The translations under genes and the position numbers were made by a program. Below the pieces are notes generated by a model. It did no database searches and had not been told where the DNA came from. It saw only the letters and a program-made list of their open reading frames with translations. 36,249 nucleotides of DNA from Bacteroidota bacterium. GTDB lineage: Bacteria; Bacteroidota; Bacteroidia; Bacteroidales; UBA4417. Numbering within the stretch: position 1 is the first letter of the stretch; every line of letters begins with the position of its first letter. The stretch is taken from positions 60,414 to 96,662 of the forward strand of contig JACAAZ010000020.1 of NCBI GenBank assembly GCA_013376995.1. The letters run 5' to 3'. Positions 1 through 36,249 of this stretch are shown in pieces.

Positions 1-288
1 TAACGTCGAACCCTTCTAACGCCGAACAAATTTAACGTCGAACCCTTCTAACGCCGGACCATTCTAACGCCGGACCCTTTTAACGTCAAACCCTTCTAAA
101 GCCGAACCCTTCTAACGCCGGACCCTTTTAACGTCAAACCCTTCTAAAGCCGAACCCTTCTAAAGCCGAACCCTTCTAACGCCGAACCCTTTTAACGTCA
201 AACCTTTCTAACGTCGAACCCTTCTAACGTCGAACCCTTCTAACGCCGAACAAATTTAACGTCGAACCCTTCTAACGCCGGACCCTTT
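1..288. repeat. Tandem array of 18 degenerate 16-bp units
   Basis: Eighteen consecutive units, each exactly 16 bp, of the form TAACGYCRAACCCTTC fill the left edge of the window without a single indel. Variants include TAACGCCGGACCCTTT, TAAAGCCGAACCCTTC and TAACGCCGAACAAATT. The order is not random. The trio TAACGCCGGACCCTTT / TAACGTCAAACCCTTC / TAAAGCCGAACCCTTC occurs twice in succession (65-112 and 113-160), and the arrangement of units 1-3 recurs at units 15-17 (225-272). A 16-bp period with a TAA in each unit closes all three + frames, so the array is non-coding. It stops abruptly at GGCGGG (289-294), 57 bp before the first gene. The left end is cut by the window. Function unknown. Confidence 0.95.
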
Positions 289-345
289 GGCGGGAAATTA
301 TGCTCAAACAAATAAAATCATCTACCTACATAAATATATAAAACA

Positions 346-699
346 ATGCTTTACACGAACTTAAGTCATTTAATGACAGCTGAACAGCACAATAGTGCCA
401 TCGGCGAGAATGAAAATGTAATGATAATCTGTGGCAGGATGGGCCCAATGTGCATCCCTGTTTATGGAATCATGGAACTGCTTGAAAGAGAGTACTCGCA
501 TGTTAAATTCTATGATATGGAGTTTGATAATCCTGAGGCCCATGTCATCCGGAATGCCCCTGAATGCAGGAATTTTATGGGAATTCCTTTCACCATGTAT
601 TACAAGAACGGTAAGGTAGTTAAGGCTACTTCAAGCATTCAGACCATGGCCCAGGTTCGGGGTATTCTCAATGAACAATTTGGAGAACCATCTAAGTAA
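346..699 (+). CDS. Atypical thioredoxin-fold protein with displaced cysteines (CX6C)
   Basis: This 117-aa protein has a thioredoxin-like order: a beta strand (VMIIC), the redox-site region at residues 29-36, and a cis-proline region (GIPFTMYYKNGK) near residue 80. The usual CGPC motif is replaced by MGPM (residues 32-35). Cysteines sit just outside it at C29 and C36 (CGRMGPMC). No signal peptide is visible, so it is probably cytoplasmic. It is the first gene of a + operon, 21 bp ahead of a canonical membrane thioredoxin. The context of DUF302, DUF6132, YeeE/YedE and rhodanese genes points to sulfur or thiol handling. The fold assignment is fairly safe. The reaction is not known, and dithiol chemistry may be altered or lost. 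Confidence 0.75.
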   Translation: MLYTNLSHLMTAEQHNSAIGENENVMIICGRMGPMCIPVYGIMELLEREYSHVKFYDMEFDNPEAHVIRNAPECRNFMGIPFTMYYKNGKVVKATSSIQTMAQVRGILNEQFGEPSK

Positions 700-720
700 A
701 AATCAACTAATTCTGATATC

Positions 721-1143
721 ATGACATCCACAGTAATAACGATAATAGTTTCACTTATAGTTGCAGCAATAGCGTACCTCTACTGGACAGCAAGACGCCT
801 GAAAAATATGCAGGAGAGCCCTGTAAGTAAAAACCTGGTTGTACTTACACCTTCAAATTTCCAGCATCAGACTAAATCAGGGATTGTCCTGATTGACTTT
901 TGGGCTTCCTGGTGTATGCCTTGTAAAATGATGTCTCCAATTATTAATGAAGTTGCTGATGAAGTGGGAGAGAAGGCAAGAATCTGCAAATTAAATGTTG
1001 AGGAGCATCAGCAATTATCCTCCAAGTTTTCTGTAAGGAATATCCCTACACTTATCCTCCTTAAAAATGGTAAAGAAATTGACCGTTTTGTCGGAGTAAA
1101 AACAAAGGATTTTCTCATTAAGCAGATCCAAAAGATTTCATAA
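721..1143 (+). CDS. Membrane-anchored thioredoxin
   Basis: This 140-aa protein has one hydrophobic helix (about residues 5-21) followed by RRLK, then a complete thioredoxin domain with the canonical site WCMPCK (C65, C68) and the cis-Pro segment NIPTLILLKNGKEI. By the positive-inside rule, the basic residues after the helix put the thioredoxin domain on the cytoplasmic side (inference). It would reduce disulfides or persulfides at the membrane. It lies 21 bp after the atypical thioredoxin and 38 bp before the DUF6132-like gene, so the four genes from 346 to 1847 look like one transcript. The thioredoxin call is firm. The partner is unknown, but the neighbouring sulfur-transport and molybdoenzyme operon is the obvious candidate. 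Confidence 0.9.
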   Translation: MTSTVITIIVSLIVAAIAYLYWTARRLKNMQESPVSKNLVVLTPSNFQHQTKSGIVLIDFWASWCMPCKMMSPIINEVADEVGEKARICKLNVEEHQQLSSKFSVRNIPTLILLKNGKEIDRFVGVKTKDFLIKQIQKIS

Positions 1144-1181
1144 TAATTTTATTTTCAACACGTTCAAAGTTTTGTACTTCT

Positions 1182-1421
1182 ATGGAAGAAAATGATTCCT
1201 CAATGAGCATTACCAATCGAATGAAATTATTCCTTCTTTCCTGGCGGTTTCTAAAACCGGCACTGGGAACAATAGCCGGCGGAGTGCTTGGTTATGCATA
1301 TTACCATTTTGTGGGTTGCAGTTCCGGTAACTGTGCCATCACCAGTAGCCCTTATTCAAGCAGCTTAATGGGAGCCTTTATGGGCTTCTACATGATGAAC
1401 AGCTCATGCAGGAGTTGCTAA
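1182..1421 (+). CDS. Small membrane protein, DUF6132-like, ending in CRSC
   Basis: This 79-aa protein has two glycine-rich hydrophobic segments, around residues 25-45 and 60-72. Between them is the cysteine-containing stretch VGCSSGNCAITSSPY, and the protein ends in SSCRSC. The pattern (GGVLGYAYYHFVGCSSGNC) matches what I know as DUF6132, small proteins often seen next to thioredoxin and rhodanese genes. With four cysteines in 79 residues, one of them the C-terminal residue, a thiol-relay or metal-binding role at the membrane is plausible but not established. It is the third gene of the 346-1847 operon. The start at 1182 was chosen because it follows the previous stop by 38 bp; the ATG at 1203 would also keep both hydrophobic segments. 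Confidence 0.75.
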   Translation: MEENDSSMSITNRMKLFLLSWRFLKPALGTIAGGVLGYAYYHFVGCSSGNCAITSSPYSSSLMGAFMGFYMMNSSCRSC

Positions 1422-1448
1422 TTACAAGAACAATCAAATATCCCATGA

Positions 1449-1847
1449 ATGGAGAATTTACTTATTGAAAAACGAAGCGCTTCCACAGTAGAAGAAACAG
1501 CAAACAGGATAGTGGCAGAAGCGGAGAAAAATAACTGGAAGATTCCGGTTGTTCACGACCTTCAGCAGACCTTGGCGAAAAATGGAAGGATTGTCAGACC
1601 GGTAAAAGTTATAGAGATTTGTAAACCTGAGTATTCGGCCAGCTTACTTGAATTAAATCATGAAAGGGCTATCTCCGTTATGATGCCTTGCAGGATTTCA
1701 GTCTATGAAAAAGAAGATGGAATAGCCTACGTTGCCCTTATGAATACTGCATCTATGGGGCAGGGCATGCCAGATATTGTTACCAAAGTCATGAGCGCCG
1801 CCGCTAAAGAATCAGAATATATAGTGGATGAAGCACTTAAAGAATAA
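1449..1847 (+). CDS. DUF302 domain protein
   Basis: This 132-aa protein has no signal peptide or membrane helix. The central and C-terminal part (VKVIEICKPEYSASLL, SVMMPCRISVYEKEDG, VALMNTASMGQGMP) matches the DUF302 fold, a small alpha/beta domain of unknown biochemical role that frequently accompanies sulfur-metabolism, thioredoxin and YeeE/YedE genes. Two cysteines lie in positions usual for the family (EICKPEYS and MPCRISV). It is the last gene of the first + operon, 27 bp after the DUF6132-like gene. It converges with the Rieske gene, whose stop is 74 bp away. No clear terminator hairpin is visible in between. The family call is confident; the function is unknown. Confidence 0.85.
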   Translation: MENLLIEKRSASTVEETANRIVAEAEKNNWKIPVVHDLQQTLAKNGRIVRPVKVIEICKPEYSASLLELNHERAISVMMPCRISVYEKEDGIAYVALMNTASMGQGMPDIVTKVMSAAAKESEYIVDEALKE

Positions 1848-1921
1848 TCAGAAAATCTTACTCATTATTACATTGAACGATTTCCACTTCGAAACTGTAT
1901 GTTGAAGGGTGGATTTCTCAT

Positions 1922-2329
1922 TTATCCTTTTACAATCCATTCTTTGCTGCGCTCATCAAAACGGCAGGAAAGCTCACGGAGAGCGTTAGCTGCAGGCCCC
2001 TGGACAGGCTGTCCGGTATATGCATCGAATTTTGATCCATGGCATGGACATATCACCAATCCATTGCTTTCCTTATTTATACGGCAACCAGCATGTGTGC
2101 ACCGGGTTGAGAACGCCTTTGCCTTTTCACCACCGACAACAAGATAGAATTGCTCATGAAAGGTTATACCTCTGGTTAATGAAGACTTAATTCTCCATAC
2201 CATTGACCCAGATTCTGTCTCATTTTGCCTATCAGCGACCTTCCACCACAGAATAGCAAAGCTTCCAACAATTAAGGTTGCAAGGGTATTGAAGAACTGC
2301 TTCCTGCTTAAAGTTTTAATAGTTGCCAT
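1922..2329 (-). CDS. Membrane-anchored Rieske 2Fe-2S protein
   Basis: With the start at 2329 the protein has 135 aa: a short basic N-terminus (TLSRKQFF), one hydrophobic helix (about residues 14-29) and a Rieske domain. The cluster ligands are visible as C77 and H79 (CTHAGC) and C94 and H97 (CPCHGSKFD). C82 and C96 are placed for the structural disulfide of quinol-oxidising Rieske proteins. A longer reading from ATG 2347 is possible. I prefer 2329 because a TAGATTTG box (minus strand, 2355-2348) lies just upstream. No cytochrome b gene is adjacent. It lies between the thioredoxin operon and the molybdoenzyme operon and is divergent from the latter, so it may pass electrons to or from that system. 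That partner is inference. Confidence 0.9.
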   Translation of the reverse strand: MATIKTLSRKQFFNTLATLIVGSFAILWWKVADRQNETESGSMVWRIKSSLTRGITFHEQFYLVVGGEKAKAFSTRCTHAGCRINKESNGLVICPCHGSKFDAYTGQPVQGPAANALRELSCRFDERSKEWIVKG

Positions 2330-2642
2330 TATTATCCGGATCCGCATCAAATCTAAATTAAATAACTCAGGGGATAGGCGAATCTAATAATACTGGAATT
2401 GATATTTGTCAACAATAATCATGATGCTGCGCAGGTTATAATATGAGAACATATAATAACACATAAAATATTGAATATGAGTGAATTAATTTGAAATTTA
2501 GCTATTTAGAAGGGTTCTCAAAAGTTGTCTAAGTATCAGAAAATCAATAATATGTATAGAACCTGAATGAAGTAATAAATTTGATGATAAACAAGTCTTT
2601 GAAAATCAGTAATTTATAATTAGGCTGGGATTTATGCCGATT

Positions 2643-2673
2643 ATTGCATATCATCATTTTAGCAATACATTTG
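2643..2673 (+). promoter_or_regulatory. Candidate Bacteroidota-type promoter for the molybdoenzyme operon
   Basis: TACATTTG (2666-2673) is an exact match to the TAnnTTTG -7 element of the Bacteroidota housekeeping sigma factor. ATTG (2643-2646) lies 19 nt upstream in the position of the -33 TTTG box. The same geometry is seen before the tRNA gene in this window. It would give a leader of roughly 160 nt before the ATG at 2843. Confidence 0.4.
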
Positions 2674-2701
2674 CTTTGTTACGTGAATCACAATTCGAAA
2701 A

Positions 2702-2721
2702 ATGTCCAAAAGGCCGGACAT
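2702..2721. promoter_or_regulatory. Operator-like inverted repeat ATGTCC-N8-GGACAT
   Basis: Two perfect 6-bp arms (2702-2707 and 2716-2721) are separated by AAAAGGCC. The repeat lies about 30 nt downstream of the candidate -7 box, inside the expected leader of the molybdoenzyme operon. It could be a repressor site or a weak hairpin; it is followed by TACTTTTTAACTTTT. No regulator gene is adjacent. Confidence 0.35.
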
Positions 2722-2842
2722 ACTTTTTAACTTTTCCAATAAATGAATTCTTGGAAAATCAGGAAGTTAGAAGTTGATTACATGCTGATTGATCCGCCTG
2801 GTGCGGGACAGGTATGAGATCCTTACTATCAAATTGTTACGG

Positions 2843-5083
2843 ATGAAAACAAGACGAGACTTTATTAAAATCAGTGCCCTGGGCATTGGAGGAACTGTTG
2901 CCCTGGGAGGTGCAAGTTGGGTTCTAGGTGGCCCAATGGCAAACCTTCTGGGACTGCCGGATGAAACAGCAGAATTGAAGAGATTTCCTACTTATTGTGA
3001 AGTTTGTTTCTGGAAATGTGCAGGTTGGGCTTATGTTAAGCCAGATGGCGGTATCCAGAAGATTATTGGTAATGCTGATGATCCTCAATGCAATGGAAGA
3101 TTATGTCCAAGAGGGACAGGAGGAGTTGGAATGTATTCTGATCCTGACCGCTTAAAAAAACCTTTAATCAGGGTTATCAAGGATGGAACGCAATCCTATC
3201 GCGAAGCCAGTTGGGATGAAGCATTGGATTATGTTTCTAAAAAGATGCAGGAAATTGCAACAAAGCATGGGCCTGAAAGTATTGCATTGTTTAACCATGG
3301 TTCTTCAGGCCATTACTTTACCCACCTGTTAAATGCTTTTGGAACCAATAATATTGCTGCTCCTTCCTTTGCTCAATGTCGCGGGCCCCGTGATACAGGC
3401 TTTGAAGCGACCTTTGGAGAGTCTGTAGGAAGCCCGGAAGCAACTGATATCCGTGATACCCGTTGTCTAGTCCTCATCGGTTCTCATATTGGTGAGAATA
3501 TGCATAACGGACAGGTACAGGAGATGTCAGATGCAATCGATAAAGGTGCTGTTATCATCACTGTTGACCCAAGGCTATCGACTGCTGCATCAAAATCAAA
3601 ATATTGGCTTCCTATTAAGCCATCCACAGATATAGCTTTACTACTTTCATGGATTCATGTGCTTCTGTATGACGAATTGTATAATAAGGAGTATGTTGAA
3701 AAATATGCTGAAGGCCTCAACGAACTGAAGGAACACGTTAAAGATTATACCCCTGAATGGGCTTATGGCATTACAACCATCAAACCTGAACTGATTCGGT
3801 TGACTGCCAGGGAGATGGCAAATGCAGCTCCATCTGCAATGATTCATCCCGGTCGGCACACTACATGGTATGGTGATGATGTGCAGCGTTCTAGAGCGAT
3901 TGCTATCCTGAATGCATTGCTGGGATCCTGGGGAAACAGGGGCGGTATCTTCTTCAAGGAAGGTATCAAACTTCCCGATTTCCCGCATCCTGAATTCCCA
4001 AAACCAGCCTGGTCATGGCAGGATACTCTAAACGGAAGGTATCCGCTGGCCAAGGAAGCCGTAACCAATACGATTATCGAAGCTTCAATTCCTGAAACAG
4101 GTAAAGAACATCTGATCAAAGGATGGATTATTTCCGGTACCAACCTGGTAGTTTCAGTTCCTTTGAAGGAACAGCTCATGAAAGCCATTCACTCCCTTGA
4201 TTTACTGGTTGTTGTTGATACTATGCCAATGGAAATCACTGGTTATGCTGATGTTGTACTCCCGGAATGTACCTATCTTGAAAGATATGATGATATAAGG
4301 GCATCTGCTCATCGTGAACCAACCCTTGCTCTCAGGATGCCTGCTGTTGCCCCGATGCATGAAACAAAGCCGGCTTGGTGGATTGCTAAACAAATAGGGG
4401 AGCGATTAGGATTAGCAGCCTATTTTAATTACAAAGATTACGAGGAAGTCCTTGAATGGCAGTTAAATCAAATTGGACAATCGCTGGATGAACTCAAAAA
4501 AGTGGGGATCAAACGTCTTCCACGAACCAAGGGCCCGTTATATATTGAGCCAGGATCTGATTATACTTTTAAAACTGCCAGTGGAAAGATTCAATTGTAT
4601 TCGAAAGAGTTCGCTGATGCTGGGTTTGATGCTATGCCAACGTACCAGCCTCATGCTGAACCGCAAGAAGGCTTTTACAGGCTGATATACGGTCGTGCTC
4701 CCATGCATACCTTCAGCCGAACAGCCAACAATCCTAACCTGGTAGCCCTGATGCCTGAAAACGCTATCTGGGTGAACCCGGAAGTGGCAAACATTTGGGG
4801 CATAAAAAAGAACCAATATGTCTGGCTTAAGAACCAGGACGGTGTTGTATCCAATTTCCCGGTCAAAGTCAGGCTTACCGAACGCATTCGCTGGGATTCC
4901 GTGTATATAGTCCATGGGTTCGGCCATCATCACAAACCGCTGCACCTCGCCTATGGCAGGGGGGCTAACGATACTGAACTCGTCACGAATGTGGTGATTG
5001 ATCCTATCATGGGAGGTACCGGAATGCGTGGAAACTTTGTGACATTTCTTAAGGATGATCCGAAAAAGGAGGTAGAATCATGA
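2843..5083 (+). CDS. Molybdopterin oxidoreductase, polysulfide/thiosulfate reductase-like catalytic subunit
   Basis: With the start at 2843 the protein has 746 aa and opens with a Tat signal (MKTRRDFIKISALGIGG), so it is exported folded to the periplasm. A 4Fe-4S motif follows (C52, C55, C59 in CEVCFWKC; C88 in CPRG). C179, in FAQCRGPRDTG, stands where PsrA-type enzymes carry the molybdenum-ligating cysteine. The C-terminal part (GRAPMHTFSRTANNP to HGFGHHHKPL) fits the molybdopterin-dinucleotide binding domain. Length and operon order (catalytic, 4Fe-4S, NrfD) match the PsrABC/PhsABC complexes of the DMSO reductase family, which reduce polysulfide or thiosulfate or run in reverse. YeeE/YedE and rhodanese genes downstream support a sulfur substrate. 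Arsenic or tetrathionate chemistry cannot be excluded. Its stop overlaps the next start (ATGA). Confidence 0.88.
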   Translation: MKTRRDFIKISALGIGGTVALGGASWVLGGPMANLLGLPDETAELKRFPTYCEVCFWKCAGWAYVKPDGGIQKIIGNADDPQCNGRLCPRGTGGVGMYSDPDRLKKPLIRVIKDGTQSYREASWDEALDYVSKKMQEIATKHGPESIALFNHGSSGHYFTHLLNAFGTNNIAAPSFAQCRGPRDTGFEATFGESVGSPEATDIRDTRCLVLIGSHIGENMHNGQVQEMSDAIDKGAVIITVDPRLSTAASKSKYWLPIKPSTDIALLLSWIHVLLYDELYNKEYVEKYAEGLNELKEHVKDYTPEWAYGITTIKPELIRLTAREMANAAPSAMIHPGRHTTWYGDDVQRSRAIAILNALLGSWGNRGGIFFKEGIKLPDFPHPEFPKPAWSWQDTLNGRYPLAKEAVTNTIIEASIPETGKEHLIKGWIISGTNLVVSVPLKEQLMKAIHSLDLLVVVDTMPMEITGYADVVLPECTYLERYDDIRASAHREPTLALRMPAVAPMHETKPAWWIAKQIGERLGLAAYFNYKDYEEVLEWQLNQIGQSLDELKKVGIKRLPRTKGPLYIEPGSDYTFKTASGKIQLYSKEFADAGFDAMPTYQPHAEPQEGFYRLIYGRAPMHTFSRTANNPNLVALMPENAIWVNPEVANIWGIKKNQYVWLKNQDGVVSNFPVKVRLTERIRWDSVYIVHGFGHHHKPLHLAYGRGANDTELVTNVVIDPIMGGTGMRGNFVTFLKDDPKKEVES
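5066..5072 (+). promoter_or_regulatory. Strong Shine-Dalgarno AAGGAGG
   Basis: AAGGAGG lies 7 nt before the ATG at 5080, inside the end of the molybdoenzyme gene. Such strong sites are uncommon in Bacteroidota. Here it fixes the start of the 4Fe-4S subunit and, with the ATGA overlap, suggests tightly coupled translation. Confidence 0.7.
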
Positions 5084-5613
5084 GATACGCCATGGCTATT
5101 GATACCCGCAAATGTGTGGGTTGCAGCGACTGCGTAGTTGCCTGCCAGACAGAAAACAATGTCCCTATCGGCTTTTGCCGTGATTGGGTCAGTGAAACTG
5201 TAGATGGTACCTATCCAAATGTCAGTATTGAATTACGTTCAGAAAGGTGTAATCATTGCGATAATTCTCCTTGCGTAAGGTGTTGTCCAACTGGTGCCAG
5301 CCATATTGAAGATGGAGGGATTGTACTTGTTACCCAGCATCGCTGTATTGGGTGTGGTGCTTGCATCCAGGCATGTCCCTACGAGGCAAGGTACTCCCAT
5401 CCGGATGGCTATGTGGACAAATGTACCTTTTGCATTCACAGGGTTCGGAAAGGTGAAAATCCTGCCTGCGTAAGTGTATGCCCGACCAAGTGTATGTATT
5501 TCGGTGACTTGGATGACCCTAATTCCGATATTGTAAACGTCCTGAAAAACAGGAAGTTTAAATCACTTGCACCGGAAGCCGGGACTCAACCACAGATTTT
5601 TTACCTGGTTTAA
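5080..5613 (+). CDS. 4Fe-4S electron-transfer subunit (PsrB/PhsB-like)
   Basis: This 177-aa protein carries four cysteine clusters in the order typical of DMSO-reductase-family iron-sulfur subunits: CVGCSDCVVAC near the N-terminus, CNHCDNSPCVRCC, CIGCGACIQAC, and CTFC followed by CVSVC. It would therefore bind four 4Fe-4S clusters and carry electrons between the NrfD membrane subunit and the molybdenum subunit. It has no signal of its own; in this family the subunit is co-exported with the Tat-bearing partner. It overlaps the catalytic gene by 4 bp and is followed after 29 bp by the NrfD gene. The assignment is confident. Confidence 0.93.
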   Translation: MRYAMAIDTRKCVGCSDCVVACQTENNVPIGFCRDWVSETVDGTYPNVSIELRSERCNHCDNSPCVRCCPTGASHIEDGGIVLVTQHRCIGCGACIQACPYEARYSHPDGYVDKCTFCIHRVRKGENPACVSVCPTKCMYFGDLDDPNSDIVNVLKNRKFKSLAPEAGTQPQIFYLV

Positions 5614-5642
5614 TAGCTGTAAACAGAATAATATAAAAGGCT

Positions 5643-6584
5643 ATGAAAGAAGAATTATTTGTTAGCGGTCGCAATATTCCCAATATTGATCCCTACCTGA
5701 ATATATGGCATTGGCAAATCCCTATGTACCTGTTCCTTGGTGGGTTATCTGCCGGGATACTTTTCTTTGCAGGTGTATATTACATACTTGGGAAAGAGAA
5801 ACAGATGCCTGCAACAGTTAAATGGGCTCCTATGCTTGTGCCAATTGCTTTGGTGTTAGGATTGTTCATGTTATTTCTTGACCTGAAACACAAGCTGTAT
5901 TTCTGGCAGCTATATACGAATATCCGGCTTGAATCACCTATGGGATGGGGAGCCTGGGTGCTGATGATCATTACCCCGATTTCTATCCTATGGTCAGCCA
6001 GTTATATGAAAGAAATGTTTCCCAACTGGGATTGGAAATTTGAATTTCTAAATACATTTGAGAAGTGGGTGATCCGTAACAGGATTTACATTGCCTGGCC
6101 GATGGCCATTTATGCCGTCATTCTTGGTATATACACTGGGATATTACTCTCGGCATTTAATGCAAGGCCTCTGTGGAATACATCTCTCCTTGGACCCTTG
6201 TTCCTGGTATCAGGAATGTCGACAGGGGCAGCAACCATAATCCTGATGAGCAAAAGCCATGAAGAAAGGAGGATTATCGGGAAATTGGATCTGCTGTTGA
6301 TCGTAGTTGAACTTTTCTTTATTACCCATATGATCATGGGATTCCTGGCAGGTTCAGAAGTGCAGATCAATGCAGCACACCTGTTTCTCGGTGGGCAGTT
6401 TACTGTTTCCTTCTTCGTGTTCGTGATAGTCCTTGGTTTAGTATTCCCTGCGCTGCTGGAAGTACTTGAAATGATAGGCTACAAGGTTCCGATTGTTATC
6501 CCTGCGGTTCTGATCCTGATGGGAGGACTCATTTTCAGGTTCATTATGGTAGAAGCTGGTCAGTTGACAAGGTATCTCTATTAA
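5643..6584 (+). CDS. NrfD/PsrC-type membrane subunit
   Basis: This 313-aa polytopic protein has about eight to nine hydrophobic helices. It begins with NIWHWQIPMYLFLGGLSAG, the conserved first helix of NrfD/PsrC quinone-binding subunits. It would anchor the molybdoenzyme and its 4Fe-4S partner to the cytoplasmic membrane and exchange electrons with menaquinone. Its place as third gene after catalytic and 4Fe-4S subunits is the standard Psr/Phs order. It is a little longer than compact PsrC proteins. Whether the complex reduces sulfur compounds with quinol or oxidises sulfide to quinone cannot be read from the sequence. Confidence 0.92.
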   Translation: MKEELFVSGRNIPNIDPYLNIWHWQIPMYLFLGGLSAGILFFAGVYYILGKEKQMPATVKWAPMLVPIALVLGLFMLFLDLKHKLYFWQLYTNIRLESPMGWGAWVLMIITPISILWSASYMKEMFPNWDWKFEFLNTFEKWVIRNRIYIAWPMAIYAVILGIYTGILLSAFNARPLWNTSLLGPLFLVSGMSTGAATIILMSKSHEERRIIGKLDLLLIVVELFFITHMIMGFLAGSEVQINAAHLFLGGQFTVSFFVFVIVLGLVFPALLEVLEMIGYKVPIVIPAVLILMGGLIFRFIMVEAGQLTRYLY

Positions 6585-6641
6585 TTTCTGAGAATCATAG
6601 TCATTGATAATGAGTTGTTAAATCACAAAAAATTACAGATT

Positions 6642-7169
6642 ATGAATAGTAAAAAAAATACAGGGACATTCTACCTAAACCCATACCTGGGTGGGGTATT
6701 CCTAGGCCTGGTCCTGATGATGACCTTCTACTTTACAGGCAGGGGCCTTGGGGCAAGCGGTGCAGCTAAAAGCACTGTTGTTGCTGCTGTTAATGCAGTT
6801 TCCCATGAGCACGCAGAAAAATCACATTATTATGGGAAGTTTGTGACTGATGATCAGCATCCAATGAATACCTGGCTGGTATTTGAAGTAGTGGGTGTGC
6901 TGGCAGGCGCATTTCTTTCAGGATTGTTTTTCAACCGATTGAAATTGAAGGTTGAACATTCTCCAAAGATTACATCGAGGCGAAGATTGATTTTTGCAGT
7001 TTCCGGGGGCATTTTGTTTGGAATCGGATCACAGTTGGCCAAAGGTTGTACAAGTGGTGCCGCTCTTAGTGGGATGGCAGTTTTATCCCTGGCTGGATTC
7101 ATTACTATGATGGCAATCTTTGGAACTGCTTTCATTTTTGCATGGGTATTTAAAAAAAACTGGATTTAA
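6642..7169 (+). CDS. YeeE/YedE family half-transporter, N-terminal type
   Basis: With ATG 6642 the protein has 175 aa; the frame is open back to a TTG at 6615, which adds nothing like a family N-terminus. It shows four to five hydrophobic segments and the family signature GIGSQLAKGCTSGAALSG, with the conserved cysteine in GCTSG. Full-length YeeE (TsuA of Spirochaeta) is a thiosulfate channel of about 350 aa that passes substrate along conserved cysteines. Here this gene and the next make two half-size proteins, as known for other split DUF395 pairs. A polar segment with several histidines (SHEHAEKSHYYG) follows the first helix. The gene lies 57 bp after NrfD in the same transcript. Confidence 0.88.
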   Translation: MNSKKNTGTFYLNPYLGGVFLGLVLMMTFYFTGRGLGASGAAKSTVVAAVNAVSHEHAEKSHYYGKFVTDDQHPMNTWLVFEVVGVLAGAFLSGLFFNRLKLKVEHSPKITSRRRLIFAVSGGILFGIGSQLAKGCTSGAALSGMAVLSLAGFITMMAIFGTAFIFAWVFKKNWI

Positions 7170-7190
7170 CGTTATTAATTCGATAAAGCT

Positions 7191-7784
7191 ATGGTTGGGC
7201 CTTTAATTCCGATGGGTGTGATCCCGCAAGCATGGGATAATGTTTTTGCCGTCCTTTTGGGCATGGGATTCGGTTTTACCCTCGAAGCATCCGGGTTTTC
7301 TTCTTCAAGGAAGATTATCGGGACATTCTTCGGGTATGACTTTGTAGTACTGAAAGTATTCTTTACAGCAGCGATCACGGCCATGCTAGGATTGCTCTAT
7401 ATGTCATACACAGGCTTGGTTGAATTTTCGATGCTTTATATTCAGCCTACATATGTTACATCTGCAATTGTTGGCGGAATTGTGATGGGTATTGGCTTTT
7501 CGATGGGAGGGTACTGTCCCGGCACAAGTTTCTGTGCGGTTGCAATTGGCAAGCTTGATGCGCTGGTATTCACAATTGGCATGCTTGTCGGTATTTTAAT
7601 CTTTTCAGAATCCTTTCCTGTTTTTGAAAAGATGTACAACAGCTCCTTTCTTGGACCTAAACTCGTTACGGATTCACTGGGTATATCGAAAGGACTATTT
7701 GCATTCCTGCTGGTATTTGCAGCAGTTGGAATGTTCTGGGGAGCTACATGGGTGGAGCATAAGGTAAAGAAAGTTGAATATTAA
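7191..7784 (+). CDS. YeeE/YedE family half-transporter, C-terminal type
   Basis: This 197-aa protein has about five hydrophobic segments. It includes GFGFTLEASGFSSSRKI near the start and the cysteine signature GFSMGGYCPGTSFC (about residues 103-116), which corresponds to the second substrate-binding half of YeeE/YedE proteins. With the preceding 175-aa half it gives a combined length of about 372 aa, close to a single full-length family member. The pair probably assembles as a heteromer. Transport of thiosulfate or another sulfane-sulfur compound is inferred from TsuA and from the neighbouring rhodanese-fold and molybdoenzyme genes. The gap to the previous gene is 21 bp and to the next 12 bp. 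Confidence 0.88.
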   Translation: MVGPLIPMGVIPQAWDNVFAVLLGMGFGFTLEASGFSSSRKIIGTFFGYDFVVLKVFFTAAITAMLGLLYMSYTGLVEFSMLYIQPTYVTSAIVGGIVMGIGFSMGGYCPGTSFCAVAIGKLDALVFTIGMLVGILIFSESFPVFEKMYNSSFLGPKLVTDSLGISKGLFAFLLVFAAVGMFWGATWVEHKVKKVEY

Positions 7785-7796
7785 CAGTTGAAGATA

Positions 7797-8432
7797 ATGG
7801 ACCGCAGATACACTATTTTGGCCATATTGCTGATCATTGCAGCATCGGGATTGCTATTTCTGCCAGACAGGAGCAAGCCGAAAGAGATCAATCCGCAGGA
7901 ATTGCTTGCAGCCATTGATGACCCCGCCAGGTTTATCAGTACGGACCAGGTAACAGAGCGTATAATTGGTGCCGACCCCGCACTCCAATTGATTGATGTC
8001 CGGTCTCCTGAGGAATTCCGGAAATTTGCTATGCAGGGTGCCATCAATATCCCGATTGATTCATTGCTTATCCCACAGTTTAAGGATGTTCTAACTCAAG
8101 CAGGCAAAGACAAGGTTTTTTATTCCAGCTCCGATCTCGCAGCAGATGAAGCTTGGCAGATCTGCCGGAGAACTTCAGTTCCCAGGATCTATGTTATGAA
8201 AGGCGGATTGAATGAGTGGTTCAATACCATTATGAAATGCTCAGAACCAAATGCTACAGCTCCGAGTCAGGACATCGATCTTTACCACTTTCGTCTTGCT
8301 GCCAGGCAATACTTCACTGGTGGAAGCCAGCTGAATTCAGGCCAGCGTGAAGGGAATTCGGGAGCATCGGACAAGAAAGCTGAGGAAGTTAAAGTTGTAA
8401 AAAAAGAAACCAAAACCGGTGGTGGTTGCTAA
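7797..8432 (+). CDS. Membrane-anchored rhodanese-fold protein without loop cysteine, GGGC tail
   Basis: With ATG 7797 the protein has 211 aa. A basic start (MDRRY) and one helix (about residues 6-22) suggest N-in topology with the domain in the periplasm (inference). The rhodanese fold is recognised from LIDVRSPEEFRKFAMQGAINIP and from VMKGGLNEWF. The catalytic loop after the strand KVFY reads SSSD, so Ser110 stands where rhodaneses have their persulfide-forming Cys. After the domain comes a low-complexity, lysine-rich linker, and the protein ends in KTGGGC, with Cys211 as the last residue. Two other cysteines remain (C123, C148). It lies 12 bp from both neighbours. Sulfur transfer by the classical mechanism is unlikely; a carrier or binding role through the tail is proposed. 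Confidence 0.82.
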   Translation: MDRRYTILAILLIIAASGLLFLPDRSKPKEINPQELLAAIDDPARFISTDQVTERIIGADPALQLIDVRSPEEFRKFAMQGAINIPIDSLLIPQFKDVLTQAGKDKVFYSSSDLAADEAWQICRRTSVPRIYVMKGGLNEWFNTIMKCSEPNATAPSQDIDLYHFRLAARQYFTGGSQLNSGQREGNSGASDKKAEEVKVVKKETKTGGGC

Positions 8433-8443
8433 TTCCTGAAAAT

Positions 8444-9091
8444 ATGGACATAAAGAAATTTGTAAAAACGAACTGGCTCTTCTTGTCAGCATTGGTTTTC
8501 CTGGTAGTAATTATTACCGTTCTACTGAGTTTAAGAGGGCCTTCAATTGCCTATAAAATTGAAGCCGCTAAAGTATCATCTTCAATAACAGATACTTCAT
8601 CAATGGTTTCGCCAATGTCGATTTTCAATCAGAAGGAAAACCAGACAGCAGGTTTTATACTAGTGGATGTAAGGAGCAGAGATGAGTTTTTCAAGGGGCA
8701 CATTCAGAAGGCTGTAAGTATTCCTGTTAGAGAACTCCTGGATAATAATTCGGTTCTTTTCTTCAGGAAAGCAGCAAAGGAACACTCCCAAATTATCCTT
8801 TATGGAAATGACCAGTTGCAGGCAAATAGTCCCTGGATGTTGCTCAAACAATTAGGCTTTGATAATATCAAGGTTCTTGAAGGTGGATATTCCTTTTTTA
8901 AGAATTTACCAATTGCCGATTCCTTGATGCAAACTGGAATAGCAGCCCTCAATGTAGAGAAATCGATAGTGGATACGACTTTATTTTCAAAATCATCCCA
9001 ACAACCCGGGAATGGAACTTCTTCCGGTAAAAAGGCCGCTGAAAAGGTGATTCCTGTTAAGAAAAGCGGTTCGGCCGGCGGAGGCTGCTAA
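8444..9091 (+). CDS. Second membrane-anchored rhodanese-fold protein, GGGC tail with the only cysteine
   Basis: With ATG 8444 the protein has 215 aa. A lysine-rich start (MDIKKFVKTN) and a helix (about residues 11-30) suggest a periplasmic domain. The rhodanese fold shows LVDVRSRDEFFKGHIQKAVSIP and VLEGGYSFFKNLP. At the catalytic loop, after QIILY, stands Gly121 in place of Cys. A Ser/Lys-rich linker leads to SAGGGC. Cys215, the last residue, is the only cysteine of the whole protein. It shares design and tail with the gene just upstream but differs strongly in sequence, so the pair is old or convergent. It is the last gene of the + operon; the GH25 gene on the other strand ends 27 bp further on. 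Confidence 0.82.
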   Translation: MDIKKFVKTNWLFLSALVFLVVIITVLLSLRGPSIAYKIEAAKVSSSITDTSSMVSPMSIFNQKENQTAGFILVDVRSRDEFFKGHIQKAVSIPVRELLDNNSVLFFRKAAKEHSQIILYGNDQLQANSPWMLLKQLGFDNIKVLEGGYSFFKNLPIADSLMQTGIAALNVEKSIVDTTLFSKSSQQPGNGTSSGKKAAEKVIPVKKSGSAGGGC

Positions 9092-9117
9092 ATGTTCTGA
9101 TCGATCTAACCAGTATA

Positions 9118-9906
9118 TCAGGGGATACATAATTTCAAAAGATCCTTCTCACCTCCATTGAACACATTGAAATCAACATTGCCGGCAATACCATTTACCT
9201 TGCCCTGTTCGGAGTGTTGCCAGAATTTCCACCTGAAGGAGCAACTACTATTAAATCTCTCCTGTTCAAAATAACAGGAAATCCAGACTGGGTAGGAGTC
9301 AAATTCTCCATCCAGGTAGTCATTGTAGAAGGAGAGGTTGGTGTAGATAATGGGCTTAACTTTGTATTTCTTTTCAATTTCGTTTACGAATTTGGTCAGT
9401 CCTTCACAGATCTTCTTCTTACTCTTACCATTGGAATATTCTATATCAACCACCGGTGGAAGATCACCTTTTACCAGGTTCACCTGTGATATAAAGTTTT
9501 TAGCCTGTTTGAGGGCATCCCTGGATGGATAATAGAAATGATAGGCTCCCCGGATTAATTTTGTCTTCTTAATCGCTTTCCAGTTCTGTTCGAACGAAGG
9601 ATCCTGGCGGGTTATGCCTTCTGTTGCCTTAATAAATACAAAGCTTATCCTGATGCTATCGGAACGCATGCTCTCAACTTTCTGCCAGTCGATTTCATCC
9701 TGGTGCCTGGAAACGTCAATGCCATGAACAGTATACCCTGATGGTAACACGATCCCAAACGATTTATGAAAAATGTTCCTGTTGTTGATTGTAGTTTGCT
9801 TCTTGTTCTGCAGTAGCAGGAGAATCCCAATAAATGCCAGTATAATCATTGCCAGTACTAGGACCAGCCTGATAATAAGCTTTAAGGGAGATGATCGTTT
9901 CGGCAA
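9118..9906 (-). CDS. GH25 family lysozyme (muramidase), membrane-anchored
   Basis: This 262-aa protein starts at TTG 9906; a stop lies two codons upstream and no ATG precedes the hydrophobic segment. A basic N-terminus and one helix (about residues 10-32) anchor or export it. The GH25 barrel follows: YTVHGIDVSRHQ with D64, FIKATEG, RGAYHFYYP, and the catalytic pair in PPVVDIEYS (D154, E156), then KPIIYTN and FWQHSEQGKVNGIAGNVDFN. It would cleave the glycan strands of peptidoglycan. It stands alone between the sulfur operon and the ECF cluster, with no holin or phage genes, so a housekeeping or competitive cell-wall role is more likely than phage lysis. The family call is secure. Confidence 0.92.
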   Translation of the reverse strand: MPKRSSPLKLIIRLVLVLAMIILAFIGILLLLQNKKQTTINNRNIFHKSFGIVLPSGYTVHGIDVSRHQDEIDWQKVESMRSDSIRISFVFIKATEGITRQDPSFEQNWKAIKKTKLIRGAYHFYYPSRDALKQAKNFISQVNLVKGDLPPVVDIEYSNGKSKKKICEGLTKFVNEIEKKYKVKPIIYTNLSFYNDYLDGEFDSYPVWISCYFEQERFNSSCSFRWKFWQHSEQGKVNGIAGNVDFNVFNGGEKDLLKLCIP

Positions 9907-10162
9907 CTGTTATGGATTAGAGTTTTGGGTTTGCGAAAATACGTACAACTTTTAAGTGATTTCTTAATGATTGTTATCTAAACTTTTTTTGCCACGAATG
10001 GCTCGATTGATCACGAATTGATTTGTCAGAAATCATTAAAGTAGAAAATGCAGCAGACCTACTTGAGTTAAATCAGAAATAATTGATAAATTTCATAGGG
10101 TAAAACAGTTCTCGGGTATCTTATTAGAAAGCACTGAAACCAGAACTTCAAAATTCAATACC

Positions 10163-11419
10163 ATGAAAGCATACATTCGATTTTCAATTCTTCCGCTTGC
10201 AGCAATCTTTTTGCTTTTCAACAGCGGAAATGTATTTGGCCAGGCAGATTCTTATGTTACCATTTCCGGGGTTGTGAAAGATGCACAAACCCGGGAAGTA
10301 ATCAATTTCGCTTCTGTAAGTGTATCAGGAACTGACATTGGCACCGTTACCAACTCTGAAGGTGAATTCACCCTGAAAATCTCCAATACTTTGAATGCTA
10401 AGAGCATAGAGATATCACATCTGAGTTATCTGAACAAATCATTCAAAATAGAAGAGTATCTGGGAGACGAAAAGGTCTTTTTCCTGGAACCTCATGTATT
10501 CCAGCTTAAGGAAGTAAATGTAGTTCCGGATGATGCAAAGGCAATTGTAAAGATGGCCTTTGAACGCATTTCGACGAACTATAGTGAAAAGCCAAACATG
10601 ATGACCGGCTTTTACAGGGAAACCATTCGTCAGCGCCATGATTATCTCTCAATATCCGAGGCCCTGATTGATATATACAAGGCACCTTATACAGGTTACC
10701 TGAATGACCAGGTTAAGATACTGAAGGGCAGGAACGGGCGAAATGTAAAAAAAGCGGATACACTGCTTGTTCAGCTCCAGGGTGGCCCCAATGTTTCGCT
10801 ATTGCTTGATATCGTGAAGAATACTGACCTTAGTATTGGACTTAACGACCTGGATAATTATGCCTTCGAACTCAGCAATTTTGCCAATGTCGACGATAAA
10901 CTGAATTATGTCATATCATTTAAGCCAATTGCTGTGAAATCAGAGCCACTTTACATTGGGAAGTTATACATTAACCAGGAAAGCATGGGGATCACGATGG
11001 CGGAATTCACCCTCGATCTCAATGACCAGGAGAAGGCAGCGAATATGTTTGTCCAGAAAAAACCCATGGGTCTGCTATTCCTTCCTACCAACACAAGCTA
11101 TATGGTTACCTATAAGGAGCAGAATGGAAAGTACTACCTGAATTATGTAAGGATAGAACTAAAATTCAAATGCGACTGGAAACGCAGGTGGTTTAAGAAC
11201 AATTACACTATTATCTCTGAAGTAGCTGTTACTGACCGTAAGGAGGATAAAATAACTAGATTTGCAAACCAGGATCAGTTCAAGACCAACATGATACTGG
11301 CCGACAAGATCCAGTCATTTACAGATGCCAATTTCTGGGAAGATTACAACATTATTGAACCGGAGCAGTCCATTCAGAGCGCAATCAAGAAGTTTACAAA
11401 GAGTATGAAGAATAAATAA
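10163..11419 (+). CDS. Secreted protein with carboxypeptidase-regulatory-like domain, paralog of the product at 12979
   Basis: This 418-aa protein has a clear signal peptide (FSILPLAAIFLLFNSGNVFGQ). A carboxypeptidase-D-regulatory-like domain follows (about residues 30-115, VTISGVVKDAQTREVINFASV). The remaining 300 residues I cannot name. This tail is shared with the STN-bearing protein at 12979-14598: compare GFYRETIRQ with DFYREGVFK, LDIVKNTDL with LDIVKSLPG, LYINQESMGI with LYIDNESFAI, and NGKYYLNYV with NGKYYLNHA. It lacks the STN domain of its paralog. It precedes the ECF sigma gene by 142 bp, so it may be regulated by or act in the same surface-signalling circuit. No TonB-dependent barrel is present. 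Confidence 0.75.
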   Translation: MKAYIRFSILPLAAIFLLFNSGNVFGQADSYVTISGVVKDAQTREVINFASVSVSGTDIGTVTNSEGEFTLKISNTLNAKSIEISHLSYLNKSFKIEEYLGDEKVFFLEPHVFQLKEVNVVPDDAKAIVKMAFERISTNYSEKPNMMTGFYRETIRQRHDYLSISEALIDIYKAPYTGYLNDQVKILKGRNGRNVKKADTLLVQLQGGPNVSLLLDIVKNTDLSIGLNDLDNYAFELSNFANVDDKLNYVISFKPIAVKSEPLYIGKLYINQESMGITMAEFTLDLNDQEKAANMFVQKKPMGLLFLPTNTSYMVTYKEQNGKYYLNYVRIELKFKCDWKRRWFKNNYTIISEVAVTDRKEDKITRFANQDQFKTNMILADKIQSFTDANFWEDYNIIEPEQSIQSAIKKFTKSMKNK

Positions 11420-11425
11420 TGCCTG

Positions 11426-11523
11426 AAGTGCCCGGTGGAAGTATTCCGGAAATCTTTAGTTCAGAATGAGCGCCTGAAATTGATTTAGATTTTCCGAATA
11501 TTTGATACTCCTCCCGGGCACTT
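11426..11523. promoter_or_regulatory. Long imperfect inverted repeat in front of the ECF sigma gene
   Basis: AAGTGCCCGGTGGAAGTAT (11426-11444) and ATACTCCTCCCGGGCACTT (11505-11523) pair at 16 of 19 positions, including an unbroken 10-bp outer stem. Inside, TCCGGAAATC (11445-11454) can pair imperfectly with GATTTTCCGA, and TTCAG with CTGAA. The whole 98-nt element could fold into one long hairpin. It begins 7 bp after the stop of the upstream gene and ends 38 bp before the sigma-factor ATG. It may be a terminator, an attenuator or a regulatory leader. There is no clean T-tract after it. Confidence 0.55.
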
Positions 11524-11561
11524 TAAGCTCTTTGTAACTACAAAAATAATCAAAGCCTGGT

Positions 11562-12119
11562 ATGAACCTGACAGATTATTTTGTTCAAAAGAAAATTCAG
11601 GGTGGTGACATCAGGGAATACGAACGCCTTTTCAAAAAGCATTACGGCCCATTATGTCAGTCAGCCTTCAAAATTCTTAGGGACATGGATATGGCAGAGG
11701 ATATAGTCCAGGAGTTCTTTTACCAGTTTTGGAAGAATAGGGAATCATTCACGATCAGGGTTTCATTGAATGCCTATCTTTTTCAGTCGGTTCGGAACAA
11801 TTCCCTTCATTATCTTGAACATTTGGAAGTAAGACGTCAGTATGCTGCCATGCTAATGGATGAAACCGGTTCCAGGCAACAGCTGATAGAACAGGAAGGT
11901 CCTGAGATAAAGGAGATTAATCAACTGGTGGAATCAACCTTAAAAGGATTACCTGAGCGCTGCTCAACAATTTTCAGAATGAATCGCTTTGAAGGAAAAA
12001 AATACCGGGAGATTGCTGAGATTCTTTCCATATCAGTAAAAACCGTTGAGGCAGATATGGGGAAAGCATTGCAGGTTTTTAGGGAAACCCTCAGGGAATT
12101 CCATCAACCAAGTTCTTAA
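11562..12119 (+). CDS. ECF RNA polymerase sigma factor (FecI-like, Bacteroidota type)
   Basis: This 185-aa protein has region 2 (YERLFKKHYGPLCQSAFKIL, DMAEDIVQEFFYQFW, AYLFQSVRNNSLHYL) and region 4 (LKGLPERCSTIFRMNRFEG, KKYREIAEILSISVKTVEADM). This is the standard two-domain ECF layout of Bacteroidota FecI-type factors. The FecR-like anti-sigma gene follows after 12 bp, so it is very likely held inactive by that membrane protein and released on a surface signal. A TTTG at 11501-11504 lies at a suitable distance but no good -7 box is seen, so its promoter is unclear. The assignment is firm; target genes are unknown, with the flanking paralogs as natural candidates. Confidence 0.95.
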   Translation: MNLTDYFVQKKIQGGDIREYERLFKKHYGPLCQSAFKILRDMDMAEDIVQEFFYQFWKNRESFTIRVSLNAYLFQSVRNNSLHYLEHLEVRRQYAAMLMDETGSRQQLIEQEGPEIKEINQLVESTLKGLPERCSTIFRMNRFEGKKYREIAEILSISVKTVEADMGKALQVFRETLREFHQPSS

Positions 12120-12131
12120 AACAACAGAAGT

Positions 12132-13028
12132 ATGAAAAATCAAGAAAAGGCAGAGTATCAATTCCAGGAGGTCCTCCCGGATGCGAACAAAGCCTGGGAT
12201 AAACTTCACCATCGATTCCAGGATGATAACCTGATTCCTGAGCAGGAATCTGTGATCAGGAGAAGACGTCAAGGTTTCCTTCTTCGCATTGCAGCCGGAT
12301 TACTACTTCTCATTTGCTCGGCAACAGTTCTGTATTTAGCAGTGAATCATCCGAAAGCAAAAATGGAGATGGTTCAGATCAACACCTCCAATGAGTCCAA
12401 TACCCTGATCAAGACCCTGGTTGACGGTTCAATAGTCTATATTTCAAAGAATTCCCTTTTTTCTTTTCCTGAACGTTTTATTGCTGGTCAAAGGAATGTA
12501 GAACTGGATGGAGAAGCTTTTTTTGACATATCCCCGGATGCTGCAAAGCCTTTTATTATTGATACTAAGGATGTAAAAGTTGAAGTTGTTGGGACAGCTT
12601 TTAATATCAGGGCCAATGATGGTAATGGTTTTGAACTTAAGGTGACCCGCGGAAAAGTCAAGGTTTCACTGAAAGAGCGTCCTTCGCAGTCTGAAATGGT
12701 ATCAGCAGGAGAAAAGATCATAGTTGACAGGGAGAATTTGTCAAAATCGAAATTGAACAGTAGTGATTATCCTTCCTGGTACAGGTCAAAAATGCATTTC
12801 AAGGATGAATCCTTATCCAATATTCTGAAGGTTCTGAATAGGAATTTCAATACTACCTTTGCAATGCCCGGTCATTCGGTTGGAAGCAGGAAACTCACCG
12901 TCACGTTTGAAGGTGAATCTGCCGAAACCATGACCGAATTGATTTGCCTGTCACTGAACCTGAAAAGCCAAGTTGTCAATGATTCCATCGTGTTATCCGG
13001 AAATTCAGCCGAAGGAAGAAAAAACTAG
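12132..13028 (+). CDS. FecR-type anti-sigma factor with DUF4974 tail
   Basis: This 298-aa protein has a cytoplasmic N-terminal part (1-47, ending in RRRRQ), a single membrane helix (about residues 49-71) and a periplasmic FecR domain with VDGSIVYISKNSLFSFP, VELDGEAFFDI and VEVVGTAFNIRA. A C-terminal DUF4974-like segment (about 215-285) contains FKDESLSNILKVLNRNFNTTF. It would bind the ECF sigma factor inside and sense a partner outside. In classical Bacteroidota circuits that partner is the STN domain of a SusC-type receptor. Here the next gene, overlapping by 50 bp, supplies an STN domain without a barrel. The family assignment is secure. Confidence 0.94.
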   Translation: MKNQEKAEYQFQEVLPDANKAWDKLHHRFQDDNLIPEQESVIRRRRQGFLLRIAAGLLLLICSATVLYLAVNHPKAKMEMVQINTSNESNTLIKTLVDGSIVYISKNSLFSFPERFIAGQRNVELDGEAFFDISPDAAKPFIIDTKDVKVEVVGTAFNIRANDGNGFELKVTRGKVKVSLKERPSQSEMVSAGEKIIVDRENLSKSKLNSSDYPSWYRSKMHFKDESLSNILKVLNRNFNTTFAMPGHSVGSRKLTVTFEGESAETMTELICLSLNLKSQVVNDSIVLSGNSAEGRKN

Positions 13029-14598
13029 CATAGGCAAGATCCTGATTTATACTTCTTTATCGAGGAGCCTGGTACTTTTTGCCTGGCTCTTTCTGTTTTT
13101 TGGTTTTAGCGCAGCTGCCCAGCAAACTATCCTGGATCAGAAAATTACTATCAGCAGGCAGCATTCCAGTTTATATGATGCATTGAATGTTGTTTCGGAT
13201 AAAGCCGGCTGCCTCTTTATTTATGATAGCCAGGTACTTGAAAACAGCAAAAGAGTAAAGCTGGAGGCAGATGATCTGCCATTGAAACAGGTTTTAGACA
13301 AATTGCTTGCAAATCCTGAACTGGCTTACAAGGTGATTGGTAAACATATTCTGATATACAAGGCCGGCAATTCGGGGACTGAGGCTCCAATATCCAATCC
13401 AGCTCCTGTTCCGGATACTATTAAAAAATATGCCCTGATAAGGGGAAATGTATATGATAATCAAAGCAGGAAGCCCATACCATTTGTTTCTGTTGGAATT
13501 GAGGAATTCAACCAGGGAACGGTAACGAACAATGACGGATTTTTTATCCTGAAAGTGCCTCAGGAACAACGAAACACCTTGCTGATGTTGTCGCATATCG
13601 GGTATATGAGCCAGTCTCTGCCATTGGAACTTCTTGACGATCAACATGTGGATATTTACCTTGAGCGCAGAGTTATTTCAATACAGGAAGTTATCATCCG
13701 TTACCTTGATCCTGTGACCATTCTTACGAAAGCACTTGAAGAGCGTAAATTGAATAATAATACTGAACCTGTTATTATGACAGATTTCTACAGGGAAGGG
13801 GTTTTTAAGGATGAAAATGTGATAAGTTTTTCCGAGGCTGTTTTCAAGGTGTATAAGTCATCTTTCCGGTTGGGTGAATATGCTGACCAGGTAAAATTGA
13901 TGAAGTCGAGAAAGGTACAGAATGCGAATTCGGGCGATACTGTGTTACTCAAACTGAAAGCCGGAATACTTGCCGGGCTTCAGCTGGATATAGTCAAGAG
14001 TTTGCCTGGATTTCTTGATCCTGCTCAGTTTCAGGACTATACCTATACCTATTCGGACATTGTTTCCTACAATGACCAGGATGCCTATGCCATTACGTTT
14101 AGCCAGAACAAGGAAATTACTGATGCCTTGTTCATGGGCACTCTTTATATTGATAATGAAAGTTTTGCAATCCTGGGCGCCGATTTTGAGGTGAATCCCA
14201 AATACATTGATAAAGCTGCTCCTGAACTCATCCAGAAAAAGAGCAGGAAATTAAAGGTGAAGTTTGATAAAATATCTTACTCAGTCAGTTATTCGAATTA
14301 TAATGGAAAGTATTACCTGAATCATGCCAAGAGCGAGTTGCAGTTGAGGACAAGATATAGAAATCACCTGTCATTCAGTAAGTTCAATACATTTATGGAG
14401 ATTGCCACTTGTCATATTGATACACTTAATATAAGGCGATTTGAACGACAGGAGGTGATAAAGCCGGATATAGTTTTTTCAGATGCTCCTTATTCCTACG
14501 ACGAATTGTTCTGGGGAGAATACAATTTTATTGCCCCTGAAGAAAAGCTGGGGGATGCATTATCAAAGATTATTGGGAAGATTGAAAAGATTGAGTAG
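12979..14598 (+). CDS. STN plus carboxypeptidase-regulatory domain protein, no TonB barrel
   Basis: With ATG 12979 the protein has 539 aa and overlaps the FecR gene by 50 bp in another frame; no ATG lies closer to the signal sequence. A long N-region precedes the hydrophobic segment LVLFAWLFLFFGFSAAAQQ. An STN (secretin/TonB N-terminal) domain follows (about 50-125, ITISRQHSSLYDALNVVSDK, LPLKQVLDKLL), then a carboxypeptidase-regulatory-like domain (about 150-235, RGNVYDNQSRKPIPFVSVGI). The 300-residue tail is homologous to that of the protein at 10163-11419. There is no plug or 22-strand barrel, so it is not a SusC receptor. It probably contacts FecR through STN. What it senses is unknown. 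The start is somewhat uncertain because of the long N-region. Confidence 0.82.
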   Translation: MIPSCYPEIQPKEEKTSIGKILIYTSLSRSLVLFAWLFLFFGFSAAAQQTILDQKITISRQHSSLYDALNVVSDKAGCLFIYDSQVLENSKRVKLEADDLPLKQVLDKLLANPELAYKVIGKHILIYKAGNSGTEAPISNPAPVPDTIKKYALIRGNVYDNQSRKPIPFVSVGIEEFNQGTVTNNDGFFILKVPQEQRNTLLMLSHIGYMSQSLPLELLDDQHVDIYLERRVISIQEVIIRYLDPVTILTKALEERKLNNNTEPVIMTDFYREGVFKDENVISFSEAVFKVYKSSFRLGEYADQVKLMKSRKVQNANSGDTVLLKLKAGILAGLQLDIVKSLPGFLDPAQFQDYTYTYSDIVSYNDQDAYAITFSQNKEITDALFMGTLYIDNESFAILGADFEVNPKYIDKAAPELIQKKSRKLKVKFDKISYSVSYSNYNGKYYLNHAKSELQLRTRYRNHLSFSKFNTFMEIATCHIDTLNIRRFERQEVIKPDIVFSDAPYSYDELFWGEYNFIAPEEKLGDALSKIIGKIEKIE

Positions 14599-15160
14599 GA
14601 GGTTGGGAATTATTGGTTATTAGTTATTAGGGTGGAGAATTTGACAATTTGATAATTCAGTCCGTCAGCTGACGGATGATAATTTGGCCACCAGCCGGCT
14701 GATTGAAATGGGTATGCTTGGTGGAGATTCAAATGTTTAGATGAAGATTTTCTGTGTTAATCTGTCTGTCAACTGACGGATCTGTGTCATCAGTGTCCCT
14801 ATCTCTGTTATAGAAGAGCAGCGCTGAGAGGGTTATGATTCGGCAATTCGATTATTTGTCCGCAAGCTGGCGGATAATAATTTGATAATTGGTTGTTCGA
14901 TTGGCAGCCTTTCTTTACAGGTTAAAGTTTTCAATTTGCTCCATTCAAGGTGGATTCATTTTGATATTTACATTTTGATATTTGCAATTTGCAGCTATTA
15001 CTTTTTCCTCTTTCAAATGTAATCCGGATGTATATTAAAATGAAATTAAGCGTATTTTTGCACCCCTTTTCAGCTGTTTCCATTTAGAAGTGAAAAACTG
15101 ATTTGGGTCTTGTAAAAACAGCATTGATGTTGGATTGTTTATAGATTAAAAAGGATTGGT
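14599..15160. repeat. Non-coding stretch with a family of 16-bp palindromes
   Basis: In this 560-bp gap I see no gene. It contains a perfect palindrome TCCGTCAGCTGACGGA (14661-14676), the related near-palindromes TCTGTCAACTGACGGA (14765-14780) and TCCGCAAGCTGGCGGA (14859-14874), and a 10-bp palindrome CAGCCGGCTG (14692-14701). The three 16-mers are spaced by about 94-104 bp. Two of them are followed at once by GATAATTTG or GATAATAATTTG. This looks like a small cluster of REP-like dispersed palindromes between two transcription units. No protein of a transposon is present. Confidence 0.65.
15053..15060 (+). promoter_or_regulatory. Candidate -7 promoter element TATTTTTG
   Basis: TATTTTTG followed by CACCCC matches the Bacteroidota TAnnTTTG element. 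It is the only good match before the kinase-like gene, about 100 nt upstream of its ATG. No TTTG is found at the -33 position, so support is partial. Confidence 0.35.
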
Positions 15161-15799
15161 ATGCTTAACGACTTGGTTTCCATTAATAAAAAACACGAAG
15201 AAGCAGCGGCTGCAATTTATGACCGGCTTCAAACAGAATTGAAAGAAAAATACATTGTCACGATTTCGGGTGAAGTAGCTTCAGGGAAGTGTGAAATCGC
15301 CCAGGTCCTGGCCCGATTGTTCAAGAAAGATGGCCTGAAGGTCAAGATCCTTCATATGGATGATTACTACCTGATTCCACCTGATGAAAGGACACAATGG
15401 AGGAAAAAACATGGAATCGACAAGATAGGTTATGATGAGTATGACTGGAAGAGGATCAACCAGAATGTCGATGATTTCAAGGCTGATCAGAAGTCTTCCT
15501 TACCTTCCGTTGATCTTATTACTTCACAGGTAGATGAAATAATAACTGATTTTAAGGGAATTGACATTCTTGTAATAAATGGCCTTTATTCCATAATGTT
15601 GGATAAAGCTCATCTTAAGGTATTTGTCGAACTTACCTATAAGGAAACCCTTAAAGAGCAGATCGCTGATCAAAAGGAAGAACTGGATGCTTTCCGCATG
15701 AAAGTGCTTGAACGTGAGCATAAGGTTGTTCAGTCCCTGAAACCGATGGCCGATTTCTACGTGGACTTTGATAACTCTCTCGAGGCATTCCATTTATAA
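15161..15799 (+). CDS. Uridine-kinase-like P-loop protein with altered Walker A
   Basis: This 212-aa cytoplasmic protein belongs to the phosphoribulokinase/uridine kinase superfamily. It shows TISGEVASGKCEIAQVLARL with the P-loop at residues 37-44, the acidic strand end HMDDYYL (substrate and magnesium site in uridine kinases), ILVINGLYSIM (Walker B-like position) and a C-terminal helix REHKVVQSLKP. The P-loop ends in GKC instead of GKS/GKT, so the Mg-ligating hydroxyl is replaced by Cys44. GAAGGATTGGT-type purine-rich sequence precedes the ATG. The GH13 gene follows after 48 bp, suggesting one transcript. The true substrate is uncertain; relatives include uridine kinases and uncharacterised sugar or nucleoside kinases. 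Confidence 0.78.
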   Translation: MLNDLVSINKKHEEAAAAIYDRLQTELKEKYIVTISGEVASGKCEIAQVLARLFKKDGLKVKILHMDDYYLIPPDERTQWRKKHGIDKIGYDEYDWKRINQNVDDFKADQKSSLPSVDLITSQVDEIITDFKGIDILVINGLYSIMLDKAHLKVFVELTYKETLKEQIADQKEELDAFRMKVLEREHKVVQSLKPMADFYVDFDNSLEAFHL

Positions 15800-15847
15800 T
15801 TATATTTACCCGGATAGAAATTCAGTCTTAACTTTTCCTGTTCGTGC

Positions 15848-17134
15848 ATGTCAACTCCTACTGAAAACGCATTTCCTGTCTGGGCCAGGAACCTTACTAT
15901 TTATGAAGTCAACCTGAGACAGTATACCGAGGGTGGCACCATCAAGGAGTTCCGTCAGCATTTATCAAGGCTGAGATCGCTTGGGGTTGGGATATTCTGG
16001 TTTATGCCGATTCAGCCCATTGGCATCAAAAACAGGAAGGGTAGCCTTGGAAGTTATTATTCTATACGTGACTATTGTGCTATCGACCCATCATTTGGCA
16101 CCCTGGAAGAATTCCGTGAATTAGTGGAAGAGATCCATTCCATGGGTATGTACGTAATCCTGGATTGGGTTGCAAATCATACGGCCTGGGATCATCATTG
16201 GGTTGAAGAACATCCGGAATATTACAGGAAGAATGAAGCAGGGGAGGTGTTCCCGCCATTTCCGGACTGGGCAGATGTGGTTGGCCTTGATTATTCAAAT
16301 CCGGGGATGCGCCTGGCAATGATAGAAAGCATGAAATTCTGGCTTGATAAGACCGGGATTGATGGATTTCGCTGTGATATGGCCCACCTCGTTGTAACAG
16401 ATTTCTGGGAGCAGACCCGCCCGGTTTTGGAAAAAGCCCGTCCGAACCTATACATGCTAGCCGAAACAGATCATTATGTTCTGTTGAATAAAGCTTTTCA
16501 CTCAAGTTATGACTGGAAGGTCTTTCATGCAATGAACGAAGTTGCTCTGGGTAAGATTTCCGTAACTGACCTTGCCTACACGATAAAAGACCAGCTTGAA
16601 TGGTATCCCCGGAATGCTTCATTGATGCGCTTTATCAGCAATCATGATGAAAATTCCTGGCAGGGCTCTGAACTCGAGCGTCTGGCCTATTTTCTTGAGC
16701 CGATGGCGGTACTATACTTTACATTGCCCGGTATTCCATTGATCTATTCCGGCCAGGAAGCCGGTAATTACCGGAGGCTGGCATTCTTTGATAAGGACCT
16801 GATAGAGTGGAAAGATGATAAGATGACGACGCTTTACCGCAAACTTGCATTACTGAGACTTAAGACTCCAGCCCTTTGGATGGTAGGGGAAGATTTCGGA
16901 TATCGACAGTTACAAAGCAACCATCCCAATGTCTTAGCTTTTGAGCGAAGCCGCGGAACGAGTAAAGTCCTGGTAATTCTCAATCTTGGCTATGACCAGG
17001 CGCAATTCCAGTTATTGGATGAGCCAACTCCGGTGATATACTCAGACTTATTTAATGGAATGGTAGAAACACGTTTCGGAAAGAACCCCTGTTTTGACCT
17101 GGCAGCTTTTTCCTACAAAGTTTTCTACCATTGA
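15848..17134 (+). CDS. GH13 alpha-amylase family glycosidase, cytoplasmic
   Basis: This 428-aa protein has no signal peptide. The (beta/alpha)8 barrel of GH13 is clear: region I DWVANH (about 107-112), region II GFRCDMAH with the nucleophile D177, region III LAETD with the acid/base E206, and region IV SNHDEN with H266 and D267. PGIPLIYSGQEAG and a short C-terminal beta domain follow (VLVILNLGYDQAQF). It would act on alpha-glucans or maltodextrins inside the cell, as a hydrolase or a transglycosidase. The subfamily cannot be fixed by eye. It is compact because it lacks extra domains. It lies 48 bp downstream of the kinase-like gene and 61 bp before the tRNA. Confidence 0.92.
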   Translation: MSTPTENAFPVWARNLTIYEVNLRQYTEGGTIKEFRQHLSRLRSLGVGIFWFMPIQPIGIKNRKGSLGSYYSIRDYCAIDPSFGTLEEFRELVEEIHSMGMYVILDWVANHTAWDHHWVEEHPEYYRKNEAGEVFPPFPDWADVVGLDYSNPGMRLAMIESMKFWLDKTGIDGFRCDMAHLVVTDFWEQTRPVLEKARPNLYMLAETDHYVLLNKAFHSSYDWKVFHAMNEVALGKISVTDLAYTIKDQLEWYPRNASLMRFISNHDENSWQGSELERLAYFLEPMAVLYFTLPGIPLIYSGQEAGNYRRLAFFDKDLIEWKDDKMTTLYRKLALLRLKTPALWMVGEDFGYRQLQSNHPNVLAFERSRGTSKVLVILNLGYDQAQFQLLDEPTPVIYSDLFNGMVETRFGKNPCFDLAAFSYKVFYH

Positions 17135-17155
17135 TTTTCCATTTTAATAGAAGAT

Positions 17156-17186
17156 GTTGTACAGAACACTTGAATTTTTAAATTTG
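17156..17186 (+). promoter_or_regulatory. Promoter of the tRNA-Gly gene
   Basis: TAAATTTG (17179-17186) is an exact TAnnTTTG -7 element ending 9 nt before the tRNA 5' end. GTTG (17156-17159) sits 19 nt upstream in the -33 position. This is the best-placed promoter in the window and supports a Bacteroidota host. Confidence 0.6.
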
Positions 17187-17195
17187 CAATGAATT

Positions 17196-17267
17196 GCGGA
17201 AATAGCTCAGTGGTAGAGCGTCAGTTTCCCAAACTGAAGGTCGCGGGTCCAATCCCCGTTTTCCGCT
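17196..17267 (+). tRNA. tRNA-Gly (anticodon CCC)
   Basis: A complete cloverleaf can be drawn: acceptor GCGGAAA (17196-17202) with TTTCCGC (17260-17266), D arm GCTC/GAGC with AGTGGTA, anticodon stem TCAGT/ACTGA with loop TTCCCAA (anticodon CCC, 17228-17230), variable loop AGGTC, and T arm GCGGG/CCCGT with loop TCCAATC. The discriminator is T17267 and CCA is not encoded. A terminator follows within 6 bp. Confidence 0.96.
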
Positions 17268-17272
17268 CAACG

Positions 17273-17298
17273 ACAAGGCTTTTGCCTTGTTTTTTTTT
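17273..17298 (+). terminator. Rho-independent terminator of tRNA-Gly
   Basis: A perfect 7-bp stem ACAAGGC / GCCTTGT with a TTTT loop is followed by eight T residues (17291-17298). It starts 6 nt after the tRNA. Confidence 0.9.
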
Positions 17299-17330
17299 AC
17301 CCGATAGATACCCCTGACTTAATAAATTAT

Positions 17331-17350
17331 CAAACTAAAGGTCGCGTGTC
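17331..17350 (+). repeat. Diverged partial copy of tRNA-Gly
   Basis: CAAACTAAAGGTCGCGTGTC matches tRNA positions 17230-17249 (CAAACTGAAGGTCGCGGGTC) at 18 of 20 bases, and similarity fades through the T arm. The copy lies about 100 bp downstream, after the tRNA terminator. It may be a remnant attachment site or of a duplicated tRNA gene. Confidence 0.5.
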
Positions 17351-17531
17351 TGACTTCGCGAAGCGTTGTCCGCCACCAAGTCACTAAAGCACCAAGTTAC
17401 ACGAAGAAGCATCTCAACGTATTGATAAGATATATTTTAACCTGAAGAAATATATCGAACTCATGTTATTAGATACCTTAAAGAAGTAAGAGGTAATCTG
17501 TATCATATCAGAATTATCTGAAACCAATAAA

Positions 17532-20500
17532 TTAAGGCTTCTGAACATGAACCAGCGAAGTGGAATTGTTTTCAATCAAGGCCATATCGCCACCATCGAC
17601 AACCCCATCTCCGTTTGCATCCTGAGGGAAATACCCTTTAAGCAATGATGTGCTTGCATTATCGACTGCAGCCATATCAGTGCCATCTACAATGCCATCC
17701 TGGTTGATATCGCTACCGTAAATAACCCAGGAAGAGCCTTTCAATTTCAGGTTATTTCCATATGCCTGAGTAGCAGCAGAACTGAAATTGTATGTGACAG
17801 GGCCTGATCCTGCAAATGAAACAGGCAGTTTACTCCAGGTTTCCAGGCTATTCCGGTTCTTGACTACTATATAATAGGAGCCGGTAACCGCTGAAGGTAT
17901 TGAGCTTACAGATAAAGTACCATTGGTATTTAAGTTAAGGCTGCTATAGGTGTATGCTGTTGCATATGGAGATGAGCTATTGTGTAACTCAACATTCATT
18001 TGGTCAGCTATTCCGGGACCGAATTTCGGCACTAAGGAACCAGAAACGAAATCAAAAGCCTGGTTCATATTAGAACCATTAAATAGTCCCTCCAGGAAAC
18101 AGGTCAGATTAAGTACCTTGGTCAGACCATTTCCCTGGGATAGTGTCACGACAACCGGGGTTAACCCGGTACAGGTTACTGTAATATTAGCAACTCTGTT
18201 CAAACCTGTGGAATTCAAGGTGTAATTAGCTGTGATCGATCCATTTCCTGAACCTGACAAGGTGATTGTACACCACGACTGGTCACTGCTTGCAGTCCAG
18301 TTCGTGTTGGAACTTACTGTGTAGGCAATAGAACCTGCAGAACTTGGAACATCCTGGTTTGGAGGTGTAACAGTCAGCAGGACAGGATTCACTGTCATGG
18401 TAACTGAGCCCGTTGCAGGATTGCCAGTGGCGCAATTTACATTGCTTGTCAGTTGACAACTGACAATATCATTATTGGATGGAATATAGGAGTATGTTGC
18501 ACTATTGGTGCCCGCATCTGAACCGTTCACTTGCCAATGATAGGTAGGATTTACTCCTGCATTTGTTCCAGAAGCAGAAAAAGTTACCGATGTGCCTGAT
18601 AAAACCGGATTAACAGAAGCTTGAACGGAAACACCTACTGGCAGCACTGGATTTACTACCATTGTAATATTATTTGAAGAAGCTGGGTTACCTGTTGAAC
18701 AGGCAAGGCTGGAAGTCAGCACACAACTAATAATATCGCCGCTAAGTGGAGAATAACTGTACGATGAACTGTTTATCCCGACATTAACTCCATTGACTTT
18801 CCACTGGTAGGTTGGTGTAATACCACCATTTGTTGCTGTTGCTGTAAATGTAACACTAGTGCCAGCACAGACAGGATTAGAAGATGCGGTTATGGAATTA
18901 CTCACAGGTACAGTTACACATGTTCCTGTAATGCTTATATCATCAATTCCCCAGTACCACCCATAGCTCCCGGTATAATTCCATTTGAATTTGACAGTCT
19001 GTTGACCTGCTGCCGCATTTACTGCCTGGCTATATGCTGCAGGATTTGAGGAAGTAGTTGTCAATGTGGTGATTACCGTCCATGTAGAACCGTTATCAAT
19101 GCTGTAAGATATTGTTCCCGCTGTCCCGGCCCAGGCTTGATAATAATAATTAAATGCAAGGTTAATTGAGGTAAAACCCGAAAGATTTAACGAAGGGGTA
19201 ATCAGGTCTGCATTCTGAGAATTTCCGTTTCCATAAGCATCACTGTTGATGAAAGCATAATTCCCTGTTAGCGCAGGAAGTGGATTTTCACCAGTAATTA
19301 CACCAAATTGCCAGATTTGTCCATTACCCTGGTTGTCAACCTGCGTCCAACAATTAGGTATGCTCGTGGTGGAAAAACTTTCAGTGAAAGGAAAACCGAA
19401 AATACCGCACAGGGTCGTAAATTGTATATCAGCACCATAATATGTCCCATTACCATTGGTAGCATAAGCTCTGACATGGTAGAGCGTATTGATTGACAAC
19501 CCGGTAATTGAACTGCTGAAGGCCCCCGTTCCTGAGCCATCAGTTGTATGACTTCCTGCTATGGTTGGATTTGCTGACGTTGACCAACATACGCCTCTTA
19601 CAGTCACTGCCGAACCTCCGTCAGAAAGAACATTTCCCCCGGATAAGGCTGAATTTAGCAAAATGGAAGAAACTGCTGCGGTGGTAACCATTGCACCTCC
19701 AGGCGTAAACACCATATCATTACCGATAGATGTTCCGTCGCTGTTAACGGCTATTATTCTGAAATGGATTGGTGTTCCCGTGGACAAGCCCAAAATACTT
19801 GCACTCTCTGCTACTACAGCCGATCCTGAACCAGCAGAAGCGGTGGTTGTGCTAGTACCGTAACTTGTTGTCGTTCCATATTCAAAATGATAGGTAGTCG
19901 CAAGTCCCATAGGATTAACTGTTCCATTAAGTGTACCACCTGTATTTGTTATTGCAGTTGCATTGAGCGTAGCAATAATCGGATTATTTGCAAATCTGAA
20001 AGATGCTATCTTGGTAGCCCATGGGCACCATCCACCATAAGTTCCAACATATTCCTGGCTAGTCCAGAAAGTTGAATTATCAGTAGGATCAACATTCATT
20101 GCAGAATAATCACCCCAGCGGGAATAGGTTGTCATAGATACTGTCCCTGCCTGAATAAGCCCTTCAGCGTAAGTCATCTGGTTTAAAGGATCAGCTGCTT
20201 TGCGACCTGTAAAATAAATCGATGGAAACATGGTACTACTGGAGACAGAATATGCTAACCCAATGTCACCGGATGCATTCATGGCAATACTGCCCATCCA
20301 CCTGGATTTACCATCTCCAGGAGCAAAAGTTGATTGCTGGTAGATTGAAAATGTGGATCCTGTTTTCCGGTATTCATACCATCTGATTCCGGCAACACCA
20401 CTACCCGTATTTACCGAATGGCAGGTTACGAATGATTCATAACTTCCAAAATTGCGGTACTGGTTTCTGAACATTAGCCTATCACCCAATGCATCTAGTG

Positions 20501-21593
20501 ACAATGTACCCTGCTCAGGAACTGAACCAGACCCCATCTCTGTATAGGCCGCTACAGGCAATGCAGTAACATAGGTAAAAGAGGAATTGGTTGTAGTTGT
20601 CCAATCAGCATGCAAGGCCCATAGCCTTAATTCAGCGGAACCATTTATGTAAGAAAAATAATTGGGAGTTCCAGCAACAGGTAGGGTTCCATCACAATCA
20701 GAAGGTAACATTGACCAACAACTTCCTCCTGCGGCTGAACCAGATCCTCCAAGTGTTTCAGTCTTAAAATAGACCATTCTCGCCGATGGGTCCCCGGCTA
20801 GCATTTTATTTCTTTCCAAAACACAGGCCCCAACACCGACAAAAGGAGTGCCCCCTAGATTTGTATTAAACCTGTTTACAGCCATATAATAGCCATCCTG
20901 CCATACTCCAAGTTTCGGGTAATCAGGCATGTAGTCAAATTGGAATGCGTATCTGTAGTAGGAGCCAGTAGGGTCACCGCTGGTCGAAATGGCTACCATT
21001 TCATATTCCGTATAGGGCGTACCCGGGCAATCGATGGCAAATTGGGAAATAATCCAACGGTCAGCAGTTTCGTCATAGAGCACAATTGCATCTCCATTGT
21101 TATGTCCATCCCAGTTTCCTGAAAAACCACTCCACAGTGTTGAGGTTTGAACAGGTCCATACATGGTAGTTCCTGTTTTGTTGAATATTTGTAGCTCAGA
21201 GTTCACAACCTGTACGTAATGATTTGGACCTACATCACCTGCAGGATCGGGAGGGGTTACCCTGCCTACATTTGCGGCATTAGTTGTCCCGTTAAAGTTA
21301 GCAGTCGGTATTGGGGCAGGAGCTTTTGACCCAATGTTATACACCTTTTGTATCACGCTATCAGGGTTAAATCCAGGAGGAACAGGCCTGAATTTATTGG
21401 GAACCTCCATGTCACTTTCACGCTTAAACCTATCCCAAAAATGTATTTTTGCTGGTTTCATGTCCCTTAAAGGAATTGAGACATCAGAACGAACCGCATA
21501 TTTAACTTCCATGGTTTGAGCATGTGCGTTCACAGGCCAAAACAAGGAAACTCCAATAAAAATCGAGACAAATGTTAATAAAGATATTTTCAT
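17532..21593 (-). CDS. Large secreted multidomain protein with dockerin-like end
   Basis: This 1353-aa protein has a signal peptide (LTFVSIFIGVSLFWPVNAHAQ). The N-terminal half (about 90-535) is a secreted domain I cannot name, with PPDPAGDVGPNHYVQVVN and repeated W/Y-rich strands. Two fibronectin/Ig-like modules follow (about 540-725, GGTLNGTVNPMGLATTYHFEYG), then a choice-of-anchor-J-like jelly roll (about 730-885), two tandem Ig/PKD-like repeats (about 886-1070, PTYQWKVNGVNVG and PTYHWQVNGSDAG) and a BACON-like domain (about 1073-1154). It ends in two dockerin type I calcium motifs, DINQDGIVDGTDM and DANGDGVVDGGDM (about 1293-1345), and then HVQKP. No ordinary type A sorting domain is seen. 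It is probably a surface or released adhesin or glycan-binding protein. It stands alone on the - strand. Confidence 0.82.
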   Translation of the reverse strand: MKISLLTFVSIFIGVSLFWPVNAHAQTMEVKYAVRSDVSIPLRDMKPAKIHFWDRFKRESDMEVPNKFRPVPPGFNPDSVIQKVYNIGSKAPAPIPTANFNGTTNAANVGRVTPPDPAGDVGPNHYVQVVNSELQIFNKTGTTMYGPVQTSTLWSGFSGNWDGHNNGDAIVLYDETADRWIISQFAIDCPGTPYTEYEMVAISTSGDPTGSYYRYAFQFDYMPDYPKLGVWQDGYYMAVNRFNTNLGGTPFVGVGACVLERNKMLAGDPSARMVYFKTETLGGSGSAAGGSCWSMLPSDCDGTLPVAGTPNYFSYINGSAELRLWALHADWTTTTNSSFTYVTALPVAAYTEMGSGSVPEQGTLSLDALGDRLMFRNQYRNFGSYESFVTCHSVNTGSGVAGIRWYEYRKTGSTFSIYQQSTFAPGDGKSRWMGSIAMNASGDIGLAYSVSSSTMFPSIYFTGRKAADPLNQMTYAEGLIQAGTVSMTTYSRWGDYSAMNVDPTDNSTFWTSQEYVGTYGGWCPWATKIASFRFANNPIIATLNATAITNTGGTLNGTVNPMGLATTYHFEYGTTTSYGTSTTTASAGSGSAVVAESASILGLSTGTPIHFRIIAVNSDGTSIGNDMVFTPGGAMVTTAAVSSILLNSALSGGNVLSDGGSAVTVRGVCWSTSANPTIAGSHTTDGSGTGAFSSSITGLSINTLYHVRAYATNGNGTYYGADIQFTTLCGIFGFPFTESFSTTSIPNCWTQVDNQGNGQIWQFGVITGENPLPALTGNYAFINSDAYGNGNSQNADLITPSLNLSGFTSINLAFNYYYQAWAGTAGTISYSIDNGSTWTVITTLTTTSSNPAAYSQAVNAAAGQQTVKFKWNYTGSYGWYWGIDDISITGTCVTVPVSNSITASSNPVCAGTSVTFTATATNGGITPTYQWKVNGVNVGINSSSYSYSPLSGDIISCVLTSSLACSTGNPASSNNITMVVNPVLPVGVSVQASVNPVLSGTSVTFSASGTNAGVNPTYHWQVNGSDAGTNSATYSYIPSNNDIVSCQLTSNVNCATGNPATGSVTMTVNPVLLTVTPPNQDVPSSAGSIAYTVSSNTNWTASSDQSWCTITLSGSGNGSITANYTLNSTGLNRVANITVTCTGLTPVVVTLSQGNGLTKVLNLTCFLEGLFNGSNMNQAFDFVSGSLVPKFGPGIADQMNVELHNSSSPYATAYTYSSLNLNTNGTLSVSSIPSAVTGSYYIVVKNRNSLETWSKLPVSFAGSGPVTYNFSSAATQAYGNNLKLKGSSWVIYGSDINQDGIVDGTDMAAVDNASTSLLKGYFPQDANGDGVVDGGDMALIENNSTSLVHVQKP

Positions 21594-22109
21594 GATATTT
21601 ATTAGCTATGATTGTGAATAAATTTGGATTAGCAGCATAAAAATGCCGGAAAGGTTTAGAGGTACTAGGTTTTCATTGATCATGTTCACAATTTGCAAGA
21701 ATAAATGTATAAATTGGAGTATTTGTTCCAGTATCAACTCCATTTGATTTCCATTAGTCTAAAAAAGTACGGAAAACCATTCTTTCTTATGGGCCGTTCG
21801 AAATTAGCCCCGTTTTTAATGTTGGTTCTGGACTCCACATGGAATTCCTTGAAATGAATTATGATTATTTATGCACGGATGTATATAACAATCCGGATAT
21901 TATTAATGTTTTGCTGATTGAGAATTGAATTTCCATACACCTTAAAGACCCTCTGCTCTCTTTAAATAAAAATAAAACAAGAGGCTGTCCATTGATTGGG
22001 CAACCTCTGATAGCAGTATTGATGCTTCTTAAGTAAATGCAGAACTTAATCCCAATGCAACATAAGTTTCAGGCATTTATTTATTGCGCGCTGAAACCTT
22101 TTAATTACA
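21594..22109. other. Intergenic region between two minus-strand genes
   Basis: About 515 bp without a credible gene. It holds the terminator of the XylF-like gene (21968-22008) and, to its left, the upstream region of the 1353-aa gene, in which I find no clear TAnnTTTG box. GTTTCAG and CTGAAAC (22066-22072 and 22091-22097) form perfect 7-bp arms just downstream of the XylF-like stop; their role is unclear. Confidence 0.5.
21968..22008 (-). terminator. Rho-independent terminator downstream of the XylF-like gene
   Basis: Read on the minus strand, AGAGGTTGCCC (22008-21998), a 7-nt loop and GGACAGCCTCT (21990-21980) form an 11-position stem with one wobble and one mismatch. TGTTTTATTTTTATTT follows. 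It lies about 100 nt after the stop codon at 22110. Confidence 0.75.
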
Positions 22110-23093
22110 CTATTTCTTAGCCATATTTATTTCCAGCCCGATATTCCCCTTATTTACTGTTGTAGGGGTGATTAAGACGGATGGAACAAGTTTAAAGCCA
22201 TTATTTACCGTATACGTTGCATAGTTGATAGGATTGCCCCTGGCCATATCCATTGCCATCTGGGCGGCTTTTGCTGCAATATCTTCTATGGATTTGTAAA
22301 CCGACATGGTTTGTAATCCCTTGATAATATTTTCACACGCCTGGGAGTCGGCATCCTGTCCTGCCACAAGGACTTTCCCGGACAGGCCTTTTTCCTCGAG
22401 GGCCTTGATTGCTCCCCTGGCCAAAAGATCATTACCAGCTATAATGGCATCTACCTTATTATTCTTCAGGCACTCAATGGCCGCTTTATAGCCTTCTTCA
22501 AAGGTCCAGTCACTAACCATCTTATCATATACCACCTTTATATCTCCACGTTCAATATAGGGCTGTAAAAATCCTTTCTGACCGCATTGGAGATAGAATG
22601 AGTTCTGGTCAGAACTGGCACCTCCAATGAGGGCGATATTTCCTTTCTGCAGCCTGTTCTCAATATATTCTGCCTGTAATTCCCCGACTTTCACGTTATC
22701 AAAAGAGATATAATAATCAATATAAGCCTCCTGGATAAGCCGGTCATAAGAAATTACACCGATAGCAGTTTTATTGGCCAATGCGACAATATCAGCTGCT
22801 TTTTTTAAATCGACAGGTAAAATAACAAGGATGTCGACTTTCTTATCAATAAGTTCTTTGGCCTGCGAAAGCTGAAGATTTGCATCCCCATTTGCGACTT
22901 TGCAAATTACCTCACCTCCCAATTTTTTAACATTCTCAATAAAGAAAGTCGTGTCCTTCGACCATCGTTCAACATTGAACTTATCCATCAGAAGCCCTAT
23001 TACAGGAGTTTTAGTCCTGGGCTTACAGGATTGCAATACACAATACCCTGTCAATACCAATAAAAATGCGGAAAGAAATAATCTTGATCTCAT
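22110..23093 (-). CDS. XylF-like sugar-binding lipoprotein without adjacent ABC genes
   Basis: This 327-aa protein is a periplasmic-binding-protein type 1 fold. After an N-terminal hydrophobic stretch and a lipobox-like LQSC (Cys23) it shows PVIGLLMDKFNVERW, VDILVILPVDLKKA, SYDRLIQEAYIDYYISFDN, ALIGGASSDQNSF, DAIIAGNDLLARGAIKAL and LVAGQDADSQACENII. These match the D-xylose-binding XylF branch of the ribose/xylose family. It would be anchored to a membrane and bind a sugar. No permease or ATPase gene lies on either side, so it may serve a distant transporter or act as a sensor. A terminator follows; the next gene upstream starts 180 bp away, so it is probably monocistronic. Confidence 0.88.
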   Translation of the reverse strand: MRSRLFLSAFLLVLTGYCVLQSCKPRTKTPVIGLLMDKFNVERWSKDTTFFIENVKKLGGEVICKVANGDANLQLSQAKELIDKKVDILVILPVDLKKAADIVALANKTAIGVISYDRLIQEAYIDYYISFDNVKVGELQAEYIENRLQKGNIALIGGASSDQNSFYLQCGQKGFLQPYIERGDIKVVYDKMVSDWTFEEGYKAAIECLKNNKVDAIIAGNDLLARGAIKALEEKGLSGKVLVAGQDADSQACENIIKGLQTMSVYKSIEDIAAKAAQMAMDMARGNPINYATYTVNNGFKLVPSVLITPTTVNKGNIGLEINMAKK

Positions 23094-23274
23094 AGCATCG
23101 AAGTATTACTGTTATCAATAAAGTAACTATTACCAAGCCAGATGAGAGAGTGACTGATCAGGACGATACAGTATTCTAAAGATACGGCATTTATATATTA
23201 ATTCAAATGAAATATGAATATAATCCCTGTTCATACAGTGATGAAGGGAATAAACTAATAATAAAGAAGAATAA

Positions 23275-24264
23275 TTACTTGATTATCAGCTTCATGACCT
23301 TGGTTGAACGGGTCATGTTGTCCGTAACCCTAACCAGGTAAATACCTGATGACAGGTCTGAGCACGAATACCTGTTGTTTTCGTTATCCAGAGACTCAGT
23401 CCGGATAATTTTCCCGAGTTCATTCATAATATCAACGGAGCCATTCTTTACCTGGGAGTTATGGATGAAGAATTCGGACCGGGCAGGGTTGGGAAACAAC
23501 TCACATCCTTGTGCAGTGAATGGTTCCAGTCCAAGGAATGATGCTGACTGAACTTCAATATCATCCAGCCTGAGACGGGGCCTTGTGCCTCCACTCCCGG
23601 CAGAGGATTCAAAATAGATCCAACGGACCTGAACAACGGATTTATTATTACATTCCGAAGGAAGGACTGTGGGCCCCAGTGTCAGAGAATCACCGGTAGT
23701 AGTTCCTGCAACAAATTCAACGGGACCGGGTACATCTGTAAAATTGCCACTTGATCCTACCCTGTATTGAAGCCGAAGGTTCCAGATCCTGGGTGTGGAA
23801 GGAGATCCGTTACCATCGCCGGGAACCATTGTTTCACTTTTCCATTGTACACTTATACTTGACCTGGCGCTTGTATTCAGGGAGAGTAAGGCTGCACCCA
23901 TGAAGCGTTTGCTTGCCGTGCCTGAACTGCAGTCGTTATACTGCGAATTACTTGTTGTTACAAAACCAATTCCCTTGTACATATATCCATTCACGCGAGG
24001 CCTTTTTGACATATTGTACGGGCATGAGAAATCCGTAGCACTGTCATCATAAAAGGGAGCAATGTGATTAGATGGTACGAACTGGAATATCATATTTGAA
24101 GGGTAGGTTCCGGCCGCGCTTAGAGAGTCCCAGGAAGTGAAATGATAGCTTCCCAATGAAAGATTGTATGGACTGGGATAAGTTTGTGCTTTTGTTTCAG
24201 TATTCAGGAATAGAAAAACTGAACATACCAAAATGATAGTAGGAATTACTTTGAAGGGCTTCAT
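23275..24264 (-). CDS. Secreted beta-sandwich protein with T9SS type A sorting domain
   Basis: This 329-aa protein has a signal peptide (IPTIILVCSVFLFLNTETKAQ). A beta-rich, jelly-roll-like region (about 30-245) has SSISVQWKSETMVPGDGNG, NLRLQYRVGSSGNFTDV and RPRLRLDDIEVQSASF, a pattern seen in lectin-like modules of secreted Bacteroidota enzymes. The end is a classic T9SS type A domain (about 255-329: ELFPNPARSEFFIHN, VDIMNELGKIIRTESL, LSSGIYLVRVTD, STKVMKLIIK). It lies only 30 bp after the zinc phospholipase/nuclease-like gene, probably in one operon with it, and may help that enzyme bind at the surface. No catalytic motif is recognised. Confidence 0.82.
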   Translation of the reverse strand: MKPFKVIPTIILVCSVFLFLNTETKAQTYPSPYNLSLGSYHFTSWDSLSAAGTYPSNMIFQFVPSNHIAPFYDDSATDFSCPYNMSKRPRVNGYMYKGIGFVTTSNSQYNDCSSGTASKRFMGAALLSLNTSARSSISVQWKSETMVPGDGNGSPSTPRIWNLRLQYRVGSSGNFTDVPGPVEFVAGTTTGDSLTLGPTVLPSECNNKSVVQVRWIYFESSAGSGGTRPRLRLDDIEVQSASFLGLEPFTAQGCELFPNPARSEFFIHNSQVKNGSVDIMNELGKIIRTESLDNENNRYSCSDLSSGIYLVRVTDNMTRSTKVMKLIIK

Positions 24265-24294
24265 AAAATTGATTGTAAAGGCAGGTTGTGAATG

Positions 24295-25407
24295 TTATAA
24301 ATGAACGATCTTTCTAACACGCATCGAATCTTCGGTTGTCATTACCATGTAATAAACGCCAGGTGCAATGTTTCCTGGATTCCATTCCAATTCGTAATAT
24401 CCTTTTGACTTGTTTTCATGCAGGAGTTGATCCACAAGCTTACCCGAAAGGTCTAAAACCTTAATATCCACCAGGTTATTTTCGATAAGTGAATAGCGGA
24501 TTTTTGCTGAATTTTCAAAAGGATTGGGGGTAAGCTGGGCAAGGTAACTTCCATGGGCCATCTCGTATTCTTCAATTGCATTGGCCGAGATCGATGGTTT
24601 GCCAGCTTTTACCCAGGCTGTATAGATCAACTCAGTAAGCGAATGTGAAGCATTTTTCATGAGTTGCGTAGTGAACCCTTTTGATTTATCCCACAATGCA
24701 GTGGTATATATATCATTATTCGTTGCACCTCCCGCAATAGCTGTGGCATAATCGTCTGCCAGGAGAACAGAATCGATATACTTATAATTGTTGTAGATAT
24801 ATTTGAACACGTATGAAGTAACATCCGGAACAACAGAAACTGAATCCCCCGTATAAATGATCTGATCTACAAATTTTCTTATCATGGTAGACTCGTACCT
24901 GGAATGAATCCCGTGGTTTCCAGTTTCATCTCCATCATAATTCTTTGTGATATGCAGGGGCATATGGCCATCACCAACATAATGCCCCAGATCAGCAGCG
25001 ACAACCTTGGCATTTTCAAGATCATTGAGTTCGAAGAAATGCTGAAGCAGGTCAACGGTAGCGACCGTAGCATATGGCAGAATTCCATTATCATACACAA
25101 ATGTATGCCCGTATAAACCGGTAACTGAATCAAGCGTTTGAGGAATCCTGCCCTGAAGCAGAAATGCATAGTAACTGTCTATGTCAATATAATGTTTTGG
25201 CGACTCATTCGGATCATCCTGCTTACGGTAATCAGCATCTGACGCATGGTCAGCAAGAAAAGATGCCCAAAGGTTAAAGTCCTGCATTTCCTGGTTATAT
25301 GATAACGCAGAAGCCTCACTGATTTTTTTGTGGCCGTATGATCCCCAACCACCGGTCAGGAGTGCTAATACAGTGATTACTAGTATGTAAGAGAGATTTT
25401 TTTTCAA
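24295..25407 (-). CDS. Zinc-dependent phospholipase C / S1-P1 nuclease superfamily enzyme with T9SS domain
   Basis: This 370-aa protein starts at TTG 25407; the reading MKKNLSYILVITVLALLTGG gives a perfect signal peptide. The mature protein would begin at or near Trp21 (WGSYGHKKI), as in zinc phospholipase C and S1/P1 nucleases, where the N-terminal Trp helps bind the tri-zinc centre. Further metal-ligand motifs are FLADHASDADYRK, PKHYIDID, ADLGHYVGDGHMPLH and NHGIHSRYE. A type A T9SS domain closes the protein (about 290-370: LTPNPFENSAKIRYSL, VLDLSGKLVDQLL, APGVYYMVMTT). It would hydrolyse phosphodiesters (phospholipid or nucleic acid) outside the cell. It is the first gene of a probable two-gene operon. 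Confidence 0.85.
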   Translation of the reverse strand: MKKNLSYILVITVLALLTGGWGSYGHKKISEASALSYNQEMQDFNLWASFLADHASDADYRKQDDPNESPKHYIDIDSYYAFLLQGRIPQTLDSVTGLYGHTFVYDNGILPYATVATVDLLQHFFELNDLENAKVVAADLGHYVGDGHMPLHITKNYDGDETGNHGIHSRYESTMIRKFVDQIIYTGDSVSVVPDVTSYVFKYIYNNYKYIDSVLLADDYATAIAGGATNNDIYTTALWDKSKGFTTQLMKNASHSLTELIYTAWVKAGKPSISANAIEEYEMAHGSYLAQLTPNPFENSAKIRYSLIENNLVDIKVLDLSGKLVDQLLHENKSKGYYELEWNPGNIAPGVYYMVMTTEDSMRVRKIVHL

Positions 25408-25438
25408 TGTAACAGCATGTTTCTGGTGAGAATAGATT

Positions 25439-25446
25439 CAAAAGTA
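25439..25446 (-). promoter_or_regulatory. Candidate -7 element TACTTTTG
   Basis: On the minus strand TACTTTTG matches TAnnTTTG and ends 31 nt before the TTG start at 25407. No TTTG is found at the -33 position. Confidence 0.4.
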
Positions 25447-25580
25447 ATATTAAAAATGAGTCAACAATAAAAAATGATGAAATACCTTTGAGAAAGAGGA
25501 TCTTGGATTGCTGAAAGCTTACAAATAGCGACAAAGTTCTATCTTAGCGTCCAGTTTTCACAATCATAAAAAAACTGCTT

Positions 25581-26798
25581 TTGAATCGTTTTGACACTAT
25601 AATTATAGGTGGAGGGCCAGCAGGTATTTTTGCAGCCATAAACTGTGATCATGGTGATGTTCTTCTTCTGGAGCGAAATGAGAAACCAGGAAAAAAACTT
25701 TTGATTGCAGGTTCGGGAAGGTGCAATATAACACACGAAGGACAAATAAAGGATTTCTATGACCATTATGGTAAAAATGGCAAGTTCCTTAAGGTTGCGT
25801 TGCATACATTTACTAATATTGATTTAATTAACTTTTTCTCATCCAGGGGATTAAATACCATCACCGACAAGAACGGCAAAGTGTTTCCATATACCGAAAG
25901 GTCAGGAGATGTGCTGAGTTTACTACTTTCAGAATCAGCTAAGAAGGGCGTGCAGTTGCGAACACATGAGAAAGTTACAAACATAGGAATCCGAGAAGAT
26001 TTCTTTAAAGTCATATCATCTGTTAGTGAATACCGATGCAGGAAACTGGTAATTGCAACCGGAGGATTATCCTACCCAAAAACCGGTTCAACAGGTGATG
26101 GCTATCTATTCGCCAGGCAGTTGGGGCATACCATTGTTCCTACCAGGCCCTCCCTTACACCTGTTTTTGTTTCAGATTTTCCCTTTGTTGACCTTGCCGG
26201 CGTCTCATTAACTGACCGGAAAATCTCCATTTTTCGTGAGAACAGGAAAATTGATGAGCATACAGGAGATATTGGTTTTACCCATAAAGGTTTATCAGGT
26301 CCCGGTATCCTGGATTTTTCCAGGTCAATAATGGAAAAGGATGAACTCCGCATTAATTTTTTGGATATTTCATCTGAAGAACTGCGAAACCTGATCATCG
26401 AATCAACTGAAAAACAGGGGAAAGCCACATTGCAGACTTTTTTCAAATCCCATGAACTTCCCCGAAGCCTGGTGAAAGCTCTTCTTGATCAGGCAGGTAT
26501 AGATCCGGAATGCACACTTGCCCGGGTAACCAGGGACATGCGGAATTGCTTAATCCGCTTCTTTTGTGAATGTTCGTTTAAGATTGATAGGGTAGGTGGA
26601 TACAACATGGCCATGGTAACTACCGGAGGAGTTAACCTCGATGAGATTAATCCAAAAAACATGGAATCCCGCCTGGTGCCGAATCTCTTTTTTATCGGAG
26701 AAGTTCTTGATATTGATGGCGACACCGGAGGGTATAACCTCCAGGCTGCCTTTTCTACTGGCTATCTTGCAGCTCAAGCCCTGAATTCCAGGCACTGA
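25581..26798 (+). CDS. HI0933/BaiN-family flavoprotein, NAD(P)/FAD-dependent oxidoreductase
   Basis: This 405-aa protein starts at TTG 25581, directly before FDTIIIGGGPAGIFAAINC, the FAD-binding Rossmann motif; no ATG fits. ERNEKPGKKLLIAGSGRCNITH is the family hallmark (read as two overlapping parts, GKKLLIAGSGRCN being most characteristic). ATGGLSYPKTGSTGDGY and the end motif GGYNLQAAFSTGYLAA complete the fold. These flavoproteins are widespread; some gut relatives reduce bile-acid intermediates, but most have no known substrate. It is cytoplasmic. It is divergent from the phospholipase-like gene, with 173 bp between the two starts, and is followed by the cytochrome gene after 134 bp. Confidence 0.92.
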   Translation: MNRFDTIIIGGGPAGIFAAINCDHGDVLLLERNEKPGKKLLIAGSGRCNITHEGQIKDFYDHYGKNGKFLKVALHTFTNIDLINFFSSRGLNTITDKNGKVFPYTERSGDVLSLLLSESAKKGVQLRTHEKVTNIGIREDFFKVISSVSEYRCRKLVIATGGLSYPKTGSTGDGYLFARQLGHTIVPTRPSLTPVFVSDFPFVDLAGVSLTDRKISIFRENRKIDEHTGDIGFTHKGLSGPGILDFSRSIMEKDELRINFLDISSEELRNLIIESTEKQGKATLQTFFKSHELPRSLVKALLDQAGIDPECTLARVTRDMRNCLIRFFCECSFKIDRVGGYNMAMVTTGGVNLDEINPKNMESRLVPNLFFIGEVLDIDGDTGGYNLQAAFSTGYLAAQALNSRH

Positions 26799-26856
26799 AT
26801 TTTTCCTGCAATCAAAAAACTTCCTCAGTTGTTTATTTCCGTTAAGTTAAATCCAA

Positions 26857-26873
26857 ACAGGATGGTATCCTGT
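26857..26873. promoter_or_regulatory. Operator-like palindrome ACAGGAT-GGT-ATCCTGT
   Basis: Perfect 7-bp arms surround a 3-nt centre, 60 bp before the ATG of the cytochrome lipoprotein gene. Its size fits a dimeric regulator. No known consensus was matched. Confidence 0.35.
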
Positions 26874-26932
26874 GTCACAGATGTTGGATGTTATTTAGCA
26901 ATAATGCACAGTACCTGTTCAAACAAAGAATT

Positions 26933-27547
26933 ATGAAAATGAGAATTATTACATTAAGTATGGTTTGTGCTTTCTCCTTAATACTGCTATCGAATTGTAA
27001 GAATAAAGCTACAACGGATTCAAACTCTCCTGCGACTTCAAATCCAGGTAATTATAATGGATTTGGAAGCCAGATTGCATGGGGGCAGCATCTTGTCAGG
27101 GTTTCAGGATGCAACGATTGTCATACTCCTAAAATGATGACAGCCAGAGGTCCAGCTGATGATACTACCAAGTTATTGTCAGGACATCCGGAGAAGGTTC
27201 CGGCACCAGAGGTAGATCGTAAGGCAATGGAAAGCAAAGGCCTTGCGGTAACCAATACATTGACAGTATGGGTTGGGCCCTGGGGTATTTCTTACGCAGC
27301 TAATTTAACTTCTGATCCTACAGGTATTGGGAATTGGAATGAAAGTAATTTTATCACGTCAATGCGAAACGGGAAGTTCAAGGGTATATCAAATGAGCGG
27401 GATCTTTTGCCTCCAATGCCCTGGCAATGGTATAAGTATATGACGGATGATGAGCTGAAAGCGATTTTTGCCTATCTGAAATCGACCAAACCCATACATA
27501 ATATTGTACCTGAAGCTGTGCCACCAGCTTTAGCACAAATGAGATAG
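26933..27547 (+). CDS. Cytochrome c lipoprotein, single heme
   Basis: With ATG 26933 the protein has 204 aa; an upstream in-frame ATG at 26888 would put a long hydrophilic stretch before the signal. The signal ends in a lipobox (LLSNC, Cys22). One heme motif CNDCH lies at residues 60-64, preceded by AWGQHLVRVSG. Candidate axial methionines occur late (LLPPMPWQWYKYM), and the end TDDELKAIFAYLKSTKPIHN is the typical last helix of class I cytochromes c. It would carry electrons at the periplasmic membrane face. It is similar to cytochromes that accompany alcohol or sugar dehydrogenases. Its partner is not encoded nearby. Confidence 0.88.
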   Translation: MKMRIITLSMVCAFSLILLSNCKNKATTDSNSPATSNPGNYNGFGSQIAWGQHLVRVSGCNDCHTPKMMTARGPADDTTKLLSGHPEKVPAPEVDRKAMESKGLAVTNTLTVWVGPWGISYAANLTSDPTGIGNWNESNFITSMRNGKFKGISNERDLLPPMPWQWYKYMTDDELKAIFAYLKSTKPIHNIVPEAVPPALAQMR

Positions 27548-27717
27548 GTGACGGATTATCAAAAGATACATCCTGTGTACAAGAGTGCAAATATTTGAAT
27601 ACACAAATTATTGAACAGGAATCAAGAGTGCTTTGTAAGTGATAATTTTGATTCCGCTAAGATGGATAGCTTCACGGATGAATTTTTAGCCACAAAGGCT
27701 CAATCCCTCTGAATAGA

Positions 27718-27753
27718 ACGGCCCGGTTAAAGCACTATGCCTTTCCGGGCCGT
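27718..27753. terminator. Hairpin between convergent genes, probable bidirectional terminator
   Basis: ACGGCCCGG (27718-27726) and CCGGGCCGT (27745-27753) form a perfect 9-bp GC-rich stem around an 18-nt loop. It lies between the cytochrome gene (+) and the small secreted protein gene (-). T-runs on both sides are weak. Confidence 0.55.
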
Positions 27754-27771
27754 TTCAATGGCAGTGCGACC

Positions 27772-28251
27772 TTAGCTCATTAATTTTACTCCGAACCGCG
27801 ACAGAAGTGATTTTACATTATGGTCGTCAGTGAAAGTGATGAACCTGCCATTTTTAAATATGTAGTAACGGTAAATGGGGTTCGAGGGTGCAATAGTTCC
27901 GGTAAATGGATCATATTGAGTGCAACTGCTACAATATCTGTACATTTTGTATCCATTGCGGGAACTAATGAACTGCATATATGCCCAACCTGTAGTATCA
28001 AGGTTTTTATTAACGACGGGAAGCTTTTCGTACAAGGCTCCCCTGAGGGAATAAGCATCTATAATAGCAGTCGAAATTTTCATTTTATCACCATCGGGTG
28101 TAAGGATCCTGAAACTCGATGGGCCAACATGAATTTCATCGCAGAAATAGGTTTCATCACCAACAATAACATAGCTTTCAACTTTGTTGCTATTAGACTT
28201 GGCGCCAGTAATAAGCAGCATCAGGCAGAATATTATCGTGAGCTTTTTCAT
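27772..28251 (-). CDS. Small secreted protein of unknown function
   Basis: This 159-aa protein has a signal peptide (MKKLTIIFCLMLLITGAKS). I do not recognise the mature part. Visible are ESYVIVGDETYFCDEIHVGP near its start, a CSSC pair in YRYCSSCTQYDPFTG, and an aromatic end YRYYIFKNGRFITFTDD. Mature cysteines number three (one in TYFCDE, two in CSSC). A strong AAGGAGG site 7 nt before the ATG suggests high expression. It converges with the cytochrome gene and stands 206 bp downstream of the LytTR regulator gene, whose transcript it might share. It may be a soluble periplasmic or exported protein; function unknown. Confidence 0.7.
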   Translation of the reverse strand: MKKLTIIFCLMLLITGAKSNSNKVESYVIVGDETYFCDEIHVGPSSFRILTPDGDKMKISTAIIDAYSLRGALYEKLPVVNKNLDTTGWAYMQFISSRNGYKMYRYCSSCTQYDPFTGTIAPSNPIYRYYIFKNGRFITFTDDHNVKSLLSRFGVKLMS

Positions 28252-28258
28252 ATTTTTT

Positions 28259-28265
28259 CCTCCTT
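28259..28265 (-). promoter_or_regulatory. Strong Shine-Dalgarno AAGGAGG
   Basis: On the minus strand AAGGAGG lies 7 nt before the ATG at 28251. It confirms the start of the 159-aa protein and is stronger than most sites in this window. Confidence 0.65.
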
Positions 28266-28457
28266 GTTTTTATTAATAAATACTAAGAACTTATACATGT
28301 AAAAATATATAACATATTGATCATGAATCAAATGTAATCTATGATCCCCCGAGAATTTCCGGCGAATGACATTCCTTAGTAAAACACGATTTGGGCGAAA
28401 AATAGAAGCAGCTTGGCGATTAAATATAGCAATGCCAGATATCTTTAACTAGTCAAT

Positions 28458-29198
28458 CTATGACATTTTACGCTTCTCAATCAGGTCGAAGAAGTTTTTC
28501 TGGTAAGTATCAGAAATAGGTATATGTTCATTGCCGATTTTTATATGTTTTCTTTCGACAAATTCAATTTTATCAATAGCTACAAAATATGATTTATGTA
28601 CCCTGCAGAACTGCGGTTCATGAAGGATATCCTCAATTCGTTTTGCGTTCATCAGGGTCATGATCCTGCGGTTTTTTGTGACAATCCGCCAATAGTCACC
28701 CATTCCCTCCACATAGAGAACTTCAGAAGTTTCAACTTTTTCTATGCGCGTTTCGGTCTTGACAAAGAAATAGGTGCTATTCCCTGTCTCCTGGCTAAGA
28801 ATATGATCTGTTTTTTCGACTGGGATATCTGCTGCTTCCTTCTGCATGCGTTCGGTTACCTTGTTTACTCCTTTGATAAAGCGTTCGAAGGAAATAGGTT
28901 TCAGCATATAATCCACTACATCGAGGTCAAAGCCTTGAAGAGCATAATTGTCGTAGGCGGTGGTTAGTATTACAAAGGGTTTTTGCTGCATGGAATTGAG
29001 CATCTGAATACCCGTTAACTCTTCCATCTGAATATCAAGAAACATCAGGTCAATAGGGTTCTCACGGAGGTATTGCAATGTATCGATTGCATTGCTGAAG
29101 GTGTGCATCAGGTTCAGAAAGGGAACTTTGGAACAATAGGCCCTGATAATGTCGAGTGCCAGAGGTTCGTCATCTATAGCTATACAGTTAATTTTCAT
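28458..29198 (-). CDS. LytR/AlgR-type response regulator (REC-LytTR)
   Basis: This 246-aa protein has an N-terminal receiver domain (AIDDEPLALDIIRAY, phosphorylation site D55 in LMFLDIQME, ILTTAYDNYALQGFDLDVVDYMLKPI with the conserved Thr/Ala and Lys). A LytTR DNA-binding domain follows (about 145-240: FFVKTETRIEKVETSEVLYV, DYWRIVTKNRRIMTLMNAKR, FCRVHKSYFVAIDKIEFV). It would be phosphorylated by the kinase encoded 20 bp upstream and bind direct-repeat DNA sites. Targets are unknown. The two genes form the standard Bacteroidota LytS/LytTR pair. The call is firm. Confidence 0.95.
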   Translation of the reverse strand: MKINCIAIDDEPLALDIIRAYCSKVPFLNLMHTFSNAIDTLQYLRENPIDLMFLDIQMEELTGIQMLNSMQQKPFVILTTAYDNYALQGFDLDVVDYMLKPISFERFIKGVNKVTERMQKEAADIPVEKTDHILSQETGNSTYFFVKTETRIEKVETSEVLYVEGMGDYWRIVTKNRRIMTLMNAKRIEDILHEPQFCRVHKSYFVAIDKIEFVERKHIKIGNEHIPISDTYQKNFFDLIEKRKMS

Positions 29199-29218
29199 CC
29201 TGAAGCGGAGTTAGATTA

Positions 29219-30253
29219 TCAATTGGTTGTTTGAACTTCAAGTTTGATGTAGAACTTATCTTCTTCATCCAATATCTGCAGTTCATGTTTACCAGGATAT
29301 AACAGTTCCAGCCTTCTTTTAATGTTCTGCAAACCTATTCCACCAATTTCATCGTTTTGAACAAGCAGGTTCTTCTTCTTGAAATTAGTAACTTCAAACG
29401 TAATTTTTCCATTAATGGATTTCAAGGAAATAATAATGCCGGGGGTATGGTTTTTCCCCCCATGTTTAAATGCATTCTCCACAAATGGAATCAAAAGCAT
29501 GGGGGCAATGGTCTGATTTTCATTATCACCTTCTATCTGGAAGTCAACATAATCAGTCTGATTGATCCTCAGTTCCTGTAATTCAATAAAACTTTTGAGG
29601 TAATCGACTTCCTTTTCAAGTTGAACCACATTGCTGTTACTGTCATAAAGCATATAACGCATTATTCTCGAGAGCTTCATTACAGCAGCAGGAGCTTCAT
29701 CCGATTTTTTGTAGACCAGGGAATAAATGTTATTGAGTGTATTGAATAAAAAGTGAGGATTGACCTGAGATCTCAGGAGGGCAAGTTCACTGGATTGTTG
29801 TTGGTTAATGAGTTCATCCTTAAGTTTTTGTGAATCGAACCAATCAATCATGAAACGAATCAGAACCGCATAAATGCCTGTAATGATCACCAGCCGGAAT
29901 TCATTCCAAACCCAATCACTATTAAATACAAGATCCTTTTTGGGCAGATGACCTATGTATTTCCAAAAACCAAAGTTCAACGGAACCCGGATGGAAGTAA
30001 TCAGCAATATGAGGAGGATTACTGCAAGAATATTTAAAGGTTTCAGCCTGATCTTCAGTAATTGCCTGAAGCTGAAATAGATAGTGTAGAATGAGAAGAT
30101 ATTAAGTACCGTATTGATAAAGACATCCTTGAAATAAATATAGTTTTCAAGATTGGCTGAATCCAGTTTGTTGATGTAGAAAGGGAAAAGTCCCTGGTTA
30201 ATGATGTATATCCAGTAGACAATGTGGATGAGTATTTTGTACTTTTTTTTCAT
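29219..30253 (-). CDS. LytS-type sensor histidine kinase (HisKA_7TM-less, four-helix)
   Basis: This 344-aa protein has four hydrophobic helices in its first 140 residues, a short coiled linker (SQKLKDELINQQQSSELALL) and the His_kinase/LytS domain with the phospho-acceptor H167 in RSQVNPHFLFNTLNN. The ATP-binding part shows MLLIPFVENAFKHGGKN (N box) and GGIGLQNIKRRLELLYP (G box). There is no large periplasmic domain, so the signal is probably sensed in or near the membrane. It is the first gene of the pair with the LytTR regulator. About 290 bp separate it from the M13 peptidase gene. Confidence 0.94.
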   Translation of the reverse strand: MKKKYKILIHIVYWIYIINQGLFPFYINKLDSANLENYIYFKDVFINTVLNIFSFYTIYFSFRQLLKIRLKPLNILAVILLILLITSIRVPLNFGFWKYIGHLPKKDLVFNSDWVWNEFRLVIITGIYAVLIRFMIDWFDSQKLKDELINQQQSSELALLRSQVNPHFLFNTLNNIYSLVYKKSDEAPAAVMKLSRIMRYMLYDSNSNVVQLEKEVDYLKSFIELQELRINQTDYVDFQIEGDNENQTIAPMLLIPFVENAFKHGGKNHTPGIIISLKSINGKITFEVTNFKKKNLLVQNDEIGGIGLQNIKRRLELLYPGKHELQILDEEDKFYIKLEVQTTN

Positions 30254-30489
30254 TTTCCGGGTTGAATTTTACCGGGTTTGTAGAAGTTGTGTCTTGCAGG
30301 TATAGGGTAATAATCGGATGACTTTCATATCTCTATGTAAGAGCCTTATTAAAGTTTCAATTACAAATTAAACATAATAAATGGTTAGATTCAAGCTCTA
30401 ATCGATGTAACTATTGGAACATACGTTGAATGATATTGAATATCCGGTCAGTAGGGTGATCAAATTTGCAGGAATCTGTAAGAAAGATA

Positions 30490-30524
30490 CAAAATAAAAG
30501 CCCTGTTACCTAAACAGGGCTTTT
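30490..30524 (-). terminator. Rho-independent terminator of the M13 peptidase gene
   Basis: AAAAGCCCTGTT (30496-30507) and AACAGGGCTTTT (30513-30524) form a perfect 12-bp stem around a 5-nt loop. On the minus strand TTTTATTTTG follows. It begins 22 nt after the stop codon of the peptidase gene. Confidence 0.9.
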
Positions 30525-30545
30525 AAACATCAAATTATTGTCAGG

Positions 30546-32600
30546 TTACCAGATGGTAGCCCTTTTATCTTCAGGGATAAATCGCTTATCTGCGGGTTTG
30601 ATATCAAAAGCCTGGTAAAATGCAGGAATATTATATACGATTCCATTAACACGAGCTTCACCAGGTGAATGCACGTCTTCTTTAAGCCTGCGCATCAAAG
30701 CCTTTTCGCGAATATTGTTTCGCCAAACCTGGGCATAGGAAAGGAAGAATCGCTGAGTAGGAGTGAAGCCATCAACAGCTGCTTTCATATCCTTGCCTTC
30801 CATTGCTTTCAGGAAAGCTGTATAGGAAATGTTTACACCACCAAGGTCAGCAATGTTTTCACCAAGGGTGAGTTGTCCATCGACATGCAATGAATCCAGG
30901 ATCTTAAACTGGTTATATTGATCAACCAGAACCTTGGTTTGTTTTTCGAAGTTTTTCGAATCTTCCGGTTTCCACCAATCGGTTAAATTTCCTTCTTTAT
31001 CATATTGTCTTCCCTGGTCATCAAAACCATGGCTCATTTCGTGGCCTATAACAACCCCAATTGCACCATAGTTGACCGCATCGTCAGCATCGATCCAGAA
31101 GAAAGGAGGCTGAAGAATGGCTGCCGGGAATACGATCTCGTTCATGTTTGGATTATAATATGCATTCACGGTTTGAGGAGTCATGCCCCATTCGGAGCGG
31201 TCAACTGCTTTCCCGATTTTAGCCAGCTCCTTCTTAACGAGAAATTTGCTTGCGCTAAGATTGTTCCTGAAGTATGAATCATTTGTAATATCCATGGAAC
31301 TGTAATCGATCCATTTATCAGGATATCCAACTTTTACATTTATTTTATCCAGTTTGGCAATAGCTTCTTTCTTGGTAGAATCGCTCATCCAGGTCAGGTT
31401 TAGTATCCTTTCGTGAAGAGCAGATTTCAGGTTGTTCACCAGGGTGATCATCCTCTCCTTAGCAGCAGGAGGGAAGAATTTTGCTACATAAAGCTGTCCG
31501 ACAGCTTCTCCGAGTGATGAACTTGTATTATCCAGAATGCGTTTCCACCTGGGTTGCTGTTCAGTAGTGCCGGACATTACAGTGCCAAAGAAGGAAAAAT
31601 GCTCCTTATCGAGGTTTGATGACAGATACTCAGCAGTATTGTTGAGCAAGTTCCATTTCAGATAAATTTTCCAATCATTTACAGGAATACTTGAGAGAAG
31701 CCCTGTTACACCCTTGAAGAATTTTGGCTGTCCAACGTTTATTTCGCTGGTAGCAGTGATACCCATTCCCGAGAAGTAAGATTCCCAGTTGAATCCCGGA
31801 GCCAGAGTTTTCAGCCCTGCGAGATCATATTTGTTATAATTGGCAATAGGATTTCTAAGTTCCAGCTTTGTGGATGAGATCTTGGCTAATTCCGTTTCAA
31901 TTTTCATAACGGTTTCAGCCTGTTTTGATGCTTCAACTGCATCAATACCTGTTAATGTGAACATTTTGGCAATGTACTTGACATACTCTTTCCTGATTTC
32001 TGCGGAACGGGTGTCGGTACCCAGGTAATAATCCCTGTCAGGTAAACATAAACCACCCTGGTAAAGTTGGGCGATTACCTTATTGCTGTTCTTTTCATCC
32101 GGAGCCCCGAAGAAATTAAAAAGAGGGTAAAGGCCAAAAAGGTGAGTTTCAACTACCTGTTTCTGAATATCCTCAGTGGTTTTGAGGGCATCGATCTTGG
32201 CAAATTCAGGCTTGATAGGTTCCATACCTGCTTTATCGATGCTGATGGTGTCCATACCTGTATTGTAGAAATCACGTATCTTCTGGTTAACAGATCCCTG
32301 CTTGGCATTCTTATCTGCAGATGCATCTTTCATTAGTTCCTGCAACTGCTTGTAATTTTCTTCTTCCAGGACTTCAAATGCACCATATCGGCTATATTCA
32401 GCTGGTATGGGATTGTTTTTTAGCCAGTTACCATTGGCATAGTGATAAAAATCATCTCCTGCCTTAACAGTAGTGTCCATGTTGCTGCTTGAGAGTGCTT
32501 TCATGCCTTTTTCCTGTTTTTTGCAAGCTGTGCCTGTTCCCAGGATTGTTGCCACGCCTAACAGTATTAACAGCGTGTGTTTTAGGGTGTGATTTACCAT
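30546..32600 (-). CDS. M13 family (neprilysin/PepO-like) zinc metallopeptidase, lipoprotein
   Basis: This 684-aa protein has a lipobox (LGTGTAC, Cys26) after the hydrophobic signal. The M13 family features are clear: DDFYHYANGNWLKNNPIPAE near the N-terminus, NAYYNPNMNEIVFPAAILQP, the zinc motif VIGHEMSHGFDDQG (HEMSH about residues 519-523), and the third ligand region LGENIADLGG (about 580-587). It ends in VPG-less PADKRFIPEDKRATIW, the position of the conserved C-terminal CRVW/TIW motif. It would digest peptides at the cell envelope. Length fits the family (about 680 aa). It has its own promoter-like box and terminator, so it is probably monocistronic. Confidence 0.95.
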   Translation of the reverse strand: MVNHTLKHTLLILLGVATILGTGTACKKQEKGMKALSSSNMDTTVKAGDDFYHYANGNWLKNNPIPAEYSRYGAFEVLEEENYKQLQELMKDASADKNAKQGSVNQKIRDFYNTGMDTISIDKAGMEPIKPEFAKIDALKTTEDIQKQVVETHLFGLYPLFNFFGAPDEKNSNKVIAQLYQGGLCLPDRDYYLGTDTRSAEIRKEYVKYIAKMFTLTGIDAVEASKQAETVMKIETELAKISSTKLELRNPIANYNKYDLAGLKTLAPGFNWESYFSGMGITATSEINVGQPKFFKGVTGLLSSIPVNDWKIYLKWNLLNNTAEYLSSNLDKEHFSFFGTVMSGTTEQQPRWKRILDNTSSSLGEAVGQLYVAKFFPPAAKERMITLVNNLKSALHERILNLTWMSDSTKKEAIAKLDKINVKVGYPDKWIDYSSMDITNDSYFRNNLSASKFLVKKELAKIGKAVDRSEWGMTPQTVNAYYNPNMNEIVFPAAILQPPFFWIDADDAVNYGAIGVVIGHEMSHGFDDQGRQYDKEGNLTDWWKPEDSKNFEKQTKVLVDQYNQFKILDSLHVDGQLTLGENIADLGGVNISYTAFLKAMEGKDMKAAVDGFTPTQRFFLSYAQVWRNNIREKALMRRLKEDVHSPGEARVNGIVYNIPAFYQAFDIKPADKRFIPEDKRATIW

Positions 32601-32629
32601 GGTAGAGTTGTATGTTTAATAAAAGTGCG

Positions 32630-32637
32630 CAAAAATA
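32630..32637 (-). promoter_or_regulatory. Candidate -7 element TATTTTTG of the M13 peptidase gene
   Basis: On the minus strand TATTTTTG matches TAnnTTTG and ends 29 nt before the ATG at 32600. No TTTG box is found at -33. Confidence 0.45.
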
Positions 32638-32652
32638 GTAAAAGCCTTAATC

Positions 32653-32696
32653 CCTGAACTTAAGAATCGTTATAAGTTCAGGCATGATCGTTATAA
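32653..32696. promoter_or_regulatory. Inverted repeat combined with a 21-bp-spaced direct repeat
   Basis: CCTGAACTT (32653-32661) and AAGTTCAGG (32674-32682) are perfect 9-bp arms around 12 nt. ATCGTTATAA occurs at 32666-32675 and again at 32687-32696, exactly 21 bp apart. The element lies between the end of the 1062-aa gene and the -7 box of the peptidase gene, so it can be a terminator of the former or a regulator site of the latter. Confidence 0.4.
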
Positions 32697-32736
32697 TACC
32701 TTAAATATCCGGTTAAAGCTTCAGCTCTTTTTTTTC

Positions 32737-35700
32737 TCAAATCTTAACGATCCGAAACGTTCGTGAAAACCTGTCGTTGTATATCCTTAGCAAATATATG
32801 CCTGGGGCCATTTCTGACAGATCTATAGGGTAGTTGACAGTGCTGTTTACCGGAACCTGGAGATCTCTGGTTTTAATTAATGATCCTTCAATTGTTGAGA
32901 TTTCAGCTTTCATATTTCCATATGCAGAAAGTATTCTGCAATTGAAGATGCCATTTCCGGGGTTCGGGAATACAAGAATATCTTTTGGGTTATTTATTTC
33001 AGGAAAGCCAAAACTACATTCGCCATAATCAAATATTACTGTGATGATTCCTGAATTTCTGCAATCACTCAATTTATTCCGAATTTGTACTGAATAAGTC
33101 AGCATATCGAAGGCTATTCCGGTGGTCGCACAGTAGATGTTCGGGGTTGTTGCTCCATTGGACCAAAGATATTCTGAATTAGGATTTTCGACATTCAGGA
33201 ACAATGTATCCGTTGTACACATAACGATCGTATCCTTTCCAATGATGTGGGCCCCTGCCGGGATAAGATTAGCTACCGGTAATGGATAAACGTCAACTTC
33301 GACAGATCCGGTGCTTTGTGTAAATCCATCATCAATAACCAGGGAATAGGTTGTTGTAGATTTTGGGTTCACGATAGGATCACTTGCGGTTGAAAACGGG
33401 CCTTCATTGGTGCTCCAGGAGTAGGTGTAATCTCCCGACCCTCCCGAGGACATGGGATGAAGAACAGTAGATGCTCCATAGCAAATTGAAGATGGTTCAG
33501 CAGTTGGACTAGCCTGTAGTGGCCCTCCCTGAATTGTAACCAGGACATCTGAGGAAGAAGTACATCCGTGATTATCCATTACTTCAAGCGTATAGTTTGT
33601 TGTTGAATTTAAAATCTTTGTGGCTGTCGTTGCTGAATTTGGATTCTGTACCATGTTTGCCGGGCTCCATGAATAAGAGTAAGGTGGCAATCCGGATGAT
33701 GCTGAACCTGATAATAAGGTATATGTACCGTATGGAATAGTTTGTGAAGCCCCGGGGGTAGAAACGGGTGGTGTAAATACCGTTACAGTAACCGTCTTGG
33801 TAATTGTATGGAAACCATCGTCAACCAATAGTGTATAGATTGTTGTAACATCGGGTTGAACAGAAATATCTTCAAGATTTGATGTGAAACCTGCCGGTTC
33901 GGAAGTCCAGGAATAAATGAATGCACCGGAACCACCACCAACCTGGGCATTTATGGATGAAGCTGAACCCGGGCATATAGCTGGTGGAGTAGCAGATAAT
34001 TGCAGGGCAAGCGGGCCCCCGATAATAGTAACTGTCATAATATCCGAACGCTGACAGGAATTAGCCTGATCGGTAACAGTTAATGTGAAATCCGTGGTTT
34101 CCGATAGAACAACTGTTGCAGGATTCAGTATATCCGGATCCAGTAACTGGCTGGCAGGTTCCCAATGATAGGTAAGGTTTCCGCTTCCACCAGATGCTGA
34201 TCCATTCAGTGTTGTACTGGTTGCATAAGGAATTGATTTGTCGTTCCCGGCATTTGGTACCGGTGATGACAGGACAGCGACGGTTTTAACCAGTTGTCCA
34301 ACACAACCTTTGTCAGAAGTAACTCTTAATAGAACATTGTTTGATCCACTGTTGGGAAATGTATAAACCGGGTTTTGAAGGTTGGATGTGTCACCAAACA
34401 TCCCAAATGACCAGTGCCATGCAGTTGCATATCCATTTGGTACAACTGACTGATCGGTAAATTGTGTTTCTGCCCCGGCACAAGTATTTGTGAAACTGAA
34501 ATCTACCTGAGGGGGCCTGATAACTTCCGCCGTCAAATCGCTGGTACCTTCTGAGAAATACCACCAGGTGTTGATCATATTTTCGTTCTGATTACTCCAG
34601 GCATGGCAGCCAGTAATAACAGTTGAAGTAGGGAAAACGCACCCATTGACAGCATTTGTGTTACCACCCGGTAAATTGGAGTCGTCCCAATATATTGGTA
34701 GTTTGGTACTAAACACCGGAGCTGGTCGGACAATGTTCACGATCAACCCGGCATCATTATCTTCTACATCCCAAAGTGGCAGATTGGTTAGCCCATTGAG
34801 GTAATTGATGTTAAATGTTATGGTGGCTCCGCTCGGAACAGGTGCCCCGTTACCATCCAGCCCGTTCCAGGTAATGGTATCCCATAGATCACAGGCTTGC
34901 GAACCATTGATGGTGCCGGTAAGTACAACATCTTCAGGACCTTGACCAGGGGGATCTACATCAATGTTTAAGGTTAATGAACCCGGTTTATTCACACGTG
35001 CCATAATATCTACCGAACCGTTACAATTCGAGTGGCTTTGGACCTCGCATATGTGACCGATCTGCCCGGTCGGGAAAATGTTAATATCGGGATTATTGAG
35101 AAAAATCTTGTATTGAGGAAGATCACTTCCCGGCCAGGTGTCATCCGACATTCTGTCAATCACCCAATTATTTGTATTGGTAACACCCCATTGATTGCAA
35201 TAGGTGGTATAAGTGCCGCCATTCCATTCATTAATATTGAGTTGGGTAACAATTCCATCATCAGAATAAACAAATAGCTTGACAGGATATGATTGAATTA
35301 CATCACCGCTGGCATCATCTGACAACTGCCAGGCTTTACTCCACAACCTTCCGTTTTTGATAATTGTGTCCTGAGCGACAGTAATATCGAAAAAAAGCAT
35401 GTCCTGGCCTGAAAAACTTCCTCCGGATTGATAAGGCGCGAATTCGATATAGTAATTACCTGTTTTTGTAGGAGTAAGGATCTTAGGAGTATAACCTGTG
35501 GGATTTACAGTGCCAATTTTGGGCCCGGCTACTGCCTGGTCCCAACTGGTAATAAATCCATTGCCTGAAGCAGGGACCTGTGCTAATGTAAATCCAGTAA
35601 CAATAACTCCATCCGGATCCTTTACTTGGTAAAAAAGCGAATTGGTGCCATCATTAAACCCCAGGTATATTTTTTCTGTTGAAGGATCACTGATATAGAC

Positions 35701-35925
35701 GTTGAGCCTGTATTTTTCAGCACAACCAATCGTTGCAAAAGGAGTTCTGTGTGCTGACCCTGTACTCTGGTCAAACATTAGGCGGGTTCTCCTGTTTGCA
35801 GTTGTTGCAGGATTGGTGGGTTCCAGTTGTTTAGTTCCTTCAGCATGAAGGAGACTAACACTTACAAGGGAAAAATATACAACTACTGATAAGGTCCTGA
35901 TAAAACTGTTTAATCTCACTAGCAT
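32737..35925 (-). CDS. Large secreted PKD-repeat protein with T9SS type A sorting domain
   Basis: This 1062-aa protein has a signal peptide (VVVYFSLVSVSLLHAEG). The first 460 residues form an unfamiliar beta-rich region (YRLNVYISDPSTEKIYLGF, PTKTGNYYIEFAPY). A PKD domain follows (about 470-552, DFSFTNTCAGAETQF, AWHWSFGMFG), then three Ig/PKD-like repeats (about 555-860) with the recurring pattern GGSGNLTYHWEP, GGSGAFIYSWTS, GGSGDYTYSWST. The end is a type A sorting domain (about 984-1062: ILVFPNPGNGIFNC, ISTIEGSLIKTRDL, APGIYLLRIYN). It is therefore likely exported by T9SS and fixed to the cell surface, where it may act as an adhesin. No catalytic motif is visible. Confidence 0.85.
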   Translation of the reverse strand: MLVRLNSFIRTLSVVVYFSLVSVSLLHAEGTKQLEPTNPATTANRRTRLMFDQSTGSAHRTPFATIGCAEKYRLNVYISDPSTEKIYLGFNDGTNSLFYQVKDPDGVIVTGFTLAQVPASGNGFITSWDQAVAGPKIGTVNPTGYTPKILTPTKTGNYYIEFAPYQSGGSFSGQDMLFFDITVAQDTIIKNGRLWSKAWQLSDDASGDVIQSYPVKLFVYSDDGIVTQLNINEWNGGTYTTYCNQWGVTNTNNWVIDRMSDDTWPGSDLPQYKIFLNNPDINIFPTGQIGHICEVQSHSNCNGSVDIMARVNKPGSLTLNIDVDPPGQGPEDVVLTGTINGSQACDLWDTITWNGLDGNGAPVPSGATITFNINYLNGLTNLPLWDVEDNDAGLIVNIVRPAPVFSTKLPIYWDDSNLPGGNTNAVNGCVFPTSTVITGCHAWSNQNENMINTWWYFSEGTSDLTAEVIRPPQVDFSFTNTCAGAETQFTDQSVVPNGYATAWHWSFGMFGDTSNLQNPVYTFPNSGSNNVLLRVTSDKGCVGQLVKTVAVLSSPVPNAGNDKSIPYATSTTLNGSASGGSGNLTYHWEPASQLLDPDILNPATVVLSETTDFTLTVTDQANSCQRSDIMTVTIIGGPLALQLSATPPAICPGSASSINAQVGGGSGAFIYSWTSEPAGFTSNLEDISVQPDVTTIYTLLVDDGFHTITKTVTVTVFTPPVSTPGASQTIPYGTYTLLSGSASSGLPPYSYSWSPANMVQNPNSATTATKILNSTTNYTLEVMDNHGCTSSSDVLVTIQGGPLQASPTAEPSSICYGASTVLHPMSSGGSGDYTYSWSTNEGPFSTASDPIVNPKSTTTYSLVIDDGFTQSTGSVEVDVYPLPVANLIPAGAHIIGKDTIVMCTTDTLFLNVENPNSEYLWSNGATTPNIYCATTGIAFDMLTYSVQIRNKLSDCRNSGIITVIFDYGECSFGFPEINNPKDILVFPNPGNGIFNCRILSAYGNMKAEISTIEGSLIKTRDLQVPVNSTVNYPIDLSEMAPGIYLLRIYNDRFSRTFRIVKI

Positions 35926-36029
35926 GGGTCAGATACTTTTGCTGAGTAAACTGGTATCATCTATGTGTAATAGCAGAACCAGTGAGTGAATACCTTACAA
36001 ATATATAATACTTTAATTAAAATTCAGTC

Positions 36030-36059
36030 AAATAAAAGGCCCGCAATAACGGGCCTTTT
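36030..36059 (-). terminator. Rho-independent terminator of the gene at the right edge
   Basis: AAAAGGCCCG (36034-36043) and CGGGCCTTTT (36050-36059) form a perfect 10-bp stem with a 6-nt loop. On the minus strand it ends TTTTATTTG. It lies about 40 nt after the stop codon at 36098. Confidence 0.88.
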
Positions 36060-36097
36060 TGAAATATCATTAACTGTAAACTGCTGAATGACAAACT

Positions 36098-36249
36098 TTA
36101 CCTGATCAAAGTAATTGTTCCCCAGACCTGTTCGGTAAGGAACTGGTGCTCCCCTATATCTGTGTTGTTCCAGATACTTCCGTCCCTGTAAACCGCCTGT
36201 ACCCTCCAGATATACACATCCTGCTGGGCAGGGGATCCTTTGTAGGTCC
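36098..36249 (-). CDS. 3' end of a surface protein with T9SS type B (gliding-associated) C-terminal domain
   Basis: Only the last 49 codons and the stop are in the window; the 5' part lies beyond the right edge. The visible residues are TYKGSPAQQDVYIWRVQ, then AVYRDGSIWNNTDIGEHQF, then a tail ending WGTITLIR. The pattern QDVYIWRVQAVYRDG and the terminal GTITLIR fit the C-terminal domain of gliding-motility-associated or type B T9SS cargo, which differs from the type A domains elsewhere in this window. The terminator that follows supports a real gene end. The N-terminal content is unknown. Confidence 0.75.
   Translation of the reverse strand, partial: TYKGSPAQQDVYIWRVQAVYRDGSIWNNTDIGEHQFLTEQVWGTITLIR

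Follow-up and report, generated by a model that had tools for sequence, protein, structure and literature searches.

The cysteine of the active-site loop is the mark of an active rhodanese sulfurtransferase, and it is absent from two neighbouring rhodanese-fold proteins, here named RhdA and RhdB. What can such proteins do, and for which partner? We examined the question on a stretch of 36,249 nucleotides (the window) from a Bacteroidota genome of 5.05 Mb. In the reading that we favour, at a probability of roughly 60%, they are membrane-anchored, probably periplasmic sulfur carriers, in which an arm ending in a cysteine and borne by a disarmed rhodanese would feed a split YeeE/YedE channel.

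RhdA and RhdB close a gene string with a split YeeE/YedE channel

Both genes belong to a single plus-strand string, in the order PhsA-like molybdoenzyme, ferredoxin-type subunit, NrfD, first and second YeeE half, RhdA and RhdB.

2843..5083, + strand: PhsA-like molybdopterin oxidoreductase (PhsA model, E 1.8e-141, under the curated cut-off of that model)
5080..5613, + strand: 4Fe-4S ferredoxin-type subunit (profile matches)
5643..6584, + strand: NrfD/PsrC-type membrane subunit (profile matches)
6642..7169, + strand: YeeE/YedE half 1 (Pfam Sulf_transp, E 1.4e-21), conserved Cys in GCTSG
7191..7784, + strand: YeeE/YedE half 2 (Pfam Sulf_transp, E 1.5e-11), conserved Cys in CPGTS
7797..8432, + strand: RhdA, 211 aa from ATG; membrane helix at the N-terminus, rhodanese domain lacking the loop Cys, additional conserved helix (157-174) and a disordered tail with GGGC at its end (model and sequence)
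8124..8126, + strand: Ser110 codon, catalytic-Cys position of RhdA (sequence, 6mxv profile alignment)
8418..8429, + strand: GGGC terminus of RhdA (sequence)
8444..9091, + strand: RhdB, 215 aa from ATG; N-terminal membrane helix, rhodanese domain, GGGC-ending tail
8804..8806, + strand: Gly121 codon, catalytic-Cys position of RhdB (sequence, 6mxv profile alignment)
9077..9088, + strand: GGGC terminus of RhdB (sequence)

The PhsA-like protein starts with TRRDFIK, which we take to be a twin-arginine-like motif and which agrees with a periplasmic system. Both small proteins match Pfam Rhodanese (PF00581; RhdA E 1.6e-12 and 48.2 bits, RhdB E 1e-15 and 58.4 bits, curated cut-off 22.2). At E<=1 the same scan gave nothing else for RhdA and two further, sub-cut-off matches for RhdB. 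In NCBIfam, the pair and 30 YeeE-rhodanese fusions matched just general rhodanese-containing or YedE-type models, with scores far under the cut-offs for the window proteins and for the one fusion whose scores were given.

Sequence-profile (not structural) alignments place the loop cysteine of PDB 6mxv on Ser110 of RhdA and Gly121 of RhdB, in agreement with a sequence-only reading of this DNA. That reading was equally right in ending both proteins with Gly-Gly-Gly-Cys and in making Cys215 the sole cysteine of RhdB; RhdA has two cysteines besides its terminal one. The N-terminal membrane helix that it had assigned to both is borne out by a structure model of RhdA (mean pLDDT 89, pTM 0.73), with helix 3-20, rhodanese domain 33-146 and the extra helix 157-174, and by an N-terminal hydrophobic segment in 79 of 82 RhdA and 65 of 65 RhdB from the order. 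A strand (105-109) runs directly into Ser110, and the residues after 174 are unstructured, with block pLDDT of 45-63 from 181 on. Foldseek matches of this model, from a fold library made of the PDB only, include many named rhodaneses and sulfurtransferases. Three other rhodaneses of the window's own genome have the loop cysteine and no GC end.

A thiol-looking gene string lies ahead of the Phs operon (346-1847), composed of a thioredoxin-like protein without Pfam match (346-699), a thioredoxin with a hydrophobic N-terminus (721-1143), a small DUF6132 protein with the C-terminus CRSC (1182-1421) and a DUF302 protein (1449-1847). Further upstream, short direct repeats like 'taacgccgaacccttc' occupy about positions 1-290. 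A small Rieske-type protein is encoded on the minus strand (1922-2350), divergently from the Phs operon; in the order-level loci 14 frames, that of the window among them, matched its profile.

The loop cysteine is lost and the tail cysteine kept in RhdA

We searched 247 genomes of the same order and obtained an RhdB match in 98 and an RhdA match in 105 at E<=1e-6. Besides the window's own, 104 genomes have an RhdA match; we left out six with weak matches and compared loci on 100 stretches taken from the remaining 98. Complete single-domain frames at most 4 kb from YeeE, the window included, made up sets of 82 RhdA and 65 RhdB; one cut and one far RhdA, and one cut and three far RhdB, were set aside.

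For RhdA the pattern is clear. The loop residue is Ser in 76, Gly in 4, Thr in 1 and Ala in 1 of the 82, and Cys in none; the sequence alignment thus puts no other cysteine at the loop position. The tail does not vary freely: its cysteine is present in 81 of 82, within G(G/S)C followed by at most two residues in 80, and the last three columns read G 80, G 81 and C 81. In 51 members it is the sole cysteine. A hand-picked alignment of 32 rows, which includes neither of the two members without standard tail, has D67, R69, G137, G209, G210 and C211 as its only invariant columns. The order-level loci contain 5,386 complete stop-to-stop frames of 70 aa or more, counted mechanically with rhodaneses included, and a single non-rhodanese frame among them ends in GGC(x); the phylum loci described below likewise gave 1 of 2,333. 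Since this end is almost confined to rhodaneses and the end columns of RhdA are conserved, the tail is not due to chance.

RhdB is less strict. Its loop residue is Gly in 25, Ser in 13, Ala in 10, Cys in 8, His in 5 and Tyr in 4 of 65; the tail cysteine column is occupied in 62, a G(G/S)C tail occurs in 58, and the tail cysteine is the sole one in 25. Near YeeE, 29 of 40 complete long tandem rhodaneses and 17 of 19 YeeE2-rhodanese fusions of the order are also tailed, and Cys-loop pattern and tail occur together in 36 of 60 long tandem relatives. The sequence-only reading had noted, for the two proteins, loss of the loop cysteine with a cysteine at the end of the tail. This is a constant feature of RhdA (0/82 against 81/82); because a loop Cys is found in 8/65 RhdB and a Cys-loop pattern together with a tail in 36/60 tandem proteins, the loss is strict in RhdA only. 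At the level of sequence, loss of the loop cysteine with retention of the tail cysteine is a family trait, conserved in RhdA.

Some members end in other ways. Proteins in the RhdB position of L131, L138 and L145 carry another cysteine-containing tail (..EECPDLN or ..ENCPDLN), and the tandem proteins of L098 and L117 end in ..EVCD. On L265, L276 and L317, RhdB-type proteins stop just ahead of the linker, tail-less beside a normally tailed RhdA. A frameshift was considered for these three and discarded, as the other frames just downstream show no tail.

The pocket of RhdA is not decaying, which suits another reading: the tail cysteine would fold back into the emptied rhodanese pocket, its own or its partner's, and restore a normal sulfurtransferase. 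S110 and N111 are each conserved in 76 of 82 (the window has Ser at 111) and W120 in 78 of 82, so that the loop still has a role, perhaps binding the arm or sulfur. The arm is also long enough, at 33-44 residues after the A169 column. However, the tail is disordered in the RhdA model, the loops of RhdB vary as listed above, and the tie to YeeE is left unexplained. We consider such a fold-back improbable.

Tailed rhodaneses accompany YeeE/YedE halves

We then pooled the distinct complete rhodanese frames of 221 loci. An end of GGC, GSC, EGC or DGC with at most one further residue was counted as a tail, and frames at most 2.5 kb from YeeE, or fused to it, as near. The tail unit is a mostly basic stretch, then GGC or EGC, then 0-1 residue: K+R amount to at least 3 of 15 residues in 343 of 381 tails, and the cysteine is the very last residue in 328. 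GGGC, the unit picked out from the window alone, is therefore not what is conserved.

Two glycines stand ahead of the cysteine in 359 of the 381 tails. Ubiquitin-like sulfur carriers have an exposed GG end that is turned into a thiocarboxylate, and a protease that removed the cysteine from the tail would expose the same end here. This scheme is hardly credible: 21 of the 381 tails have EGC or DGC at the end and so lack GG, which breaks it as a rule for the family though the window pair does have GG; the fold is that of a rhodanese; and the terminal cysteine is at least as conserved as the glycines. The cysteine itself, as the carrier reading has it, would be the working residue.

Of the near frames, the fused ones included, 369 of 394 are tailed, and of the far frames 12 of 35. 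The 25 tail-less near frames comprise 12 long, 9 RhdB-type, 2 YeeE-fused, 1 RhdA and 1 short other protein. Of the 12 tailed far frames, several occur further upstream within the same cluster, and L202, a contig on which YeeE was not seen, accounts for two. On L111, L112, L261, L264, L290, L293 and L311, GGC also ends long rhodanese-like proteins that are encoded ahead of the Phs operon, at 4-6 kb from YeeE.

Counted by locus, YeeE was missing from view at one of the 211 distinct tailed loci and seen at the other 210; PhsA or NrfD was seen at 160 of the 211. By a rough test the latter two are absent from 27 loci with room for them, 21 with YeeE-rhodanese fusions and 6 with split genes like the window's. 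The sequence-only reading had the sulfur shuttled between the molybdoenzyme and the YeeE/YedE halves. Linkage supports its second partner; the first is not a necessary one. Over the whole family the tail thus follows the channel rather than the molybdoenzyme. Split loci with room have PhsA or NrfD in 118 of 124 cases, so for the split form of the window the molybdoenzyme could still be the partner, and the two are hardly separable there by linkage. The channel halves have a single conserved cysteine each, in 200 of 200 and 159 of 160. A model of a YeeE2-rhodanese fusion (mean pLDDT 71, pTM 0.45) was of too low quality to locate the tail relative to the channel.

The tail could also be a delivery arm for selenium instead of sulfur, on a selenium transporter of the YedE type. 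Weak seleno_YedE matches were obtained for the window YeeE2 (E 0.0014) and for 15 of 30 fusions (best 1.3e-7), and selD exceeds its cut-off more often in genomes where RhdA is matched (70 of 105) than in those where it is not (42 of 142; odds ratio 4.8, p 9e-9, kinship ignored). On the other hand, 35 of the 105 RhdA carriers have no selD over cut-off, 19 of these genomes being at least 95% complete; the window YeeE2 scores 17.9 bits where the seleno_YedE cut-off is 200; and the PhsABC linkage points to sulfur. Selenium is thus a very unlikely cargo, and we retain sulfur as that of the proposed carriers.

Tails are matched within a genome

Tails of RhdA and RhdB were compared in pairs with both members tailed. 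Over the ten residues before the motif, 115 pairs have 72.6% identity when both tails come from one locus and 32.4% when they come from different genomes; the highest value in 10,000 shuffles was 37.5%. The match fades with distance from the motif, from 0.746 (residues 1-5) and 0.706 (6-10) to 0.400 (11-15), 0.238 (16-20), 0.113 (21-30) and finally 0.069, the background (31-40). In 73 of the 115 pairs no other tail matches better than that of the own partner. Tandem rhodanese tails match as well (0.55 against 0.248, n=26, shuffle maximum 0.388). No significant matching was detected between fusion and RhdB tails (0.267 against 0.167, shuffle maximum 0.300, n=12) or between fusion and tandem tails (0.28 against 0.169, shuffle maximum 0.31, n=10).

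Several trivial causes were tried and rejected. Low complexity or base composition does not account for the matching, as identity is at background 31-40 residues upstream. Relatedness does not either: between genomes, RhdA tails are 0.677 identical where the cores are 70-80% identical and 0.812 where they are 80-95% identical, and the RhdA and RhdB tails of one genome reach 0.726 despite domains with a median local identity of about 25% (113 pairs). Recent gene conversion was dismissed on codon usage, 407 of 833 identical residues sharing their codon where 430 are expected from the usage of the genes; an old DNA exchange with saturated silent sites is possible. Tails that match within a genome on dissimilar domains suggest that one shared partner per genome reads them. 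We propose that a docking site common to all of them, most likely on the channel, is what preserves their likeness.

The same observations feed the main rival of the carrier reading: the tail would be a docking peptide and its cysteine a disulfide tether joining RhdA, RhdB and the channel, or two tails, with no sulfur carried. Matching of the 10-15 residues before the motif fits a docking peptide, as does the generally basic character of the tails, and a lone terminal cysteine, found in many members, suits one intermolecular bond. Such a tether leaves unexplained the glycine ahead of the cysteine and the use of a sulfur-transfer fold, and RhdA stands without an adjoining RhdB at several loci, e.g. 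L099, L103, L105, L106 and L107 (RhdB elsewhere in the genome being possible). We rate it as unlikely, though as the best placed of the alternatives.

Proposed mechanism

In the carrier reading, the rhodanese domain would have become a scaffold without a reactive cysteine of its own, strictly so in RhdA. The reactive thiol would be carried at the tip of a tail about 35 residues long, mostly basic and closed by GGC, or by EGC in another lineage. This tail might swing, pick up sulfane sulfur outside the cytoplasm as a persulfide and hand it to the adjoining split YeeE/YedE channel, whose two conserved cysteines would pass it inward. At loci that have them, the sulfur could be made or loaded by PhsABC or by a long tandem rhodanese that keeps its Cys loop. 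We infer the periplasmic side, the persulfide chemistry, the direction of flow and the identity of the docking partner. For the side, the charge bias round the membrane helix predicts an N-in orientation, with the domain outside, in 63 of the 79 RhdA with a membrane segment; the bias is weak in RhdB (37 of 65 N-in, 21 opposite).

A bolder version, which we hold tentatively and doubt slightly more than we believe, would make these proteins a new class of extracytoplasmic carriers: disarmed rhodaneses, several per operon, with the reactive cysteine on a swinging tail, the genome-matched tail serving as a delivery code for one YeeE-type channel, so that sulfane sulfur would never be set free. If the carrier reading is right, an enzyme fold would have been made into a carrier by relocating its nucleophile. 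Genome-matched tails also provide a natural system for the study of docking specificity.

Relation to known sulfur carriers and importers

Sud is a periplasmic rhodanese proposed to give sulfane sulfur to polysulfide reductase, an enzyme of the Psr/Phs type. It works through its loop cysteine and is not known to have a membrane helix or a cysteine tail. RhdA and RhdB share its fold, and PDB 1qxn, Sud of Wolinella, was a weak sequence match; they differ from Sud in all three of these respects. DsrC and TusE are cytoplasmic and carry a reactive cysteine on a flexible C-terminal arm, DsrC having two arm cysteines. They had been taken as the model for the window pair from the sequence alone, but their fold is unrelated: the fold here is that of a rhodanese, and there is no DsrC Pfam match.

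SoxY, whose structure was reportedly described by Sauve et al., is a closer analogue. The cysteine of its C-terminal GGCGG binds the sulfur substrate, according to PMC6067878. It is described there as a sulfur-handling periplasmic protein with a Gly-flanked cysteine on a C-terminal arm, which RhdA and RhdB, predicted to be periplasmic, would resemble. Unlike SoxY, RhdA and RhdB have a rhodanese domain, a membrane anchor and no SoxY Pfam match, and the cysteine closes the chain in most tails (328/381, as above). Their arm has glycine on one side of the cysteine only, the full GGCGG being absent, and is unstructured in the RhdA model. By analogy, SoxY would be the nearest precedent in working principle, nearer than DsrC/TusE.

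As for the channel, one conserved cysteine per half is reportedly essential for zero-valent-sulfur import by the split YedE1E2 of Cupriavidus, and rhodanese genes are mentioned among the genomic neighbours of yedE1E2 (PMC10812762). YedE1E2 of Cupriavidus and Sinorhizobium, SoxT and TsuA resemble the window in their channel part, two half-size YeeE/YedE with one conserved cysteine each. The two Sulf_transp halves of the window likewise have one conserved cysteine apiece, as in a YedE1E2-type importer and perhaps at corresponding residues, and import of zero-valent sulfur is their predicted function. In the YedE1E2-type literature the partners discussed are PDO, DsbA/SoxS, and TusA or YeeD; neither a cysteine tail on such a rhodanese nor a YeeE-rhodanese fusion is mentioned in the available parts of PMC11582611, PMC10812762 and PMC11073785. 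Nor was a description of a cysteine-tailed rhodanese found in the open-access literature, including the accessible portions of PMC11237559, PMC13047784, PMC11129491 and PMC12998232, so that priority is not certain. The SoxT paper (PMC11582611) calls sulfur import into the cytoplasm poorly understood. A fixed tail cysteine on the gene neighbour of the channel, sometimes fused to it, offers a concrete molecule and a one-residue test for such import.

Tailed rhodaneses beyond the order

A profile search at E<=1e-10 matched 91 of 395 genomes sampled across the phylum, certainly with other rhodaneses among the matches. We examined the best 40 of 60 places chosen by E-value. All 40 loci have a rhodanese or YeeE-fused rhodanese ending in GGC, EGC or DGC with at most one further residue, the EGC or DGC form occurring in 19, and YeeE was seen on 39, the exception being L202, with its genes at a contig end.

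Named genomes were scanned with an 8-row alignment, and the best 80 of 421 relatives were kept. All 80 loci have a tailed RhdA-type, RhdB-type or YeeE-fused protein; 8 of them duplicate loci obtained before, and one Neomarinimicrobiota bin, maybe mis-binned, contributes two contigs. Since the query profiles include the tail, the ranking of matches may favour tailed members, here as in the sample of the phylum. RhdA of these best 80 ends in GGC, in one case with an extra residue. Many of the named records are metagenome bins; carriers among the named strains not so marked are Draconibacterium mangrovi GM2-18, Maribellus luteus XSD2, M. maritimus 5E3 and Maribellus sp. CM-23.

In the bolder version given above, the cysteine-tailed rhodanese would perhaps go back to an ancestor of much of Bacteroidota and be common to Gemmatimonadota as well. 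Outside the phylum, a plasmid collection gave one match, in Gemmatirosa kalamazoonensis (Gemmatimonadota), where a rhodanese frame stands with YeeE1 and YeeE2 in the same gene order. The loop residue of this frame is Ser, and the sole cysteine of the rhodanese part is the last residue, in an end (RRRGC) that is a variant outside the tail pattern used for our counts.
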